A stretch of 64,000 bases of DNA, from NCBI RefSeq assembly GCF_024979255.1, contig NZ_JANLCN010000003.1, positions 186,001 to 250,000 of the forward strand, read 5' to 3'. Of this stretch, positions 1-64,000 are shown piece after piece. A model generated the notes under the pieces. It did not search any database and was not told where the DNA came from. It saw only the letters and a program-made list of their open reading frames with translations. A program made the translations under genes and the position numbers. Numbering within the stretch: position 1 is the first letter of the stretch; each line of letters opens with the position of its first letter. Source of the stretch: Herbiconiux moechotypicola (GTDB taxonomy: Bacteria; Actinomycetota; Actinomycetes; Actinomycetales; Microbacteriaceae).

Positions 1-686
1 CCGGTTACCGCACGATCGCGCACGATCGCCGCGGGCACGGCCGCTCGGAGAAGACCTACACCGGCAACGACCTCGACACCTACGCTCGCGATCTCGCCGA
101 GCTCATCGAGCACCTCGACCTGCACGACGTCGTCATCATGGGTCACTCCACCGGCGGCGGAGAGGCCGTGCGCTACGCAGCCCAGTACGCGAACGGCCGA
201 GTCGCCAAGGTCGTCACCGCCGGCGCCATCCCACCGGTCATGCTCAAGTCCGACAAGAACCCGGCCGGTTCGCCCATCGAGGTGTTCGACGGAATCCGCG
301 CCGGCGTGCTCAAGGACGCCTCGCAGTTCTGGATCGAGCTCAGCGAGTCGTTCTTCGGCGCGAATCGGCCGGGGAGCGCGGTGTCGGAGGGCGCGAAGCG
401 CGACTTCTGGCGGCAGGGCATGCTCGTGAACCTCGCGGCCGCGTACGACTGCATCAAGGCCTTCTCGGAGACCGAGCAGTTCGACGACCTCGCCGCCCTC
501 GACGTGCCGATCTACATCGCCCACGGATCAGACGATCAGATCGTCCCCATCGCCGGCGCGGCAGAGCAGAGCATCACGATCGTCAAGAACGGCACCCTGA
601 AGGTCTACGAAGGCGCGCCCCACGGCATCTACGGCGCCTACCAGGACGAGCTGATCGCCGATGTGCTCGCCTTCATCAAGGGCTGA
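1..686 (+). CDS. Alpha/beta hydrolase, non-heme haloperoxidase-like (5' end missing)
   Basis: The reading frame is open from base 3 and the true start lies upstream of the window. The visible part begins just before an HDRRGHGRS block, typical of cofactor-free haloperoxidase/arylesterase-like hydrolases. The nucleophile elbow GHSTGG supplies the catalytic Ser, AHGSDDQIVP the acidic residue, and EGAPHGIYGAY the His, so the triad is complete. These are cytoplasmic serine hydrolases acting on esters or, promiscuously, as perhydrolases; the substrate cannot be read from sequence. The next gene starts 4 bp after the stop codon, so the two may be co-transcribed. Fold and triad are secure; the name haloperoxidase is the family label, not a proven activity. 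Confidence 0.85.
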   Translation, partial: GYRTIAHDRRGHGRSEKTYTGNDLDTYARDLAELIEHLDLHDVVIMGHSTGGGEAVRYAAQYANGRVAKVVTAGAIPPVMLKSDKNPAGSPIEVFDGIRAGVLKDASQFWIELSESFFGANRPGSAVSEGAKRDFWRQGMLVNLAAAYDCIKAFSETEQFDDLAALDVPIYIAHGSDDQIVPIAGAAEQSITIVKNGTLKVYEGAPHGIYGAYQDELIADVLAFIKG

Positions 687-690
687 GACG

Positions 691-1668
691 ATGGCGACCG
701 CGCGAGTCAGACCGCCGCTGAACAGCTTCGGCATCTCGTTCGGCCTGTCGGGTCTCGCCGGCACCTGGTCTGAGGCGGCGCGATCCCTCGCGTCGCCTCA
801 GGTCGTGGCGGAGGCGCTGTGGGTGCTCGCGATCGCGGCGTGGCTGGTGACGGTCGTCCTCATCCTCAATCGCGCGCCGTCGTGGCGGGCGCTCGCCGAC
901 GACGTGCGCCACCCGGTGCTCGGCCCCTTCACGGCCCTGGTGCCTCTGCCCCCGATGATCTGGGGCGCTCACCTCGCCGCGACCGACCCGGTCGTCGGAA
1001 CCATACTGGTGTGGCTGGGGGCGACGGCGTCAGCCGTGTTCGGCGCGTGGTTCGTGGCGCAGCTGCTCGCGGTTCCGCGGGGCCTCGCGGCCGTGCACGG
1101 CGGTTACTTCCTGCCGGCGGTCGCTGCCTCACTGCTCAGTGCCCAGTCGCTCGCCGTGATCCGGCAGGACGGGCTGGCCCTGCCGCTGTTCGGTGTGGGA
1201 GTTCTGTTCTGGGCTCTCGTCGGCGGCGCCGTGCTGGCGCGGCTGATGGCCGGGCCCGAGCTCCCCGGCGGGCTGCTGCCCACGCTCGGCATCTTCTCGG
1301 CCCCGCCCGCCGTCGCCGGCAACGCGTGGTGGGTGATGACGGGAGGCGACACCGGGGCGGTGGGCATGCTGCTGGCGGGCTCCATGGTCGCGGTGCTCGC
1401 ACCCCACCTGTTCCTGCTGAGGCGCTATCTGCGCCTGGAGTTCGTGGTGGGGTTCTGGGCACTGACGTTCACCACCGCGGCGAGCGCGACCTTCGGCCTG
1501 AGACTGCTCGCCGCCTCGTCGACCAGCGGATGGGCGATGCCGGCCGGATGGGCGGTGCTGGGGATCGCGACCGCGGTGATCGCCCTCATCGCTGCTTTCA
1601 CGGTCCGGCTGTGGCTCGGCTCCGCCCTCAGTCGTCGATCAGCGCACCGAGCTGCCCTCGACGTGTGA
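691..1668 (+). CDS. TDT / SLAC1-family membrane transporter (TehA-like)
   Basis: A 325-residue polytopic membrane protein with about ten hydrophobic segments. The N-terminus (PPLNSFGISFGLSGLAGTW) and the HPVLGPF motif after the second helix are characteristic of the tellurite-resistance/dicarboxylate transporter (TDT) family, which includes TehA and the plant SLAC1 anion channel. The family moves small anions or C4-dicarboxylates, or confers tellurite tolerance; which applies here is not visible. I chose the ATG at 691, which gives the family-typical N-terminus, over an upstream in-frame start at 661 that lies inside the preceding gene. The 3' end overlaps the converging LAL regulator gene by 41 bp. 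Confidence 0.8.
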   Translation: MATARVRPPLNSFGISFGLSGLAGTWSEAARSLASPQVVAEALWVLAIAAWLVTVVLILNRAPSWRALADDVRHPVLGPFTALVPLPPMIWGAHLAATDPVVGTILVWLGATASAVFGAWFVAQLLAVPRGLAAVHGGYFLPAVAASLLSAQSLAVIRQDGLALPLFGVGVLFWALVGGAVLARLMAGPELPGGLLPTLGIFSAPPAVAGNAWWVMTGGDTGAVGMLLAGSMVAVLAPHLFLLRRYLRLEFVVGFWALTFTTAASATFGLRLLAASSTSGWAMPAGWAVLGIATAVIALIAAFTVRLWLGSALSRRSAHRAALDV

Positions 1669-4330
1669 CACCGAGCTTCGCGAACGCGCGGTGCAGATGC
1701 GCTCCCACGGTGCGATGCGAGAGATATACCTGATCGGCGATCTCCTTGTTCGTGAGACCCTGCGCCGCGAGCCGCACGACGAGCAGCTCCTGGGCGGTGA
1801 GCCGCGTCGCGAGGTCCGAGCCACGCGACACCGCATCGCGCGCCTCGCCCTCGCCCGCCGCACGAAGCTCGCCGGCCGCGCGCTCGGCCAGGGCGTAGAG
1901 CGACTCGGCACGGAAGCCCGCGAGCGCGGCCCTCAGGTGAGTACGCGCCTCGACGATATGCCGCGAGCGCCTCAACCACTCTCCGTAGAGCAGGCGGATG
2001 CGGGCGACGTCGGTGGAGGCCTCGCATCGGCCTCCCCAGTCGAGCGCCTCCTCGAAGAGAGGACGGGCGTCGTCGCCCTCTGTGGTCACCGCTTTCGCCG
2101 CCGCGACGAGCATCCACAGGTGAGCGGACTCGGTGCGTCGCGCCGCGATCTCGGCCCGCGCCAGCCACGGCGCGATCACCTCGGGTGTCCCGAGCCTCGC
2201 CGCAGCCTCGGCGAGGTCGAGTCCCGCCCAGAGTTCGACCGACTCGTTCACCGAGGTCTGCAACAGACTCTGCACGGCCTCGGCGTAGCGGTTCTCTCCC
2301 AGGGCAAGGAGGCCGGCCGCCCAGGACTGCACGGCGGCCACCCGGGCGAACGGCTGCGCGCCGCCCAACCGAACCGAGGTGGCCAGTGCCGCCTCGGCCT
2401 CGACCCGATCGCCCCGGCGGGCCCGCGCCCTGGCCACCTCGGCTGCCGCCATGGCACCGACGACGGCGAGATCGAGGTCGAGGCTCAGCATGAGGGCCTG
2501 CTCGGCATCGGCCAGTCCCGCCGAGATCGCCCCGGCCGTGATGCGCAGTCCGCCCCGCCCGCACAGGGCCGTCGACTCGTCGGAACTGCGTCCTTCGTCA
2601 TGGAAGGCCGCCTGCGCCGTGTTCCACACGAGCACGGCGCCGTCGAGGTCGGCTGAGCTCTCCGCCGAGAACGCCAGGCAGTTCAGGAGCATCGAGTCGC
2701 TGGGCGAGAGCTGGCGCCGGAAACTCGGCAACATCGCCTCGATCGGCAGCCTGCTGCGCGGGTCGACTAGGCTGCGACCGATGCGGTAGAACACGTCGGA
2801 GTCATCGGCGCCGGTCGCCTCGAGAGCAGCCGCGACCTCCGCGGCGACATCGGCGGGCTCTTGCAGGATGAAGGTGCGCACGGCCGCGAACACGAGCATC
2901 TCGATGCGCGCTGCCGGGTCGTCCAGCTGCTCCGCCACACCCACCAGCTCCCGCACCGTGCGACCGGCATACGCCGTCGTCTGGCTGAGGATCCACTCCG
3001 TGGTGGTCACCCTCCTCAGCGTGTCGACGTCGTTCGCGGCTGCTCTGGCCTCCTGCACCAGGTCGATCGCCAGGGCGATGTCTCCGGCCTGCCTGGCCGA
3101 CTCCGCGGCCTCGGCGAGCCGCCGACCGCGATCGGCGATGTCGGGACTGAGTGCGGCGGCGCGGCGCCAGCTCTCCGTGGCCTCCGCGCGCGCACCCTGA
3201 CGGGCGGCCGTCGCGGCCACCTCCTCGAGCCGGCCGGCGACCTCCTCGTCCACCCCGAACGCCGCGGCAGCCTGGTGTCTCACCGAGCGTCCGGTGTCCG
3301 CGCTCGACGCGGCGAGGGCCCGGTGCACCACGGCCCGGCTCTGCGAGTCGGCGGTGTCGTACAGCGCCGACGAGATGAGCGGGTGCCGGAAGGCGAACGA
3401 TCCTTCGCGCACGGTCAGCACCCGCGATCGCTCGGCCGGCACGAAATCGAGCGCCGTGAGTCCGAGCGCCCCTGCCGCCGAGACGATCTCCTCGAAGCTC
3501 GAGTCCTCGCCTGCGGCGGCGACGAGCAACGCCGATCGGGTTCTCTCGGGCAGAGTGGCTGTCTCCGCCAGGAAGGCCTGCTCCAGGCGCCGCGGAAGGG
3601 TGAGTCTGCCGGGAGCCGGCTCGCGAGGTGTGGAGGCCACGGCCTCCGCAGCGAACTCGGTGAGGGCCAGGGGGTTGCCCGACGACGCGGCGAGGATCCG
3701 CCTGCGGAGAGGAGGGGGGACGTGCGGTCCCACCGTCTCCAGCAGTCTCTCAGCGGACTCGTCGCTCAACGGTGCGGGTGCCACGACCTCCGAGAACGCA
3801 CCCGACCAGTCCTGGTACCGCGCCTCCGAGCGGGTGGACGCGAGCAGCAAGACCCTCGTCGTTGCAAGCCGGGACGCCAGGAACGCGATCACCTCAGCAC
3901 TGGACCGGTCGATCCAGTGCAGATCCTCCACGAGCAGCAGCACGGGGCCGGTCGTGACCAGCTCCTCGACCACGCCGAGGGTCGCGATGCTCAGCACCAG
4001 TCCGTCGGAGGCCGACCCCTCCACGATACCGAAGGCGACTTCGAGTGTGCGGCGCTGACGGGACGGGAGAGCGGCCACCCGGTCGATCACGGGATGCAGG
4101 AGCTGGTGCAGCCCGGCGAAGCCGGACTCCGTTCCGGCGCGCGTTCCACGGCAGGTGAGGGTGGTGAACCCGGCGGCGGCGGCCTCTGCGGCGACCGTGT
4201 CGAGCAGGGCCGACTTGCCGATGCCGGCGTCACCCTCTACGAGAACGGACCGGCCATGGCCGTGCTGGGACTGCACCACGGCGTCACGGAGGACGGCCAG
4301 TTCGTGGTCTCTGCCGACGAGTGTGGTCAT
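1628..4330 (-). CDS. LAL-family transcriptional regulator (AAA ATPase plus LuxR HTH)
   Basis: A 900-residue protein with the large ATP-binding LuxR (LAL/MalT-like) architecture. The N-terminal ATPase domain carries Walker A GDAGIGKS (residues 33-40) and a Walker B-like LLLVEDLHWID. A long helical, TPR-like middle region follows. A LuxR-type HTH occupies the last 65 residues (LTAQELLVVRLAAQGLTNKE onward). LAL proteins are usually activators of nearby catabolic or secondary-metabolite operons, switched by ATP and an inducer. The gene diverges from the XRE-type regulator at 4396 across 65 bp, and the 11-gene operon starting at 5451 is a plausible target. Its 3' end overlaps the TDT gene. Confidence 0.9.
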   Translation of the reverse strand: MTTLVGRDHELAVLRDAVVQSQHGHGRSVLVEGDAGIGKSALLDTVAAEAAAAGFTTLTCRGTRAGTESGFAGLHQLLHPVIDRVAALPSRQRRTLEVAFGIVEGSASDGLVLSIATLGVVEELVTTGPVLLLVEDLHWIDRSSAEVIAFLASRLATTRVLLLASTRSEARYQDWSGAFSEVVAPAPLSDESAERLLETVGPHVPPPLRRRILAASSGNPLALTEFAAEAVASTPREPAPGRLTLPRRLEQAFLAETATLPERTRSALLVAAAGEDSSFEEIVSAAGALGLTALDFVPAERSRVLTVREGSFAFRHPLISSALYDTADSQSRAVVHRALAASSADTGRSVRHQAAAAFGVDEEVAGRLEEVAATAARQGARAEATESWRRAAALSPDIADRGRRLAEAAESARQAGDIALAIDLVQEARAAANDVDTLRRVTTTEWILSQTTAYAGRTVRELVGVAEQLDDPAARIEMLVFAAVRTFILQEPADVAAEVAAALEATGADDSDVFYRIGRSLVDPRSRLPIEAMLPSFRRQLSPSDSMLLNCLAFSAESSADLDGAVLVWNTAQAAFHDEGRSSDESTALCGRGGLRITAGAISAGLADAEQALMLSLDLDLAVVGAMAAAEVARARARRGDRVEAEAALATSVRLGGAQPFARVAAVQSWAAGLLALGENRYAEAVQSLLQTSVNESVELWAGLDLAEAAARLGTPEVIAPWLARAEIAARRTESAHLWMLVAAAKAVTTEGDDARPLFEEALDWGGRCEASTDVARIRLLYGEWLRRSRHIVEARTHLRAALAGFRAESLYALAERAAGELRAAGEGEARDAVSRGSDLATRLTAQELLVVRLAAQGLTNKEIADQVYLSHRTVGAHLHRAFAKLGVTRRGQLGALIDD

Positions 4331-4395
4331 TTGACGGATGCCTCCTCGACGGCCGAGCTGCGACCGTTGTGTTCGATGGACGAGAAGAATCTGAC

Positions 4396-5199
4396 ATGAG
4401 CGCGGCGATGCACTCGCCGCTCGGCGACTACCTGCGCGCGAGGCGCGCAGCGGTGAGACCTGAAGACGTGGGCCTCGCCCCGATCGGGGTGCGTCGCGTC
4501 GACGGGCTGCGTCGTGACGAGGTTGCCCGACTGGCCGGGGTGAGCCAGGAGTATTACATCCGCCTCGAACAGGGTCGCGACCGGCAGCCCTCGCTGCAGG
4601 TGCTGCAGGCCCTGGCCCGACCGCTCAAGCTCGACGCCGGCGGGATCGACTACATGCAGAGACTCGTCCACATCCAGAGCGGCGGACGTCGGGGCTCCGA
4701 TCCGGCCGCCCTGGCCGAGGCGCTCGACTCGGGGCTGCGCTCGCTCCTCGACCAGTGGCCGGCCACGCCCGCCTACATCCTCGATCGCAACCTCACCGTC
4801 GTGATGGCCAACTCGCGTGCCCGGCATGAGCTTCCCGGCGGCTGGGAACCGGGAGCGAACGCGGCGCTCATCGTGTTCAGCGAGAGCTGGCGAAAAGCGG
4901 ACCGCCACTGGTCGGCGACCGCCGAGCACACCGTGGCGGCATTGCGCTACTCCAGCGACCCCGCCGACCCGGAACTCCGCGACCTCGTGGGCCTGCTGTC
5001 GCTGCGCGAACCCGACTTCGCCGAACTCTGGGGCCGTCACGAGGCCTCCCCCATCACCGTGCGCGAACTCACCGTCGAGCTCGTCGGCGGACGCACGGCC
5101 GGACTCACCGAACAGGGCCTGGTCGTTCCCGGCGAGCGGGGGCACACCGTCGTGGTGCTCCACGCGTCCGCCACGGCGACGAGGAGGCTGCCGGCCTGA
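4396..5199 (+). CDS. XRE-family regulator with MmyB-like ligand-binding domain
   Basis: A 267-residue protein. The N-terminal third is a Cro/C1-type HTH (GLRRDEVARLAGVSQEYYIR, then LEQGRDRQPS). The rest matches the MmyB-type PAS-like ligand-binding domain common in actinobacterial regulators that control neighbouring oxidoreductase genes and bind a small molecule. I chose the ATG at 4396 because an upstream in-frame GTG at 4321 would run into the divergent LAL gene and add 25 residues unlike the family. The TTG/ATG region at 4396-4411 could offer a slightly later start. It lies 251 bp upstream of, and in the same direction as, the 5451 operon, so it may regulate that operon or its own divergent promoter. 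Confidence 0.85.
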   Translation: MSAAMHSPLGDYLRARRAAVRPEDVGLAPIGVRRVDGLRRDEVARLAGVSQEYYIRLEQGRDRQPSLQVLQALARPLKLDAGGIDYMQRLVHIQSGGRRGSDPAALAEALDSGLRSLLDQWPATPAYILDRNLTVVMANSRARHELPGGWEPGANAALIVFSESWRKADRHWSATAEHTVAALRYSSDPADPELRDLVGLLSLREPDFAELWGRHEASPITVRELTVELVGGRTAGLTEQGLVVPGERGHTVVVLHASATATRRLPA

Positions 5200-5450
5200 T
5201 CTGACCCGCCGCCATCCACGCCTCTCGTCACCCTCCCGAGGGTAGGGCACGAGGGGCCCTTCGGCGTGTCCGCGGCAAGGACAGGGTGCTATCCAGGGCG
5301 ATCGGGATGCGACTGCCCCCAGCGAGGCGGGTGTCCCCGACGCCCCCAGCCCCAGCACGCCGGTATCCCCCGAGGGGCCACGATGCGAGCCCGGGCCGCT
5401 GCCTAGCGTGACCGATGACACCACGACCGAGTCACGGAAGGAGCCCCACG

Positions 5451-6947
5451 ATGACGGCATCGCCGATCGTCGACACGATCACCGACCAGCTCGCGACCCT
5501 CGGTGTGCATCGCCTCTACGTGGGCTCCACGCTCGGCACGCCGGGCCTGGCGGAGGCCGCCGGAAGGGCCGGCCTCGAGCACGTGGTGCTGGCTGGCGCA
5601 GAGTCCCCGGCGTTGGCCGCCGCCGGCGAGTCGCTCACCAGCGGGGGGCTCACGGCGTGCATCGGAACCCGCGGCGGTGCGCCGGGGTTTCTCGACGGTG
5701 TCGCCGACATCCGGCACGACGGGCCGGTGATCGCCGTGCTCGCGACCTCGGCCGGCGATCCGCACTTCTCGGCGGAGAAGTTCGTGTCGGAGCACGCCAT
5801 CCCGGTCGCGACGGTCTCCGACCCCGCGGAGACGGCTCCGACCCTGCGTCTGGCGGCGGCGACCGCGCTGGCGCGCCGGGCCACCGTGCTGGTGCGGTTG
5901 CCGGAGGGCGCACTCGGCGGCGGTGACGGGCACACCGGCACGCACCCGCATCCGGTGCCGACGATCCCCACGGCCCACCGCATCCTCGACGCTCCCGCGG
6001 GCGATCGACCCGACCTCGACGCGATGACCCGCATCATCGACTCGTCGCGCCGCGTCACCATCGTCGCCGGCGACGCGACGTCGGAGGCGCACGACCAGGT
6101 GATCGACCTGGCGCGGACACTCCAGGCACCGGTCGCCCACACGCTGCGCGGCAAGGAGAACGTGGAGTGGGGCAACCCGTACGACGTGGGCCTCGTGGGC
6201 CGGCACGGCGCGGCCTCGGCGCGACGTGCCATCGCGGACAGCGACGCGGTGATCGTGCTCGGAACCGACCTCCCACCTGATCAGACCCTCCCGCTCTCGG
6301 CCAGGATCGTGCGGCTCTCCGGCCAGCAGCGCCTCCCCCGCATCCTCTCGGTGTGGGCGGAGACGGTGGGACAGCGCACCGACAAGGACCGTCTGGACGG
6401 CCTCACGGGGCTCTTCCGCGCGGAGCGCACCGGCCGGGCGATGCTCAAGCCGCCGACCCTGAGCGGGATCTCGGCGCTCGAGGTGATCGGCCAGCTCGAC
6501 CGGCTGGCGCAACCCGACGCGATCATCGCCGCCGATCTCGGCCCCTGGCACGCGGCCCTGGGCGGGCTCGGAATGAACGGGTCACGGCGGCTGATCGGCA
6601 CGCTGCGGGAGAACTCCTTGGCCGATGCGGCCGCGCGGGCCATCGGAGCGGCGAGGGCGGAACCGGGGCGCCAGGTGATCGCCCTGGTCGGGGATCGCGG
6701 TCTGCGTCACGTCGAACGAGAGCTGGAGCAGTTGACACTCCGGGACGACTCCCTGACCGTGGTGGCGCTCGGCGACCGCGGCGTCGCCGACCACGCTGCC
6801 ATGCCGAGCGCACTGGCGGCCGCGCTCGGCGGGCGAGGCCCGCGACTCGTCCGGTTCGCGCTGACGCCGGGCATCACCCCCACGAACACACCCGCCGCGA
6901 GCAGCCTGCGCTCGCACCGCATCCCGTCCCTTCTCTCCCTCTCCTAA
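5451..6947 (+). CDS. Thiamin diphosphate enzyme homologue (acetolactate synthase/pyruvate oxidase superfamily), altered ThDP motif
   Basis: A 498-residue cytoplasmic protein with the PYR / central / PP domain order of the acetolactate synthase-pyruvate oxidase superfamily. The PYR domain retains the cofactor-activating Glu in the segment LAGAESPALAAAGES. In the PP domain the usual GDG...NN Mg-ThDP motif reads GDRGL, with GDRG where the NN should be, so Gly is replaced by Arg and the second metal ligand is Asp rather than Asn. The protein is also shorter than typical family members (about 550-600). A strong GGAAGGAG precedes the ATG at 5451; an upstream in-frame ATG at 5415 lacks one. It is the first gene of an 11-gene operon. 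Catalysis may be altered or lost. Confidence 0.75.
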   Translation: MTASPIVDTITDQLATLGVHRLYVGSTLGTPGLAEAAGRAGLEHVVLAGAESPALAAAGESLTSGGLTACIGTRGGAPGFLDGVADIRHDGPVIAVLATSAGDPHFSAEKFVSEHAIPVATVSDPAETAPTLRLAAATALARRATVLVRLPEGALGGGDGHTGTHPHPVPTIPTAHRILDAPAGDRPDLDAMTRIIDSSRRVTIVAGDATSEAHDQVIDLARTLQAPVAHTLRGKENVEWGNPYDVGLVGRHGAASARRAIADSDAVIVLGTDLPPDQTLPLSARIVRLSGQQRLPRILSVWAETVGQRTDKDRLDGLTGLFRAERTGRAMLKPPTLSGISALEVIGQLDRLAQPDAIIAADLGPWHAALGGLGMNGSRRLIGTLRENSLADAAARAIGAARAEPGRQVIALVGDRGLRHVERELEQLTLRDDSLTVVALGDRGVADHAAMPSALAAALGGRGPRLVRFALTPGITPTNTPAASSLRSHRIPSLLSLS

Positions 6948-6956
6948 GGATCGATC

Positions 6957-7832
6957 GTGAGCCTCTCCCCCCTCCCCTCTGCTTCGGCCGGCGGCACCTT
7001 CGCGCTCGGTGGAATGCTGCCAGTTGCGCGACTCGGCTTCGGCTCGATGCAGCTCACGGGCCCCAACGCCTTCGGGCCATCGCGGGATGCCGAGGGTGCT
7101 CGGGCCGTGCTGCGTCGCGCCCTCGAACTCGGTGTGACGCTCATCGACACCGCCGACGCCTACGGCCCCGGCGTGGCGGAGACGCTCATCGCCGAGGCGC
7201 TCCATCCGTACCCCTCCGATCTCGTCATCGCGACGAAGGGCGGTTTCGTGCGCGGCCCGCGGGCCGAATGGCGAACCGATGGCCACCCGGCCCACCTCAG
7301 GGCCGCGCTCGAAGGCAGCCTGTCGCGGCTCCGCCTGGAGCGCATCGATCTCTACCAGCTCCACCGCATCGACCACCGCGTGCCCCTCGAGGACCAGATC
7401 GGAGCGCTGGTCGAGCTGCGGGACGAAGGCAAGATCCGCCTCATCGGCCTGAGCGAGATCACGACCACGCAGTTGCATCGCGCGCTCGAGATCACGCCGA
7501 TCGCCACCGTGCAGAATCAGTTCAACCTAGCCGACCAACGCGCGGCCGGCCTGGTCGACGAGTCGGCCCGGTTGGGCATCGGGTTCATCCCGTGGTTCCC
7601 CCTCGCCACCGGTGGGCTGTCGCGAGCGGGCGGGCCGCTCGGCGAACTCGCCGCCGCGGCGGGTGTCAGCCCGTCGCAGCTCGCTCTGGCGTGGCTGCTG
7701 CGACGCTCGTCGACGATGCTGCCGATCCCCGGCACGCGCGATCTCACGCACCTCGACGACAACGTCCGCGCGGCGGCCATCGACCTCGACGACCCCCGGT
7801 TCGCGGCTTTCACGGAGGCGGCGGGATGGTGA
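6957..7832 (+). CDS. Aldo/keto reductase
   Basis: A 291-residue (beta/alpha)8 NAD(P)H-dependent oxidoreductase. The catalytic tetrad is visible as D64 and Y69 in DTADAYG, K94 in ATKGG and H136 in YQLHRID. The C-terminal RSSTMLPIPGTRDLTHLDDN matches the NADPH-binding strand and phosphate loop of class AKR11/13-like reductases. The family reduces aldehydes or ketones to alcohols; substrate unknown. It starts with GTG 9 bp after the ThDP-enzyme homologue, preceded by a weak AAGGAT, and its stop codon overlaps the MFS gene by 7 bp, so it belongs to the same operon. The tetrad makes the family call firm. Confidence 0.9.
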   Translation: MSLSPLPSASAGGTFALGGMLPVARLGFGSMQLTGPNAFGPSRDAEGARAVLRRALELGVTLIDTADAYGPGVAETLIAEALHPYPSDLVIATKGGFVRGPRAEWRTDGHPAHLRAALEGSLSRLRLERIDLYQLHRIDHRVPLEDQIGALVELRDEGKIRLIGLSEITTTQLHRALEITPIATVQNQFNLADQRAAGLVDESARLGIGFIPWFPLATGGLSRAGGPLGELAAAAGVSPSQLALAWLLRRSSTMLPIPGTRDLTHLDDNVRAAAIDLDDPRFAAFTEAAGW

Positions 7833-9067
7833 GCGCGCAGGCTCGTTCGCAGGGCTCCCGGTGGGTGATCGCCGGAATCGTCTTCGCCTCGGTGGTGGTG
7901 GCCTCGGCCGCGGGTGCGGGCACCCCCCTGCTCGCCCTCTACCAGCGCGACTGGGGCTTCCCGCTGTGGGAACTCACCCTGGCCTTCTCCGTGTACGCGG
8001 GCTCCCTGCTGCTGACGCTCCTCGTCGCGGGTTCGCTGTCCGACCACGTGGGCAGGCGCCCGGTGCTCATCGGTGCCCTGGCGCTGATGATCGTGTCGGG
8101 AACCCTGTTCTTGATCGACGACAGCGTGGGCTGGGTGGTGCTCGCCCGGGCGATCCAAGGTGTGGCGACCGGTGCGGCGACGAGCACCTTCACTGCCACG
8201 ATCATCGAGCTCAGCAGCGAACGGCACCGCGGGGTGATGACCGTCGTCACGAGTGCAGCGCCCGTCGGCGGGCTGGCGCTCGGCGCCCTCCTCACCGGCG
8301 TGGTGTCCGACGCGGTGCACGACCCGACGCGACTCGTGTTCGGCGTGCTGATCGTGAGCTTCGTGGTGGGCATGATCGCCGTGTTCGCCGCCGAGGAGAC
8401 CTCGGCGCGTACTCCAGGCGCCGCACGATCATTGCGGCCACGCCTGGTGGTGCCGCCGGCGCTCACGAAGACGTTCGTCGCGGTGGCCCCTCTGGTGGCG
8501 GCGGGCTGGATGTTCTCAGGCCTGTTCCTGGGGCTGGCACCCACCTTCGACCGGACGGTGTTCGAACTCTCGGGCGGTGCTCTCAACGGTGTGATGGTCG
8601 CCCTCCAACCGGCCGCGGCGGCCCTGATCGGACTCGTCTTCGCCCGGGTCGCAGCCCCGCGTGCCGCAGCTGTCGGCGCGGTGCTCATGCTGGCCGGCGC
8701 CTCGCTCGCGGTCGCGGGCCTGCTCAGCGTGCAGCTTCCCTTGGTCGCTGCAGGTGCCGTGGTCGGCGGCGCGGGACAGGGAGCCGGTTTCGGCTCATCC
8801 CTCCGCATCCTCGGCGAGCGCGCCGACAACGCCGATCGCGGAGGGCTGTTCTCCGCCGTCTATCTCGTGGCCTACGCGGGGTACGGGGTGCCCGTGCTGA
8901 TCGCCGGAGGACTGTCCGGCGCACTGGGCCTCGCTCCCGTGGTGACCGTCTACGGGGCCGTGGTCGCAGCACTGGCGGCCTGGGCCCTGGTCGCGATTCT
9001 CAGAACTCTCGGGTCCGACATTCGTCGGAGCACCGCATCCACCACCGTCCGAGGAGGACACTCATGA
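7826..9067 (+). CDS. Major facilitator superfamily transporter
   Basis: A 413-residue integral membrane protein with about 12 transmembrane segments. The loop 2-3 signature GSLSDHVGRRPVL is the classic MFS motif A, and the AIQGVATGAATS segment corresponds to the drug-efflux type helix 4-5 region. MFS members of this type exchange small organic molecules for protons; direction and substrate cannot be deduced. The ATG at 7826 overlaps the end of the aldo/keto reductase gene and is preceded by GGAGG at about 7814. The stop overlaps the next gene as ATGA. Placement inside a catabolic-looking operon suggests import of the substrate or export of an intermediate. Confidence 0.9.
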   Translation: MVSAQARSQGSRWVIAGIVFASVVVASAAGAGTPLLALYQRDWGFPLWELTLAFSVYAGSLLLTLLVAGSLSDHVGRRPVLIGALALMIVSGTLFLIDDSVGWVVLARAIQGVATGAATSTFTATIIELSSERHRGVMTVVTSAAPVGGLALGALLTGVVSDAVHDPTRLVFGVLIVSFVVGMIAVFAAEETSARTPGAARSLRPRLVVPPALTKTFVAVAPLVAAGWMFSGLFLGLAPTFDRTVFELSGGALNGVMVALQPAAAALIGLVFARVAAPRAAAVGAVLMLAGASLAVAGLLSVQLPLVAAGAVVGGAGQGAGFGSSLRILGERADNADRGGLFSAVYLVAYAGYGVPVLIAGGLSGALGLAPVVTVYGAVVAALAAWALVAILRTLGSDIRRSTASTTVRGGHS

Positions 9068-9960
9068 CCGATTCCGTCACCGTCACCGCCGCCACCGCGC
9101 CGAACCTGGAGATTCAGGCCGCGAACGGCGTCCGCTATCGCTACCGCCGATTCGGAACCGTGACCGCCGATCGTCCCCCGATGGTCTTCCTTCAGCACTT
9201 CCGGGGCAACCTCGACAACTGGGACCCCGCACTGATCGACGCCATCGCGGCGCAGCACGAGGTGATCCTCCTCGACAACACGGGGGTCGCGGGTTCGTCG
9301 GGCCGCGTGCCCACCTCGGTGGGCCAGATGGCGCGGGATGCTCTGGAGTTCCTCGACGCACTCGGCGTGCGCCGGTACGACCTGTTCGGGTTCTCGCTCG
9401 GAGGGTTCGTCGCTCAGGAGATCGCGCTGCTGCGCCCGACAGCCGTGCGCGCCCTGGTACTCGCGGGCACCGGCCCCGCCGGGGCCCCACGGATGCACGG
9501 CTGGCGTGAGGACATCCGTCGCGAGTCGCACCACGACCAGAGCACGGCCGAGAGTCTGCTGTACATCTTCTTCGCGCACACCGACACCAGCCGCGAGCTC
9601 GGAAAAGCCTTCCTCGGCCGCATCTTCGCACGCCAGGTGGATCGGGACGAGCCCACGACCACCGCGGTGCGCGACGCCCAGTACGACGCGGTGCTCGACT
9701 GGGGCATCCCCGACCTGTCCAAGCTCGAGCGTCTGCGCGGGATCGTGCAGCCCACACTCATCCTGCAGGGCGACGACGATCTGATGATCCCGACGCCCGG
9801 CAGCCACCTGATGGCCGGACTCATCCCCGACTCGCGCCTGCACATCTTCCCCGATGCGGCCCACGCATCGATCTTCCAGTACCCCGAGGAGGCGGCCGGG
9901 ATCGTCAGGGGCTTCCTCGCCGAGGTCGAGACCGCCGGCACCCCGTCGGCCGGCCGCTGA
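9064..9960 (+). CDS. Alpha/beta hydrolase
   Basis: A 298-residue serine hydrolase. The nucleophile elbow GFSLGG places Ser111. The likely catalytic Asp is in ILQGDDDLMIP and the His in PDAAHASIFQYP. The early LQHFRGNLDNWDP segment is the oxyanion-hole HGxx equivalent, here with QHFRG in place of HG. Family members cleave esters, lactones or C-C bonds in ring-cleavage products. Start ATG 9064 overlaps the MFS stop by 4 bp and has GAGGAGG upstream. It sits fourth in the 5451-15631 operon, where a hydrolase beside a ThDP-enzyme homologue and reductase fits a degradative route, though no substrate can be named. Confidence 0.88.
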   Translation: MTDSVTVTAATAPNLEIQAANGVRYRYRRFGTVTADRPPMVFLQHFRGNLDNWDPALIDAIAAQHEVILLDNTGVAGSSGRVPTSVGQMARDALEFLDALGVRRYDLFGFSLGGFVAQEIALLRPTAVRALVLAGTGPAGAPRMHGWREDIRRESHHDQSTAESLLYIFFAHTDTSRELGKAFLGRIFARQVDRDEPTTTAVRDAQYDAVLDWGIPDLSKLERLRGIVQPTLILQGDDDLMIPTPGSHLMAGLIPDSRLHIFPDAAHASIFQYPEEAAGIVRGFLAEVETAGTPSAGR

Positions 9961-9985
9961 CCACACCACAACCAAGGAGAACACC

Positions 9986-10705
9986 ATGTCATCACTGCTG
10001 GACCGGATCGTGGACGCCCACGGCGGCAGCCGCTGGAACGAGATCGCCACCCTCAGCGCCACCCGTCACTTCGGCGGCGCGTTCTGGGCCCTCAAGGGGG
10101 TCCCCGGAATCGCCGAGGAGGGGCGCTTCACGGTCGACATCGGCCGCGAGCACACGCAGCTGTTCTCGTTCGGCGACGCCGAGCTGCACAGCGACTTCAC
10201 GCCGGGCCGGGTGGAGATCGTGCGCTCCGACGGCGAGGTCGTCGAGTCGCTCGACGACCCGCGATCGAGCTTCGCCGGCCACGTGCTCACCACCCCCTGG
10301 AACCGACTCCAGCTCGCCTACTTCACGGGCTACGCGATGTGGACCTACAACACCGAGCCGCGATCGTTCCTGCTTCCCGGCGTGGTCACCGACGAGGTCG
10401 GGGCCTGGACCGAGCCCGACGGGCAGGTGTGGGAGCGACTGCGGGTCACCTATCCCTCGACGCTCGCCACGCACTCCACCACCCAGACCCTCTACGCAGA
10501 TTCTGACGGCATTCTGCGCCGGCGCGATTACGAGGTCGACATCGCGGGCGGATCGCCCAGCGTGGAGTACATGACCGAGCAGGTGACGGTCGACGGCATC
10601 GTGGTTCCCCGCCACCGCGAGATCTACGTGCGCGACGACGCCGGCCGGGCGGTGCCCGAGCCGCTGATCGTCTCCATCGACATCGACGACATCGTGCTGG
10701 GCTGA
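9986..10705 (+). CDS. Hypothetical protein, no recognised family
   Basis: A 239-residue soluble protein that I do not recognise. There is no signal peptide or membrane segment. The pattern of alternating short beta strands (for example RFTVDIGREHTQLFSFGD and HSTTQTLYADSDGILRR) and the phrase YEVDIAGGSPSVEYMTEQV suggest a beta-rich, lipocalin- or LolA-like barrel, but this is a guess from texture only. Start ATG 9986 is clear: AAGGAGA lies 7 bp upstream, and upstream in-frame codons fall in the previous gene. It sits between an alpha/beta hydrolase and a DUF302-like gene in a single operon, 3 bp before the latter. Confidence 0.7.
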   Translation: MSSLLDRIVDAHGGSRWNEIATLSATRHFGGAFWALKGVPGIAEEGRFTVDIGREHTQLFSFGDAELHSDFTPGRVEIVRSDGEVVESLDDPRSSFAGHVLTTPWNRLQLAYFTGYAMWTYNTEPRSFLLPGVVTDEVGAWTEPDGQVWERLRVTYPSTLATHSTTQTLYADSDGILRRRDYEVDIAGGSPSVEYMTEQVTVDGIVVPRHREIYVRDDAGRAVPEPLIVSIDIDDIVLG

Positions 10706-10708
10706 ACG

Positions 10709-11263
10709 GTGCACATCGCCCAGCACACCGTCGCCCGGCTGCGCATCGAGCTGCCCGGCTCGTTCGACTCGGTCGTCGAAGCCTTCGAAGAGGCGGTGCC
10801 CGCTCTCGACGTGCCCGAGCTCGGCGCGCTCATCCGTGCCGGTGAGTGGCCGGCCATCGAGACGTGGACGCGCGGCCAGGCGCCGCACGGCTTCCTCCTC
10901 TTCTGGCGCAACGACGTGAGACCGCTCATGCGGGTCGCGGGAGACCACGACCCCGCGGTCGCCTACCTCATGGGCAACCATGTGACGGCCGAGTCGATGT
11001 TCCGCCACGACCCGCGCGTGATGAACTACGCCCCGCTGCGGGTGGAACTCTCGCAGGCCTCCGACGAGCCGGTCGTGTTCACCGTCGACCGCCCCAGCGA
11101 CCACTTCGGCGCCTTCGGCGATCCGCGCATCCTCGAGGTCGGTCGGCAGCTCGATCACGAGCTGGCCGAGCTGCTCGCACTGCTCGGCGCCTCGCCCGCC
11201 GATCTCGACGTCTTGACCCTTCCCGACCCGCCCGTGTCCACGGGCACCATCGCAACACACTAA
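10709..11263 (+). CDS. DUF302-like protein
   Basis: A 184-residue soluble protein. The C-terminal half, with HDPRVMNYAPLRVELSQ followed by VFTVDRPSDHFGAFGDPRI, resembles the DUF302 domain, a small alpha/beta fold of unknown function whose second half usually starts from an APLR-like strand. The N-terminal half (LPGSFDSVVEAFEEAVPALD) fits the amphipathic first helix of the same fold. Start is GTG 10709, 3 bp after the preceding stop, so translation is probably coupled. No catalytic residues can be proposed. DUF302 proteins are often found with redox or small-molecule detoxification genes, which is compatible with this operon but does not define a role. Confidence 0.6.
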   Translation: MHIAQHTVARLRIELPGSFDSVVEAFEEAVPALDVPELGALIRAGEWPAIETWTRGQAPHGFLLFWRNDVRPLMRVAGDHDPAVAYLMGNHVTAESMFRHDPRVMNYAPLRVELSQASDEPVVFTVDRPSDHFGAFGDPRILEVGRQLDHELAELLALLGASPADLDVLTLPDPPVSTGTIATH

Positions 11264-11273
11264 GGAGAACACC

Positions 11274-11684
11274 ATGTCCACACTCACTCTCGACACCGCT
11301 CAGCTGCTCATCGCCGCGGCCCTGGAGCACGCCGCCCAGATCGGCGTACCCTCCACGGTCACGGTCATGGACACCGGGGCCCGGGTGGTCGCCACCGCCC
11401 GCATGGACGGCGCGCCCCTCGTCTCGATCGACTCCAGTGCCGCCAAGGCACGCACCTCGGTGTTCTTCGGCGGCGCCGCAACCGGCGACCTCGCCGGAGC
11501 CGTGCAGCCCGGAGCGCCCCTCTACACGATCGGGGCTTCCACCCCGGAGCCGTTGGCCTTCCTCGCCGGCGGGCTCCCGATCGTGATCGCCGGCGAGGTA
11601 GTCGGCGCGATTGGTTCGGGCGGCGGCACCCCCGACCAGGACCACGAGGTGGCCGGCCACGCCATCGCCGCGCTCGCCGAGTGA
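11274..11684 (+). CDS. GlcG/HbpS-family protein
   Basis: A 136-residue protein of the GlcG/HbpS (DUF336) family: TVTVMDTGARVVATARMDGA followed by SIDSSAAKARTSVFFGG, and the C-terminal IVIAGEVVGAIGSGGGTPDQ, then DHEVAGHAI. The family includes the secreted haem-binding HbpS and many cytoplasmic proteins encoded in glycolate, propanediol and aromatic catabolic operons. This copy has no signal peptide. The Gly-rich GSGGGTPDQD loop, the most conserved part of the fold, is intact. ATG 11274 has AAGGAGA at the ideal distance. GlcG-like proteins commonly accompany aldehyde or ketone metabolism, in line with the reductase and ThDP-enzyme homologue upstream, but the biochemical role is unknown. Confidence 0.85.
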   Translation: MSTLTLDTAQLLIAAALEHAAQIGVPSTVTVMDTGARVVATARMDGAPLVSIDSSAAKARTSVFFGGAATGDLAGAVQPGAPLYTIGASTPEPLAFLAGGLPIVIAGEVVGAIGSGGGTPDQDHEVAGHAIAALAE

Positions 11685-11691
11685 CCCGGCG

Positions 11692-12759
11692 ATGAACCAG
11701 CGCAGCAGCAGACCGCTCGGCTCGTGGGTGGCCGACGATTACGAGATCGTCGCCGAACTCCGCGACAACATGCCGACCGGGCTCACGGTGACCGACGACG
11801 CCCGGGTGTTCGTCTCGTTCCCCCGCTGGGGCGACGACGTGCCGTTCACGGTGGCGGAGATCGTCGACGGAGACCCGGTTCCCTACCCGGATGCGGGTCT
11901 CAACGAGTGGGAGCCGGGCGGCGACCCCGACCGGCTTGTGTCGGTGCAGAGCGTGGTCGCCGACGGCCGCGGGTCGCTCTGGCTGCTCGACACCGGCGCC
12001 CCTTCGTTCGAGCCCTGGGTCGATCAGGGCCCGAAACTGGTGCAGATCGACCTCGCCACCGCCGCCGTGGTGCGGGTGCTCCGACCCACACCGGGAGTGC
12101 TCACCCCCACCAGCTACCTCAACGACGTGCGGTTCGACTTCAGCCGCGGCCGGGCGGGAACCGCCTACCTCACCGACTCGGATGCTGTGGGCTCGCTGCT
12201 GGTGGTCGATCTCGACTCGGGCGCCTGGTGGAGCCGGCTGCGCGGCCACGACAGCACCAAAGCCGTCGACGGGTTCCGGGCGATCGTGCAGGGAGTGGTG
12301 CGGGAGAACTACCGCGTGGGTGCCGACGGAATCGCCCTGAGCGCTGACGGAAGCCGCCTCTTCTACTGCCCCCTGTCGAGCCGCCGGCTCTACTCCGTGT
12401 CGACCGCGGCGCTCGCCGACCGTGCGGTCGGCGACCTGGAGGTGGCGGCCACCGTGCTCGACCACGGTGACAAGGGCGCATCCGACGGCCTGGAATCGGA
12501 CTCGTCGGGTGCGGTCTACGCCACGGCGTACGAGCACTCGGCGGTCGTGAAGCGCTCGGCCACCGGGGAGTGGACAACCGTCTTCCACGGAGCGGACCTG
12601 CTCTGGCCGGACACGCTGGCGTTGGGTGCCGACGGGTACCTCTATCTCAGCGCCAACCAACTGCCGCGCTCGCCGCTGTTCAACGGCGCCGACGACAGGC
12701 TGCCGCCGTACCTCATCGTGCGGGTCGAGGTCGATTCGACTCCCGTGCGCCTGGGCTGA
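11692..12759 (+). CDS. SMP-30/gluconolactonase- or yellow/MRJP-like beta-propeller protein
   Basis: A 355-residue protein resembling the SMP-30/gluconolactonase and major-royal-jelly (yellow) beta-propeller proteins. The blade texture is clear: GLTVTDDARVFVSFPRWGDD, SVVADGRGSLWLLDTGAP, TSYLNDVRFDFSRGRAGTAY, GADGIALSADGSRLFYCPLS, and a late SDGLESDSSGAVYATAYEHS. SMP-30 proteins are metal-dependent lactonases; the yellow branch binds ligands or acts as dehydratase or isomerase. No signal peptide is seen, so this copy is cytoplasmic. I chose ATG 11692, 7 bp after the GlcG-like stop, because an upstream in-frame start overlaps that gene deeply. A lactonase step would suit an operon with an aldo/keto reductase. 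Confidence 0.8.
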   Translation: MNQRSSRPLGSWVADDYEIVAELRDNMPTGLTVTDDARVFVSFPRWGDDVPFTVAEIVDGDPVPYPDAGLNEWEPGGDPDRLVSVQSVVADGRGSLWLLDTGAPSFEPWVDQGPKLVQIDLATAAVVRVLRPTPGVLTPTSYLNDVRFDFSRGRAGTAYLTDSDAVGSLLVVDLDSGAWWSRLRGHDSTKAVDGFRAIVQGVVRENYRVGADGIALSADGSRLFYCPLSSRRLYSVSTAALADRAVGDLEVAATVLDHGDKGASDGLESDSSGAVYATAYEHSAVVKRSATGEWTTVFHGADLLWPDTLALGADGYLYLSANQLPRSPLFNGADDRLPPYLIVRVEVDSTPVRLG

Positions 12760-12762
12760 GCG

Positions 12763-13488
12763 GTGTCGGTGCTCCTCTCGGCCACCGGCCTCGGCAAGGA
12801 GTTCCGCGGCCCACGTCGCGGAGCGCCCACCAGGGTGCTCCGCGACGTGACGCTCTCCGTGGCCGAGGGAGAGTTCGTGGCGGTGGTCGGTCCAAGCGGC
12901 TCGGGCAAGTCGACGCTGCTGGCGTGCCTGGCAGGGCTGGAGCCGGCGACGTCGGGGAGGGTCGAACTGGCGGGGATCGACCTCTCCACGCTCGGTCTCA
13001 GTGGACTCGCCCGACACCGCCGCCGTACGGTGAGCGTGATCTTCCAGGCCTACAACCTGCTGCCCACCCTGACCGTGCGGGAGAACGTGGAACTGCCGGC
13101 GAGACTGGCTCACCGACGCCCCGACGAGCGGGACGTGATGTCGGCCCTCGATGAACTGGGACTGCTCGCCTGTGCGGACCGGCTGCCCTCCGAGCTCTCG
13201 GGTGGACAGCAGCAGCGCACCGCGATCGCGCGTGCCATCGTGGCGGCGACTCCGGTGCTGCTGGCCGACGAACCCACCGGCGCTCTCGACCAGGCCAACG
13301 GGAGAGTCGTGCTCGAACGGCTCGCGGCCACGGCCGGCGCCCGGCGCGCGGTGCTGCTGGTGACCCACGACCTCGACGCCGCCGCACGGTGCGATCGGGT
13401 GCTCGTGCTCCGTGACGGCCGGCTGGTGAACGAGCTCGTCAGCCCCACCTCCCGGCAGGTCTTCGACGCCGTGGCGGCCACGACGTGA
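12763..13488 (+). CDS. ABC transporter ATP-binding protein (LolD/MacB type)
   Basis: A 241-residue nucleotide-binding subunit with all motifs: Walker A GPSGSGKS (43-50), Q-loop FQAYNLLPTLT, signature LSGGQQQR, Walker B VLLADEPTGALD and the switch His in LVTHDLD. The sequence style is that of the LolD/MacB/FtsE exporters, which work with FtsX-like permeases to extrude lipids, peptides or drugs rather than import solutes. GTG 12763 follows the propeller gene by 3 bp, and the stop overlaps the permease gene as GTGA. No solute-binding protein is encoded nearby, in agreement with an export role. It probably protects the cell from a product or substrate of this operon. Confidence 0.92.
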   Translation: MSVLLSATGLGKEFRGPRRGAPTRVLRDVTLSVAEGEFVAVVGPSGSGKSTLLACLAGLEPATSGRVELAGIDLSTLGLSGLARHRRRTVSVIFQAYNLLPTLTVRENVELPARLAHRRPDERDVMSALDELGLLACADRLPSELSGGQQQRTAIARAIVAATPVLLADEPTGALDQANGRVVLERLAATAGARRAVLLVTHDLDAAARCDRVLVLRDGRLVNELVSPTSRQVFDAVAATT

Positions 13489-14789
13489 TCAGACTGGTAT
13501 TGACCGACCTGCGCTCGGCACTGGGGCTCTGGGTCGCGACCGCGGTCGTCGTGATGGTGGCCGCCGCGGCCTTCGTGGTGCCGGCCTCGCTCGTGGAGAC
13601 GGGGGCCCGTCTCCAGGGTGTGCGAGCACTCGCCGTGTTCTCCCTCGCCGGAACCACCACGGCGTTCACGGTGGCCGCAGCTTCTTTGGTCGTCTCGAGG
13701 GCCGCGTCCGACCTCGTGCGCGTACGACGTGCCGAGGTGGGACGCTGGCTGGTGGTCGGAGTGCTCCCCGCTGCGATACCGCGAATCGTCGGAGCACAGC
13801 TCGCCCTCGTGTCGACCGGCGCGAGCATCGTGGGTGCCGCGCTCGGCGCCGTGGTGGCACCTCCCCTGATCGCCTGGGCGCTCGCTACGGCGTCGGGTCT
13901 TTCGGGCGTGCGACCGACCATCGGCCCCTGGGCGATCGGAGCGGCGGCGGCACTGACCGTGGTGATCGCCACCGGCGCGGGACTGCGCGCGGCGCGCGCG
14001 GTGGCATCCAGCCCTCCCCTGCAGCTGCTGTCGGAGACGACTCCGAGCCGCGCGCGACGTCGGTGGCCGAGGGTCGTCGGCGTGCTCGTGATCCTCGCCG
14101 TCGTCGCGCAGATGGTGATCACCCTGCCCTCAGCGGTGGATGCCGGGGCACAGCAGCTCCTGCTCATCGGACCTCTCACCGTCGTCTGCGTGGCCTTGGG
14201 CGGCATCCCGATTCTCCGAGCGGTCGTGAGCGTCACCGCTGCGATCCTGCCCCGATGGTCGGTGACCACGTTCGAGCTCTCCCGCGACGCGCTGATGCGA
14301 GCCTCCGAGCGTCTCGGGGCGGCGAGCCCGTTCGTCGTCGCGATCGGCCTGCCCGTGGCGTTCCTCGACGGTGTCGCCCTCTCGGCGTCGCTGGCGGGCG
14401 ACGGAGTCGGGCCGTCTGCCGGGTGGCCGTCGGCGACCTTGATCCTCGCGGGCCCCGTGGCGCTGGCGATGGCGGCGGGGTTCGCCGCAGTGCATGCCAG
14501 GCGCCCCTCCCGTGAGGCCGATCTGGTGGTACTCACCGCGCTCGGCGCGTCGCCGCGCATGAGACTCGCCGTCGTCGTCGCGGAGTCGATGACGATCGTG
14601 CTCGCCGCCGCCGTCATCGCCGCCCTGGCGACGCTCACGGCACATGCCGCCGCCCTCATCTCGCTCGGCGCCGTCGCGCATCCGCCGACCACTCTCGACG
14701 CCACGCCGTGGCTCGTGCTCACCGGCATCGCCTGCGCCGTGGCACTTCTCGCTTCTCCCCACGAAAGGACATCACCATGGAGACACTGA
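13485..14789 (+). CDS. ABC transporter permease, partner of the preceding ATPase
   Basis: A 434-residue membrane protein with about ten hydrophobic segments arranged as two similar halves, each ending in an EAxGA-like cytoplasmic coupling region (VRRAEVGRWLVVG near residue 80; READLVVLTALGASPRMRL near 350). The second is the familiar FtsX-type ALGAS motif that contacts the ATPase. The architecture is a FtsX-like duplicated permease without a large extracellular MacB domain. GTG 13485 overlaps the ATPase stop by 4 bp, so the two form one exporter. The coding region runs 13 bp into the next gene. Substrate not deducible. Confidence 0.82.
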   Translation: MIRLVLTDLRSALGLWVATAVVVMVAAAAFVVPASLVETGARLQGVRALAVFSLAGTTTAFTVAAASLVVSRAASDLVRVRRAEVGRWLVVGVLPAAIPRIVGAQLALVSTGASIVGAALGAVVAPPLIAWALATASGLSGVRPTIGPWAIGAAAALTVVIATGAGLRAARAVASSPPLQLLSETTPSRARRRWPRVVGVLVILAVVAQMVITLPSAVDAGAQQLLLIGPLTVVCVALGGIPILRAVVSVTAAILPRWSVTTFELSRDALMRASERLGAASPFVVAIGLPVAFLDGVALSASLAGDGVGPSAGWPSATLILAGPVALAMAAGFAAVHARRPSREADLVVLTALGASPRMRLAVVVAESMTIVLAAAVIAALATLTAHAAALISLGAVAHPPTTLDATPWLVLTGIACAVALLASPHERTSPWRH

Positions 14790-15631
14790 AGATCGGACAG
14801 TTCACGATCACCGTGATCGACGACGGGATCGGGCACCTGCCCCCGTCGATGTATCCGGGGTCGGTGCCCGCCGACTTCGACGGCGTCACCGACCAGCACG
14901 GTACCGTGACGATCCGCGCAGGCGCCTTCCTCGTCGAGGGGCCGCACGGGACCGTGCTCGTGGATGCCGGCGCAGGCGTGATGGCGCTGCCCTTTCCCGA
15001 TGCCATGACGCAGGCCGACGAGCTCGAGTCGCCGCCCGACCACCTCATGAAGAGCGGCAGGCTGCCCGAATCCCTGCGAGACGCAGGGGTGGAGCCGACC
15101 GCGATCGACGCGGTGCTGATCACCCACCTGCACTCGGACCACGTCGGCTGGATCATGACGGGGCATCGACCGACCTTCGGTTCCGCGATCGTCTACTACC
15201 CGGAGCTCGACTGGCCCACGCTGGTCGATGCGGCCGACCCGGCTGATCCGGGCCGGATCGTTCTCGAACACGCGGCCGAGGCGGGGATCCTCCGCCCCTA
15301 TCCGAGCGCCGACGCCGAGATCCTGCCGGGCATCCGCGCAGTCACGGTGCCCGGCCACACGCCGGGCAGTGTGGTGGTGGAGCTCGCATCCGAGGGTCAG
15401 AAGCTCTGGTTCACCGGTGATCTGATCGAGCTTCCGGCGCAGCTCCAGCACGACCGCATTCACTTCGCCACCGATGCGGATCGAGGGGCGGCCGGCGAAG
15501 CACGCACGAGACTGTTGCGCGAGGCCCGCGAAGGAGGGGTGGTCATCGTGGCGTCGCACCTGATGGCGCCGACCTTCCGGCTCATCGGCGCCGACGGCGA
15601 CTGGGTCGACGCCGCCGCGGTCGGGAGATGA
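14777..15631 (+). CDS. Metallo-beta-lactamase-fold hydrolase
   Basis: A 284-residue MBL-fold metallohydrolase. The zinc motif HLHSDH places H117, H119, D121 and H122. Further ligands are the His of VPGHTPGSV and the Asp of WFTGDLIE, with a last His in VASHLMAP. The overall layout resembles AttM/AiiA-type lactonases and MBL-fold sulfatase-like enzymes, so lactone hydrolysis is a reasonable guess, but glyoxalase-type thioesterase activity cannot be excluded. ATG 14777 overlaps the permease gene and has GAAAGGA upstream. It is the last gene of the operon; its stop codon directly abuts the stop of the converging MarR gene (TGATCA). Confidence 0.88.
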   Translation: METLKIGQFTITVIDDGIGHLPPSMYPGSVPADFDGVTDQHGTVTIRAGAFLVEGPHGTVLVDAGAGVMALPFPDAMTQADELESPPDHLMKSGRLPESLRDAGVEPTAIDAVLITHLHSDHVGWIMTGHRPTFGSAIVYYPELDWPTLVDAADPADPGRIVLEHAAEAGILRPYPSADAEILPGIRAVTVPGHTPGSVVVELASEGQKLWFTGDLIELPAQLQHDRIHFATDADRGAAGEARTRLLREAREGGVVIVASHLMAPTFRLIGADGDWVDAAAVGR

Positions 15632-16048
15632 TCACCGCACCAGGTTCTCAATCGACTCACTGAGCGTGCGCTTCTCCCCCGCATCCAGCCGCCCGGTGTA
15701 GGGCGCGAGGGCCTGCCGCAGCGCCACCTCGATGCGCGCGGCGACCTCGTGCCCGAGCGGGGTGAGCACCACGTCGACCGCGCGGGCGTCGCCCTCGTTC
15801 GGCACGCGCTCCATCAGCCCCTGCTTCTCGGCGCGGGCCACCAGGCCGCTCATCGTCGAACGCTCGAGCCCGAGATAGGCGGCGAGGTCGCTCATCCTGA
15901 GCCGCCGGTCGCGCAGGATGGCGAGCACGCGCAGCTGGGTGAGCGAGAGGCCGGCGTCGCCGGCGAGGTCGCTGAGCGCACCCATCGTGAGAAAGGCGAT
16001 GCGCCCGAGTGCGTCGACCAGCCGGTCGTCGGCGGAGTTCGGATCCAT
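15632..16048 (-). CDS. MarR-family transcriptional regulator
   Basis: A 138-residue winged-helix regulator. The recognition region is LRMSDLAAYLGLERSTMSGL, with the wing at QGLMERVPNEGDARAVDVVL, both standard for MarR. The family binds palindromes as dimers and is released by small phenolic or oxidative ligands, often repressing a divergent oxidoreductase gene. The divergent gene at 16120 encodes a quinone reductase-like enzyme, and three overlapping palindromes fill the gap between them, so autorepression plus control of the reductase is likely. The ATG at 16048 is the first possible start. Confidence 0.9.
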   Translation of the reverse strand: MDPNSADDRLVDALGRIAFLTMGALSDLAGDAGLSLTQLRVLAILRDRRLRMSDLAAYLGLERSTMSGLVARAEKQGLMERVPNEGDARAVDVVLTPLGHEVAARIEVALRQALAPYTGRLDAGEKRTLSESIENLVR

Positions 16049-16070
16049 GTCGGGAGTCTAGTTGATTTCC

Positions 16071-16105
16071 TTCGTGTCACGAACTACTTTAGTTCGTATT
16101 ACGAA
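16071..16105. promoter_or_regulatory. Paired MarR operators between 15632-16048 and 16120-17061
   Basis: Two perfect 6-1-6 palindromes, TTCGTGTCACGAA (16071-16083) and TTCGTATTACGAA (16093-16105), share the half-site TTCGT. Their centres are 22 bp apart, two helical turns. A third palindrome, GAACTACTTTAGTTC (16081-16095), bridges them. The position in the short divergent gap, just ahead of the reductase start codon, fits binding sites for two dimers of the MarR protein that repress both genes. The repeats are seen directly; the regulator assignment is inference. Confidence 0.75.
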
Positions 16106-16119
16106 TGAAAGGCAGTGTC

Positions 16120-17061
16120 ATGAAGGCAGCAGTCATCTCCGATTTCGACCGTGCCCCTCGCTGGCAGGAGTTCCCGGAACCCGAGCCAGGGCCCAGTGAG
16201 GAGGTCGTCGACGTCGTCGCGGCGGCGCTCCACCCGCGGGTGCGCTCGCAGGCCGACGGCTCGCACTACACGAGCGCGGGCGTGCTCCCCCTCGTGCCGG
16301 GGGTCGACGGCGTGGGCCGCTTCGCCGACGGCTCGCTGCGCTATTTCGCCACGGCGAGCGACACCAGGGGCACAATGGCCGAGCGCACCGCGGTCGACCC
16401 GCGCGCGAGCGTGCCGCTCCGCGAAGGCGCCGACCCCGTGGCCGTCGCCGCCGCCGTCAACCCGGTCATGTCGTCGTGGGTCGCCCTGCGTCGGCGCATC
16501 GACTTCCGGCCCGGCGGCAAGGTGCTCGTGCTGGGCGCGACCGGCGCCTCGGGCCGGGCGGCCGTGCAGGTCGCCAAGCTTCTCGGTGCCGCGTCGGTCG
16601 TGGCGAGCGGCCGCGACGCCACGCGGCTCGGCGCACTGCTCGACCTGGGTGCCGACGCCGTGGCGCCCCTGGGCGATACCGCCGCGCTCGCGGCGGCCGC
16701 CTCCGACGTCGACGTCGTGCTCGACTACGTGTGGGGCGCACCCACGGCCGACGCGATGCGCGCCCTCGTCACCGCGCGCCACGAGCGGGGCGCACGCCTC
16801 GACTGGGTCGCGATCGGATCGACCGCTGGTCAGGACGCCCCGATCCCCTCGGCGGCGCTCCGCGCATCCGGACTCACGATCGTCGGCAGCGGGCAGGGAT
16901 CGGTGGGCCGAGCGGCCTTCGTGGCCGAACTGCCGGGCATCGTCGAGGCGATCACGAGCGGCGCGGTCGTCACCGACACCGCGACACGGCCGATGAGCGA
17001 GGTGGAGTCGGCGTGGTCGCAGCCCGTCGGCGGGGGCGCCCGCCTTGTGCTCACGACGTGA
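16120..17061 (+). CDS. Quinone oxidoreductase-like NADPH-dependent dehydrogenase (MDR superfamily)
   Basis: A 313-residue medium-chain dehydrogenase/reductase without the zinc ligands of classical alcohol dehydrogenases. The nucleotide-binding segment is KVLVLGATGASGRAAVQVAK, the AxxGxxG form found in quinone oxidoreductases. The N-terminus MKAAVISDFDRAPRWQEFPE is the usual GroES-like opening. I prefer ATG 16120 (AAAGG upstream, conserved MKAAV start) over the in-frame ATG at 16105, which overlaps the operator. Such enzymes reduce quinones or activated alkenes and are typical targets of MarR regulators. Expression is probably induced when the divergent repressor binds an electrophile or phenolic compound. 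Confidence 0.88.
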   Translation: MKAAVISDFDRAPRWQEFPEPEPGPSEEVVDVVAAALHPRVRSQADGSHYTSAGVLPLVPGVDGVGRFADGSLRYFATASDTRGTMAERTAVDPRASVPLREGADPVAVAAAVNPVMSSWVALRRRIDFRPGGKVLVLGATGASGRAAVQVAKLLGAASVVASGRDATRLGALLDLGADAVAPLGDTAALAAAASDVDVVLDYVWGAPTADAMRALVTARHERGARLDWVAIGSTAGQDAPIPSAALRASGLTIVGSGQGSVGRAAFVAELPGIVEAITSGAVVTDTATRPMSEVESAWSQPVGGGARLVLTT

Positions 17062-17125
17062 ACGGCACCACGCGGTAACCTCGGAGCGACCGGACGACGG
17101 ATGCCCGGCAGGCTGGGGGCGACGG

Positions 17126-18451
17126 ATGCACGACTTCGACACGATCGTGATCGGCGCCGGCGTCGCCGGGCTCACGGCGGCGCGGCTGCTGGCGAGGGCC
17201 GGTCGGAGCGTCGTCGTGCTCGAGGCGCGCGACCGGGTGGGCGGCCGAGTGTGGACCGACCGCAGCGACGGCTTCGTGACCGATCTCGGCGCATCCTGGA
17301 TCCACGGCATCGTGGACAGCCCGGTCGCCGAGGCGGCCGAGGCCTTCGGGATGCGCACGGTCGAGTTCACCGTGGGCGGTTACCAGGTCGACAGCCGGCC
17401 CATCGCCTACTACGGCCCGGATGCGCGGCGACTCGACGACGACGCGGCGCGGCGGTTCGCCGCAGACGTGCACGCCGCCGACGCCGAACTGTCCCGGGTG
17501 ATCGCGGATTCCGACCCGGAGGCGTCGTACCGCACCGTCACCGAGGCGGCGATCGCCGCGCAGGGGTGGGACCCCGAACGGGCCCAGCGGGTGCGCGAGT
17601 ACTTCGAGCACCGCTCCGAGGAGCAGTACGGCGCCTGGATCGACGACCTCGCCGCGCACGGCCTCGACGACGACTCGATCGACGGCGACGAGGTGGTGTT
17701 CCCCGACGGCTACGCCTGCCTGCCCGAGCACCTCGCGGAGGGTCTCCACGTGAGGCTCGGGCACGTGGTGTCCCGGGTGTCGTGGGGTGCGGGCGGGGTG
17801 ACCGTCGACACCGATCGCGGCGAGTTCTCCGGGGCCGCCGTGATCGTGACGGTGCCCGTGGGGGTGCTGAAGTCCTCGGGTTTCGTGATCGATCCGCCGC
17901 TGCCCGATGCCGTCGCCGAACCGCTCGGCCGGCTCGAGATGAACGCGTTCGAGAAGGTGTTCCTGCGGTTCCCGTCGAGGTTCTGGGACGACGGCGTCTA
18001 CGCCGTGCGGCAGCAGGGCCCGGAGGGGGCGTGGTGGCACTCCTGGTACGACCTCACCGCGCTCCACGGCGAGCCGACGCTGCTCACCTTCGCCGCGGGA
18101 CCTGCGGGCGTCGCCATCCGTTCGCTCGACGCCGATGCCGTGGTGGAGTCCGTGCTCACGCAGCTGCGGCGGCTCTACGGCGACCGCGTCGAGCAGCCCA
18201 CCCGGGTCGACATCACCGACTGGCAGGCTGACCCGTTCGCACTCGGCTCCTATGCCTACATGACGCCGGGCTCGCGCACCTCCGACCACGACGAGCTCGC
18301 CACACCGATCGGTGGCGTGCTGCACCTCGCGGGCGAGGCCACGTGGACCGACGACCCGGCCACGGTGACCGCGGCGCTCTGCTCGGGGCACCGGGCGGCC
18401 TGCCGCGTGCTCGGGCGCGAGGTGCCGATCGCCGAGGCGTGGGCGCCGTAA
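17126..18451 (+). CDS. Flavin-containing amine oxidase
   Basis: A 441-residue FAD enzyme of the monoamine/polyamine oxidase family. The dinucleotide fold opens with IVIGAGVAGLTAARLLARAG, the acidic end of strand 2 and the GG doublet are in LEARDRVGGRVW, and the substrate-domain opening GASWIHG is standard. The C-terminal FAD motif appears as LHLAGEATWTDDPATVTAAL. The family oxidises primary, secondary or polyamines to aldehydes with release of hydrogen peroxide and amine. ATG 17126 is preferred over an upstream GTG-type extension that overlaps the preceding gene and lacks family similarity. Its TAA stop lies inside the left arm of a long inverted repeat. Confidence 0.9.
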   Translation: MHDFDTIVIGAGVAGLTAARLLARAGRSVVVLEARDRVGGRVWTDRSDGFVTDLGASWIHGIVDSPVAEAAEAFGMRTVEFTVGGYQVDSRPIAYYGPDARRLDDDAARRFAADVHAADAELSRVIADSDPEASYRTVTEAAIAAQGWDPERAQRVREYFEHRSEEQYGAWIDDLAAHGLDDDSIDGDEVVFPDGYACLPEHLAEGLHVRLGHVVSRVSWGAGGVTVDTDRGEFSGAAVIVTVPVGVLKSSGFVIDPPLPDAVAEPLGRLEMNAFEKVFLRFPSRFWDDGVYAVRQQGPEGAWWHSWYDLTALHGEPTLLTFAAGPAGVAIRSLDADAVVESVLTQLRRLYGDRVEQPTRVDITDWQADPFALGSYAYMTPGSRTSDHDELATPIGGVLHLAGEATWTDDPATVTAALCSGHRAACRVLGREVPIAEAWAP

Positions 18452-18521
18452 CTTCTGCATAAGAAACCGGGGGGCCAAGCCCTCACAGAGCCTGCCACCC
18501 CGGTTTCTTATGCAGAAGTTA
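18449..18521. terminator. Bidirectional terminator: perfect 24-bp inverted repeat containing both stop codons
   Basis: Left arm 18449-18472 and right arm 18498-18521 are perfect 24-base complements with a 25-base loop. Each arm begins with TAACTTCTGCATAAGAAACC followed by GGGG. The TAA of the amine oxidase is the first codon of the left arm, and the TAA of the converging deaminase is the mirror image at the end of the right arm. On either strand the RNA would form a long hairpin. There is no clean U-tract, but symmetry and placement between converging genes indicate termination or 3'-end protection. Confidence 0.8.
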
Positions 18522-19838
18522 CGCGACCACCTTGCGCCGTAGCCGTTCGCGCAGCTCGGCGCCCTCCCTCCGGATGACCCGGATGTCGCCGTGCACGAGC
18601 TCGAACCCCTCCACCACGACCCGCCCGCCCACGAGCACGGTGCGAGCCCGCAGCGCCGACCCCGAGAACACGAGATGGTCGACCGCGCTCTCCCCCGTGC
18701 CCTCGAAGAACTGCGGTGCGTCGAACACCGCGAGGTCGGCCTTCATGCCGGGCTGGATCGACCCGATCAATCCGCCGTAGCCGAGCGCCCGGGCCCCGTT
18801 GCGCGTGGCCATCGCGAACGCCTCGGCGCTCGTGACGGCCGCCGGGTCACGCCGATGGCGGTGCAGCATCGCCGCGAGCCCCATCTCGCGTCGCGCGTCG
18901 AGCGTGTTGTTGCACGCCGCCCCGTCGATTCCGAGCCCCACGTTGACGCCGTTCGCCAGCAGCCTCGGAATGTCGGCGATGCCCGACCCGAGCTTGAGGT
19001 TCGCGCTCGGGCAGTGGGCGACGGTCGTGGCGGTGTCGGCCAGCAGCCGCACCTCGTCGTCGTCGAGCCACACGGCATGGGCCACGACCGCACGCCGCGT
19101 GAGTGCCCCCACCCGGTCGAGATAGCGGATGTCGCGGCCGCCGTTGGCCCCCGCGACGGCCTCGGACTGGCCCCGGTTCTCGTTCACGTGGGTGTGCACC
19201 ACGAGGTCGGTTCGCGTGGCGAGCTCGAGCGCGTCGGCCCACATGCGAGGCGTGGCGGCACTCGGCGATCGGGGCGACACGGCGGCGCGGATGCGCCCGT
19301 CCTCCACGCCGTGCCAGGTGCGCACGAGCCGCAGCAGATCGGCCCAGGCCTCCTCGGTGCTCTCCGCCACCAGCACCGTGCCCGGCTCCTGCCGGTCCAT
19401 GATGGCCTTGCCGATCGTGGCCCGGGCACCGAGCTCGACCGCGGCCTCGAAGGCGCTGTCGGTGTGCCGCGCGGTCTCCATGCTGAGGAACGAGGTGGTG
19501 CCGGTGAGCAGCATCTCGGCCACGCCGAGCCGCGCCGACACCCCGAGGGAGGCGGCGTCCAGCCGCTGCTCGAGCGGCCAGATCCAGCGGTCGAGCCAGG
19601 TCATCACGTCGAGGTCCTCGGCGAGCCCGCTGAACGCGGTCTGGCACAGGTGCACGTGGGTCTGCACGAACCCCGGGCTCACGATGCACCCACCGGCGTC
19701 GATCTCGCGATCGGCGGCACCCCGCCAGCGCCCCTCGGCCTGCACGACGGTGTCGCCCTCGATCACCACATCGGCGACGCGCTCGCCGGTCGCGGTGATG
19801 ACGGTGCCGCCCCGCACGACGGTGACGGAAGCGGTCAT
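18519..19838 (-). CDS. ATZ/TRZ-family amidohydrolase (purine or triazine-type deaminase)
   Basis: A 439-residue metal-dependent deaminase. The first metal motif is in FVQTHVHLCQTAFSG, the second His in LVVHTHVNENRGQSE, a further one in AVVAHAVWLDDDEV, and the Asp in GLGIDGAACNNTLDARREMG. The phrase VAHCPSANLKLGSGIADIPR is typical of the SAH/guanine/chlorotriazine deaminase branch, which removes amino or substituted-amino groups from purines, pyrimidines or s-triazines. It is the second gene after the LLM monooxygenase (ATGA overlap). With nucleoside uptake and adenosine deaminase genes close by, a (substituted) aminopurine is the favoured substrate; this is inference. Confidence 0.85.
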   Translation of the reverse strand: MTASVTVVRGGTVITATGERVADVVIEGDTVVQAEGRWRGAADREIDAGGCIVSPGFVQTHVHLCQTAFSGLAEDLDVMTWLDRWIWPLEQRLDAASLGVSARLGVAEMLLTGTTSFLSMETARHTDSAFEAAVELGARATIGKAIMDRQEPGTVLVAESTEEAWADLLRLVRTWHGVEDGRIRAAVSPRSPSAATPRMWADALELATRTDLVVHTHVNENRGQSEAVAGANGGRDIRYLDRVGALTRRAVVAHAVWLDDDEVRLLADTATTVAHCPSANLKLGSGIADIPRLLANGVNVGLGIDGAACNNTLDARREMGLAAMLHRHRRDPAAVTSAEAFAMATRNGARALGYGGLIGSIQPGMKADLAVFDAPQFFEGTGESAVDHLVFSGSALRARTVLVGGRVVVEGFELVHGDIRVIRREGAELRERLRRKVVA

Positions 19839-21220
19839 CCCGCGCGCACCTCGAGCCGGCGCTCCTCGCCCGAGCGCGCCTCCCCGAACAACCGCTCCCG
19901 CAGCGTCGACGCCTCGGGCGACTCGCGCACCTCAGGCACCCGCCCTCGCCGCCGCAGCTCCGGCATGACGAGCGCGCAGAAGTCCTCCACATCGGCGCTG
20001 CCGAACAGCGGGTCGAGCATGAAGCCGTCGAGTCCCGTGGCGTCGACCAGCTCCTCGATGCCGTCGGCCACGCCCACGGCGTCGCCCGTGAACTGGAACC
20101 CCCGGATGCCCTTCCCCGTGAGCTGCGCGAGGATCTCCCCCACCGACGGCCCCGAGCCGTCCGGCCCCACGAACCGGTCGATGTTGCTCTGGCCCATCTG
20201 CCCGACGACCTCGTCGAGCGACTGCTGCGACAGCGGCAGCGACCGATCGAGGGAGAGCAGGTCGATGCCGGTGTTGGAAGCGAACATGGCCGCCGCGACC
20301 TCCTCGGTCTGCAGCGCCTCGAACTCCGCCCTGAGACGGTGGGCGTCGGATGCGCGCGCCGCGATCAGCGCCGACAGCGTCACCACCACACGCAACGAGC
20401 CGGGGTCGCGCCCGACGGCCACCGCCCGGGCACGCAGGTCGGCGATCGTCGCGGCGGTCTGCTCCACGGTCGAGCCCTGGATGAGCACGCAGTCGGCGTT
20501 GCGCGCCGCGAACTCCCTGCCCCGTTCGGAGGTCCCGGCCTGGAAGATCACCGGAGTGCGCTGGGGCGACGGATCGACGGTGAGGTAGCCCGACGACCGG
20601 TAGTAGGTTCCGTCGTGCTCGATGCGGTGCAGCCCCGCGGGGTCGGCGTAGAGCGGTCGCGCCGGGTCGGCGACGAGAGCACCGTCGTCCCACGACTCCT
20701 CCCAGTACCGGCGGGCCAGGTCGAGCGCCTCCTGCGCCATCTCGTAACGGTCGTCGTGGCGCCGCATGCGTTCGTGCCCGAACAGCTCGGCGACGACGTT
20801 CTGGATCGACCCGGTCACCACGTTCATCCCGAGCCGCCCGCCGGCGAGATGGTCGAGGGTGGCGAAGCGTCGAGCGGTCTCGAAGGGATGGTGCAGGCCG
20901 GTGGTCTCGGTGACCACGAGCCCGAGCCGGGTCGTGGCGTGCGCGAGCACGGGCAGCAGCACCTGGGGGTCGAGCAGGGGGAAGTTGATGCCGTACTCCG
21001 CCGCCGCGTCGATCATCTCGCCGCGGAGCGTCGGGTAGCCGAAGGAGTCGGCGAAGAAGAGGAAGTCGAACCCCTCCTCGTCGAGCAGCCGCGCCAGGCG
21101 CACCCAGTGCTCGAGGTCGTGGAACGCGGTGAGGTCGCTCCGCGGATGGGTCCAGGCGCTCACCCCGCGCGCGCTGGGCGAGCCGAACATCTGGAAGGCC
21201 CCGACATAGATCCTGTTCAC
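19835..21220 (-). CDS. LLM-class flavin-dependent monooxygenase (NtaA/SnaA/DszA type)
   Basis: A 461-residue member of the bacterial luciferase-like family, NtaA/SnaA/DszA branch: LARLLDEEGFDFLFFADSFG, EPVV-equivalent LGLVVTETTGLHHPFETARR, the GGRLGMNVVTG flavin segment, and a late FQAGTSERGREFAARNADCV. These two-component enzymes use FMNH2 from a separate reductase to N- or S-oxidise or dealkylate substrates such as nitrilotriacetate or dibenzothiophene sulfone. I chose GTG 21220 because MNRIYVGAFQMFG matches the family start. A promoter ACAATA box lies 8 bp before it, so the mRNA may be leaderless. The divergent neighbour is an aldo/keto reductase. Confidence 0.85.
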   Translation of the reverse strand: MNRIYVGAFQMFGSPSARGVSAWTHPRSDLTAFHDLEHWVRLARLLDEEGFDFLFFADSFGYPTLRGEMIDAAAEYGINFPLLDPQVLLPVLAHATTRLGLVVTETTGLHHPFETARRFATLDHLAGGRLGMNVVTGSIQNVVAELFGHERMRRHDDRYEMAQEALDLARRYWEESWDDGALVADPARPLYADPAGLHRIEHDGTYYRSSGYLTVDPSPQRTPVIFQAGTSERGREFAARNADCVLIQGSTVEQTAATIADLRARAVAVGRDPGSLRVVVTLSALIAARASDAHRLRAEFEALQTEEVAAAMFASNTGIDLLSLDRSLPLSQQSLDEVVGQMGQSNIDRFVGPDGSGPSVGEILAQLTGKGIRGFQFTGDAVGVADGIEELVDATGLDGFMLDPLFGSADVEDFCALVMPELRRRGRVPEVRESPEASTLRERLFGEARSGEERRLEVRAG

Positions 21221-21228
21221 GCATCCAG

Positions 21229-21288
21229 TATTGTCCATTGTTGGGCAATGCCGCCAAACCCGGCGGCGCCCTTTAACACAGCCGTTAC
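21229..21288. promoter_or_regulatory. 60-bp divergent regulatory cassette, copy 1
   Basis: Read on the minus strand, the cassette is a 16-base element (GTAACGGCTGTGTTAA, 21288-21273), 22 bases containing TTGGCG, then a 22-base element CATTGCCCAACAATGGACAA plus TA (21250-21229). The second element holds the inverted repeat CATTG-N5-CAATG and an ACAATA box 8 bp before the LLM monooxygenase GTG. TTGGCG, 17 bp, ACAATA reads as a promoter with the operator in its spacer. A second cassette of the same layout lies inverted at 23193-23252. Confidence 0.7.
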
Positions 21289-21306
21289 ACGACGCGAGGA
21301 GAACGC

Positions 21307-22320
21307 ATGAGAACCGCCCGGCTCGGAGAGCGCGGACCACTGGTGAGCACCGTGGGGCTCGGCACCATGTCGCTCCTCACCTCGAACGACCAGGATGCGG
21401 TCACCCGGCTGGTGCACGAGGCCCTGGATGCGGGCATCACCCTGGTCGACACCGCCGACGTCTACTGCGACGGCGCGGTGGAACGCGCACTCGCCCCAGC
21501 GCTCCGCGGCCGCCGCGACGAGGTCGTGCTCGCCACCAAGGCCGGCCTCCCGATGGACGGCGACCCGCTCCGCTCCGGAGGGTCGGCCCGGTGGATCACC
21601 CAGGCGGCCGACGACAGCCTCCGCCGGCTCGGCACCGACCGCCTCGACCTGTTCCAGCTGCACCGCCCCGACCCGGCCACGCCGATCGAGGAGACGATGG
21701 CGGCCTTCGACGACCTCATCCGGGCGGGCAAGGTGCGCTTCGCCGGCTCGTCGGTGTTCCCCGCCGAACTGCTCGTGCAGAGCGCCTGGGCCGCCTCCGA
21801 CGCCGGGAGCGCGCCGCTCGTGAGCGAGCAGGCGCCCTACTCCGTGTTCGTGCGCGGGATCGAGGCCTCCGTGCTGCCCACGGCGCGGCGGCTCGGGATG
21901 GGCGTGATCGCGTGGGGGCCACTCAACGGCGGATGGCTCACCGGCAAGTACCGGCGGGGTGCGGCGGCGCCCGAGGGCAGCCGTGCGGCGAGCGGCAACC
22001 CGTTCGTGCGCGCCGACGACGAGACCAAGCTCACCCTCGTCGAGCGCCTCTCGACCGTGGCTCACGACGAAGGAGTCGACCTCACCTCGCTGTCGCTCGG
22101 CTGGGCGCAGGAGCATCCAGCCATCACCTCGATCCTCGTCGGCCCGCGCACGAGCGGCCAGCTGCACGAGCTGCTGCAGGCCTCGGAGACCGTGCTGAGC
22201 ACCGCAGCGCTCGACGCGATCGACGCGATCGTGGCCCCGGGAACGAACGTCGACCCGAGGAACGCGGGATGGACCTCCCCCGCTCTGTCACCCGGTGAAC
22301 GGCGGCGCGAACGCGCCTGA
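21307..22320 (+). CDS. Aldo/keto reductase
   Basis: A 337-residue AKR-superfamily reductase. Catalytic residues are D48 and Y53 (LVDTADVYCDG), K78 (LATKAG) and H119 (LFQLHRPD). The C-terminal SILVGPRTSGQLHELLQA matches the NADPH phosphate-binding region. Closest in style to the Tas/YajO/YghZ-like reductases. ATG 21307 has a textbook GAGGAGA seven bases upstream. It is transcribed divergently from the LLM monooxygenase across the duplicated regulatory cassette and converges with the HutC-type regulator gene 18 bp downstream. Likely role: reducing an aldehyde or ketone released by the neighbouring monooxygenase or deaminase, by context only. Confidence 0.9.
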   Translation: MRTARLGERGPLVSTVGLGTMSLLTSNDQDAVTRLVHEALDAGITLVDTADVYCDGAVERALAPALRGRRDEVVLATKAGLPMDGDPLRSGGSARWITQAADDSLRRLGTDRLDLFQLHRPDPATPIEETMAAFDDLIRAGKVRFAGSSVFPAELLVQSAWAASDAGSAPLVSEQAPYSVFVRGIEASVLPTARRLGMGVIAWGPLNGGWLTGKYRRGAAAPEGSRAASGNPFVRADDETKLTLVERLSTVAHDEGVDLTSLSLGWAQEHPAITSILVGPRTSGQLHELLQASETVLSTAALDAIDAIVAPGTNVDPRNAGWTSPALSPGERRRERA

Positions 22321-22337
22321 ACCCGCAGGCGGTGGGC

Positions 22338-23123
22338 TCAGAGCGAGTCGAGGGTCAGCGCATCCGCCCCTTCGGGGTCGTCGCCCACGGCGAGCACCAC
22401 GGCGTCGAGCCGGATGAGGTACTTGGCCAGGAAGACCGGCTTGCCGCCCTTGCTCAGCACCGAGGTGAGGCTCGTGAGATGCCCGCGGGGCACGAGGTTG
22501 AACCCGGTGCGCGACCGCGACGAGCCGCCGGCGCCGAAGCGCCAGAGAGAGGGCGCGCACTTCGAACGGAACTGGGCGCCGAAGGCGGCGAGCATGGTCT
22601 GCTGCCGATCGCTCTCCCGGCCGACGAGGTGCACCGGGATGCCGGGATCACCGGTGGGCACGAACTCGATCGCCGACGCGACGGGCTCGCTGTCGAGCAG
22701 GAACAGGCTCTCGCGGCACAGCAGCTCGCCGTCGCCCTCCGGCAGGTCGAGCAGCACCCGGCTCCAGTTCGTGACCGAGAGCCGCTCGGTGCGCACGACG
22801 TCGACGGTGAGCGGCCCCGAGGCCTGCAGCATCTCCTCGAGCGGGGCGTTGAACGCCGGCGGTTTCGACGAGGGGCGGGCGAGCTGGCGGCGGCGCGGGT
22901 CGGCGCCGCGCTCGATCACACCGTCTTCTTCGAGCAGCCGGAGCGCCTCGCGCAGCACCGTGCGACTCACGCCCAGGTCGGCGGAGAGCTCGATCTCGGG
23001 CGGGATGGTGTCGCCCGGCTGCCCGTTCAGCCGCAGCGCCTCGACCAGGCGGTCGTAGACCTGCACCGACAGCGGGCGCCGGTCGCGCACGGGCCGCACG
23101 CGGAGTGGTTGCTCGTCAGACAA
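22338..23123 (-). CDS. GntR-family regulator, HutC/UTRA type
   Basis: A 261-residue regulator (up to 270 with an earlier start). The N-terminal winged helix is clear: LSVQVYDRLVEALRLNGQPG, then LSADLGVSRTVLREALRLLE. The C-terminal half, with RTERLSVTNWSRVLLDLPEG and YLIRLDAVVLAVGDDPEG, fits the UTRA effector domain (chorismate lyase fold) of HutC-type proteins. Start is uncertain: TTG 23123 has GAGAGG seven bases upstream, while GTG 23150 overlaps a TATACA box. It lies between the two copies of the 60-bp cassette and is the natural candidate to bind them and so control the LLM monooxygenase, the aldo/keto reductase and the kinase-transporter operon. Confidence 0.85.
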   Translation of the reverse strand: MSDEQPLRVRPVRDRRPLSVQVYDRLVEALRLNGQPGDTIPPEIELSADLGVSRTVLREALRLLEEDGVIERGADPRRRQLARPSSKPPAFNAPLEEMLQASGPLTVDVVRTERLSVTNWSRVLLDLPEGDGELLCRESLFLLDSEPVASAIEFVPTGDPGIPVHLVGRESDRQQTMLAAFGAQFRSKCAPSLWRFGAGGSSRSRTGFNLVPRGHLTSLTSVLSKGGKPVFLAKYLIRLDAVVLAVGDDPEGADALTLDSL

Positions 23124-23192
23124 TGCCTGGCCTCTCGTCGAATACACCACTGTATAGCCGACGGGCGCTCATGTGTCGCGCACATTGCCGAC

Positions 23193-23252
23193 GTAACAGC
23201 TGTGTTAACAACACCTCACCCAGCTTGGCTCATTGCTAAACAATGGACAATA
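23193..23252. promoter_or_regulatory. 60-bp divergent regulatory cassette, copy 2 (inverted relative to copy 1)
   Basis: GTAACAGCTGTGTTAA (23193-23208), a 22-bp gap ending in TTGGCT, then a 22-base element CATTGCTAAACAATGGACAA plus TA (23231-23252). The two elements match copy 1 at 15 of 16 and 20 of 22 positions, and the gap is exactly 22 bp in both. TTGGCT, 16 bp, ACAATA reads as the promoter of the kinase operon; ACAATA ends 9 bp before its ATG. On the other strand TAACA-CAGC-TGTTA is a perfect 5-4-5 inverted repeat upstream of the regulator gene. Confidence 0.72.
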
Positions 23253-23261
23253 GTCGTCTAC

Positions 23262-24296
23262 ATGCACCACTCCTCCTCCCCCGTGCTCGCCATCTGCGGG
23301 TCGTTCAGCTTCGACAGCGTGCTGTCGATGGACGGCCGGCCGATCGTCGGCAAGGTCGGCGGGAACGCCCTCTGGTCGGCGCTCGGCGCCCACATCGCGG
23401 GCGTCTCCCCGCGCATCCTCACCCTCGTGGGCACCGACTACCCGTCGCGGGTGCTGAGCACCCTGAGCGGGGCCGGGCTCGACGTGTCGGCGGTCATCCC
23501 GATCGACCGCCCGCACCCGGTGCGCATCACCTTCGCCCACCTCGCCGACGGCGGGCGGGTGCAGCCCGTGCCCGCCGAGATGATCGCGCACCTCCCCGAG
23601 AACGTGCGGGCGCACTTCGTCGACACCACGATCGACCCCGCCACCCTCCGGCTCGGGGCGCCCCAGGGCTTCCAGATCCCGGAGGCGTGGCTCGGCGAGG
23701 TCGACCACTGGCACCTCCCCCTGCTGCCGCTGGAACGCCATCGCAGTCTCGTCGGCCGGCTCACCGAGGCGTCGGGCACCGTGCAGACCGACTGCCCGGC
23801 CCGCTCGGACCTCCTCGGAGACCCCTACGGACGCCTCGCCCTCACGCTGCCCGACATCGACGTCTTCCTGCCCAGCACCTCCGACTTCGACGTGGTGGCG
23901 GCGGGCAGCCCACTTCCCGCGACGATCGGGCTGCTGCAGCAGGCGGGTGCCAGGAGCCTCGTGGTGAAGGCGGGCCCGGAGGGCGCCTTCGTCGTCGACG
24001 GGCCCGAGATCTGGCGCGTGCCGGCCCATCCCGACGCCCCCGTCGACCCGACCGGGGCGGGCGACGCATTCTGCGGAGGGTTCCTGGTGGGCCGCGCCCT
24101 GCAGAACGACCCGGTGGCCGCCGCGGCGCTCGGCGCCGCCTCCGCCTCGTTCGCCGTGGCCACGGAAGACCCGCTCGAGCTCGTGGAGGTCGATCCGGAG
24201 GAGGTGCGCCGGCGCGCTCGCGAGATCCTCGCCGCCGCCCACCGGGTCGAGCTCTCCGATCTCCCGGGCACCGCGGTGCAGGAGGGAGCGGCATGA
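23262..24296 (+). CDS. PfkB-family carbohydrate/nucleoside kinase
   Basis: A 344-residue ribokinase-like kinase. The N-terminal substrate loop has the paired-glycine region VGKVGGNALWSALGAHIAG, and the C-terminal PfkB signature DPTGAGDAFCGGF carries the catalytic Asp and anion hole. Family members phosphorylate ribose, adenosine, inosine, pseudouridine or related sugars using ATP. ATG 23262 has no Shine-Dalgarno but lies 9 bp after a promoter box, suggesting leaderless translation. The stop overlaps the LOG-like gene as ATGA, and a BMP nucleoside importer follows. This favours a nucleoside (or ribose freed from one) as substrate. Confidence 0.85.
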   Translation: MHHSSSPVLAICGSFSFDSVLSMDGRPIVGKVGGNALWSALGAHIAGVSPRILTLVGTDYPSRVLSTLSGAGLDVSAVIPIDRPHPVRITFAHLADGGRVQPVPAEMIAHLPENVRAHFVDTTIDPATLRLGAPQGFQIPEAWLGEVDHWHLPLLPLERHRSLVGRLTEASGTVQTDCPARSDLLGDPYGRLALTLPDIDVFLPSTSDFDVVAAGSPLPATIGLLQQAGARSLVVKAGPEGAFVVDGPEIWRVPAHPDAPVDPTGAGDAFCGGFLVGRALQNDPVAAAALGAASASFAVATEDPLELVEVDPEEVRRRAREILAAAHRVELSDLPGTAVQEGAA

Positions 24297-24865
24297 TCGC
24301 CATCGGAGTCATCGGCCGCAGCTGGCGCGAGGGCGAGTCGCTCGCGCCCCACATCCTCGAGACGGCCGAGGCCGTGGGCCGCGGCGTGGCCGAGGCCGGC
24401 GCCGCCCTCATCTCCGGGGGCACCGGCGGGGTGATGGAGGCGGCCTGCAAGGGCGCCTTCGAGGCCGGCGGACTCACCGTCGGGTTCCTCCCCTACGCCG
24501 ACCGCGCCAAGGCGAACCCCTACCTCACGCTCGCCTTCCCCACCGGGATGGGCACCATCCGCAACGTGCTCACCGCCCGGTGCTGCGACGCGATCGTGAT
24601 GGTGGGCGGCGGCGTCGGCACGCTCAACGAGGTGACCATCGCCTACGACTCCGGCGTGCCCACCGTCGTGATCGAGGGCACCACCGGCTGGGCCGACCGC
24701 CTCCGCTCCTCGATCGAGGACGGGCAGTGGCTGGACGACCGCCACGTCACGCCCCTCACCTTCGTCTCCGATCCCGCCTCCGCGGTCTCGGCGGCCCTCG
24801 AACGCGCGCGCGAGCCACGCCACGGCTCCCGGCTCGGCGCCTTCACCGGATGGGCGGGGCAGTGA
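24293..24865 (+). CDS. LOG-like Rossmann protein (TIGR00725 type), putative nucleotide N-glycosidase
   Basis: A 190-residue protein of the LOG/lysine-decarboxylase-like fold. The hallmark loop appears as VGGGVGTLNE (the PGGxGTxxE motif with G for P), preceded by LISGGTGGVMEAACKGA and followed by VPTVVIEGTTGWAD. LOG enzymes hydrolyse nucleoside monophosphates, for example cytokinin riboside monophosphates, to base and ribose-5-phosphate. This subfamily is less characterised. ATG 24293 overlaps the kinase gene by 4 bp with GGAGGGA upstream. A kinase immediately followed by a nucleotide-cleaving enzyme suggests a phosphorylate-then-cleave route for imported nucleosides; that pairing is inference. 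Confidence 0.72.
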   Translation: MIAIGVIGRSWREGESLAPHILETAEAVGRGVAEAGAALISGGTGGVMEAACKGAFEAGGLTVGFLPYADRAKANPYLTLAFPTGMGTIRNVLTARCCDAIVMVGGGVGTLNEVTIAYDSGVPTVVIEGTTGWADRLRSSIEDGQWLDDRHVTPLTFVSDPASAVSAALERAREPRHGSRLGAFTGWAGQ

Positions 24866-24983
24866 CCCGCGCATCCGATCCGTCCCACCCCACCGATCCG
24901 CTTCACCGGCTCCATCGGCTCCACGAGATCCACCCCCTGCAAGGCCCTCTCACCATTCCCTCTCTCACACCCAGGAGTACCTC

Positions 24984-26084
24984 GTGATCACCTCCCCCAC
25001 CGGCCGCGCCGCACGGCGCGCTTCCCGCTACGCCGCCCTCGGCCTCGCCGCCGCCGCGGCCCTCTCCCTCGCCGCCTGCTCCTCGGGCGCGTCGGGCACC
25101 GACTCCACCGATGCCGCGAGCACCGACAGCGCCTCCGACTACGTCTGGACCATGGTCACCGACCAGGCCGGCCTCGGCGACAAGGGCTTCAACGACCTGG
25201 CGAAGCTCGGCCTCGACCAGAGCGTCGAGGAGCTCGGCGGCAAGGCGCAGGTGCTGCAGTCGACCGACCAGGCGCAGTACGTCACCAACCTGCAGCAGGC
25301 GGTCACCAGCGGGTCGACCGTCACCACCGGTGTCGGCTTCCTGCTCACCGACGCCCTGGTCGAGGTGGCGCAGGCCAACCCCGACGCGATGTTCACCCTC
25401 ATCGACGCGATCGCCACCGACGAGGACGGCGAGCCGCTGCCGAACGTCGCGAGCGTCACGTTCAAGGAGCAGGAGGCCTCGTTCCTCACCGGCATCGTCG
25501 CGGGCCTCACCACCGAGACCGACTCCATCGGCTTCGTCGGCGGCCTCGAGATCCCCGCCGTGCTGCGCTTCTACTCCGGGTTCGCGGCCGGTGTCGCCTC
25601 GGTCAACCCCGACGCGACGGTCACCCCCGCCTACGTGGGCAGCTTCGCCGACGCCGCGAAGGCCAAGGAGCTCGCCCTCGGCTTCTACGACCAGGGCTCC
25701 GACATCGTGATGGACGTGGCGGGCGGCGGCGGGCTGGGCATCTTCGACGCCGCGAAGGAGCTCGGCGACGGGCACTGGGTGGTGAGCACCGACACCTGCA
25801 AGGTCGACCTCGCCCCCGACAACTTCCTCACCTCCGCGGTGAAGGACGTGGCGGGCAGCGTGCTGCGTGAGAACACGGCCGCCGCCGACGGCACCTTCGA
25901 GGGCGGTTCGGTCGAGCTCGGCCTGTCGGACGACGGGGTCGGCCTCTGCCAGGACAACATCGACACCATCCCCGCCGACATCCTCGAGAAGGTCGACGCA
26001 GCCACCACCGCCATCACCTCGGGCGAGATCGTGCCGCCGGCCACCCCGGAGGAGCTCGAGACCTTCGAGGCGCCCTCCCTGTAG
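24984..26084 (+). CDS. BMP-family ABC transporter substrate-binding lipoprotein
   Basis: A 366-residue lipoprotein. The signal peptide has a twin-arginine-containing basic start, a hydrophobic core and the lipobox LAAC with Cys32, so the mature protein is anchored outside the membrane. The mature part matches the BMP/Med/PnrA family: TDQAGLGDKGFNDLAKLGLD, IGFVGGLEIPAVLRFYSGFA, and DIVMDVAGGGGLGIFDAAKE. BMP proteins bind purine and pyrimidine nucleosides for ABC import. GTG 24984 has CAGGAGT at the right distance. It is followed by a double ATPase and two permeases, the standard nucleoside importer set. Confidence 0.93.
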   Translation: MITSPTGRAARRASRYAALGLAAAAALSLAACSSGASGTDSTDAASTDSASDYVWTMVTDQAGLGDKGFNDLAKLGLDQSVEELGGKAQVLQSTDQAQYVTNLQQAVTSGSTVTTGVGFLLTDALVEVAQANPDAMFTLIDAIATDEDGEPLPNVASVTFKEQEASFLTGIVAGLTTETDSIGFVGGLEIPAVLRFYSGFAAGVASVNPDATVTPAYVGSFADAAKAKELALGFYDQGSDIVMDVAGGGGLGIFDAAKELGDGHWVVSTDTCKVDLAPDNFLTSAVKDVAGSVLRENTAAADGTFEGGSVELGLSDDGVGLCQDNIDTIPADILEKVDAATTAITSGEIVPPATPEELETFEAPSL

Positions 26085-26132
26085 CACCCGGGGTGCCCCG
26101 CACCCGCACCCACCCCTCACCCAGGAGTCCCG

Positions 26133-27689
26133 ATGACATCACCCGCCGTCCGCCTCACCGGCGTCTCGAAGCACTTCGGACCGGTCGCGGCGAACAGAGA
26201 CATCACGCTGAGCGTGGCGCCCGGGTCGATCCACGGACTCCTGGGTGAGAACGGTGCGGGCAAGTCCACCCTGATGAAGATCCTGTTCGGCATGATCCAC
26301 GCCGACTCGGGCGCGATCGAGGTGGGCGGTGCCCCGGTGTCGTTCCGCTCCTCGGCCGACGCTCTTGCGGCCGGCATCGGCATGGTGCAGCAGCACTTCA
26401 GCCTCATCCCGACTTTCACGGTCGTCGAGAACCTCGTGATGGGCCGCGGGGCGACCGGCTGGTTCTCGCGCTGGCTGCGCCCGCTCGATGTGAAGACGGC
26501 CCGGGAGCGCGCCGTCGGTCTCTCGGAGCGGTTCGGCTTTGGGCTCGATCCGGATGCGCGGTGCGGCACCCTCTCGGTGGGGGCGCGACAGAAGGTCGAG
26601 ATCCTCAAGGCCCTGTGGGGCGGCGCCACCACCCTGGTGCTCGACGAACCGACCGCAGCGCTCTCGCCGCCCGAGGCGGAGGAGCTCTACCTGGTGCTCG
26701 AACGGCTGCGCTCGGAGGGCACCACGATCATCCTCATCAGCCACAAGCTGCCCGAGATCGTGCGGTTGTGCGATCGCGTCACCGTGCTGCGCGACGGCAC
26801 GGTCGTGGGCGATCGCGAGATCGACGACGAGGCCAGAACGGATGCGCGCGCCCGCGCCGGTCTGGAGGCCGACTTGGTGCGCCTCATGATCGGGCGTGAG
26901 CGACCGGAGACCCCCAGCCGCTCGGCGCGAGCGCTCGACACCGTGCTCGAGGTGCGTGGCCTCGGCGACGGGGGCCGCTTCGGTCCCGTCGACCTCGATG
27001 TCGCGGGCGGCGAGATCGTCGCGGTGGTGGGCGTGGAGGGCAATGGCCAGTCCGAACTGATCGACCTGCTGATCGGCGCCTCCCCCACCAGGACGGGCAG
27101 CATCGAACTCGACGGCCGGCCGCTCCAGGGCCTCTCCACCCGCCGTCGCCTCGACTCGGGCATCGCGCACATCCCCGAAGACCGCCACGAGCGCGCCATC
27201 GCCGACGACCTCTCGCTCACCGACAACGCCAGCTTCGGCTTCATCGACGGCGCGCCGTTCGCCCCGACGAGGTTCTGGCTGGGCAAGCGCGCACGGGTGC
27301 GTTTCACCGAGATCCTCATCGAGCGCCGGCGGGTGCGTGCCTCCTCCCCGGCCGCCCCCATCGGAAGCCTCTCGGGCGGCAACCAGCAGAAGCTCGTGGT
27401 GGGCCGCGAGCTCGCGCGGGCTCCCCGCCTCATGATCGCGGCCCAGCCCACCCGGGGTCTCGACATCGCGTCGACCACGGCGGTGCACGAGGCCCTGGTG
27501 GGCCTCCGCGACCGCGGCTCGGCCGTGCTGCTGGTGAGCCTCGACCTCACCGAGGTGTTCACCATCGCCGACCGGATCGTGGTGGTGCGCGGCGGCCGGA
27601 TCGTGGGCGAGACGAGCACCGGGGCCGCCGACGTCGACCGCATCGGCGCCTGGATGTCGGGTGCCGAGGAGAGGACCGCCGCGGCATGA
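26133..27689 (+). CDS. ABC transporter ATP-binding protein, tandem ATPase (nucleoside importer)
   Basis: A 518-residue protein with two ATPase domains in tandem, as in RbsA/NupA-type importers. Domain 1 has Walker A GENGAGKST, signature LSVGARQKVEI and Walker B LVLDEPTAALSP. Domain 2 has the relaxed Walker A GVEGNGQSE expected of the second half, signature LSGGNQQK and the AQPTRGLD Walker B variant. Start ATG 26133 is preceded by CAGGAGT. The end overlaps the first permease by 4 bp. It energises uptake by the BMP lipoprotein and the two permeases that follow. Confidence 0.94.
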   Translation: MTSPAVRLTGVSKHFGPVAANRDITLSVAPGSIHGLLGENGAGKSTLMKILFGMIHADSGAIEVGGAPVSFRSSADALAAGIGMVQQHFSLIPTFTVVENLVMGRGATGWFSRWLRPLDVKTARERAVGLSERFGFGLDPDARCGTLSVGARQKVEILKALWGGATTLVLDEPTAALSPPEAEELYLVLERLRSEGTTIILISHKLPEIVRLCDRVTVLRDGTVVGDREIDDEARTDARARAGLEADLVRLMIGRERPETPSRSARALDTVLEVRGLGDGGRFGPVDLDVAGGEIVAVVGVEGNGQSELIDLLIGASPTRTGSIELDGRPLQGLSTRRRLDSGIAHIPEDRHERAIADDLSLTDNASFGFIDGAPFAPTRFWLGKRARVRFTEILIERRRVRASSPAAPIGSLSGGNQQKLVVGRELARAPRLMIAAQPTRGLDIASTTAVHEALVGLRDRGSAVLLVSLDLTEVFTIADRIVVVRGGRIVGETSTGAADVDRIGAWMSGAEERTAAA

Positions 27690-28957
27690 GCACGAGCACA
27701 CCCCAACGGCCCGTCGCCGCGAGCACCACGCCTCCGCGGCAGCGACGGGCGTCGCGCATCGACGCCGACATCCTCGCCGCCCTCGCGGCCCGGCCCGAGC
27801 CGGGCGCCCGCGGATTCGTGTCGCGCTTCGTCTCGTCGGTCGCGCCCGCGGGCGCCGGCGTCGGCGCGAAGGCCGGCGCCTTCCTCATCACGGTGTCGCT
27901 GGCGCTGCTGGCCGCCCTGCCGATCGTGTACCTCTCGGGCTCGGATGCGGCGACCGCCATCGAGGCACTCCTCGGCGGCAGCTGGGGCAGCGGCCTGGCC
28001 ATCGGCGAGACCTTCGTGCAGGCCATCCCCCTGCTCATCTCGGGCCTGGCCGTCGCGGTCGCGTTCCACACGGGCCTGTTCAACATCGGCGTGGAGGGGC
28101 AGCTCGTGATGGGCGGCCTCGCGGCGGGGATCGTGGGCGCCACGGTCGATCTGCCCGGCCCCCTCCTCCTGCTCGCCTGCCTCGCCGCCGGAGTGGCCGG
28201 CGGGGCGCTGTGGGCGCTCATCCCCGCCCTCCTCAAGGCCTTCCGCGGGGTGCACGAGGTGGTGACGACCATCATGATGAACTACATCGCGTTCAACGTG
28301 TCCCGCTTCCTCGTGTCGCCCTCGGGACCGTTCGTGTCGGAGACGCAGCCCTCGGCCACCGAGAAGATCCCACTCGAGGCGCGGCTCGCCGTGGTGGCCC
28401 CCGGAACCAGGCTCCACGCGGGTCTCGTCATCGCGATCCTGCTCGTGATCGCCGTCGCCTGGCTGCTCTACCGCACCCCCGAGGGGTTCCGCCTTCGGCT
28501 CGTGGGGGCGAACCCGGCCGCGGCATCGACGGCAGGGGTCTCCCTCCGCCGCACCGTCGTCACCTCGATGCTCCTCTCGGGCGGCATCGCCGGGATCGCG
28601 GGCGCCGTGCAGGTGCTCGGCGTGTTCGGCCGCTACTACGACGCCTTCTCGCCCGGCTACGGCTTCGAGGCGATCGCCGTCGCCCTGCTCGGCGCGCTCT
28701 CGCCGATCGGCATCGCCGCGGCCGCCCTGTTCTTCGGCTCGCTCGACGCGGGCGCCGTGCAGCTGCAGGCCGTGGCCGGCATCAGCCGCGAGATGGTGAG
28801 CGTGGTCTCGGGCCTCGTGGTGGCCTTCGTGGCCGCACAGCCCGCCGTGCTGAGGCTGCTGCGTCATCTGCGCGAGCGCGCCTCCGCCCGCCGCGCCCCG
28901 GCCCGTCCCACCTCAGCGCGCCGCGCATCCGGAACCGACCCGAAAGACCCCGCGTGA
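27686..28957 (+). CDS. ABC transporter permease (nucleoside importer, subunit 1)
   Basis: A 423-residue permease of the BPD_transp_2 superfamily. About 55 polar N-terminal residues precede roughly ten membrane helices. The family features are visible: TGLFNIGVEGQLVMGGLAAG, the strongly conserved EVVTTIMMNYIAFN, and GFEAIAVALLGALSPIGIAA near the end. The C-terminus is an Arg/Ala-rich cytoplasmic tail. It pairs with the second permease to form the channel. ATG 27686 overlaps the ATPase stop; the stop shares one base with the start of the next gene. The NIGVEGQ and EVVTTIMMNY motifs are those of nucleoside permeases of the YufP/NupB type. Confidence 0.93.
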   Translation: MSTSTPQRPVAASTTPPRQRRASRIDADILAALAARPEPGARGFVSRFVSSVAPAGAGVGAKAGAFLITVSLALLAALPIVYLSGSDAATAIEALLGGSWGSGLAIGETFVQAIPLLISGLAVAVAFHTGLFNIGVEGQLVMGGLAAGIVGATVDLPGPLLLLACLAAGVAGGALWALIPALLKAFRGVHEVVTTIMMNYIAFNVSRFLVSPSGPFVSETQPSATEKIPLEARLAVVAPGTRLHAGLVIAILLVIAVAWLLYRTPEGFRLRLVGANPAAASTAGVSLRRTVVTSMLLSGGIAGIAGAVQVLGVFGRYYDAFSPGYGFEAIAVALLGALSPIGIAAAALFFGSLDAGAVQLQAVAGISREMVSVVSGLVVAFVAAQPAVLRLLRHLRERASARRAPARPTSARRASGTDPKDPA

Positions 28958-29877
28958 TGGACATCTTCAGCATCTCCCTGGTCCTCTCCGCCATCCACCT
29001 CGCGGTGCCGATCATCCTGCCGATGCTCGGCGGCCTCATCAGCGAGCGCAGCGGCGTCATGAACATCGGCCTGGAGGGCATGATGCTCGGCGGCGCGCTC
29101 TCGGCGGTGGCGATCACGTTCCTCACCGGCGACCCGTGGGTGGGACTGGTCGGCGCCATGATCTCGGGAGTCGTCTCGGGCGGCATCCTGGCCGTGCTCA
29201 CCGTCACGCTCCGCGGCAACCAGGTGGTGGCCTCGACGGCCATCAACCTCATCGGCGCGGGTCTCACGGCGGCGCTCGTGCCGATCATCTGGGGCATCGA
29301 CGGCACCACGCCGAGCGTGCCCAAGATCCCGTCCCTCGAGGTGCCGGGGCTCTCCGGGCTCCCCGTCGTCGGCCCGCTGTTCAGCGGTCTCACCCTGGTC
29401 GACTACGGAGCGATCGCCCTGGCGTTCGCCGTGTGGTGGGTGCTCTTCCGCACCGACGCCGGGCTGCGCATCCGGGCCTGTGGCGAGTCGGCCGAGTCGG
29501 CCGATGCGGCGGGCATCGCGGTGGTGCGCACCCGCTTCCTCGCGGTGACCGTCTCGGGCGTCTTCGCCGCGCTGGGCGGCGCCTACCTCTCGATCGTGGC
29601 GCTCGACGCATTCCAGGCCGGCATGACGCAGGGGCGCGGATACCTCGCGCTCGCCGCCCTGGTGTTCGGCAAGTGGCGGGTGTGGCCCGCGGTCGCCGTG
29701 TGTCTCGCGTTCGGTCTCGCCGACGCGTTCGCACTGCGCTCGCAGATCGTCGCCCCGCAGATCCCGCACGACCTGCTGCTCGCGCTGCCCTACATCCTGG
29801 CGCTCGTGGCGCTCGCCACCTTCGTGGGCCGCACCTCGGCGCCCGCCGCGGTGGGCAAGCCCTTCGCCCGCGCGTGA
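28957..29877 (+). CDS. ABC transporter permease (nucleoside importer, subunit 2)
   Basis: A 306-residue permease, partner of the preceding one. It shows ERSGVMNIGLEGMMLGGALS, GNQVVASTAINLIGAGLTAA and GYLALAALVFGKWRVWPAVA, the conserved blocks of YufQ/NupC-type nucleoside permeases. About eight to nine membrane helices are present. ATG 28957 shares one base with the previous TGA; a GTG three bases earlier is also possible. A GC-rich hairpin follows the stop, so the transporter operon probably ends here. The pairing of two different permeases is standard for BMP-dependent nucleoside importers. Confidence 0.93.
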   Translation: MDIFSISLVLSAIHLAVPIILPMLGGLISERSGVMNIGLEGMMLGGALSAVAITFLTGDPWVGLVGAMISGVVSGGILAVLTVTLRGNQVVASTAINLIGAGLTAALVPIIWGIDGTTPSVPKIPSLEVPGLSGLPVVGPLFSGLTLVDYGAIALAFAVWWVLFRTDAGLRIRACGESAESADAAGIAVVRTRFLAVTVSGVFAALGGAYLSIVALDAFQAGMTQGRGYLALAALVFGKWRVWPAVAVCLAFGLADAFALRSQIVAPQIPHDLLLALPYILALVALATFVGRTSAPAAVGKPFARA

Positions 29878-29881
29878 GCCG

Positions 29882-29901
29882 CGTGGCCCCGGCGGGCCAC
29901 G
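29882..29901. terminator. GC-rich hairpin between converging transporter and adenosine deaminase genes
   Basis: CGTGGCCC (29882-29889) and GGGCCACG (29894-29901) form a perfect 8-bp stem with a 4-base CGGC loop. It lies 4 bp after the permease stop and 15 bp from the stop of the converging deaminase gene. There is no U-tract, so it is either a Rho-assisted terminator or an RNA 3'-end stabiliser usable from both sides. Confidence 0.55.
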
Positions 29902-29916
29902 GTCACGCCGTCGCCG

Positions 29917-30900
29917 TCACGCCGACCAGCGGTCGACGTCGTCGAGCCCCTTCCGCACCACGTCGGCGGGGGCTCCGGATGCACGGAGCGAGGTGCGAGC
30001 GATGGTCGCCATCCGCTCGTCGCCGAAGCCGAGCACCTCACGGGCGAGCTCGTACTCGCTCAGCACGTCGCAGCCGAACATGACCGGGTCGTCGGCGTTG
30101 AGACTGCACGGCACCCCGGCGTCGAGCAGAGCGCCGAAGGGATGCACGTCGTAGGACTCGACCGACTTCAGCACGATGTTCGAGGTGGGGCACACGTCGA
30201 GGCACACCTCGCGCTCCACGATGAGCTCGAGCAGGCGCGGGTCTTCGACGGCGCGGATGCCGTGCTGCACGCGATGGGCGCCGAGCACCTCGATGCTCGC
30301 CCGCACGCTCTCCGGCCCGGCGAGCTCCCCCGCGTGCGGCGTGAGCAGCAGACCGGCCTCGCGTGCCACGTCGAACGCCGGGGCGAAGGGCTCGGGCGGA
30401 AAGCGGCTCTCGTCGTTGTGGAGGCCGAACGCCACCACTCCGCGGTCCACCCAGCGCGCCGCGATCCGGGCCTGCTCGACGGCGTCGGCGGGCGAGTCGT
30501 TGCGGTTGGTCGCGAGCAGCCAGCCGATGCCGACCCCGGTCTGGGCGGCCGCCTCGCGCGAGGCGTCGACGAGGATCTCCAGCGTCAGCTCGTCGGGCCC
30601 GATGTACCGGCGATGCAACGGCAGCCACACCGCCGGCTCGATCCAGACGCATCCGTGCGCCGCGGCGTCTTCGGCGAGCTCGAGCACCATGCGGCGCAGG
30701 TGCTCGGGGGTGCGCATCACGTCGACCGCAGCCTGGGCGAGGTGGTCGAACTCGATGAAGGTCTCGAACCCGGTCATGCGCGGGGTCGGCCGGCCGAGCT
30801 CGGTGGCGAACTCGTCGAGGGTCGACTGGCGGATGCCCTCCTCGAAGTGCAGGTGCAGGTGCGCCTTGGGCAGGCGGGCGAGATCGCGCACGGCGGTCAT
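29917..30900 (-). CDS. Adenosine deaminase
   Basis: A 327-residue adenosine deaminase-family amidohydrolase. The first metal site is in LPKAHLHLHFEEG (H16, H18), the catalytic Glu in TPHAGELAGPESV, further conserved residues in GAHRVQHGIRAVEDPRL, and the final Asp pair in SLNADDPVMFG. These match the zinc-dependent ADA family that hydrolyses (deoxy)adenosine to inosine plus ammonia. The usual HLDG after the second His is HFEEG here, a minor departure that could bear on substrate range, for instance N6-substituted adenosines. It converges on the nucleoside importer operon and lies 21 bp downstream of the MarR gene, probably in one transcript with it. Confidence 0.88.
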   Translation of the reverse strand: MTAVRDLARLPKAHLHLHFEEGIRQSTLDEFATELGRPTPRMTGFETFIEFDHLAQAAVDVMRTPEHLRRMVLELAEDAAAHGCVWIEPAVWLPLHRRYIGPDELTLEILVDASREAAAQTGVGIGWLLATNRNDSPADAVEQARIAARWVDRGVVAFGLHNDESRFPPEPFAPAFDVAREAGLLLTPHAGELAGPESVRASIEVLGAHRVQHGIRAVEDPRLLELIVEREVCLDVCPTSNIVLKSVESYDVHPFGALLDAGVPCSLNADDPVMFGCDVLSEYELAREVLGFGDERMATIARTSLRASGAPADVVRKGLDDVDRWSA

Positions 30901-30921
30901 GGTGTCTCCTCGACGGGGTCG

Positions 30922-31449
30922 TTACGAACGGCGTTCCTGGGCGTCGCCGGCAGCGGTGCGGCCGGCGAGCAGGCGCAGCTTCTCGAGAAGGTCGTCGGTG
31001 CCGTCGACCTGGTCGAAGAACTCCCGCTCCACCTCGTCGACGGCCGCGACCGCGCGCTCGGCGAGCTCCTTGCCCCGTGCGGTCACCGAGAGCGCCATCG
31101 CCCGGGCGTCGTCGGGGTGGGTACTGCGCACGATGAGCTCGTTCTTCTGCAGCGAGCGCAGCACCTGCGAGGCCATCACCTCGCCCATGCCGGCGTGCTC
31201 GGCCACGTGGCGCTGGTTCGGCACCGCCCCCTCGCGGCTCAGCCACCACACCGTGGCGAGCATGTGGAACTGGGCGTGCGTGAGGCCCAGGGTGGAGAGC
31301 ACGGCGTCCATCGTGCGCTGCCAGCGCAGCGAGGCGTGCCAGAGCATGAAGCCGAGGCTGTTGCCCGCCGAGTGCGTGCGGATCGCCTCGCGCAACGCGG
31401 TGTCGGAGAGGCCGTCGACCTCCTCGATCTCGTCTTCACGTACCGGCAT
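30922..31449 (-). CDS. MarR-family transcriptional regulator
   Basis: A 175-residue MarR protein with extended N-terminal helices (EIEEVDGLSDTALREAIRTH). The winged helix is PNQRHVAEHAGMGEVMASQV, with the wing at IVRSTHPDDARAMALSVT. ATG 31449 is chosen because GGGGGAG lies eight bases upstream; an in-frame GTG at 31485 would add 12 residues. The gene diverges from the Rieske oxygenase operon, and the shared gap contains direct and inverted repeats suited to a MarR dimer. It therefore probably represses that operon until a substrate or product binds. It may also drive adenosine deaminase, the next gene on the same strand. Confidence 0.88.
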   Translation of the reverse strand: MPVREDEIEEVDGLSDTALREAIRTHSAGNSLGFMLWHASLRWQRTMDAVLSTLGLTHAQFHMLATVWWLSREGAVPNQRHVAEHAGMGEVMASQVLRSLQKNELIVRSTHPDDARAMALSVTARGKELAERAVAAVDEVEREFFDQVDGTDDLLEKLRLLAGRTAAGDAQERRS

Positions 31450-31511
31450 CGGCAGCACTCCCCCAGTCGGCTCGAGATTAAACACGGTGGTAACACGATC
31501 AGCCTAGATCA

Positions 31512-31557
31512 TTTACTAAAGGTGCGTAGTATCTAATTACTAAAGGTCTTCAGTAAA
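31512..31557. promoter_or_regulatory. Repeat-containing operator/promoter region for the Rieske operon
   Basis: The 11-mer TTACTAAAGGT occurs twice as a direct repeat (31513-31523 and 31537-31547), 24 bp apart. The second copy is part of an inverted repeat ACTAAAGGTCTTCAGT (31539-31554, arms ACTNAAG/CTTNAGT). The segment is unusually AT-rich for this genome and sits 14-60 bp before the first oxygenase ATG. Binding by the divergent MarR protein is the simplest reading. GGAGGG follows at 31560 as the ribosome binding site. Confidence 0.65.
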
Positions 31558-31570
31558 TGGAGGGACGCCG

Positions 31571-32518
31571 ATGGCCGACCGCTTCGAACCGGTGCTGCTC
31601 GACAACGACGACACCCGGCTCCGCCGCGCCTGGCACCCGGTCGGGCGCTCGGTCGACGTGGGCGCCGAGCCGTTCCCGGCCCGGCTGCTCGGCACGCCGC
31701 TCACCCTCGTGCGCGACGGGGTCGTCGCCCGGGCCGGCCACGGCCGCGAAGACGAGCCGCACTCCCCCGTGCGGGTGGTCGAGGGCGAGGCCTGGGGCGT
31801 GCAGGAGATCTACGGACTGGTGTGGGTCGCCCTCGAGCCTCCGGTCGCCGAGCTGCCGCGCATCCCCGAATGGTTCGATCCCGCCTACCACTCGGCGGTG
31901 CTCACCCGCACCACCACCGTCGGAGCGGGAGTGCTCATCGACAACTTCCTCGACGTCACGCACTTCTCCTACCTGCACCGCCAGTCGTTCGGGCGCGCCA
32001 AGGCGGTCACCGACGAGGGGTACAGCATCATCGCGAAGGGCGACTTCGTGCAGTTGCAACATGACACCGTGCTGCAGGAGGGCCGCCGCCAGAACAACGG
32101 GGAGTTCGGGCAGCGTCGCATCGCCACCTACACCTACTGGCCCGTCTACATCACCCACCTGCAGATGTACTTCCCGGTCGACGGTGACGAGGCCGCCGCC
32201 ACCCTGGTGTGCCAGCCCGAGTCCTCCGACCTCACTCGTGCCTACGTGCTCGTGCTCATCCCGCGCACCGACCCCGGGCTCGACGACCAGGTGCGGTTCT
32301 CACGGCAGGTTCTCGACGAAGACCTCGTGATCGTGGAGCGGATGGCCGACCCGCGGCTGTGCCTGAGTGTGCGCTCGGAGCTGCACACCAGGGCAGACCG
32401 GGCCGCGGTGGAGATGCGGCGTACGCTCTCCGACTTCCTCGATGCCTGCACGGTGGCCCAGAGCACGGATGCGGCGAGCGCCGGCGCCTCCGTTCCTGCC
32501 GCGGAGGTGCTGGCATGA
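31571..32518 (+). CDS. Rieske-type oxygenase catalytic subunit lacking the Rieske domain
   Basis: A 315-residue protein that has the mononuclear non-heme iron domain of ring-hydroxylating oxygenases but no [2Fe-2S] site. The iron motif DxxHxxxxH is complete (D128, H131, H136 in LDVTHFSYLH), and a C-terminal acidic ligand is likely in QVLDEDLVIVE. The N-terminus keeps the flanking strands (RRAWHPVGRSV, LTLVRDG, then YGLVWVALEPP), while the segment that should hold CxH and CxxH is gone. NdmC, the caffeine 7-demethylase subunit, is a known case of such a catalytic-only protein. Its ATGA overlap with a free-standing Rieske protein gene suggests the two form one enzyme. Confidence 0.85.
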   Translation: MADRFEPVLLDNDDTRLRRAWHPVGRSVDVGAEPFPARLLGTPLTLVRDGVVARAGHGREDEPHSPVRVVEGEAWGVQEIYGLVWVALEPPVAELPRIPEWFDPAYHSAVLTRTTTVGAGVLIDNFLDVTHFSYLHRQSFGRAKAVTDEGYSIIAKGDFVQLQHDTVLQEGRRQNNGEFGQRRIATYTYWPVYITHLQMYFPVDGDEAAATLVCQPESSDLTRAYVLVLIPRTDPGLDDQVRFSRQVLDEDLVIVERMADPRLCLSVRSELHTRADRAAVEMRRTLSDFLDACTVAQSTDAASAGASVPAAEVLA

Positions 32519-33240
32519 CCCGCGTACTCCCCTCGACGGGCACGGCCACCGTGCAGCCCGGCCCGGTCACCCCCTCCGGCTGGTGGCCTCTGGTGTCGCT
32601 CGACGCCGTCCGCGACAGCGGGCGCACGGCGATCTCGGTCTCCATCGCGGGCAGCCCCTGGGCCGTCGTGCTCCTCGACGGCGAGGTGGCGGCCATCCGC
32701 GACCTGTGCCCGCACCGGCGGGTTCCGCTGTCCGCGGGCACCGTGGCCGATCTGCCCACCGGCCAGGTGCTCGAGTGCGGCTACCACGGTTGGTCGTACG
32801 ACCGCGCCGGGCAGTGCGCGGCCATCCCTGCCCTCGGCGAAGGTCGCGTGCCACGCGGCATGGGCAGCGTCGCGGCCCTCCGCACCACGCTCGCCGGAGG
32901 GATCGTGTGGGGCACGGCCGACGAGCTCGCGGCACCGGCTCCGGCGATCGAGGACGGCTTCGTCTTCCTCCGGCCGCAACGCGTGCCCCTCCCCCTCGCC
33001 GAGGTGGTCTCGCGCCTCTCCGGCGACGGCGCCGCCGAGGCGGTCACCGGAGTCGAGGGCTTCACCGGCGTCGCCGGTGTCGAGCTCGGCGTCGCCGGCT
33101 CGGCTCTCCGCTACTTCGTCAGGCCGATCGACGACGCGGCGACCTCGGTGTTCCCGCTGGTCGACAGCACCACCCTCGAGTCCCAGCTCCCCGCCTGGCT
33201 CGCCCGTCTCGACGGGCTCTCCGCCGCGCTCGCACACTGA
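32515..33240 (+). CDS. Stand-alone Rieske [2Fe-2S] protein, partner of the catalytic subunit
   Basis: A 241-residue protein with a full Rieske motif, C65-x-H67 (LCPHRRVPLSAG) and C88-x2-H91 (CGYHGWSYD), in an oxygenase-type Rieske fold. The remaining 120 residues (from GIVWGTADELAAP) resemble the start of an oxygenase alpha subunit but lack the DxxHxxxxH iron site. It cannot oxygenate alone, nor does it look like a ferredoxin, which is usually about 110 residues. Overlapping the catalytic-only gene, it most likely supplies the electron-donating cluster in trans. The arrangement is a split version of one enzyme; the interaction is inferred. Confidence 0.85.
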   Translation: MTRVLPSTGTATVQPGPVTPSGWWPLVSLDAVRDSGRTAISVSIAGSPWAVVLLDGEVAAIRDLCPHRRVPLSAGTVADLPTGQVLECGYHGWSYDRAGQCAAIPALGEGRVPRGMGSVAALRTTLAGGIVWGTADELAAPAPAIEDGFVFLRPQRVPLPLAEVVSRLSGDGAAEAVTGVEGFTGVAGVELGVAGSALRYFVRPIDDAATSVFPLVDSTTLESQLPAWLARLDGLSAALAH

Positions 33241-33305
33241 GCGCATCCCGTACCGCCACCGCCCACCGCCACCGACGCCCGCACCGCTTCAGAAAGGACA
33301 GCACC

Positions 33306-34376
33306 ATGCTCGTCAGCCAGATCCCGGCCCTCAAGGAGTACTGGTACATCGTCGCGTACTCCCGCGACGTCGACAAGAAACCCGTCCGTGTGCGCCTGCT
33401 CGGCGACGACTACGTGGTGTGGCGTGGCCGCAAGGGCCTCGTCGGCGCCGCCCTCGACGAATGCCCGCACCGCGGCTCGCGCCTCTCGCAGGGCTGGATC
33501 GAGAACGGCGACATCGTGTGCCCGTACCACGGCTGGTCGTTCGACCCCACGGGAGCCTGTACGCGCATCCCGCAGAACGACCCAGACAAGCCCATCCCGC
33601 CGCGCGCCCGCTCGCTCTCGGTGCTGGTGGAGGAGCGCTACGGCTTCGTGTGGGTGTGCCCCGGCATGCCGCGGGCGAACATCCCCGAGCTGCCCGAGGC
33701 CGAAGACCCCTCGTTCACGCTCATCTACGAGATCCTCGAGGAATGGGACGCCTCGGCCCCGCGGGTGATCGACAACGCCCTCGACATCTCGCACGTGGCC
33801 TGGACGCACAAGAACAGCATCGGCGACTCCTCCGCCCCGCGCGTGAACGACATGATCGTCACCCGCGACGGGCACCACCTGAAGTCGAGGGTGAGCTACC
33901 GCGCCAAAGTGAGCGCGGCCCTGCGAGCCAGCACGGGCATCCAGTCGGAGTTCACCGAGCGTGTCACCAACTCCGAACTGGTGCAGCCCTTCGTGTTCAA
34001 AGACGTGATGGAGTACGAGACCGGCATGAAGCACGTGCTCATGAAGGTCGCCACGCCGATCGACGACACGCACACGCTGTTCTGCCAGTTCATCGCCCGC
34101 AACGACGACCCCGACGCCGAGAAGCAGGCGGGCATCGTGGCGCTCGACCGGCAGATCCAGGATGAGGACAAGGAGCTGCTGCAGTGCATCAGGCCCGAGT
34201 TCCCGCTCGAGATCCAGACCGAGATGCACACGCGCACCGACCGCATGACCGTGGAGTTCCGTAAGATCCTGGCCGAGCTGGCGAGCGAGAGCTCGATGGT
34301 GCCGCCCGACCGGGCCTGGGCCACCCCGTTCCTGCAGGCGACCAGGGCCGAGGTGCAGGCGGCGGGCCTGCGATGA
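33306..34376 (+). CDS. Rieske non-heme iron oxygenase alpha subunit (VanA-like)
   Basis: A complete 356-residue VanA/phthalate-dioxygenase-type oxygenase. The Rieske cluster ligands are C53, H55 (ECPHRGSRLSQG) and C72, H75 (CPYHGWSFD). The bridging Asp and iron His residues are in LDISHVAWTH (D160, H163, H168). The family performs O- or N-demethylation or ring hydroxylation with electrons from a VanB-type reductase, which is the next gene. The opening KEYWYIVAYSRDVDKKPVRV is typical. ATG 33306 has AAAGGAC upstream. It coexists with the split oxygenase upstream, so the operon encodes two oxygenase activities served by one reductase. Confidence 0.92.
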   Translation: MLVSQIPALKEYWYIVAYSRDVDKKPVRVRLLGDDYVVWRGRKGLVGAALDECPHRGSRLSQGWIENGDIVCPYHGWSFDPTGACTRIPQNDPDKPIPPRARSLSVLVEERYGFVWVCPGMPRANIPELPEAEDPSFTLIYEILEEWDASAPRVIDNALDISHVAWTHKNSIGDSSAPRVNDMIVTRDGHHLKSRVSYRAKVSAALRASTGIQSEFTERVTNSELVQPFVFKDVMEYETGMKHVLMKVATPIDDTHTLFCQFIARNDDPDAEKQAGIVALDRQIQDEDKELLQCIRPEFPLEIQTEMHTRTDRMTVEFRKILAELASESSMVPPDRAWATPFLQATRAEVQAAGLR

Positions 34377-35320
34377 GCGTGCTCACCGAGCTCGACCTGC
34401 GGGCGACCGTGGCCGAGCGCATCGAGGAGGCCGACGGCATCGTGTCGGTGGTGCTCACTCCGCCGGCCGGGTCCCGGCTGCCGGAGTGGGCGCCCGGGGC
34501 GCACGTCGACCTCGAACTGCCGGGCGGACTGGTGCGGCAATACTCCCTGAGCGGCGACCCGGCCGATGGCTCGGGCTACACGATCACCGTGCTCGACGAA
34601 CCGGGCGGGCGCGGCGGGTCGCGGGCCGTGCACGACCTCTCGCTGGGGTCGACGGTGCGGCTGCGCGGCGTGCGCAACCACTTCGTGCTCACCGAGGAGC
34701 CGTCCTACGTGTTCGTCGCGGGTGGGATCGGCATCACGCCGCTGCGCCCCATGATCGAGGAGGTCGAACGGCTGGGACTGCCGTGGGAGCTGCACTACGC
34801 GGGCCGGTCGCGGGCGTCGATGGCCTTCGTAGACCGGCTGGTGGCGGAGCATCCGTCTCGGGTGGCGGTCTACGCGCGCGACGAGGGCGGCTCGCTCGAC
34901 CTCGCGGCCGTCGTCGCCGCATCATCCGGGGCCGCCCTCTACTGCTGCGGTCCCGGCCGCATGATCGACGCCGCCGAGACCCTGTGCCGCAACGCCGGGC
35001 GCGAACTGCACCTCGAACGGTTCGCGGCCGGCGACGGCGTCGAGGTGTTCTCGGCCGACGACCAGCCCTTCGAGGTGCATCTCGCCCAGTCGGGCATCAC
35101 CATCGTCGTCGAGCCGGGGCAGACCATCCTCGACGTGGCCGAAGCCGCGGGTGCCGACGTGTTCGGCTCGTGCCTCGAGGGCATCTGCGGCACGTGCGAG
35201 ACGCGCGTGCTCGACGGGGTGCCCGACCACCGCGACTCCGTGCTGAACGGGGAGGAGACCGGCACCATGATGATCTGCGTCTCGCGGGCGGCCTGCCCGC
35301 GGCTCACGCTCGACGCGTGA
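34373..35320 (+). CDS. VanB-type oxygenase reductase (FMN, NAD(P)H, plant-type 2Fe-2S)
   Basis: A 315-residue phthalate-dioxygenase-reductase-type protein. The flavin motif is RQYS (55-58), the pyridine nucleotide site VFVAGGIGITPLRPM (about 113-127), and the C-terminal plant-type ferredoxin domain has CLEGICGTC with a fourth Cys in MMICVSRA. Electrons flow NAD(P)H to FMN to [2Fe-2S] and on to the Rieske clusters encoded upstream. It overlaps the oxygenase gene by 4 bp. It has no extra Rieske domain, unlike NdmD, so the free Rieske protein at 32515 is needed to couple it to the catalytic-only subunit. Confidence 0.93.
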   Translation: MSVLTELDLRATVAERIEEADGIVSVVLTPPAGSRLPEWAPGAHVDLELPGGLVRQYSLSGDPADGSGYTITVLDEPGGRGGSRAVHDLSLGSTVRLRGVRNHFVLTEEPSYVFVAGGIGITPLRPMIEEVERLGLPWELHYAGRSRASMAFVDRLVAEHPSRVAVYARDEGGSLDLAAVVAASSGAALYCCGPGRMIDAAETLCRNAGRELHLERFAAGDGVEVFSADDQPFEVHLAQSGITIVVEPGQTILDVAEAAGADVFGSCLEGICGTCETRVLDGVPDHRDSVLNGEETGTMMICVSRAACPRLTLDA

Positions 35321-35880
35321 GCACGACGCCCTACGCTCGGACTGTGACCGCCACCATCCGCTTCGAGGCCCCCGTCGTGACCCGCGGCGAGCGCCGCATC
35401 GCGTTCCTGCCGGCCGAGGCCAGCGCGGCGCTGCCGTCGCGCGGACAGGTCGCGGTGGAGGGCACGCTCGACGGACGGCCGTTCGAGGTAGCGGTCGTCG
35501 AGCCCGACGGGCTGCGCGGGCACTGGATCGACGTGGAGCGGCTGTCGGCCGGTCTGCAGGGCGATCCGGCCGGCGCGCCCGAGTCGGTGACGCTCGAGTT
35601 CGCCCCGGCGGGCACGTGGCCGGAACCCGAGGTGCCGGCAGACCTGCAGACCGCACTCGACGGCGCCCCCGCATCCGCCGCCACCTGGGCCGACATCACG
35701 CCGATGGCCCGCTGGGAGTGGGTGCGCTGGATCGCGTCGACCCGCAGCCCCGGCACCCGCGCCAGGCGGGTCGAGGTGGGCATCGACAAGCTCGACCGCG
35801 GCTCGCGGCGACCGTGCTGCTTCGACCTGTCGTCGTGCACCGACCCCGAGCTGGCCAAGAGCGGCAAGCTGGCCCGCTGA
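35317..35880 (+). CDS. DUF1905 / YdeI-like protein
   Basis: A 187-residue protein. The N-terminal half (TATIRFEAPVVTRGERRIAF, then LPAEASAALPSRGQVAVEGT) matches DUF1905. The C-terminal half (DLQTALDGAPASAATWADIT, WEWVRWIASTRSPGTRARRV) is the helical YdeI/OmpdA-like bacteriocin-protection domain. The two-domain combination is common in actinobacteria; its biochemical role is unknown. GTG 35317 overlaps the reductase stop as GTGA, but GTG 35344 gives a cleaner DUF1905 start; neither has a good ribosome site. It is probably not part of the oxygenase pathway despite the overlap. The last 25 residues contain a Cys pair, PCCFDLSSC, of unknown meaning. Confidence 0.78.
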   Translation: MSTTPYARTVTATIRFEAPVVTRGERRIAFLPAEASAALPSRGQVAVEGTLDGRPFEVAVVEPDGLRGHWIDVERLSAGLQGDPAGAPESVTLEFAPAGTWPEPEVPADLQTALDGAPASAATWADITPMARWEWVRWIASTRSPGTRARRVEVGIDKLDRGSRRPCCFDLSSCTDPELAKSGKLAR

Positions 35881-35910
35881 CACCGGGCGCCCTCCAACTC
35901 CTCCTCCGCC

Positions 35911-36876
35911 TCACCCGAGCGTGAGCACCACGTGCCCGCGCTTGCCTCCCTCGGCGTGCCGGTGCGCCTCGGCCACCCGGTCGAGTGGGTAGCTCGCCTC
36001 CACCGGAGCATCGAGCACCCCTCGCCGTGCGAGTTCGGCCGTCGTCCTCAGATCGGCGGCCACGCGCGCCTCGGGCCGCAGCCCCGTGAACGCGATCACA
36101 GCGCGCCGACGCCCCACGATCCGGGTCCACGCCGCCTGCACCAGGATCGCGAACGACGGCACGGTCGTCATGTACAGCCCGTCCTCCTCGAGCAGTCGCC
36201 GGGCCCTCCGGTAGCCGAGCTTTCCCGCCACATCGAACACCACGTCGAACGGCCCCGCCCCGGCCACAGCGGCCTGGTCGCTGTACGGCACCGCCACGTC
36301 GGCCCCGAGCGACTTCACGAACCCCACGTTCGCCGCACTGCTCGTTCCCGTCACCACGGCGCCGGTCACCTTCGCGAGCTGCACCGCCGCACTGCCCACC
36401 GCTCCCGAGGCCCCGTTCACCAGCAGCCGCTGCCCGGCGCGCAGACCCGCCGTCTCCTCCAGGAACGACATCGCGGTCGCGTCGACGAGTGCCGCCGCCC
36501 GCACAGGATCGATGCCCTCAGGCACCCGCTCGACGGCGCCGCCCTCCCCGACCACCACGTACTCGGCATGTCCGCCCATCGCGGCGTTCGTCGCCCCGAA
36601 CACCAGCTCTCCCACCGAGAACCGCCGTGCGCCCGGCCCGAGCGCCACCACCCGGCCGCAGAAGTCGCTGCCGAGCACCCGGATACGCGGCCTCGCCGGA
36701 CCGAAGGCGAGTCGCGCGAACCACGGCGTGCCCGACCTCGCCGCCACGTCGGACGCCCCGACCGTCGAGGCGAGCACACGCACCAGCACCTCCCCCTTCG
36801 ACGGCTCCGGTCGCGGGAGCCCTTCCGCCGTCACCACCTCGGGCCCGCCGAAGCGCCGGTACACCGCAGCCCTCAC
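35911..36876 (-). CDS. NAD(P)-dependent alcohol dehydrogenase / quinone reductase-like (MDR superfamily)
   Basis: A 321-residue zinc-independent medium-chain dehydrogenase. The opening [20 protein letters not shown], the mid-segment [20 protein letters not shown] and the nucleotide loop [19 protein letters not shown] are typical of quinone oxidoreductase-like enzymes using NADPH. It is the third gene of a minus-strand operon: membrane protein, XRE regulator, then this gene, with its GTG start overlapping the XRE stop by 4 bp. It should therefore be under the XRE repressor and its twin operators. Substrate unknown. Confidence 0.88.
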
Positions 36877-37097
36877 GACCCCGCTCCCGGGTACTGGAAC
36901 ACCGCGTCGAGCGTCACCCCGAACACCGCGGCGATCTGGAACGCCATCTCGAGCGAGGGCGAGTACCGCCCCTGCTCGATCGCGATGACCGTCTGACGGG
37001 TCACCCCGAGGGCGTCGGCGAGCTGCGCCTGCGTCATCTCCCCGTGCTCGAAGCGCAGGGCCCGGATGTGGTTGGTGACGCGGGTCGGTTTCACCAT
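36873..37097 (-). CDS. Small XRE-family HTH repressor
   Basis: A 74-residue Cro/C1-type protein, almost all [23 protein letters not shown], then [20 protein letters not shown], ending with a short hydrophobic [12 protein letters not shown] tail. This short form (YozG-like) is very often encoded beside a small DUF-type membrane protein in actinobacteria and firmicutes, as here. ATG 37097 directly follows the membrane protein stop. The two 18-bp palindromes upstream of the operon are likely its binding sites, giving autorepression. Confidence 0.9.
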
Positions 37098-37098
37098 G

Positions 37099-37539
37099 TC
37101 ACAGCCCCCGGCGGTAGGCGGCGAGCTTGACGATCGAGCTCGAGACCGCCTGCAGCACGAAGCCGAGATAGATCACGTTGGCGATCCAGAACGGCGGCCA
37201 CTCGGCCAGCGCCATCACCAGCGCCGCCAGCGCCCCGGCGGCCACGACCCACCAGGTGCGCAGGGTGCCCAGCCGGTCGATCTCACGGTCACGCGCATCC
37301 GCCCGCAGCGGATCGGTGCCGGCCTGCCCTCCGCGCACCACACCCGCGGCGATCTCCATCACGATGCGCAGCACGATCGCCGCCACCATCGCGGCGCCGA
37401 TCGACACCAGCAGCGGCACCTGATAGTCGCTCTCGGCGAGCGGATGCACGCCACCGGCGAGCACCACGGCGACATAGGCCGCGTAGACCCCGGCCGAGAC
37501 CACCAGGTACACCCAGGTACCCCGCTCTTCGTAGGACAT
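37099..37539 (-). CDS. Small integral membrane protein of the XRE operon
   Basis: A 146-residue protein with four predicted membrane helices ([80 protein letters not shown]). A charged cytoplasmic loop ([16 protein letters not shown]) lies between helices 2 and 3. No catalytic motif is seen. I start it at ATG 37539, where GGAGGG is well placed; an ATG twelve bases upstream would put the ribosome site inside the gene. Similar four-helix proteins commonly accompany YozG-like repressors; their role is unknown and could be signal sensing. Confidence 0.85.
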
Positions 37540-37552
37540 GCCACCCTCCATA

Positions 37553-37616
37553 TGTCAGGAATCTTTGACATGCCCAACGTAAAGAAAAGACCACACCGTG
37601 TCAAGAGTCTTTGACA
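37553..37616 (-). promoter_or_regulatory. Promoter and twin 18-bp operators of the membrane protein-XRE-dehydrogenase operon
   Basis: TGTCAGGAATCTTTGACA (37553-37570) and TGTCAAGAGTCTTTGACA (37599-37616) differ at only two positions and share TGTCA/TGACA arms. On the minus strand TTGACA (37604-37599), a 17-bp spacer and TACGTT (37581-37576) form a good vegetative promoter. One operator covers the -35 box; the other sits at the expected transcription start. This is a classic repressor layout and the XRE protein is the obvious ligand. Confidence 0.75.
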
Positions 37617-37629
37617 CGGTGTGGTCTTT
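37586..37629 (-). terminator. Intrinsic terminator of the upstream membrane gene, overlapping the next promoter
   Basis: AAAGACCACACCGTGTCAA (37586-37604) and TTGACACGGTGTGGTCTTT (37611-37629) are perfect 19-base complements around a 6-base loop. Read leftwards the stem ends in TTT followed by TCTTT, a usable U-tract, only 6 bp after the stop of the 37636 gene. The loop region is also one of the two operators, and the stem contains the -35 box of the next operon, so one sequence serves termination, promotion and repression. Confidence 0.75.
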
Positions 37630-37635
37630 CCGCAC

Positions 37636-38379
37636 TCAGCGCGCCCGCACCAGCTTCAGTCCGGCCACGATCACCGGAGCCATCAGCGGCACGAACGCGA
37701 TCGCCGCGATCGGCCCGAGGTTGAACATCGGCACCACGAACGCGAGGAACGGCAGCGGCGCGATCCACCAGCTCACGACCCGCGCCCGCGCGAGCCCGAG
37801 CGTGAGCAGCGGGATCCCGACGAGCGTGAACAGCTGCGCGGTGATGAGCCACACCGCCACGCTCCCCTCCTTCGCCGCGCCGTCGAGGGCGAGTGCCTGT
37901 TCGGGCGTCAGCACGTTCCCCGCAGCGACGAGGAACCAGTCCGAGAGCAGCAGGCCCGACATCTGCACCGCGCCGAATCCCACGATCGTCGCGAGCAGCG
38001 ACACCCACACCCGGCCCCGGCGGCCGACGAGGGTGATGAGTCCCATCACACCGAGCGCGAGCGCTACCCACGAGTAGTGCAGCAGGTTGGCCGAGAGGAT
38101 GCTCGTGGCCGGGTCGGCGGCGAGCGAGGCGATGTAGCCGGCGTCGCCCTCGGCGGTCTGCGGAGGCGAGAAGAGCATGCCGCCCGCGAACAGCAGCGGG
38201 AAAGCCGTGAGGGCGATGCCCGCGACGCGGCGGAGGCCGGTCGGCACGACGCGGTTCACCGCGTCGAGGTCGCGGCCGGTGCGGTCGCGGCCAGGGCCGG
38301 AGGCGGCGCCGGCGACCGCGGTCCCGGCGGTGGTCGACTCCGGGGATCCGGAGACGGCGGGAGCGAAGATGTCAGACAT
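37636..38379 (-). CDS. Hypothetical integral membrane protein
   Basis: A 247-residue protein with a polar 45-residue N-terminus and about six membrane helices (GIALTAFPLLFAGGMLFSPP; YSWVALALGVMGLITLVGRR; VSLLATIVGFGAVQMSGLLL; VWLITAQLFTLVGIPLLTLG; WWIAPLPFLAFVVPMFNLGP; and a last one). I do not recognise a family; the layout is like DUF4386/DUF998-type proteins. ATG 38379 has AAAGGA upstream. It stands alone, with a strong terminator after it and 135 bp to the two-component system before it, which may or may not control it. Confidence 0.75.
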   Translation of the reverse strand: MSDIFAPAVSGSPESTTAGTAVAGAASGPGRDRTGRDLDAVNRVVPTGLRRVAGIALTAFPLLFAGGMLFSPPQTAEGDAGYIASLAADPATSILSANLLHYSWVALALGVMGLITLVGRRGRVWVSLLATIVGFGAVQMSGLLLSDWFLVAAGNVLTPEQALALDGAAKEGSVAVWLITAQLFTLVGIPLLTLGLARARVVSWWIAPLPFLAFVVPMFNLGPIAAIAFVPLMAPVIVAGLKLVRAR

Positions 38380-38455
38380 GGGAGGGGTTCCTTTCGAGGT
38401 CGGTCAAGCGATGACCTCACCCTCTCGAGCGGCTGCCCCGGGCCCCCAGGGGGCG

Positions 38456-38502
38456 GCATCCCGCATCCGGTCCCGTCTTCGGTCCCGGGTCGGCCGGGAT
38501 GC
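38456..38502. terminator. Possible terminator downstream of the two-component operon
   Basis: GCATCCCG (38456-38463) pairs with CGGGATGC (38495-38502) around a 31-base GC-rich loop that could fold further. It lies 13 bp past the stop of the response regulator gene (minus strand). There is no U-tract, so support is modest. I see nothing else in the rest of this gap (38380-38514) except the AAAGGA serving the membrane protein gene. Confidence 0.35.
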
Positions 38503-38514
38503 ACGGCAGGCGCC

Positions 38515-39177
38515 TCAGAGCCGCCCGAACCCCGAGTCCCGAGCCCGCACGATCGCCTCGGCGCGGTCGGCGACCTGCAGTTTCGCGAAGATGTTCGAGG
38601 TGTTGTTGCGCACCGTCTTCGGGGCGAGGAACAGCGCCGACGCGATCTGCGCGTTCGATCTCCCCGCCGCGAGCAGGTCGAGGATCTCGCGCTCACGCGG
38701 CGTCAGCTGCGGAAACACCTCGGCGGGCAGCCGCGACGGCGGACCCGACACGAAGAACTCCGCCACCCGGCGGGCGATCGCGGCGCCGAACAGCAGTCCG
38801 CCGTCGGCGACGATCTCGATCCCCTGCCTGATCTCCTCCTGCGACGCGCCCTTCAACAGGTAGCCGCGGGCGCCGGCGCGCATCGCGGCGAACACCGTCT
38901 CGTCGTCGTTCGACATGGTGAGCACGAGCACCCCCACGTGCGGGTGACGGGCCACGATCTCGCGGGTCGCGGCGATGCCGTCGAGCTCGGGCATCTGCAC
39001 GTCCATCACCACCACGTCGGGCTGGCCGGCGTCGATCACCTCGATGGCGGCCCGCCCGTCGCCGGCGGTGGCGACGACCTCGATCCCCTCGAGCGAGCCG
39101 AGCAGCATGGCCAGCCCGTCGCGGTAGACGGGGTGGTCGTCGACCACGACGACCTCGATCGACTCGGTGCGGCTCAC
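38515..39177 (-). CDS. NarL/FixJ-family response regulator
   Basis: A 220-residue two-domain regulator. The receiver domain has the acidic pair D13-D14, phosphoacceptor D59 in VVVMDVQMPELDG and the Lys in GYLLKGASQEEI. The C-terminal LuxR-type HTH is LTPREREILDLLAAGRSNAQ, ending with TVRNNTSNIFAKLQVADRAE. GTG 39177 overlaps the histidine kinase stop by 4 bp, so the pair is co-expressed. The kinase phosphorylates D59 to switch DNA binding. Targets are not visible; the next gene downstream on the same strand encodes an orphan membrane protein. Confidence 0.94.
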   Translation of the reverse strand: MSRTESIEVVVVDDHPVYRDGLAMLLGSLEGIEVVATAGDGRAAIEVIDAGQPDVVVMDVQMPELDGIAATREIVARHPHVGVLVLTMSNDDETVFAAMRAGARGYLLKGASQEEIRQGIEIVADGGLLFGAAIARRVAEFFVSGPPSRLPAEVFPQLTPREREILDLLAAGRSNAQIASALFLAPKTVRNNTSNIFAKLQVADRAEAIVRARDSGFGRL

Positions 39178-41273
39178 GGGTTTCCCCTTTCGACGGTGAC
39201 GGCGGTGTCGGATGCGCGGGGTCGCGCCGGCGCTCCCCCCACAGGAAGGGTGGCCCGCACCAGAGTGCCGGGCTCGGCGGGGAGGAACTCCACGGTGCCG
39301 CCGAGCTCGGCTGCCCGCTCCGTCATCGAGAGCAGCCCAACCCCGGCCGTCCGATCGGCGGGGATGCCCGCTCCGTCGTCGGCCACCTCCACCACGAGCG
39401 CGCGCTCGCCCGCCGGCCGCAGGCGCACCTCGGCCCGCCCCGCCCCTGAGTGCTTCAGGACGTTCGTGAGCGCCTCGGAGACGATCCGGAAGGCGGCGAC
39501 CTCCACCGCGGCTCCCAGCGGCGGCAGCTCGTCGACGGTCACCGCGATGCTCAGCTGCGGCCCCGCGAGCCGGGCGGCCTGCTGTTCGACGGCGCGGGCC
39601 AACCCGAGGTCGTCGAGAGCGGGTGGGCGCAGGGCGTGCACCAGGCCACGGATCTCGTCCACCACCTCCCGGGACTCGTCGATGGCGGTGTCCAGCACGG
39701 CCAGCGACCGCGCCGGGTCTCGCTGGGCGAGGTTGCGTGCCGTCTCGAGCCGCAGCCTGATGCCGCCGAGCAGCGGTCCGATGCCGTCGTGCAGCTCACG
39801 CCGGAGCCGGGCCCGCTCCTCTTCCCTCGTGGTGACCAGCCCTTCGCGGATCGCCTGCAGCTCGCGCCCGAGCTCGGCATTGCGGAGGCCTGCGGCGGCG
39901 AGCCGCACGATGTCGCCGAGCAGGCGCCGGTCGCGGTGCGAGATCGAGGCTCGGCGCCCCGGTTGCAGCAGGATGCGGCCGATCTCGTGCCCCTCGTAGC
40001 GCAGCGGCAGCTCCAGGGTCTGGTCGGTGGGTGCGCCGGTCGAGGCCGAGAGCGGCGGGCCGGAGGAGCGATCGAGCTCCACTCGGACAGAGCTCGAGGC
40101 GAAGGCCCTGGCCACCGCCCGGGCGAGTTCGTCGAGCTGCGCCTGGGTGTCTCCCGCCTGCTCCAGCCGTCCGGCGAGCTCCGACACCACTTCGTACGGG
40201 TCGCTGCGGGTTCCGTTGACCCAACGCGAGACGAGCCGGGCGAGGCGGTTGCGCAGTGGGGTGTAGACGACGATCACGAGCAGCAGGGCCAGCAGCATGG
40301 TCACGCGGTCGTCGAACAGACTGCCGACGAGCAAGTACAGGGCCAGGTCGACCACGACCACGCCGGCCAGCAGAATGGCGTAGACGAGGGTCCAGCTCAG
40401 CAGCCCGTCGATGGCGTAGAGGCCGTGGCGGGTGACGGCGATCACGATCGACACGCTGACGGCCGCGATGCTCAGGGCGAAGGCCACGTCGGCGACGGCG
40501 GTGGGGAGCACCTGCGTGGCGAGGGTGAGCGCCACGAACACCAGTCCTGCCCAGGTGAGCCAGCGCAGCTGGGCCCGCCGCTCCGCCGTGGCGCCGCGGC
40601 GACGGCTGATGGTCACGGCCAGCGCCCCCACACAGGCGAGCACCGTGGTGGGGAAGGCGAGGGCGAGCAGCACCTGCCAGAGGGCGTCGGGCAACGGCAG
40701 TGCCGGCACCCCGGGGTCGAACCGCACCAGCAGCTCCGACCGGGCGGGATCGCCGTCGGCGAGCACCTCCGCCGGGGCGAGCAGGAAGGTGAGCGGCATG
40801 ACGGCCGCGAGCGCGAGGCTCACGATGCTCACCGCGCGCCAGACTCCGGTGGCGAGCGTGCCGTCGGGGAACAGCAGCAGGATGAGCGGGATGGGGAGCA
40901 CGAGCACCGCACCGAGCCTCACGTAGTACCAGAACCCCCAGGAGGCGAGCACGTCGGCGACCCCACCGACGGACTCCGTGGCCAGGGCATGGTTCACCAA
41001 CCCCACGGCCGGCCCGTCGAGGCCCCAGAGCATGCCGAACACCACCAGCACCACGGCGATCGGGTGCGGGCCGAGTCGCCACATGAGCAGAGCACCCGGA
41101 ATCGTGAGCACGAGCCCTGGAACGGTACCGCTGGAGGCCGAGCCGAACTCCTCCACGATCGGCGCCCCCAGGTCCAGGACCACGGCCACCACGGCGCACG
41201 CCACGACGACCACGACCGCCGCTGCGGCAACCAGCCGCCACAGCACGGTCGCCCGATCCCCCGTGCGGTCCAT
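39174..41273 (-). CDS. Membrane sensor histidine kinase, NarL-system type (HisKA_3)
   Basis: A 699-residue sensor. The N-terminal 330 residues contain about nine membrane helices in two groups. A GAF-like segment follows (VARAFASSSVRVELDRSSG), then the HisKA_3 phosphoacceptor helix EEERARLRRELHDGIGPLLG and the HATPase_c domain with DDGAGIPADRTAGVGLLSM. This is the NreB/LiaS/DesK class that pairs with NarL-type regulators. ATG 41273 is the first start that yields a basic then hydrophobic N-terminus; longer in-frame extensions run through a gap with no coding character. The signal is unknown, likely membrane- or envelope-related because most of the input region is buried in the membrane. Confidence 0.9.
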   Translation of the reverse strand: MDRTGDRATVLWRLVAAAAVVVVVACAVVAVVLDLGAPIVEEFGSASSGTVPGLVLTIPGALLMWRLGPHPIAVVLVVFGMLWGLDGPAVGLVNHALATESVGGVADVLASWGFWYYVRLGAVLVLPIPLILLLFPDGTLATGVWRAVSIVSLALAAVMPLTFLLAPAEVLADGDPARSELLVRFDPGVPALPLPDALWQVLLALAFPTTVLACVGALAVTISRRRGATAERRAQLRWLTWAGLVFVALTLATQVLPTAVADVAFALSIAAVSVSIVIAVTRHGLYAIDGLLSWTLVYAILLAGVVVVDLALYLLVGSLFDDRVTMLLALLLVIVVYTPLRNRLARLVSRWVNGTRSDPYEVVSELAGRLEQAGDTQAQLDELARAVARAFASSSVRVELDRSSGPPLSASTGAPTDQTLELPLRYEGHEIGRILLQPGRRASISHRDRRLLGDIVRLAAAGLRNAELGRELQAIREGLVTTREEERARLRRELHDGIGPLLGGIRLRLETARNLAQRDPARSLAVLDTAIDESREVVDEIRGLVHALRPPALDDLGLARAVEQQAARLAGPQLSIAVTVDELPPLGAAVEVAAFRIVSEALTNVLKHSGAGRAEVRLRPAGERALVVEVADDGAGIPADRTAGVGLLSMTERAAELGGTVEFLPAEPGTLVRATLPVGGAPARPRASDTAVTVERGNP

Positions 41274-41380
41274 GCCCCCATCCTGGCAGCCCGACGGTCC
41301 CGCCCACACGGGACTCCGGTCCCGCATCCCCGGGCGCGACGCCCCCGACAGCGAGCGCCCCAGGCTTGCGTCGCTCCCCC

Positions 41381-41773
41381 TCAGATCGTCTGCGCGCGTT
41401 CCACGAGCGCCAGATGGGCGGTGTACGCAAGCCTCACGTCCGCAGCCGACACCGAAGCCGCGGCGTAACCGGCCTTGGTCTTCAAGCCCAGCAGGCGTCG
41501 AAGGTGCTTCGCCGCACTCGGATCTGCCCGCTCGAGTAGTCCGATCGATTCCTCGTGATTGCCCGAGGCGTTGTAGCCGGCGCCGCGACGGATGCAGATG
41601 GCATCGGCTGCAGCGATCCCCGCGTGAACGGCGAGAGTGACGTAGGCGTCGGCGCTCTCGACCACTCCGCTGGCCGGATCTCGGAGGAACGCTGCCGCAT
41701 CGGCGAATTCGTGTGCTTTTCTCAACCGTGCTGCCGCATCCGCCGGTGTGGCCGGGCGCACCGGCGGTGTCAT
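41381..41773 (-). CDS. HEPN-domain protein, probable toxin of a HEPN/MNT pair
   Basis: A 130-residue all-alpha protein. Texture and size match HEPN domains: ARLRKAHEFADAAAFLRDPA, VESADAYVTLAVHAGIAAAD, GLLERADPSAAKHLRRLLGL. The RNase signature Rx4-6H is met by R114 and H120 in VRLAYTAHLAL. HEPN proteins in such pairs are RNase toxins neutralised by a partner nucleotidyltransferase that AMPylates them. ATG 41773 overlaps the MNT gene stop by 4 bp, the usual order and spacing. An upstream in-frame start was rejected because it covers the MNT gene. Confidence 0.75.
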   Translation of the reverse strand: MTPPVRPATPADAAARLRKAHEFADAAAFLRDPASGVVESADAYVTLAVHAGIAAADAICIRRGAGYNASGNHEESIGLLERADPSAAKHLRRLLGLKTKAGYAAASVSAADVRLAYTAHLALVERAQTI

Positions 41774-42378
41774 GCTCCGATGAGCCGCCGGAAGGCAGCC
41801 CGTTCTCCGTAGACAGGGATGCCTTCGGCGAGCACCTCGCGAAGCACGGGAACTTTGGCGGCCGCATCCGTCGCCTCGCTGGTCGAAAGCACCAGGGGCC
41901 GGACGTCGTTTCCCGTCCATCGCTCGACGGCCCCCGCCAAGTCGCCGACCTGGCCCTCCCAGAGAGCCGATGTGGGGTCATCGGTGATCATCAGAAGATC
42001 GATGTCGCTGTCGGTTCGCATGTCGCGCCGCGCGGTCGACCCGAAGATCGCGGCGAAAACGGGTGGAGCAGCCCACCCTCTCATGGACTCGGTGATCCGT
42101 GCGATCAACGTGGCCGAGAGCTCTGCAAGCTCGAGGATAGCGGGAGCGGCCAGGTGATCGCGGTTGAGGCGATAGGCCGTGGACCTGCCGATGCGCAACC
42201 GCTGCACGATGCCTTGGGATGCCAGTCGGTCGAGAGATCTGCGCACGCCTTCTGTCGACCGCCCGATTCGTGCGTGCACTTCAGCGACCGTGTGCTCGAC
42301 ATCGGCCTGAGCGAGCGCGCCCAACACGTCGCCGTCGACACCCGCGGTCACCACACGGAACGGCGATTGCAACTCCAC
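41770..42378 (-). CDS. MNT-type nucleotidyltransferase with N-terminal winged helix, probable antitoxin
   Basis: A 202-residue protein in two parts. Residues 15-75 form a winged HTH (DVLGALAQADVEHTVAEVHA, then RSTEGVRRSLDRLASQGIVQ). Residues 105-200 form a minimal nucleotidyltransferase with G113-S114 and D125/D127 in FGSTARRDMRTDSDIDLLM. The MNT half would AMPylate the HEPN toxin; the HTH half would repress the operon. The GTG at 42378 has AGGAGG nearby and gives a full HTH. Upstream lies an AT-rich region with the 10-bp palindrome TACAATTGTA (42408-42417), a plausible autoregulatory operator. The fusion of HTH and MNT places regulation and antitoxin activity in one chain. Confidence 0.82.
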   Translation of the reverse strand: MELQSPFRVVTAGVDGDVLGALAQADVEHTVAEVHARIGRSTEGVRRSLDRLASQGIVQRLRIGRSTAYRLNRDHLAAPAILELAELSATLIARITESMRGWAAPPVFAAIFGSTARRDMRTDSDIDLLMITDDPTSALWEGQVGDLAGAVERWTGNDVRPLVLSTSEATDAAAKVPVLREVLAEGIPVYGERAAFRRLIGA

Positions 42379-42407
42379 CCTGCCTCCTACAAAAATACGC
42401 GTAGGCG

Positions 42408-42417
42408 TACAATTGTA
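42408..42417. promoter_or_regulatory. Palindrome upstream of the HEPN/MNT operon
   Basis: TACAATTGTA is a perfect 10-bp palindrome, flanked by GCG on one side and TGCGC on the other and followed on the minus strand by GCGTA-type repeats. It lies 30-39 bp upstream of the antitoxin GTG in an AT-rich pocket where a promoter would be expected. Autoregulation by the HTH-MNT protein is inferred. Confidence 0.5.
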
Positions 42418-42536
42418 TGCGCGCTGCGGAGGAGAAGAAAGCCGTGACGTCATGCCCGAATGGTGTACCCGAGACGACGGGATGACACCTGAGTACTTGA
42501 TACTCAGAGAGACAACCTCACCGCGGAATGGCCCGC

Positions 42537-42926
42537 TCAGGGGCGGGGCACCACCGGGCTGGTGACCGCCTCGCCGTTGACCGTGGCGGTGGCCCAGAAG
42601 AGGGTGCCCGCGGAGAACCACGCCGCCGGGTAGGAGGTGACCGTGGTGCCCGCCGGGCTGGTGTCGCCCGATACCAGGGGCGACTCGGCGCCGCCGTCGT
42701 TGTACCAGACCGTGTACGGGCCGCCGAGGTGCACCCCGGGCGAGACGTAGGTGTCGATCGTGAACTGGAGGTCGTCGCCGACGAGCAGCACCTCGAGCGT
42801 GACCGACGCCGTGGTCGACGCCGCCGCGGCGGGCGCGGCCGCCACCGCCAGCACGACGGGCGCGGCCCAGGCCGCCTGCACCACCGTGCGGCGCGGAATC
42901 CCCGAACGGTCCTGTCCCTCCCCCAT
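42537..42926 (-). CDS. Small exported protein with Tat-like signal peptide
   Basis: A 129-residue protein. The N-terminus MGEGQDRSGIPRRTVVQAAW followed by a hydrophobic Ala/Val stretch to PAAAAS looks like a twin-arginine (Tat) signal with RR at 12-13 and an AxA cleavage site. The mature 90 residues are Thr/Val-rich with a beta pattern (TASVTLEVLLVGDDLQFTID; PYTVWYNDGGAESPLVSGDT) like an Ig-type fold. I recognise no family. ATG 42926 is followed directly by the signal; an ATG twelve codons earlier would spoil it. It has no clear partner and is probably transcribed alone. A 7-5-7 inverted repeat (CTGAGTA/TACTCAG, 42489-42507) lies downstream. Confidence 0.72.
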   Translation of the reverse strand: MGEGQDRSGIPRRTVVQAAWAAPVVLAVAAAPAAAASTTASVTLEVLLVGDDLQFTIDTYVSPGVHLGGPYTVWYNDGGAESPLVSGDTSPAGTTVTSYPAAWFSAGTLFWATATVNGEAVTSPVVPRP

Positions 42927-42970
42927 GCTGAGGAGGATAGCGCCAGGAGCGCCCGCTGTCACCCCCGAGC

Positions 42971-43031
42971 GCCCCGCACCGGTTGACGACGGAGGTACCT
43001 AACCGTTCCGTGCCCGAAACCGGTGCGGGGC
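42971..43031. terminator. Long hairpin downstream of the formate dehydrogenase gene
   Basis: GCCCCGCACCGGTT (42971-42984) and AACCGGTGCGGGGC (43018-43031) are perfect 14-base complements. Their 33-base loop contains a further ACGGA/TCCGT pair. The structure begins 40 bp beyond the stop of the FDH gene on the minus strand and most likely ends the demethylase-FDH transcript. No U-tract. Confidence 0.6.
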
Positions 43032-43070
43032 TGTTCCACCCACCCGACGACGGCCGGGCGGAGACCTTGC

Positions 43071-44228
43071 CTACTTCGCCTGGTACGAGTGCGCGCCGGT
43101 TCCCGCGTACGCCCCGCCCTCGACGATGAGGTATTCGGGGCGGATGGCGCGCCCCGCGAACCACGACTCCAGGATCTCGCGCACCCCGGCCGCGTACCGT
43201 GCCTGACCGGCCAGCGAGGTACCGGAGGTGTGCGGGGTCATGCCGTGATGCGGCATCGACCGCCAGGGATGGTCGGCCGGAGCGGGCTGAGGAGCCCACA
43301 CGTCGCCCGCATAGCCTGCGAGCCGGCCGCTCTCGAGCGCCCGCACGACGGCGTCGCGGTCGGCGATCGCACCGCGCGCAGGATTGACGATGTACGAGCC
43401 CCGCCGCATGGAGGCGAGCAGCTCGTCGTCGATGAGGCCGCGGGTCTCCTCGGTGAGGGGCGCGTGCACGGTGAGCACGTCGACCTCTTTCACCAGGCTG
43501 CGGATGTCGTCGTGGAAGGTGAGACCGTACCGCTCCTCCACGTCGGCGGGCAGACGGTACCGGTCGTTGTAGTGCAGCTTCACCCCGAACGGCGCGAGGC
43601 GTTCGATCACGGCGCGCCCGATGCGGCCGGCGGCGAACACGCCGACCTCCATGCCTTCGAGGTCGTAGGAGCGCGACACCGCGTCGGCGATGTTCCAGCC
43701 CCCGCCGATCACGATCTCGTACTGGGGGATGTAGTCGCGCACGAGCGCCAGCACCTGCATGACCGTGTGCTCCGCCACCCCGATGCTGTTGCTGTAGGTC
43801 ACCTCCGCCACGGTGATGCCCCGCTCGATCGCGGTCGCCAGGTCGACGTGGTCGGAGCCGATTCCCGCCGTGATCGCGAGCGAGAGACGCTCTGCCTTCG
43901 CCAGCCGCTCCGGTGTGAGGTAAGCGGGCCAGAACGGCTGCGAGATCACGACGTCGGCGTCGGGCAGCTCGCGTTCGAACTCGCTGTCGGGTCCCTCCTT
44001 GTCGCTCGTCACCACGAGGGTGTGCCCCGCGGCCTCGAGGAACGTCCTCAGTCCCAACTCACCCGACACGCTGCCGAGCAGTTCACCGGGCGTGAAGTCG
44101 ATCGCGTGAGGACTCGGCAGGCTCTGGCCGTTCGGATACGACTCGATCAGCGGGATCGAGTCCCGCGCGTAGGCCGGTGGGAAGCCGGTGACCGGGTCGG
44201 GATACAGCACGCACAGCACTTTCGCCAT
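43071..44228 (-). CDS. fdh: NAD-dependent formate dehydrogenase
   Basis: A 385-residue cofactor-simple formate dehydrogenase of the D-2-hydroxyacid dehydrogenase superfamily, very close in sequence to the Pseudomonas sp. 101 enzyme. The opening MAKVLCVLYPDPVTGFPPAY, the segment DADVVISQPFWPAYLTPERL and the ending GGAYAGTGAHSY are diagnostic. The active-site set is present: N147 (YSNSIG), R285 (NPARG), Q314 (APQPAPADH) and H333 (TPHTSG). D222-R223 after strand 2 indicates NAD rather than NADP specificity. It oxidises formate to CO2 with NADH gain. AAGGAG precedes ATG 44228. The upstream gene encodes a THF-dependent demethylase, so FDH probably burns the C1 unit released there. Confidence 0.95.
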   Translation of the reverse strand: MAKVLCVLYPDPVTGFPPAYARDSIPLIESYPNGQSLPSPHAIDFTPGELLGSVSGELGLRTFLEAAGHTLVVTSDKEGPDSEFERELPDADVVISQPFWPAYLTPERLAKAERLSLAITAGIGSDHVDLATAIERGITVAEVTYSNSIGVAEHTVMQVLALVRDYIPQYEIVIGGGWNIADAVSRSYDLEGMEVGVFAAGRIGRAVIERLAPFGVKLHYNDRYRLPADVEERYGLTFHDDIRSLVKEVDVLTVHAPLTEETRGLIDDELLASMRRGSYIVNPARGAIADRDAVVRALESGRLAGYAGDVWAPQPAPADHPWRSMPHHGMTPHTSGTSLAGQARYAAGVREILESWFAGRAIRPEYLIVEGGAYAGTGAHSYQAK

Positions 44229-44273
44229 CGCAGAACTCCTTCGTCGCAGTTGTCGATTGAAGCTTACATGTTT

Positions 44274-45629
44274 TCAGATGTCTGTAACATCGATCCGCCG
44301 CCGATCCGGTTTGAACGGCAGCGTCGTGACCGTCACGCGCACGGTGCGTTGTGCGGTTCCCGGCGCGCCCCACACCACCTCGAGCATCCCGCCGGCCCCT
44401 GCCAGCCCGCGGTCGACGACCGCGAGCGAGATGGTCTTGCGCAGCCCCAGACTGAGGGTGCGCCCCGTCGACACCCCGACATCGACACCATCGCGCAGCA
44501 CCCGGTCGAACACGGGCCCCTGCACCTTCGGCCGCTCCATCGGCTCGGGCAGCTCGCCGTCGCCGAAGTACGCCCCCATGATCGCGGCCACGTCGTCCCG
44601 ATTCCACTCCAGGCCCACGAGCACCCTGGCAGGCCCGCCCTCCCGCCGCTCGGCGAGCAGGCTCTCCCGGCCGAGGAAGTCGTGGTCGAGCGCCCCACGG
44701 TCGCCCCATCCGAGTTCGGTCGGCCGGCGGAAGTAGTCGGCGAACTCCGTGGTCACGAAGCTGCCGCCCGGGTAGCCGCGCTTGAACTGCCAGGGCGCCC
44801 CCGGCGTGATGGCCGACGCAGGCATGTAATCCAGCCCGTTGGTGGCGATGCCCGCTTCGATGTGCTGCACCGACTGCGCCCGGAACCCCAGCTGGCGGAT
44901 GCCGTGAGCGGCACCGGCCGCCACGATCGCCTCCCAGATCGCGTCGGCGCGATCGACCGGCCCGTGCACCTCGTAGCCGAGCTCGCCGGAGATGCCGGTT
45001 CTCAGGATGCGCACCGGAGCACGCAGGATGCTCGCCGTCACGCTGCGATTGAACGCGAGCCCGCGCAGACCCGTCCCGGTCACGGTCTCGACCACGGCGA
45101 TCGATCGCGGTCCCTGCACACCGAACACGAAAAAGTCGGGGCTGATGTCGTCGGCTTCCACCTCCCAGTCGCCCTGGGCGAGTTGCCAGAGGAGCCACTC
45201 GCCGCTGCCCGCCGTATAGACGAACTCGTCGTCACCGGTTCTCAGCAGAATGCCCTCCGAGGCGATCCACGCGTTCTGGTCGAGCTGCACGTGGTGCTTG
45301 ATCTGACCGATGTCGAAGCGGCTCAGGTCGTTCATGCCGAGGCCGCTCAGGAATTCCCGCGCCTGAGGTCCGCGCACCCGGGTCTTGGCCAGCCCGCTCC
45401 AGTCACCGATGTAGCAGCTCGTGACGTGGGCGATCGACTCCTCGGCCCAGTCGCTGTACTCCAGCGGCAGGTACTGCGGGCCGAACCGCCCGACGGCGGT
45501 CTTGGCCGTTCCGGCGTCCTGAGCCGCTGCGGCAGGACTGAACAACGGCGGCCGCTCGGTCACGAGCGGGCCCGAGCTGGCCTTCTTGAAGGCGAGGTAC
45601 GTGTCCCGGAACAGGTTCGCTTCGTCCAT
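44274..45629 (-). CDS. GcvT/LigM-family tetrahydrofolate-dependent demethylase
   Basis: A 451-residue aminomethyltransferase-family protein. Length and the blocks PGGSFVTTEFADYFRRPTEL, GALDHDFLGRESLLAER and VGLEWNRDDVAAIMGAYFGD resemble LigM/DesA-type O-demethylases more than the shorter GcvT proper. Such enzymes transfer a methyl group from an aryl methyl ether (or from DMSP or methylated amines in sister groups) to tetrahydrofolate. ATG 45629 has AGGAG nine bases upstream. The downstream FDH gene, 45 bp on, fits oxidation of the methyl group through folate to formate and CO2. The methyl donor could be an aryl ether or an N-methyl compound; not decidable here. Confidence 0.82.
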   Translation of the reverse strand: MDEANLFRDTYLAFKKASSGPLVTERPPLFSPAAAAQDAGTAKTAVGRFGPQYLPLEYSDWAEESIAHVTSCYIGDWSGLAKTRVRGPQAREFLSGLGMNDLSRFDIGQIKHHVQLDQNAWIASEGILLRTGDDEFVYTAGSGEWLLWQLAQGDWEVEADDISPDFFVFGVQGPRSIAVVETVTGTGLRGLAFNRSVTASILRAPVRILRTGISGELGYEVHGPVDRADAIWEAIVAAGAAHGIRQLGFRAQSVQHIEAGIATNGLDYMPASAITPGAPWQFKRGYPGGSFVTTEFADYFRRPTELGWGDRGALDHDFLGRESLLAERREGGPARVLVGLEWNRDDVAAIMGAYFGDGELPEPMERPKVQGPVFDRVLRDGVDVGVSTGRTLSLGLRKTISLAVVDRGLAGAGGMLEVVWGAPGTAQRTVRVTVTTLPFKPDRRRIDVTDI

Positions 45630-45669
45630 CGGGACTCACTCCTGTGAAAGCGCATCATCGCGCATATGA

Positions 45670-45689
45670 ATACACCTTATATGTATACA
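45670..45689 (-). promoter_or_regulatory. AT-rich promoter/operator region of the demethylase-FDH operon
   Basis: ATACA-N7-TGTAT (45670-45686) overlaps the 8-bp palindrome TGTATACA (45682-45689) in a short AT-rich pocket 41-60 bp upstream of the demethylase ATG. The neighbouring MFS gene ends at 45698, so this gap is the only place for the operon's promoter. A GntR- or TetR-type site is plausible, but no regulator gene is adjacent. Confidence 0.45.
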
Positions 45690-45697
45690 GTTCTCTG

Positions 45698-46900
45698 TCA
45701 TAGTGATTCCGGTCGGGCGGCCAGCCAGGCAAAGAGCGCGAGCGACGAACTGATCGCGATCACCACTCCCAGGTTCGCCGCACCCGCGCCGAGCAGACCG
45801 GTCACGGGAGACCCGAGCGCTCCCCCGAAGAACTGCGCCGACCCGACGAGGGCAGAGGCCGCACCGCTCGGCACGGGAGCGAGCTGGCCCCAGCTGTGCG
45901 CCCCGGGCAGCACGAATCCCGTCGCGGCCGCGAAGGCGAGTGAAGTGCCCCACAGAACCGGTTGCGGCGCCTGCGACACGGCCGCGACCGCCATCGCTGC
46001 GCCGCTCACCGCCGCGAGGGCCAGCCCTGCCCCGAGGGGCCACGACGGATGCCGGGTTCGGACGAGCCGCCTGAAGACGAGGTTGGCCGCCAGCATCGCT
46101 ACGGCATTGGTGGCGAAGACCACCGCGAAGACCCACGGCGGCTGCCCGAACTCGCCCTCCACCACGAACGCGGCCGAGGCCACGTAGGCGTAGAACCCGA
46201 AGGAGTGGGCAGCCAGACCCACGGCGATCCACCGCAGACGACGGTCGCGAGCGGCCACCGACAGCCCGCCGAGGAGACTCGTCGCCGGCGATCGCCGCGC
46301 GGGTGGCAGCGTCTCGGGCACCATCGAGGCGAACGCGAGTGTGACGACGGCCCCGAAGGCGGCCAGCACCACGAAGTCGGCCCGCCACCCCCAGGCGAGC
46401 GCGATGACCGCCCCGGTCACGGGCGCGACGACGGGGGCCACGGCGGTGACGAGCGACAGCACGCCGATGCGCGACGCGAGACTCGGCGCATCGGGTGACA
46501 GATCACGCACGATGCTCCTGGCCACCACGATCCCCGCCGCGCCGCACAGTCCCGCCAGACCTCGCACCACGAGGAGCATCACGGCGTCGACGGCGAACGC
46601 GCTGAGAACCGAGGTCAGGGTCCAGCCCGCGACCCCGACGAGCACCACGGACCGTCGTCCGCTCCGATCGCTGAGGGGGCCCCAGATCGACTGACCGACA
46701 GCCACTCCGAGCAGGCAGGCGGTCACGCTGGCTTGGGTGAGCGACTCCGATCCACCGAGCTCCGAGCGCAGCAGGGGCAACGAAGGGGTGTAGATGTCGA
46801 CCGAGAGCGGCGCGGCGGCGGTGAGCAGAGCGAGCACGACGAGGATGCGGGCCAGGCGGGCCGACGAGGTGGCACCCACACCGGATCCGCCGACGGTCAC
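45698..46900 (-). CDS. MFS transporter, Bcr/CflA (DHA1) type
   Basis: A 400-residue, 12-helix major facilitator protein. The motif A loop is WGPLSDRSGRRSVVLVG. The opening LLTAAAPLSVDIYTPSLPLL matches the Bcr/CflA drug-resistance branch, where the D-x-Y-x-P-x-LP motif is a hallmark. Members export drugs, cysteine or aromatic metabolites by proton antiport. GTG 46900 overlaps the RidA stop as GTGA. It is the last of six genes in a minus-strand catabolic operon and probably moves the aromatic substrate or a toxic intermediate. Confidence 0.9.
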   Translation of the reverse strand: MTVGGSGVGATSSARLARILVVLALLTAAAPLSVDIYTPSLPLLRSELGGSESLTQASVTACLLGVAVGQSIWGPLSDRSGRRSVVLVGVAGWTLTSVLSAFAVDAVMLLVVRGLAGLCGAAGIVVARSIVRDLSPDAPSLASRIGVLSLVTAVAPVVAPVTGAVIALAWGWRADFVVLAAFGAVVTLAFASMVPETLPPARRSPATSLLGGLSVAARDRRLRWIAVGLAAHSFGFYAYVASAAFVVEGEFGQPPWVFAVVFATNAVAMLAANLVFRRLVRTRHPSWPLGAGLALAAVSGAAMAVAAVSQAPQPVLWGTSLAFAAATGFVLPGAHSWGQLAPVPSGAASALVGSAQFFGGALGSPVTGLLGAGAANLGVVIAISSSLALFAWLAARPESL

Positions 46901-47328
46901 GGGTCGGTGACCGCGCCGCGCTCCGCCCCGGTGCCGGAATCCGGCACAGCGAGCACCGCCACCAGATCGCACTGGATGAGGGATCCGCCGTCGAGCTGGG
47001 CCGCCATCACCTGGCGAGCGGGCCGGCTCGACGCGTCGGGGAACAGCTCGATCCAGGAGCGGTTGATCGCCTCACGGTCGCGGTAACGCACCACCCAGAA
47101 CGTCATCTTGACGATGTCGTCGACCGAGCCGCCCGCCGCAGCCAGCAGCGCGGCCACGTGGCCGAAGACGTGGCCGACCTGCTCCTCGAGCGAGTCGGGC
47201 AGCTCCCCCGAGTGCGGGTCCCGCCCGGTCAGCACCCCGGAGAAGAGGAACGGCCCGATGCGCGAGCCCGCGGGTACGGGGTTCACGTGCGAGAAGCCCG
47301 CCAGCTCGATGCTGCTCCGTCGCGTCAT
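46897..47328 (-). CDS. RidA/YjgF-family enamine-imine deaminase
   Basis: A 143-residue RidA-fold protein. Conserved features are the early FSHVNPVPAGSRIGPFLFSG, the EEQVGHVFGHVAALLAAAGG helix, the VKMTFWVVRYRDREAINRSW segment, and RPARQVMAAQL, which holds the Arg that hydrolyses enamines/imines in RidA. Relatives in meta-cleavage pathways act as 2-aminomuconate deaminases. Its 4-bp overlaps with an FAH-family gene and an MFS gene put it in an operon with a flavin hydroxylase, consistent with deaminating a ring-cleavage product of an amino-aromatic compound. General imine detoxification remains possible. Confidence 0.87.
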   Translation of the reverse strand: MTRRSSIELAGFSHVNPVPAGSRIGPFLFSGVLTGRDPHSGELPDSLEEQVGHVFGHVAALLAAAGGSVDDIVKMTFWVVRYRDREAINRSWIELFPDASSRPARQVMAAQLDGGSLIQCDLVAVLAVPDSGTGAERGAVTDP

Positions 47329-48185
47329 GGTCGCACCTCGGCCACGACGCGATTCTCGATCGCGCCCAGCCCCTCGATCTCGGCCCGCACCACGTCGCCC
47401 ACCGCGAGGAAGCGCCCCGTCGGAGCCCCGATCCCGGCCGGCGTTCCGGTGGCGAGCACGTCGCCGGGCTGGAGGGTCATCACCTGGGTGAGATAGGCGA
47501 TCTGCTCGTAGACGTCGTAGATCATGTCGTCGGTGCGCCAGTCCTGGCGCACGTCGCCGTTGACCGAGAGCGTCATGCGCAGGTCGAGCGGGTCGGCTAT
47601 CTCATCGTCGGTGGTGAGCCACGGCCCGAGCGGCCCATGGGTGTCGAACGACTTGCCCAGGGTGAAGGTGGGCGAGCGCTTCTGCAGCCAGTCGCGCACC
47701 GAGACGTCGTTGGCCACGAGGTACCCGGCGATGACCGAGCGGGCGTCCTCCACCGCGACGTGGCGGCACGGGCGCCCGATCACCACGGCGAGCTCGATCT
47801 CGTAGTCGAGCTGATCCGAGATCGCGGGCTTCACGATGTCGCCGTGCGGCCCGATGATGCAGGAGACCTGTTTGTTGAACCACAGCTGGCTGGTGGGGAT
47901 CGGGATGCCGGCGGCCCGGGCCTCCTCGGCGTGCTCCTTGTAGTTCATGCCGATGCCGAGATACTTCTGCGGAGAGTCGACGGGCGCCTCGAGCACCACG
48001 TCGGCCAGCGGGACGGCGTTCCCCTCCGCCGCACGGATCGCCGGCGCGAGTGCGGGGAGCTCGGGGAGGATCGCACGGAGCGAAACCCCCACCCCGGGCA
48101 CCGAGGAGATGTCGACGAGATGGTCGCCGTCGACCCGGCCCAGCCTGGTCGGGCCGTCGCCCCGTCGGTAGCGCGCGATCTTCAC
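47325..48185 (-). CDS. Fumarylacetoacetate hydrolase-family enzyme
   Basis: A 286-residue FAH-superfamily protein. Metal ligands are in DYEIELAVVIGRP, with YLGIGMNYKEHAEEARAAGI and TLGKSFDTHGPLGPWL as the other family blocks and VLATGTPAGIG near the end. Members are hydrolases, decarboxylases (4-oxalocrotonate, HpaG) or tautomerases acting on acyclic ring-cleavage acids, using Mg or Mn. GTG 48185 overlaps the SnoaL-like gene by 4 bp. The ORF could begin earlier, but that extension lies within the upstream gene and lacks similarity. In this operon a decarboxylase or hydrolase of a ring-fission product is most likely. Confidence 0.9.
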   Translation of the reverse strand: MKIARYRRGDGPTRLGRVDGDHLVDISSVPGVGVSLRAILPELPALAPAIRAAEGNAVPLADVVLEAPVDSPQKYLGIGMNYKEHAEEARAAGIPIPTSQLWFNKQVSCIIGPHGDIVKPAISDQLDYEIELAVVIGRPCRHVAVEDARSVIAGYLVANDVSVRDWLQKRSPTFTLGKSFDTHGPLGPWLTTDDEIADPLDLRMTLSVNGDVRQDWRTDDMIYDVYEQIAYLTQVMTLQPGDVLATGTPAGIGAPTGRFLAVGDVVRAEIEGLGAIENRVVAEVRP

Positions 48186-48631
48186 GAACGCACCCCGCTC
48201 GTCTCCGCCTCGGAGGGCAGCGCCGGCCAGGCCTGCTCTCCCCGCGGTGTCATCTGAAAGGAGAGATAGTGCCACTCGCCGTCGTCGTCGCGGTAGAGCA
48301 CCTGCGTGACGACACCCTCGACGGTGCGTTCGCCACCCTCGGCGGTGCGCAGCCGGTTGCGCATGGGGCCCGTGAGCACGGCGGTGTCGCCCACGACACG
48401 GATGTCCAGTTCGCCTCGGGTGATCTCGAGGTAGGCCCGCCGCAGGGCGACGTGCTCGAGCAGCTGCTCCTTGCGCTGGGTGAGCCCGGGAGCGTGCACG
48501 TGCACCAGCCGCTCGTCGAACAGGCGGTCGAGTGCTTCCACGTCACCGTCGATCAGTGCCCGGATGCGGCGGCTCTCCACCTCGAGCAGCTGCCTCTCGA
48601 CCTCGGGTCCGGGCCGACTCACCGTGGCCAT
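48182..48631 (-). CDS. SnoaL/NTF2-like protein
   Basis: A 149-residue NTF2-fold protein: a helical start (VERQLLEVESRRIRALIDGD) then curved beta strands (RLVHVHAPGLTQRKEQLLEH; GELDIRVVGDTAVLTGPMRN; GVVTQVLYRDDDGEWHYLSF). This fold, about 130-150 residues, serves as small hydratases, isomerases, cyclases or oxygenase beta subunits. The ATG shares one base with the stop of the flavin monooxygenase gene. Being fused into the transcript of a hydroxylase, it may isomerise or dehydrate the hydroxylated product; no catalytic residue can be assigned with confidence. Confidence 0.82.
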   Translation of the reverse strand: MATVSRPGPEVERQLLEVESRRIRALIDGDVEALDRLFDERLVHVHAPGLTQRKEQLLEHVALRRAYLEITRGELDIRVVGDTAVLTGPMRNRLRTAEGGERTVEGVVTQVLYRDDDGEWHYLSFQMTPRGEQAWPALPSEAETSGVRS

Positions 48632-49914
48632 CAGGCCGTCGGCTCGCTCGCCACGAGCTCCCAGGTGCGGAACCCGGTCGCCTCGCCCGCCTCGTGCCCG
48701 GGGCGCGGCTGCCCCACGAGGGCGTGGTATTTGCTGAAGATCGCGTCGGCCTCGGCGAGAGGCAGCACCTCCTCGATGTCGACGAACCGCTCGCCCTGCG
48801 TGCGCTCTTCGACCATCCGGCGGATCACCTCGTAACCCTCACCACGGTGTGCCATCACGATCCCGTTGACGGCCTTCAGCCGCTCGCCCTCGAAAGCGGC
48901 GAGCGCCTCCCCCAGGTCGCCGATCGTGGCGAGCTTCTCGGCGAGCACGCCGCCGTCGACGATGGCCTGGCACGCGCCGTTGCCGCCGCGCGGGTACATG
49001 GCGTGGGCGGCATCGCCGATCATGACGACCCGCCCGTCGATCCAGGTCTCCAGAGGATCGTGACGGATGAGCGGGAAGAGGTATACCTCGCGGGCCTCGC
49101 GCAGCATCTGCTGCACGTCGAGGAAGTCGAGGTGCGTGTCGTCGTAGTGGTGGATGATCTCGTCGACCGAGCCGAGCTGGTTCCAGTCCTCGACCGTCTC
49201 GTCACGGGTGGCCTCCACCACCCAGTTCACCAGGGTGAGTCCCGTTCCCTCGAAGTCGTCGGCGATCGGGTACACGATCATGCTCGAGATCTGGGGGGCG
49301 CCGATGTGCAGGATGGTGCCGCCGGTCTTGAAGGGCTTCATGAGCGTGGTGCCCCGCCACATGGTGATGCCGGAGTAGACCGGGTCGGCGCTCTTCGGGT
49401 GCATCTGACGGCGCACCACGGAGTTGATGCCGTCGGCGGCGACCACCAGGTCGGCGCGCACCGAGCTCGAGCTGCCGTCACGGTGCTGCAGGTCGAGCGT
49501 CACCCCGTCGGCGTCCTGCGTGTAGCCGAGCAACCGGCGGCCAGTGACGACGGCATCGGCCCCGAGACGCTCGATCACCGTGCGGTGCAGCAGCATCTGC
49601 AGGTATCCGCGGTGCACGAAGCGCTGCTCGTAGAGGTAGCCCATGTGCGCGCCGCAGAGCTCGGCGTAGATCTCCTGCCCGTACTTGTTGTAGAAGATCG
49701 ACTCCTGCGCATCGACCGAGATCGCACGGAACTCGTCGAGCAGCCCCAGTTCGTCGAGCTCCTTCGAACCGTAGACCTTCACGTCGATGCCCACACCGAG
49801 CGGGCGCAGTTCTTGCACCGACTCGTAGATCGTGGGGCGGAAGCCCTTCTGGTGCAGCCGCAGCGCGGCGGCGAGCCCGGCGGGTCCGGCTCCGATGATG
49901 GCGATGTCAAGCAT
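48631..49914 (-). CDS. FAD-dependent aromatic hydroxylase (group A flavoprotein monooxygenase)
   Basis: A 427-residue single-component flavin monooxygenase of the salicylate/p-hydroxybenzoate hydroxylase type. The three family motifs are intact: IAIIGAGPAGLAAALRL (FAD Rossmann), the DG motif in VVAADGINSVVRRQ, and the GD motif in VVMIGDAAHAMYPRGGNGAC. These enzymes use NAD(P)H and O2 to hydroxylate an aromatic or heteroaromatic ring. It overlaps the dienelactone hydrolase gene by 8 bp. It probably performs the ring activation step for this operon. Whether the substrate is carboxylated, amino-substituted or an N-heterocycle cannot be read. Confidence 0.92.
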   Translation of the reverse strand: MLDIAIIGAGPAGLAAALRLHQKGFRPTIYESVQELRPLGVGIDVKVYGSKELDELGLLDEFRAISVDAQESIFYNKYGQEIYAELCGAHMGYLYEQRFVHRGYLQMLLHRTVIERLGADAVVTGRRLLGYTQDADGVTLDLQHRDGSSSSVRADLVVAADGINSVVRRQMHPKSADPVYSGITMWRGTTLMKPFKTGGTILHIGAPQISSMIVYPIADDFEGTGLTLVNWVVEATRDETVEDWNQLGSVDEIIHHYDDTHLDFLDVQQMLREAREVYLFPLIRHDPLETWIDGRVVMIGDAAHAMYPRGGNGACQAIVDGGVLAEKLATIGDLGEALAAFEGERLKAVNGIVMAHRGEGYEVIRRMVEERTQGERFVDIEEVLPLAEADAIFSKYHALVGQPRPGHEAGEATGFRTWELVASEPTA

Positions 49915-50659
49915 GGGTGGTCTCCTTGGTGAGGGGGAAGAGGTCGTCGAGGAAGCAGGTCGCCGAGGCCCAGGCGCGCTCGGCGCTGCGCGGGTTGTAG
50001 GCGACGACGTCGCGCATCGGTGAGAGATCGGAGGCGGGGTTGGTGAAGGCGTGCTTGGTGTGGCCGTAGAGATCGAGCTCCCAGTCCAGGCCGGCCGCCG
50101 TCAGCGACGCCTCGAGTCCGGCGCGCATCGGCGCCGTGGCCATCGGGTCGTCCGCACCGGCGCACAGCAGCACCCGCGCGGAGGCGACGGGCTCGTCCCA
50201 CCCGGTCTCGAGCAGGTCGAGACCAGGGTGGATGCTCACCACGCCCCGTACCACCCCGCCTGTGCGGAGGTGTTCCAGCGCCGACGATCCCCCGAAGCAG
50301 TAGCCCATGCTCGCGAGCGCGGAGGCGTCGACCTCGGGCTGCGCGCCGGCGGCCCGATGGGCCGCGTCGATCCGGCCTAGCCAGCTTTCGCGGTCTCCCG
50401 CCATCCCGCCGATGAAGGCCCCGATCTCCTCGGGTGTCTCCGGTCTCGCGCGCCCGCCCCAGACGTCGGCCGCGAACACCGCGAGACCCCGGGTGGCCAG
50501 GCGCTCCGCGGTCGCCATGAGTTCGTCGGTGAGACCGAACGCGTCGTGCAGCAGCACCACGCAGGGAAGCGATGCCGACGAGGCCGGTGCGACGAACCAG
50601 CCGAGCATCCGGGTGTCGTCGTGGTGGTACTCGACGTCTCGAGCGGTCAGGTTGGCCAT
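49907..50659 (-). CDS. Dienelactone hydrolase-family protein
   Basis: A 250-residue alpha/beta hydrolase of the dienelactone hydrolase type. The nucleophile is Cys121 in MGYCFGGSS, with the Asp in CAGADDPM (169/170) and His202 in HTKHAFTNP, giving the Cys-Asp-His triad characteristic of the family rather than Ser. DLH opens lactones produced from chlorinated or hydroxylated ring-fission products. It is the first gene of the six-gene operon, and the upstream gap carries several TCGCACACGA sites. A lactone-opening or ester-hydrolysis role in the pathway is expected. Confidence 0.9.
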   Translation of the reverse strand: MANLTARDVEYHHDDTRMLGWFVAPASSASLPCVVLLHDAFGLTDELMATAERLATRGLAVFAADVWGGRARPETPEEIGAFIGGMAGDRESWLGRIDAAHRAAGAQPEVDASALASMGYCFGGSSALEHLRTGGVVRGVVSIHPGLDLLETGWDEPVASARVLLCAGADDPMATAPMRAGLEASLTAAGLDWELDLYGHTKHAFTNPASDLSPMRDVVAYNPRSAERAWASATCFLDDLFPLTKETTHA

Positions 50660-50987
50660 GCGTCACCTTTCTGATGCACGCGCTCTGCGATGAGGCGTGC
50701 TGCGATCGTAGGCATGATCGCACACGATTTCAAGGTGAATCGTATGCGAACCTTCCACCCGCTCTGACACGGCGGAGATTCACACAAACTGCTTTAAGCG
50801 TCTTTGATCAGCCTATTCTCACGAGCTGGCCGAATTTCGTGTGCGATCGGTCTATCTAAACCGGCTCGATCCTCATATGATTTCGCACACGATACCTGGC
50901 GACCGCATCGATGCGGACCGCCGGTGCGAACCGTTGCACACAGCCGTGCAGCGGCACCCACGCAGCACGGATCGGGAGCACGACCGA
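50660..50987. promoter_or_regulatory. Divergent control region with four TCGCACACGA-type sites (328-bp gap)
   Basis: This gap separates the minus-strand hydroxylase operon from the plus-strand ABC importer operon and contains no gene I can support. It holds TCGCACACGA at 50718-50727 and 50883-50892, its reverse complement at 50837-50846, and the variant TCGTATGCGA at 50740-50749. The first pair is inverted with centres 22 bp apart, next to the minus-strand operon; the second pair has centres 46 bp apart, near the plus-strand operon. A related TCGCACAGGA precedes the GntR gene at 58033-58042. Control of both operons by that GntR protein is inferred. Confidence 0.68.
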
Positions 50988-52040
50988 ATGACCAGCCCTT
51001 CCAGCGCAACCACGACGGCCTCGACCGCCCCCACGCCCGACCCCTACACCGGCGCCGTCGGTCTCGCCACGGAACCGGGATCGGGGAGGGGTGCCTCGTT
51101 CGGATGGTTCAGCGCCCGTTTCGCCGTGATCGGCGTCTGGCTGCTCATGATCGTCCTGTTCGCGGTGCTCGAGCCCTCGACCTTCTTCACGATCGGGTCG
51201 TTCCGCACCATCTTCGGCAGCCAGCAGGCGCTCGTCTTCCTCGCGGCCGCCCTCCTGTGCACGATCATCGTCGGCGAGTTCGTCGACATGTCGGTAGCCT
51301 CGAACTTCGGCCTGTCAGCCATCCTCGTGACGGTGCTGACCGTCACCCACGGCTGGAACGTGTGGGTCGCCGCCGTGGTCGCCGTCGCCACCTCCACGCT
51401 CGTGGGGGTGATCAACGGACTGCTGGTGGTGAGGCTCGGTGTCAACACGATCGTGGTGACCCTGGGCATGGGCACGTTCCTGCTCGGCATCGCCCTCTTC
51501 CTCAGCAATCTCATGCCGGTGAGCGGGCTCCCGGCATACTTCGCCCAGATCGCGCTGTTCCCCGTGCTCGGCCTGCCGATCAGCTTCTATCTGGGTGTGC
51601 TGCTCATGCTCGGCTTCGCCTACGTGCTGGCGTTCACGCCGCTCGGCCGCAACATAAGATTCGTCGGCGAGAACCGCGAGGTGAGCCGGCTCGCGGGCGT
51701 GCGCGTCACCCGCGTGCGCATTGGCGCCTTCACGGTGGCCGGCCTCATCGCCGGGGTCGGCGGGGTGTTCGCCGCCGCGGCGACGGGCGGTTTCGACCCC
51801 GCCGTCTCGCAGAGCTACCTGCTCCCCATCTTCGCCGCCACCTTCCTCGGCACCGCGATCCTCTCCCCGGGCCGGTTCAATCCGCTCGGAACCCTCGTCG
51901 CCGTCTACTTCCTCGCCACGGGTGTGCTCGGGCTGCAGCTGCTCGGCGCCACCTCGTGGGTGTCGAGCGTGTTCTACGGCGGCGTGCTGGTGGTCGCCGT
52001 CACGATCTCCACCGTGCTCCACGCCCGATCGCGACGCTGA
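50988..52040 (+). CDS. ABC transporter permease, RbsC (sugar/ribose) family
   Basis: A 350-residue permease of the RbsC branch of BPD_transp_2. After a Thr/Ala/Pro-rich polar start there are about ten helices. Family blocks are VIVGEFVDMSVASNFGLSAI (the GxDLSVG-like region), LGVNTIVVTLGMGTFLLGIA, FTPLGRNIRFVGENREVSRL (the strongly conserved T.lGR..yavG.N..AA..sG motif, here varied) and the late GVLGLQLLGATSWVSSVFYG. ATG 50988 has GGGAG upstream; longer ORF extensions run through the operator region and are rejected. Together with the next two genes it makes a complete importer, probably for an aromatic acid or polar organic substrate rather than a sugar, given the context. Confidence 0.9.
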   Translation: MTSPSSATTTASTAPTPDPYTGAVGLATEPGSGRGASFGWFSARFAVIGVWLLMIVLFAVLEPSTFFTIGSFRTIFGSQQALVFLAAALLCTIIVGEFVDMSVASNFGLSAILVTVLTVTHGWNVWVAAVVAVATSTLVGVINGLLVVRLGVNTIVVTLGMGTFLLGIALFLSNLMPVSGLPAYFAQIALFPVLGLPISFYLGVLLMLGFAYVLAFTPLGRNIRFVGENREVSRLAGVRVTRVRIGAFTVAGLIAGVGGVFAAAATGGFDPAVSQSYLLPIFAATFLGTAILSPGRFNPLGTLVAVYFLATGVLGLQLLGATSWVSSVFYGGVLVVAVTISTVLHARSRR

Positions 52041-52108
52041 GCGCGCCGGGTCACTCTTCCCCTGTCCCCTCCATCCGATTGCCGACGTTGTCAACAAGGA
52101 GAACCAGA

Positions 52109-53299
52109 ATGATCACAGCATCAACCCACCGGGGCCGACGGTCACGGGGGCTCGCCCTCACCGGAGCCCTGGCCGCCCTCGCCCTCACCCTCGCCGCCTG
52201 CTCGGGCGATTCCGGCACGGCCGAGGGAACCGGCTCCGCATCGACTCCCGCGGCGAGCGCCGGCGGCGACTCCGAGCTCGCGCAGACCGTCGCAGCGGCC
52301 CAGCAGCCTCTCGACGCCTACCCCGTTCCCACAGACCCCATCGACGACGCCTCCTCCCTCGCGGGCAAAACGGTCTACTACGTGCCCATCACCCTGCAGG
52401 CGCCCTCGTTCTCGGTGGCACTCGAGGGGCTCGGCGCCGGCCTCGAGGCGGTCGGCATGAAGCTGCAGGTGTGCGACGGCAAGGGAACACCCACCGACAT
52501 CAGCGCCTGCGTGACTCAGGCGACCGAGGCGGGCGCGGCCACCATCATCGCCGACGCCATCCCCTACGGTCTCGCCGGCAACGCGTTCGATGCCGCCCAG
52601 GCGGCGGGCATCCCCGTCATCATCCAGAACCAGGTCCCCGACGCGGCGCACCCCGCATCCGACACCCTCGCCTACATCGAGGGCGGCGGCACCGCGATGC
52701 AGATCGCACTCGCCCAGTGGGTCGCGCTCGACTCCGACGGCACCGCGAACCTGCTCATCAACCAGAGCACCGACGGCCCGTCGCCCGCGGCCTACGTCGA
52801 GGCCTCGAAGACCGAGCTGGCCAAGGACTGCCCCGACTGCACGGTGACCGTCAACGAGATCTCGGTGTCGAGCTTTCAGCTGATCCCGTCGTCGACGAGC
52901 TCGCAGTTGCTGCAGAACCCCGACATCGACTACGTCGCGGCCCAGTTCGAGCAGTACCTCCAGCCCACCCAGAGCGGCGTGCAGCAGTCGGGCCGAGCAG
53001 ACTCGGTGAAGGGGATGACCGGGGCGGCGCAGCTGGGCAGCCTGCAGGCGCTCGCGAACGACAACTTCCTCTACGCCGCAGCCGCTCAAGCCACCGCCTA
53101 CCAGGGTTGGGTCGACGCCGACGCCGCCATGCGCCTGACACTGGGACTGGGGCTTCCGGAGTACGTCATCCCGATCAGGCTGTTCACCCGCGAGAGCGTG
53201 GGCGACGTCGACCTCACCGAAGACGCCCAGAACTCGGGCGAGTGGTTCGGCCCCACCAGCTACACCGACGATTTCCTCACCCTCTGGGGTGTTGCGTGA
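52109..53299 (+). CDS. ABC transporter substrate-binding lipoprotein (periplasmic-binding-protein-like)
   Basis: A 396-residue lipoprotein with a basic N-terminus (HRGRRSRG), hydrophobic core and lipobox LAAC with Cys31, then an Ala/Ser/Gly linker. The mature domain has the RbsB/type I fold: KTVYYVPITLQAPSFSVALE, ATIIADAIPYGLAGNAFDAA and GIPVIIQNQVPDAAHPASDT. Two Cys pairs (VCDGKG...SACV; DCPDC) may form disulfides. ATG 52109 has AAGGAG upstream. The gene stop overlaps the ATPase start as GTGA. It captures the substrate outside the membrane for the RbsC-like permease. Confidence 0.9.
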   Translation: MITASTHRGRRSRGLALTGALAALALTLAACSGDSGTAEGTGSASTPAASAGGDSELAQTVAAAQQPLDAYPVPTDPIDDASSLAGKTVYYVPITLQAPSFSVALEGLGAGLEAVGMKLQVCDGKGTPTDISACVTQATEAGAATIIADAIPYGLAGNAFDAAQAAGIPVIIQNQVPDAAHPASDTLAYIEGGGTAMQIALAQWVALDSDGTANLLINQSTDGPSPAAYVEASKTELAKDCPDCTVTVNEISVSSFQLIPSSTSSQLLQNPDIDYVAAQFEQYLQPTQSGVQQSGRADSVKGMTGAAQLGSLQALANDNFLYAAAAQATAYQGWVDADAAMRLTLGLGLPEYVIPIRLFTRESVGDVDLTEDAQNSGEWFGPTSYTDDFLTLWGVA

Positions 53300-54894
53300 G
53301 CTCGGAGACCCTGCCGGGGGTGCGGCCCGAGTCGGGCGCACCCCCGGTGCCGCGCCTGGAGGTCGAGTCGCTCTGCATGACCTTCTCGAACAACAGGGTG
53401 CTGCGCGATGTGGCGATCGACGTGCGGCCGGGCGAGATCCACGCCCTCATCGGTCAGAACGGCTCCGGCAAGTCGACGCTCGCGAAAGTGCTCACCGGGC
53501 TCTACGAGCCCGATCCCGGCACGCGCGTGATGGTCGACGGCGTCGGATTGAGACTCCCGGTCCGCCCGCGGGAGGCTCGCGAGCGCGGGGTCGCCGTGGT
53601 GCACCAGAGCCTGGGGCTGATCGAGGGCCGGTCGGTGCTCGAGAACATGCGGGTGGGCCGGCTTCAGGCGAGCCGGCTGCTCCGGCGCATCGACTGGAAG
53701 CGGGAGCGGGCAGCGGCCGAGGCCGTGTTCCAGCGGCTGGGCCGGTCGGTCCCCCTGAACGCCGAGGTCGGTTCGCTCCGCGAGGAGGACAGAGCCACGG
53801 TCGCCATCGCCCGTGCACTGCAAGACGCTGAGCCGGGCAGCGGCCTGATCATCTTCGACGAGTCGACACGGTCGCTGGGTCGCCGCTCGCTCGAGCACTT
53901 CTTCCAGATCCTCGACGAGATCGTGTCGACCGGCACGGCGGTGCTCATGATCACCCACCGGCTCGAAGAGGTCGTCGACGCTGCCGACCGGGTCACCGTG
54001 CTGCGCGACGGCCGGGTCGTGGAGGCGGGTCGCGAGGTGGAGGGTCTCAACGAGGCCGCCCTCACCGCCATGATGCTCGGCCGCAACCTCATCGATCTGG
54101 AGCGCCGGTCGCCCGGGACCGCGACCGTCGACGCTCCGGCCGTGACCGTGGAGGGCCTGACCGGGCTCGGCGTGCGCGACGTCGCGCTGACGGTGGCGCC
54201 CGGTGAGGTGCTCGGCCTCACCGGATTGGCCGGCTCGGGATACGACGACGTGCCCTACCTCCTCTCGGGCGTCACACCGGCCGAGTCGGGCACCCTCGAT
54301 CTCGGCGGGCAGCGTCTCGATGTCCCCGGGCTTACGCCCGCCACGGCGATCGATGCCGGGATCGCGCTCGTGCCCGAGGGTCGGGAGCATGCCGGCCTGG
54401 CGATGAGCCTGTCGGCCGCCGAGAACGCGGTGTTCCCCGCAAGCAGCCGGTCGACGAGACCGCTCTCCCGACTCGACCGAGCGGGCGAGCTCGCCCGCGT
54501 GAGCGAGTGGATGGACCGGCTCGACGTGCGCCCCCGGCAACCGAAGGCTCTCGTGAAGACGTTCAGCGGCGGAAATCAGCAGAAGGTGCTGCTCGCCAAG
54601 TGGCTCGCCACCTCCCCTGCCCTGTTCATCCTGCACGAGCCCACCCAGGCCGTCGACGTCGGCGCCCGGCACACCCTGGTGGCCGCGATCCGTTCGGCGG
54701 CGAGCAACGGATGCGCCGTGCTCGTGGCCGGCTCCGACGAGAACGAGCTCGCCCTCCTCTGCGACCGCGTGATCGTCTTCGGGGAGGGGTCGGTGCGCCA
54801 GGAGCTCTCCGGTGACCTCACCCCCGACGGCATCGTCGAAGCCATCTACTCCAACGGCTCCCGCACCCGCCTGCGGCACACTCCGAACCACTGA
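53296..54894 (+). CDS. ABC transporter ATP-binding protein, tandem ATPase (RbsA-like) with altered first signature
   Basis: A 532-residue double ATPase. Domain 1 has Walker A GQNGSGKST and a Walker B-like LIIFDESTRSL (usual DEPT replaced by DEST), while the expected LSxGxxQ signature reads GSLREEDRATVAIARAL, lacking the SGG core. Domain 2 has a degenerate Walker A GLAGSGYDD, intact signature FSGGNQQK and Walker B LFILHEPTQAVD (Asp before Glu replaced by His). Domain 2 degeneration is usual for RbsA-like proteins; loss of the domain 1 signature is less so. GTG 53296 overlaps the lipoprotein stop. It should drive the importer, perhaps with asymmetric ATP sites. Confidence 0.88.
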   Translation: MSSETLPGVRPESGAPPVPRLEVESLCMTFSNNRVLRDVAIDVRPGEIHALIGQNGSGKSTLAKVLTGLYEPDPGTRVMVDGVGLRLPVRPREARERGVAVVHQSLGLIEGRSVLENMRVGRLQASRLLRRIDWKRERAAAEAVFQRLGRSVPLNAEVGSLREEDRATVAIARALQDAEPGSGLIIFDESTRSLGRRSLEHFFQILDEIVSTGTAVLMITHRLEEVVDAADRVTVLRDGRVVEAGREVEGLNEAALTAMMLGRNLIDLERRSPGTATVDAPAVTVEGLTGLGVRDVALTVAPGEVLGLTGLAGSGYDDVPYLLSGVTPAESGTLDLGGQRLDVPGLTPATAIDAGIALVPEGREHAGLAMSLSAAENAVFPASSRSTRPLSRLDRAGELARVSEWMDRLDVRPRQPKALVKTFSGGNQQKVLLAKWLATSPALFILHEPTQAVDVGARHTLVAAIRSAASNGCAVLVAGSDENELALLCDRVIVFGEGSVRQELSGDLTPDGIVEAIYSNGSRTRLRHTPNH

Positions 54895-54920
54895 TCACTC
54901 ACGGAAAGAGACACACACCG

Positions 54921-55970
54921 ATGACCGTCGTCGACATCAACATCCACCACCTGCCCGAAGACCTCTTCACCAACGAGAAGATGCTCGACGGCTTCCTCAG
55001 CACCGCTCCGCGCGGATTCGGTGAGATCGCCCGGGTCATCACGATGGAGGACGGCAAGAAGCAGCTCATCCTGGAGAAGCCCGTCGGGTCGCAGAACCTC
55101 AACTACGTCGAGGGCGACTACTCGGTCGAGTCGAAGCTCGCGGCGATGGACGAGGCGGGGGTCGACTACGGCATCATGCGGGTACCGGTCTGGCAGGAGT
55201 GGCTGAGGCTCGACACCTGCAAGGAGGTCAACGACAACGCCCACGACATCGTGAAGCGCTCGAACGGCCGGCTGTTCGCCACGGCCTGCGTGCCTCCGTG
55301 GGGCGGCAAAGAGAACATCTACGAGCTCGAGCGGTGCGTGGGTGACCTCGGCGCGGTGGGCGTGCAGCTGGCCTGCCACTACGGGCAGCTCTACCTCGAC
55401 GACGAGGCCTTCGAGCCCTACCTCAAGGTCATCGAGAAGCTCGACATCCCTGTGGTCGTGCATCACACGCCCCTGCCCGTGGAGTGGAAGTCGGTCGTCG
55501 ACTACACGAACCTGCGCCGGGAGTACGGGCGCATCATCGACCAGGGCATCGCGGTGGGTCGCGAGCTGTTCAGCGGCATGTTCGACCGCATGCCGAACCT
55601 GCGCTTCATCCACACCATGCTCGGCGGCAACTGGTTCGCGCAGACCGCGCTTCTCACGCCCCACGCCTCGAACAAGAAGGAGGCGATGGTGCGGCTCGAC
55701 CCGACCGGGGGCGACAAGATCAAGAGCTACCTCGAGAACAACCTCTTCTTCGACCTCACCCACCCGCACTCCTGGGGCAAGACCCAGGTCGAGGCGGCGC
55801 TGAAGATCAACGGCGCCGACCACTACCTGTTCGGGTCGTCGTTCCCCGTGTTCTACGGCTGGATGGGTCAGGGTGTCGAGTTCGTGAAGAACGAGCTCGA
55901 GATCAGCGACGCCGATCGTGAACTCGTGCTCTACGGCAACGCCAAGCGCCTGTTCAACCTGCCGATCTGA
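54921..55970 (+). CDS. Amidohydrolase_2 / ACMSD-like protein with altered metal-binding residues
   Basis: A 349-residue TIM-barrel protein of the amidohydrolase-2 family, which includes ACMSD and resorcylate decarboxylases. Family blocks are clear: VVVHHTPLPVEWK (H181/H182), NLRFIHTMLGGNW (H231) and ELVLYGNAKRLFNL. However, the DxHxH opening reads DINIHHLPED, with Asn7 at the first His, and the usual GSDxP loop reads FGSSFPVFY, with Ser307 at the metal Asp. Metal binding may thus be lost or altered. It follows the importer by 26 bp with GAAAGAG before ATG 54921 and precedes a DUF3500 gene. Role: possibly a decarboxylase or hydrolase of the imported compound. Confidence 0.82.
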   Translation: MTVVDINIHHLPEDLFTNEKMLDGFLSTAPRGFGEIARVITMEDGKKQLILEKPVGSQNLNYVEGDYSVESKLAAMDEAGVDYGIMRVPVWQEWLRLDTCKEVNDNAHDIVKRSNGRLFATACVPPWGGKENIYELERCVGDLGAVGVQLACHYGQLYLDDEAFEPYLKVIEKLDIPVVVHHTPLPVEWKSVVDYTNLRREYGRIIDQGIAVGRELFSGMFDRMPNLRFIHTMLGGNWFAQTALLTPHASNKKEAMVRLDPTGGDKIKSYLENNLFFDLTHPHSWGKTQVEAALKINGADHYLFGSSFPVFYGWMGQGVEFVKNELEISDADRELVLYGNAKRLFNLPI

Positions 55971-55983
55971 ACGGGGCGCACCC

Positions 55984-57342
55984 ATGACCACGCACGACGA
56001 CGACATCGACGGCTACTTCTCCGCCGCCCGGGTCACCGGGCGGGCGGGGGCGATCGAGCTGCCCCCGGACGGCTACCGCGATCACCTCTACGACCTCGAC
56101 GATCCGGTGCTGGCCGGGAGCAGAGGGATGGACTACGAGGAGTTCTCGGCCGACCGGCAGACCGCACCGTTCCTGCAGGAGCTCCTCGCCTACTGGGACG
56201 GTCTCTACCGCGAGCCCTTCGTGGGCATCACCATCGACGGGCAGGTCAGAGAGGGTCTCTACCGACTGGCCGACGAACCCGCGCAGAACGACATCGTGCC
56301 CGTCGAGGCAGCACGCCGGGTCCTGGAACTGCTCACCGACGGTCAGCGCGAGCTCATCCGCCATGACATCGATTCTCCGGAATGGCGGGCGTGGAGCAAC
56401 CCCGAGTTCGTCTTTCACCGGGTGGGCCTCCGGCTCGAGGCGCTCGAGGACAGGGTGGTGGAGGCCGTGCTCGAGATGGTTCGGTGTTCGCTGAGCCCGG
56501 AGGGCTACGACCGCGTGCGCGAGGCGATGGCCCTGAACGGCTTCCTCGGCGATCTCGTCGACCTGCCTCGGATCATGAACGATCGCAGTTACTGGGTCTC
56601 ACTGTTCGGCGATCCCTCGTCCGACGAGCCGTGGGGCTGGCAGCTGTTCGGTCACCATGTCGCTGTCAACGTCGTCTTCGTGGGGGGCCGTCAGGTGGTC
56701 GCGCCCGTCTTTCTCGGTGCAGAGCCGGCGCTCTCCGACGGTGAGAGGCCACCGCTGTTCGAGGCGCGGGAGCGACTCGCGCTCGATCTGGCGGAGTCGT
56801 TCACGCCGTCCCAGCGAGCACACGCCGTGGTGTACGACTCGGTGCTCGACCCCGCCATGCCCGAGGACCGCCTGCATCCCGCCGACGAGCGTCACGTGGC
56901 CGGGGCATTCCGCGACAACCGCGTCGTGCCCTACGAGGGCGCGAGCGTGCGCCTGTTCTCGGCCTCGCAGAAGAGTCTGCTCCTCGCGATCGTGCAGGAC
57001 TTCCTCCTGCTGCTCACCTCGTCGCAGAGGTCGGCCACGCTCCACGACGTCGAAGCCCATCTCGATGAGACCTGGTTCTCCTGGTACGGCGCGACCGACG
57101 GCACGCAGCCCTTCTACTTCCGCATCCAGAGCCCCGTCGTGTTGGCCGAGCTCGACCACCACGCGGGCGTGTGGCTGAGCAACCGCCTGCCGGCGCGGTT
57201 CCACGTGCACACCACGCTCCGGCTGCCGAACGGCAACGACTACGGCAAGGCCTACCTCTCCGAGTGGCGCCGGCGTGCCGCCGGTCAGTCGGATGCGTGG
57301 ACCGCGCCCGTCTCTCCTGACGCCGACAGCTCCGCGTCGTAG
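55984..57342 (+). CDS. DUF3500 family protein
   Basis: A 452-residue soluble protein matching DUF3500: IDSPEWRAWSNPEFVFHRVG, MNDRSYWVSLFGDPSSDEPW, the invariant WGWQLFGHHVAVN, and a late ETWFSWYGATDGTQPFYFRI followed by YGKAYLSEWRR. The many conserved Trp and His residues suggest a metal or ligand site, but no reaction is known for the family to me. No signal peptide. ATG 55984, 11 bp after the amidohydrolase stop, has AACGGGG upstream; the ORF could start earlier only inside that gene. It ends 58 bp inside the converging GntR gene. Co-transcription with the importer suggests a role in the first steps of substrate processing. Confidence 0.82.
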   Translation: MTTHDDDIDGYFSAARVTGRAGAIELPPDGYRDHLYDLDDPVLAGSRGMDYEEFSADRQTAPFLQELLAYWDGLYREPFVGITIDGQVREGLYRLADEPAQNDIVPVEAARRVLELLTDGQRELIRHDIDSPEWRAWSNPEFVFHRVGLRLEALEDRVVEAVLEMVRCSLSPEGYDRVREAMALNGFLGDLVDLPRIMNDRSYWVSLFGDPSSDEPWGWQLFGHHVAVNVVFVGGRQVVAPVFLGAEPALSDGERPPLFEARERLALDLAESFTPSQRAHAVVYDSVLDPAMPEDRLHPADERHVAGAFRDNRVVPYEGASVRLFSASQKSLLLAIVQDFLLLLTSSQRSATLHDVEAHLDETWFSWYGATDGTQPFYFRIQSPVVLAELDHHAGVWLSNRLPARFHVHTTLRLPNGNDYGKAYLSEWRRRAAGQSDAWTAPVSPDADSSAS

Positions 57343-57971
57343 CTGGTCACCGCCTCCAGGGTGTTGATGTCGTGCCGGCGCGCGGCCGTCTCGACGAGCT
57401 CGGGGTCGGCGCCGCCCTCGATCAGGTCGAGGATGGCGTCGTGCTCGGAGATCGAGGCGAGCGCGCGGCCGGGTGCGTACCAGAACGCCGATCGGCGCAC
57501 GAGTTCGAGCCGGGTCCATTCCGCCGACACGAGGTCGTTGAGCCGCTCGTCGTCGCAGCGTGAACAGAGCACCGCGTGGAACCGGCGGTTGAGCACACCG
57601 AACCGACCGGGATCGAAGTTCGCCAGCGCCTCCCCCATCTCGCGGTTGAGCGATCGGGCGAGCGTCAGGTCGTCCGGGGTGAGGTGTACACCCGAGAGCG
57701 CTGTCGCGAGCCCCTCGAGGCGCGCCAGCAGACGCATGGTGCGCTGCCACGTCTCGGTGTCGAAGCTCTTCACCACGGCGCCGGAGTGTCGCACGATGTC
57801 GACCCAGCCTTCGGCCTCGAGCCGGCGCAAGGACTCCCGCCAGGGGATCGAGCTGATGTTGTACTCGCGACCGAGCTGGTCGATCACCAGCCGGCGACCA
57901 GGCCCGTACGTGCCGTCCATGATCCGTTCTTTCAGGATCTGGTAGGCCTGTTCGGCCTTGCTCCCGGCCAT
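57285..57971 (-). CDS. GntR-family regulator, FadR/FCD type
   Basis: A 228-residue regulator. The winged HTH is AEQAYQILKERIMDGTYGPG followed by IDQLGREYNISSIPWRESLR and RLEAEGWVDIVRHSGAVV. The all-helical FCD effector domain includes metal-type His residues in LNRRFHAVLCSR, SISEHDAILDLIEGG and ARRHDINTLEAV, consistent with a metal-linked carboxylate ligand site. ATG 57971 has GGGAGG six bases upstream; a longer form beginning at 58037 is rejected because it would include the operator-like sequence. Its 3' end overlaps the DUF3500 gene. It is the best candidate to recognise the TCGCACACGA sites at 50718-50892 and 58033. Confidence 0.9.
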   Translation of the reverse strand: MAGSKAEQAYQILKERIMDGTYGPGRRLVIDQLGREYNISSIPWRESLRRLEAEGWVDIVRHSGAVVKSFDTETWQRTMRLLARLEGLATALSGVHLTPDDLTLARSLNREMGEALANFDPGRFGVLNRRFHAVLCSRCDDERLNDLVSAEWTRLELVRRSAFWYAPGRALASISEHDAILDLIEGGADPELVETAARRHDINTLEAVTSYDAELSASGETGAVHASD

Positions 57972-58026
57972 GGGCGCCTCCCTTCCGCTATCCGACGGTG
58001 GATGCGTTGTCCCCACCGATCCTATC

Positions 58027-58042
58027 TGTGATCGCACAGGAT
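58027..58042. promoter_or_regulatory. Palindrome upstream of the GntR gene
   Basis: CTGTG-ATCG-CACAG (58027-58040) is a 5-4-5 inverted repeat and contains TCGCACAGGA (58033-58042), one mismatch from the TCGCACACGA sites in the 50660-50987 gap. It lies 56-71 bp before the GntR ATG, a likely autoregulatory operator. Confidence 0.6.
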
Positions 58043-58050
58043 CTGCTCGA

Positions 58051-58971
58051 TCAGGTCGCCGGAGGCACCGGATGCGCCGAGATCCAGTCGAGCAGCCTCT
58101 CGGTCACCGCGCCGCGCGAGCCGGCCTTCCGGGCCAGGACGAGAGCCCGAAGCGGCTCGGGTTCGGGTTCGAGCCGCCGCAGCACGAGATCGAACCGGGC
58201 GAGGCTCCGGCCGTCGGGGTCGGGGAGGATCCCGCGCACCAGTCCCGCCTCGATCAGCGGCACACTCGTCTGGATCGTCTCCACGGTGCGGAAGGACGAG
58301 GGGGTCACACGGCTCTCCCCCAGAGCGGCCTCCACCGCTTCGGGCAGGCTCGGCACCGCCGAGGTACGACGGGGGATGACCAGTTCGCGGCTCTCGAACG
58401 ACGAGATCGGGAGAGGTGAGGGCGCCGTCGTCTCATCGGGCGGGAGCGCGGCGACGAGGGGAACCGCGCCCCAGTCGACGATGTCGAGCGTCGACCGGTG
58501 ACGCTGCACGAAGCGGTCGGCGTCGGCCACCAGGATGGCTGCTAGGTCTGCGCCGCGCTGCTGCAGCAGCTCGATCGCCGCCCACGGCGGGGGATCGACG
58601 ACCCGGAGCTCGACCCCGGGCAGGTCTCGGGCATAGGCGCGCAGCAGCCACGGCACCCGGTGCCACATCAACGCCGGCACCGCCGCGATCGTCAGCGCGC
58701 CCGCAGCGCCCGAACCGAAGCGCCCGATCGTCTGCGCGATGTCGTCGACCTCGCCCAGCACCCGCGAGGCGGCGTCGAGGAGGTAGCGCCCGGCGCTCGT
58801 CGGTTCGACGCCGCGAGGGGTGCGCACGAGCAGTTGCACGCCGAGTTCGGCCTCGAGCTGCGCGATGGCGACGCTGAGCGGTGGCTGCGACACGTGCAGC
58901 AGCCCCGCGGCGGCGGTGAACGACCCCGCCTCGACCACGGTGTTGAAATACCTGAGGTGTCTCAGCTCCAC
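58051..58971 (-). CDS. LysR-family transcriptional regulator
   Basis: A 306-residue LysR regulator. The N-terminal HTH is canonical: LRHLRYFNTVVEAGSFTAAA followed by LLHVSQPPLSVAIAQLEAEL and GVQLLVRTPRGVEPTSAGRY. The C-terminal co-inducer domain starts near GALTIAAVPALMWHRVPWLL and ends with AHPVPPAT. LysR proteins usually activate a divergent operon in response to a pathway metabolite. The gene diverges from the meta-cleavage operon (59097 onward) across 125 bp, so it almost certainly controls it. The gap contains AT-rich CATAGCCAAC and CTATGGCG elements around 58981-59020 (CTCCATAGCCACAGCCTATGG, a partial inverted repeat) that could be the LysR box. Confidence 0.92.
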   Translation of the reverse strand: MELRHLRYFNTVVEAGSFTAAAGLLHVSQPPLSVAIAQLEAELGVQLLVRTPRGVEPTSAGRYLLDAASRVLGEVDDIAQTIGRFGSGAAGALTIAAVPALMWHRVPWLLRAYARDLPGVELRVVDPPPWAAIELLQQRGADLAAILVADADRFVQRHRSTLDIVDWGAVPLVAALPPDETTAPSPLPISSFESRELVIPRRTSAVPSLPEAVEAALGESRVTPSSFRTVETIQTSVPLIEAGLVRGILPDPDGRSLARFDLVLRRLEPEPEPLRALVLARKAGSRGAVTERLLDWISAHPVPPAT

Positions 58972-59001
58972 AAATCAGAGCATAGCCAACCGCTCTCCAT
59001 A

Positions 59002-59015
59002 GCCACAGCCTATGG
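59002..59015. promoter_or_regulatory. Candidate LysR-binding inverted repeat
   Basis: CCATAG-CCACAGC-CTATGG (about 58998-59016) is a 6-7-6 inverted repeat in the only AT-richer part of the gap between the LysR gene and the dioxygenase operon, about 85 bp upstream of the dioxygenase ATG. Its T-N11-A-like arrangement and position fit a LysR activation box. A second CATAGCC occurs at 58981. Confidence 0.55.
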
Positions 59016-59096
59016 CGAATAGAGGAACTCGGTAGTTCTGCCGGCCGGCCGTGACTGTCAGGCTCGGTCACGTCACCGAACGATCAGGAGCCGCCG

Positions 59097-60092
59097 ATGT
59101 TGCCGACCACGAACTTCGATCCCCCCTTCACGCTCACCCGGGCGAGCCACGTGTCGCTCTCAGTGACCGATCTCGCCGCCAGCCGCGACTTCTACCGCGA
59201 CGTGGTGGGGCTCGTCGTCACCGAGGAGACCGACGACGCGGTGTACCTGCGCGGCCTGGAGGAGGCCGCGCACCACAGTCTCGTGCTCGAGCGAGGCGAC
59301 GAGGCGAAGGCCCTTCGCGTGGGATTCCGGGTGCGCACCGACGCCGACGTCGTGGCCGCCGAAAGGCACTTCGCCTCGATCGGCCTCGAGCACCGCCGGG
59401 TCGAGAAGCCCCACCAGGGCCCCACCCTGCAGTTCCGCGACCCCGTGGGCACCCACCTGGAGATCACGTCGTCGATGGATCTCGTGCCCCGCAAGATGCA
59501 GAACTTCGACGAGTTCGTCTCCGGGTCGCCCCAGCGCCTCGACCACTACCAGGTGGTGACCTACGACGTGCAGACCGCGACCGACTTCTGGACCGGGCTC
59601 GGCATGCGCATGTCGGAATACACCGCGAAGGATGGCACTGACGAGCTCTGGGGCAGCTGGATGGAGGTCAAGGGCAACACCCACGACCTCGTGTTCACCA
59701 ACGGGCACGGCCCGCGGCTGCACCACTTCGCCTACACCGTCCCCGACGCCTCGTCGCTGCTGCACGCCGCCGACGTGGCCGGGGCGCTGGGCTTCGGCCA
59801 GGAGATCGACCGCGGCCCGGGCCGGCACGGCATCAGCAACGCCCTCTTCCTCTACCTGCGCGACCCCGATCAGCACCGCGTGGAGCTGTTCACGACGCAC
59901 TACCAGTTCATCGATCTCGAAGACGTGCCGATCCGCTGGGACGTGAGCAACCCGCAGCGCGCGCAGCTGTGGGGCATGCCCGCTTCCCGACGCTGGTTCT
60001 TCGAGGCGAGCGAGTTCCCGGGCGAGGGGCTCCACGAACCGCTGCTGCACGCGACGCCCGCCACACTGGAGGAGTTCCTCGGTGTGCACTGA
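59097..60092 (+). CDS. Extradiol ring-cleavage dioxygenase, homoprotocatechuate 2,3-dioxygenase-like
   Basis: A 331-residue two-domain vicinal-oxygen-chelate dioxygenase, like the actinobacterial homoprotocatechuate 2,3-dioxygenases (Brevibacterium HPCD, Arthrobacter MndD). Metal ligands are H150 (RLDHYQVVTYD), H210 (PRLHHFAYTV) and E263 (HRVELFTTHY); H196 (GNTHDLVFT) matches the HPCD acid-base His. The block DRGPGRHGISNALFLYLRDP is diagnostic. It cleaves a catechol next to the hydroxyl pair using Fe or Mn and O2. AGGAG precedes ATG 59097. It is shorter than HPCD (about 365), losing some of the C-terminal lid, so the exact catechol is uncertain. Confidence 0.9.
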   Translation: MLPTTNFDPPFTLTRASHVSLSVTDLAASRDFYRDVVGLVVTEETDDAVYLRGLEEAAHHSLVLERGDEAKALRVGFRVRTDADVVAAERHFASIGLEHRRVEKPHQGPTLQFRDPVGTHLEITSSMDLVPRKMQNFDEFVSGSPQRLDHYQVVTYDVQTATDFWTGLGMRMSEYTAKDGTDELWGSWMEVKGNTHDLVFTNGHGPRLHHFAYTVPDASSLLHAADVAGALGFGQEIDRGPGRHGISNALFLYLRDPDQHRVELFTTHYQFIDLEDVPIRWDVSNPQRAQLWGMPASRRWFFEASEFPGEGLHEPLLHATPATLEEFLGVH

Positions 60093-60801
60093 GCCCCTCT
60101 CCCCCACGCTGCGCGCCAAGCTCGAAGCGGCGCCGACCGCGGGTCTCTCCGCCCAGTTGCGCAAGCGCGGACTGACCCGCACCACGATCGACGGCCTCGT
60201 GCCGATGCACCCGGGCGCGAAGCTCGTCGGCACCGCGGCCACTCTGCGCTTCATCCCACTCCGCGAAGACCTCTTCGCCCTCCACGGCACCGGACACAAC
60301 GCCCAGAAGCGCGCCTTCGACGAGGTGGGCGAGGGCGAGGTGATCGTCATCGAGGCCAGGGGCGAGGCCGGTTCGGCGACGCTCGGCGACATCCTGGCCC
60401 TCAGGGCGCACGCCCGGGGAGCGGCGGGCATCGTCACCGACGGCGGTGTGCGCGACTACGCGGCCGTGGCCGCCGTCGGCATCCCGGTGTTCTCGAGCGG
60501 TGCCCACCCCCAGGTGCTCGGCCATCGCCACGTGCCCTGGGAGGCCGGGGTGACCATCGGATGCGGAGGTGCCGCGGTGCAGCCGGGCGACGTGCTGGTG
60601 GGAGACGGTGACGGGGTCGTGGTCATCCCGCCCCGCCTCGCCGAGGAGGTCGCGGATGCGGCGCTCGCGCAAGAGGACGAGGACGCCTGGATCGCGGAGC
60701 GGGTCGCCCAGGGGGCCGCGCTCGACGGTCTGTTCCCCCTGGGGCCGGAGTGGCGGGCGCTGTACAACGCCGGCCACGCCGAGCGGGAGACCCCGCGATG
60801 A
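60082..60801 (+). CDS. RraA-like / HMG-CHA aldolase-family protein
   Basis: A 239-residue RraA-fold protein. Family blocks are GLVPMHPGAKLVGTAATLRF, the Gly-rich AGSATLGDILALRAHARGAA, GIVTDGGVRDYAAVAAVGIP and the closing GDVLVGDGDGVVVIP. The GG-x-RD core (GGVRD) and downstream acidic pair match class II HMG/CHA aldolases and oxaloacetate decarboxylases rather than the RNase E inhibitor itself. In ring-cleavage operons such proteins cleave 4-hydroxy-4-methyl/carboxy-2-oxoglutarate-type acids or decarboxylate oxaloacetate. GTG 60082 lies inside the end of the dioxygenase gene with GGAGGAG upstream. The stop overlaps the hydratase start. Confidence 0.85.
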   Translation: MCTEPLSPTLRAKLEAAPTAGLSAQLRKRGLTRTTIDGLVPMHPGAKLVGTAATLRFIPLREDLFALHGTGHNAQKRAFDEVGEGEVIVIEARGEAGSATLGDILALRAHARGAAGIVTDGGVRDYAAVAAVGIPVFSSGAHPQVLGHRHVPWEAGVTIGCGGAAVQPGDVLVGDGDGVVVIPPRLAEEVADAALAQEDEDAWIAERVAQGAALDGLFPLGPEWRALYNAGHAERETPR

Positions 60802-61601
60802 ACCGGGCGGATCGCACCCTCTCCGAGGCTGGCGTCGCCGCGATCGCCGATGAGCTCGCCTCCGCCGAACGTGAGCGCACGACCGTGCCCCTGCTCACGG
60901 CTCGGCACCCCGGCATGACGGTCGACGACGCCTACGCCGTGCAGAACGAGTGGCGCCGCCGCGGCACGGCCGCCGGGCGACGGCCGGTGGGCCGCAAGAT
61001 CGGTCTCACCTCGAAGGCCATGCAGCAGGCGACCGGCATCACAGAGCCCGACTACGGAGCCGTGTTCGCCGACACCGTCTTCGCCGACGGCTCAGCGATC
61101 GAGCACGCCCGCTTCTCGAACGTGCGCATCGAGGTCGAGGTCGCGTTCGTGCTGGGCGAATCGCTCGAGGGCCCGGGGGTCACGATCTTCGACGTTCTGA
61201 GGGCCACCGAGTACGTGGTGCCGGCCCTCGAGATCCTGTCGTCGCGCATCGAGCTCGCCGGCCGCACGATCGTCGACACCATCAGCGACAACGCCGCCTA
61301 CGGCGGACTGGTGCACGGCGGAACGCCGGTGGCGGTCGACGCTGTCGACCTGCGCTGGATCGCCGCCCTCCTCCACCGCAACGAGCAGATCGAGGAGAGC
61401 GGAGTCGCCGCGGCGGTGCTCAACCATCCCGCCACCGGTGTCGCCTGGCTCGCCCGCAAGCTCGCCCAGCACGACGACCGGCTCGAGGCCGGCGAGATCG
61501 TGCTGGCCGGATCGTTCACCCGCCCGGTCTGGGTGGAGCGGGGCGACACCGTGCTCGCCGACTACCACGAGCTGGGGACCGTCTCATGCCGCTTCGTCTG
61601 A
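60798..61601 (+). CDS. hpaH: 2-oxo-hept-4-ene-1,7-dioate hydratase (HpaH/HpcG-like)
   Basis: A 267-residue FAH-fold hydratase. Blocks include [40 protein letters not shown], the metal ligands in [30 protein letters not shown], and [15 protein letters not shown]. These are the signatures of HpaH/MhpD hydratases, which add water to 2-hydroxyalka-2,4-dienoates formed after ring cleavage. ATG 60798 forms an ATGA overlap with the RraA-like gene. It precedes an HpaI-type aldolase, the expected next enzyme. I favour the dicarboxylate version because the dioxygenase and aldolase are both of the homoprotocatechuate type. Confidence 0.88.
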
Positions 61602-62389
61602 CTCCGCCGTTCAGCGAGGTGCTCGCCGGCTCGGCACGACCGCTCGCGGGCATCTGGGTGTGCTCGGGCAGCCCGCTGGTGGCCGAGATCGTGGCGGGGT
61701 CGGGCACCGACTGGCTGCTCATCGACCAGGAGCACGGGCCGAACGATCTCGCCTCGACCTTGGCCCAGCTGCAGGCCGTGGCCGCCTACCCGGTCACCCC
61801 CGTCGTGCGCGTGCCCTCGGGTGACCCGGTGCAGCTCAAGCAGGTGCTCGACCTCGGTGCCCAGAACCTCCTCGTGCCCATGGTCTCCTCCGCCGAGCAG
61901 GCGGCCGCGCTCGTGCGCGCGGTGCGCTATCCGCCGCTCGGGACGCGCGGGGTCGGCAGCGCCCTGGCCCGCTCGGCCCGCTGGAACCGGGTCGACGACT
62001 ACCTCGCCGACGCCCACCGGCACGTGTCTCTGTTCGTGCAGATCGAGACGGCCGGCGGCGTCGACGACGCCGCCGGGATCGCCGCCGTGGAGGGCGTCGA
62101 CGGCGTCTTCTTCGGCCCCTCCGACCTCGCCGCCTCGATGGGCCTGCTCGGCCGGCAGACGCATCCGGAGGTCGTCGCCGCGGTCCTGCGCGGTTTCGAC
62201 GCGGTGATCGCCGCGGGCAAGCCCGCGGGCGTCAACGCCTTCGATCCCGCGGCCGCGCGCGCCTACCTCGAGTCAGGTGCGCGCTTCGTGCTGGTCGGAG
62301 CCGACGTCGCGATCCTCGCCAGGGCGACCGAGGCCCTGGCCGCCGAGTTCGGCGACGTCACGCTCCCTGGAGACCGGCCGTCCTACTGA
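61586..62389 (+). CDS. hpaI: HpcH/HpaI-type class II aldolase (4-hydroxy-2-oxoheptanedioate aldolase-like)
   Basis: A 267-residue metal-dependent pyruvate aldolase. Residues align with Escherichia coli HpaI at a constant offset of five: H50 (DQEHGPND), R75 (VVRVPSGD), E154 (VQIETAGG) and D180 (FFGPSDLAASMG). It would split 4-hydroxy-2-oxoheptanedioate to pyruvate and succinic semialdehyde. ATG 61586 lies within the last codons of the hydratase gene (16-bp overlap). It is the final gene of the meta-cleavage operon and converges on folC with a 7-bp overlap. No succinic semialdehyde dehydrogenase is present in the window, so that step must be encoded elsewhere. Confidence 0.9.
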   Translation: MPLRLTPPFSEVLAGSARPLAGIWVCSGSPLVAEIVAGSGTDWLLIDQEHGPNDLASTLAQLQAVAAYPVTPVVRVPSGDPVQLKQVLDLGAQNLLVPMVSSAEQAAALVRAVRYPPLGTRGVGSALARSARWNRVDDYLADAHRHVSLFVQIETAGGVDDAAGIAAVEGVDGVFFGPSDLAASMGLLGRQTHPEVVAAVLRGFDAVIAAGKPAGVNAFDPAAARAYLESGARFVLVGADVAILARATEALAAEFGDVTLPGDRPSY

Positions 62390-63714
62390 CCGCCCGGCTC
62401 GTCCGCATCGCCCGCGAACTCACCGATCAGCGTGATCGACCCCGTCACAGCCACACCGCGGCTCCCGCTGCCGCTCGCCCACGCCGTCGCCGCGTCGACG
62501 GCCGCCCGGGGCCGTTCATAGGCACGCACGCCGATACCGGGCGCCTCCTCGGCCACCAGCCGGGCGAGCTCCTCCGCCGCGATCGCCCGCTCCGAAGCCG
62601 ACGCGGTGGCGAAGAACGCCCCCGCGACGCCGGCCAGCGCCCGCACGATTCCCCGTGCATCCTTGTCGTCGAGCACCGAGAGCACGAAGCCGAACCGCTT
62701 TCCCGTGAAACACTCGGCGAGGGCGGCGGCGAGACTCTGCGCGCCGGCGGGATTGTGCGCGGCGTCGAGCACCACGAGCGGGGTGCGTGACACGATCTGC
62801 AGCCTCCCGGGCGAGTCGGCGGCGGCGAGAGCCGCACGCACGGCGTCGGGGTCGAGCCGGCCAGTGCCGAGGAAGGCGTCGACCGCCGTCACGGCGACCG
62901 CGGCGTTCATCGCCTGATGCCGCCCTGCGAGGCCGAGCCGCGCATCCGTCACCGCCCCGAACGGCCCGGTCAGGTCGATCGTGAGGGTGCTGTCGGTGGT
63001 CGCGTGGCTGGTCACGGTGAAGTCGCGCCCCGCCCGCCGCAACGGAACTCCCCGGGCGCGGGCTGCGCGTCGCAGCTCGCGCATCGCCTCCTCGGGCTGC
63101 GGTGCGGTCACCGCGACGGCCTCCCGTTTGATGATGCCCGCCTTGGTCGCAGCGATCTCTCCCACGGTCGACCCCAGCTGCGCGACGTGGTCGAGCGCGA
63201 TCGGGGTGAACACCGCCACGCTGCCGTCGGCGACGTTCGTGGAGTCCCAGCTGCCCCCCATGCCCACCTCGACGACGGCCGTGTCGAGTCCGTCTCTCGC
63301 GAATGCGGTGTAGGCCACCGCGGTGAGCGCCTCGAAGAACGTCACCCGGCGCCGGCCGTCCCCGAGCAGCTCGGCGTCGACCACGGCGAGCGCCCCTGCC
63401 ACCTCGTCGTAGACCCGCTCCAGCACGGCGTCGTCGATCGGCCGCCCGCCGAGATCGATGCGCTCGGCGAACCGCACCAGGTGAGGACTCGTGAACAGTC
63501 CTGTGCGCTGCCCGTGCGCGCGGAGCAATGCGGCCGACATCCGGCTGGTGCTGGTCTTGCCGTTGGTACCCGTGACGTGGATGAAGCGGAAGGCGTCGTC
63601 GGGCCGGCCGAGCAGGTCGAGCACCCGCCTGGTCGCATCGAGCCGGGGCTCGGGCGCCGCCTCACCCGTGCGGTCGTAGAGGGCTTCCGCCACGGTGTCA
63701 GCGGTGGTGCGCAT
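62383..63714 (-). CDS. folC: Folylpolyglutamate synthase / dihydrofolate synthase
   Basis: A 443-residue Mur-ligase-family enzyme. The ATP loop is HVTGTNGKTSTSRM, preceded by LLGRPDDAFRF and followed by LFTSPHLVRFAERI. VEVGMGGSWDSTNVAD and TPIALDHVAQLGSTVGEIAA are FolC signatures, and LVVLDAAHNPAGAQSLAAAL is the C-terminal block. It adds glutamate to dihydropteroate and to folates, keeping them in the cell. ATG 63714 overlaps the end of the pabB-like gene by 17 bp, so the two form a folate operon. This is ordinary core metabolism, but folate demand fits the THF-dependent demethylase at 44274. Confidence 0.93.
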   Translation of the reverse strand: MRTTADTVAEALYDRTGEAAPEPRLDATRRVLDLLGRPDDAFRFIHVTGTNGKTSTSRMSAALLRAHGQRTGLFTSPHLVRFAERIDLGGRPIDDAVLERVYDEVAGALAVVDAELLGDGRRRVTFFEALTAVAYTAFARDGLDTAVVEVGMGGSWDSTNVADGSVAVFTPIALDHVAQLGSTVGEIAATKAGIIKREAVAVTAPQPEEAMRELRRAARARGVPLRRAGRDFTVTSHATTDSTLTIDLTGPFGAVTDARLGLAGRHQAMNAAVAVTAVDAFLGTGRLDPDAVRAALAAADSPGRLQIVSRTPLVVLDAAHNPAGAQSLAAALAECFTGKRFGFVLSVLDDKDARGIVRALAGVAGAFFATASASERAIAAEELARLVAEEAPGIGVRAYERPRAAVDAATAWASGSGSRGVAVTGSITLIGEFAGDADEPGGQ

Positions 63715-64000
63715 CAGCGTCTCCGATCGTGGTGCCGAGTGCCGCCAGCAGCGGCGCGATCTTGGTATGGGTCTCGTCGATCTCGGCATCGGGCCTGGAC
63801 AGTGCGGTGATGCCGCCGCCGCTCCCGATGCTCGCTCGGTCGCCGCGCATCACGATGCTCCTGATCGTCATGGCGAGTTGGGCGGTTCCGTCGGCCGAGA
63901 TCGATCCGAAGGCGCCCGCGTAGGCCCCACGCGGCCCTCCCTCGAGCTCGTGCAGAATCGACATGGCCGCGCGCTTGGGCGCACCGGTCATCGAGCCGGC
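63698..64000 (-). CDS. pabB: Chorismate-binding enzyme, aminodeoxychorismate synthase component I (5' part outside window)
   Basis: Only the C-terminal 100 residues are in the window. AGSMTGAPKRAAMSILHELE is the near-invariant end of the chorismate-binding domain shared by PabB, TrpE and MenF-type enzymes, followed by RGAYAGAFGSISADGTAQLA and the metal-site region in TIRSIVMRGDRASIGSGGGI. Adjacency to folC favours PabB (4-amino-4-deoxychorismate for folate) over anthranilate synthase. The gene is intact at its 3' end and runs off the right edge. The stop overlaps folC by 17 bp. Confidence 0.85.
   Translation of the reverse strand, partial: AGSMTGAPKRAAMSILHELEGGPRGAYAGAFGSISADGTAQLAMTIRSIVMRGDRASIGSGGGITALSRPDAEIDETHTKIAPLLAALGTTIGDADAHHR

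Follow-up and report, generated by a model that had tools for sequence, protein, structure and literature searches.

How does a Rieske oxygenase work when its Rieske cluster and its mononuclear iron are encoded by two different genes, and how does such a pair of genes arise? A locus of Herbiconiux moechotypicola raises both questions. Within the window, by which we mean the whole stretch of 64,000 nucleotides that was analysed, a gene for a Rieske-less oxygenase subunit (A) overlaps a gene for a free Rieske protein (B), next to the genes of a complete oxygenase (C) and a reductase (Table 1). The cluster and the iron that co-operate in Rieske oxygenases sit on different subunits, and in the trimer of a one-chain enzyme about 12 Å separates a cluster from the neighbouring iron. 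Because the co-operating centers already belong to different subunits, placing them on different proteins has long been possible in principle.

Table 1. Features of the split-oxygenase locus, in positions of the window.
Feature	Position	Strand	Basis
BMP-family substrate-binding lipoprotein	24984..26084	+	
ABC transporter: ATPase (26133-27689), permeases (27686-28957 and 28954-29877)	26133..29877	+	
Adenosine/adenine-deaminase-like protein	29917..30900	-	nearest solved structures: adenosine deaminases, E=3.9e-34
MarR-type regulator, divergent from A	30922..31485	-	
Gene A, Rieske-less oxygenase subunit, 315 aa	31571..32518	+	sequence, Pfam, alignment
Codons for D128-x2-H131-x4-H136 of A	31952..31978	+	sequence and alignment
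ATGA overlap, stop of A and start of B	32515..32518	+	sequence
Gene B, free Rieske protein, 241 aa, without iron site	32515..33240	+	sequence, Pfam, alignment
Codons for C65-x-H67-x20-C88-x2-H91 of B, [2Fe-2S] ligands	32707..32787	+	sequence
Gene C, complete Rieske oxygenase with both motifs, 356 aa	33306..34376	+	sequence, Pfam
Reductase, 315 aa, flavin/NAD domain and plant-type 2Fe-2S	34373..35320	+	Pfam, identity to NdmD

The product of gene A has the iron site D128-x2-H131-x4-H136 as well as D251. In the Pfam scan it matches VanA_C (E=1.3e-15) and leaves the Rieske domain unmatched. Both cluster-binding loops of its N-terminal Rieske domain are gone, the block with the four cluster ligands being deleted relative to intact relatives, although three of the four actinobacterial A proteins still have a remnant, x-H-G, at the aligned position of cluster loop 2. 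D128 is the conserved carboxylate, and H131 and H136 are the two iron ligands; these residues and D251 are kept in all 19 Rieske-less and all 41 intact oxygenases aligned. The equivalent carboxylate is described as the bridge to the neighbouring Rieske cluster in other oxygenases (PMC12445004), with mutational support reported for the equivalent residue of CntA (PMC7948474). Among solved structures, SxtT and SxtDIOX come nearest to A (E about 1e-12). Gene B is the complement: it matches the Pfam Rieske model (E=2.7e-17), its scan finds no catalytic domain, and the four CHCH ligands are present in 14 of the 15 B-type rows, including window B, one Komagataeibacter copy lacking a Cys. Gene C matches both models (Rieske 1.3e-22, VanA_C 7.2e-22) and has SxtDIOX, SxtT, NdmA and NdmB as its nearest solved structures; of the three products it is the one that carries a Rieske cluster and a mononuclear iron site on one polypeptide, which neither A nor B does. 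A instead has what defines NdmC, an oxygenase subunit without a Rieske cluster that keeps the 2-His-1-Asp iron site. The reductase matches Fer2 (1e-12) and the NAD-binding model (3e-4) and shares 36% identity with the reductase half of NdmD. The original prediction had described A as having a full iron site with the CxH...CxxH segment missing, and B as having a CxH-x20-CxxH cluster motif without an iron site, the pair lying beside a complete oxygenase and a reductase; motifs, Pfam matches and the ligand block deleted from the A alignment bear this out.

The pair is not confined to this genome. A scan of GTDB with patterns derived from a single sequence (A), which recovers near relatives only, returned eight loci, three of them with the same split: L005 (a Subtercola MAG), L006 (an Actinomycetes MAG) and L007 (a Microbacterium MAG). 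All three assemblies are metagenome-assembled, two of them (RYN_59 and RYN_227) apparently within one project. The ATGA overlap of A and B, read from the outset in the window, recurs in all four actinobacterial loci, among which A is 49-67% identical, B 38-47% and C 67-84%. With both halves matching curated models and the pair recurring in three other assemblies, the split is confirmed. It is also rare in the genomes searched. With a four-row A profile, searches of 398 genomes of the family, 396 of the phylum and 396 of the order turned up no Rieske-less match outside the genome that contains the window; the oxygenases of the five further phylum genomes that matched at 1e-30 are intact.

A and B are probably two subunits of one Rieske oxygenase that arose by duplication and complementary loss and in which electrons pass from B to A. 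The motifs of the two proteins are complementary, with D128, H131, H136 and D251 in 19 of 19 Rieske-less rows and the cluster ligands in 14 of 15 B-type rows; their pairing and overlap are conserved, their nearest relatives are the same, and their descent appears to differ from that of NdmC and NdmD. An ancestral one-chain oxygenase of the type found in L008-L010 would have undergone tandem duplication, after which copy A would have lost the cluster-binding loops, and copy B would have kept the cluster and lost a working catalytic domain. The FNR-type reductase (34373) would reduce B, which would dock where the Rieske domain of the neighbouring subunit lies in an ordinary trimer, presumably in a complex of 3:3 stoichiometry. 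Electrons from B would then reach the mononuclear iron of A by way of the bridging carboxylate D128, and O2 and the substrate, probably a modified purine base, would react there. By analogy, electron sharing between A and B may be supported by NdmC, which is described as lacking a Rieske cluster and using the Rieske domain of NdmD (PMC4408171, PMC10380055).

With a Rieske domain of its own, gene C could supply electrons to A. The main rival to a B-to-A route is that the cluster of C does so in a mixed trimer or hexamer, B being otherwise employed, for example as a relay from the reductase to C. C, the most conserved of the three, adjoins A-B in the window, L005 and L007, and an alpha3 alpha'3 heterohexamer is described for NdmA/NdmB (PMC12445004), purine N-demethylases that mix two oxygenase chains, although there, unlike in A/B, every chain carries both a Rieske cluster and an iron. 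Moreover, a Rieske-less oxygenase in L057 has intact oxygenases on both sides, and the 16 kb of that locus contain no free Rieske protein, so that borrowing from an intact oxygenase must be considered and a B partner is not obligatory for Rieske-less oxygenases. We nevertheless regard feeding by C as unlikely. It would assign no evident task to B, which is conserved and overlaps A in four of four loci; the C gene of L006 is located ~6.6 kb upstream of A while B is still attached to A by the overlap; and the NdmC-type split, a parallel case, draws on a Rieske domain that is separate. No reductase was seen within the 9,879 bases of L006 examined.

NdmC was named in the original prediction as the closest precedent, and among studied systems this is supported (PMC4408171). 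NdmCDE is the 7-methylxanthine N7-demethylase of Pseudomonas putida CBB5, which we analysed through its homologue from Paraburkholderia caffeinilytica (L013). In the accounts available, the reductase NdmD carries the Rieske domain as a fusion, and the GST-like NdmE is required (PMC4408171, PMC10380055); three of each subunit are reported (PMC10380055), and a 2026 paper refers to the structure as still unsolved (PMC13237722). The NdmCDE locus and the window have in common a Rieske-less oxygenase with an iron site, a Rieske domain on another polypeptide, an FNR-type reductase, a BMP ABC transporter nearby and a complete Rieske oxygenase. They differ in that NdmD is a Rieske-reductase fusion (L013, L055), whereas gene B stops at 33240 and the reductase has a gene of its own at 34373-35320; in that NdmE is absent from the window locus; and in that NdmC and NdmD group with different intact oxygenases than A and B do.

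A Rieske-less oxygenase paired with a free Rieske protein is not a unique layout. We opened twelve NdmC-type plasmid loci, picked from match lists rather than sampled at random. Eight have a free Rieske protein (L015, L016, L017, L020, L021, L023, L024 and L056) and two the fusion to the reductase (L013 and L055); in the remaining two (L014 and L022) no Rieske partner was found within the stretch examined. The caffeine NdmD is the reductase-fused version. The eight free-Rieske loci are from plasmids of Alphaproteobacteria, with Rieske proteins of 177-234 codons that mostly adjoin the Rieske-less oxygenase; as in the window, a BMP-type ABC transporter is present in most of these loci. The Rieske gene usually comes first there, whereas the oxygenase gene comes first in the window; a GST homologue lies beside seven of the eight (not L023) and none in the window locus; and the Rieske-less oxygenases belong to another clade than window A. 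With five NdmE-like GST queries, tblastn found such a protein in nine of the twelve NdmC-type loci, whereas the four actinobacterial loci, for which the search took in all 64 kb of the window, gave none; a single GST query, run without a positive control, was unmatched in the rest of the window's genome. Literature searches, whose coverage did not extend to the primary NdmCDE paper, returned papers on NdmC and no study of free-Rieske loci, and the layout is established in databases and apparently unstudied in the open literature searched.

Two further observations concern these plasmids. One plasmid of Komagataeibacter nataicola from kombucha (L015, 1923-8474) carries two Rieske-less/free-Rieske pairs together with GSTs and a reductase, one of the Rieske copies lacking its second Cys. 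In L017, L020, L021, L024 and L056, which have free-Rieske pairs and a GST, the window's reductase is unmatched in the stretch examined, so their electron donor is encoded elsewhere or is unlike that of the window.

What appears to be new is the descent of the pair, which suggests that the split arose separately from that of the caffeine bacteria. The catalytic-domain tree has 60 rows (41 intact and 19 Rieske-less oxygenases) and the Rieske-domain tree 56 rows, the latter with only 110 columns and no ferredoxin rows. Duplicate loci (L001-L004, L025, L042 and L051; L027, L030 and the L050 copy of L057) were removed beforehand, and the Rieske proteins of L018 and L019 (329 and 323 aa), considered as candidate B types, were left out as being of other kinds. 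In the catalytic tree, actinobacterial A is a starred clade of four (100/99) that falls in a starred set of seven rows with the intact L008, L009:7977 and L010:7830 (99/93). The 14 NdmC-type rows form another starred clade (100/100) that excludes window A and lies next to the intact L052 (98/91), while L057, the nineteenth Rieske-less row, is placed apart. The starred branches force three changes to the Rieske-less state, and AU tests reject both a clade of actinobacterial A with the NdmC-type rows (p=0.0014) and a grouping of A with L057 (p=0.0011). The Rieske tree is similar: actinobacterial B is sister to L009/L010 (94/87), within a starred set of 14 rows that includes L008 (97/95), and the alphaproteobacterial B rows and NdmD stand next to L052 (95/81). 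A clade of B with the intact L008-L010 is not rejected (p=0.35). Derivation of B from gene C, also considered, is rejected (p=1.7e-5), and the idea that A is an NdmC orthologue was withdrawn after the trees.

Since the trees put A and B beside other intact oxygenases, their lineage appears to be separate from that of NdmC/NdmD and the likeness looks convergent; the simplest account would be that every split pair came from its own single intact parent. The opposing view, that A and B are members of the NdmC/NdmD lineage that were transferred and re-split with no independent origin, could point to the same cluster-loop deletion in A and NdmC, to the similar tails of B and NdmD and to the BMP transporter in both kinds of locus. 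A single clade of all 15 B rows also gave an AU p of 0.052, which, with a weak motif common to the tails of window B and NdmD (hhalign score 20.7), leaves some room for a single origin of B. In a repeat of this test only, the degenerate long row L015_3643_B, one of whose cluster Cys is lost, was left out, and the value for the 14 rows fell to p=0.008. Together with the rejection of the clade of A and the NdmC-type rows, the agreement of A and B with each other in their intact relatives, and the failure to find an NdmE homologue in the four actinobacterial loci, this makes a shared lineage distinctly improbable.

Two other observations were made in the course of this comparison. The intact oxygenases closest to A and B alike, in L009 (7989-10544) and L010 (7830-10526), are one-chain Rieske oxygenases of 851 and 898 aa with a long C-terminal part that, judged by eye, reads like a flavodoxin/CPR-type reductase, and they lie beside an HpxD-like oxygenase. 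The third, separate Rieske-less oxygenase, that of L057 (6155-7141, approximate start; G455:C1), sits between two intact genes, one for an oxygenase and the other for an oxygenase-reductase fusion, with a nucleoside-hydrolase-like gene beside it.

The original prediction gave B about 120 extra residues of unknown purpose. The tail exists, at about 109 residues after the Rieske domain; it looks like a worn-down, degenerate catalytic domain, and the Rieske module of NdmD has a similar tail. B tails align with one hairpin of the catalytic domain. As the hhalign probabilities are low (6%, 1% and 16%), the case rests on column shuffles, of which the tail score beats 199 of 200 (actinobacterial), 199 of 200 (alphaproteobacterial) and 200 of 200 (joint). 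After the hairpin alignment and the shuffles, a new domain of unknown kind is less likely. The tail also bears on whether B is a Rieske-type ferredoxin in a system of three components serving C and perhaps A. Rieske-type ferredoxins are small one-domain proteins of about 105 aa. Some ferredoxin models do match B (AndAb, E=3.2e-7; CarAc, E=4.2e-4), though none at its curated cut-off, and B, at more than twice that length (241 aa), has oxygenase alpha subunits as its best-matching solved structures (NdmB, 1.3e-12). It groups among oxygenase Rieske domains, albeit in a tree without ferredoxin rows, and as a ferredoxin it would still leave A without a cluster. We therefore find a ferredoxin role very doubtful.

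B evolves fast, with a dN/dS of about 0.4-0.8 (a rough value) and an identity well below that of C, which counts against the two-subunit reading. That A and B are a sequencing error in one fused frame, as the original prediction had allowed, or a decaying pseudogene, as the poor conservation of B and the lost cysteine of the Komagataeibacter copy might hint, is scarcely credible: sequencing error is unlikely because the same two frames and ATGA overlap recur in four of four assemblies, a broken ordinary gene is excluded because the catalytic part precedes the Rieske part, an order that a single frameshift in a normal gene cannot yield, and all ligands are kept, with dN below dS in six of six pairs for A and six of six for B (a rough estimate, dS being near saturation).

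Whether the case has a wider meaning seems to us evenly poised. Rieske oxygenases may have been taken apart repeatedly, with at least three separate losses of the cluster from the catalytic chain and at least two separate takeovers by a free or transferable Rieske protein of the same parent, the actinobacterial case involving two proteins without an NdmE-like scaffold; linkage of the domains would then be dispensable, and duplication with complementary loss a recurrent route to hetero-oligomeric oxygenases. NdmCDE is the one studied split and needs a GST-like helper. An apparently independent split without such a helper would offer a simpler system in which to ask how a free Rieske subunit is positioned and whether it matters that the domains are linked, and the A-B pair could give a naturally occurring template for combining cluster modules with catalytic ones. 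Many annotated pairs of a 'Rieske (2Fe-2S) protein' and a 'dioxygenase alpha subunit' on rhizobial plasmids look like halves of single enzymes.

The substrate is probably a modified purine, proposed because of the transporter and the deaminase in the window and the purine activities of related oxygenases (NdmA/B/C and HpxD). Purine oxidation is described for HpxD (PMC7373994); HpxD-type and SxtT/SxtDIOX-type oxygenases have the same catalytic-domain family (VanA_C) as A, with both domains on one chain. In L005, a SLOG/LOG-like protein (653-1225) is encoded and a PfkB-type kinase also lies beside the transporter, and PfkB-type sequence is also present near 23800-24170 in the window. SLOG/LOG-like and PfkB-type genes would fit the salvage of N6-modified adenosines.
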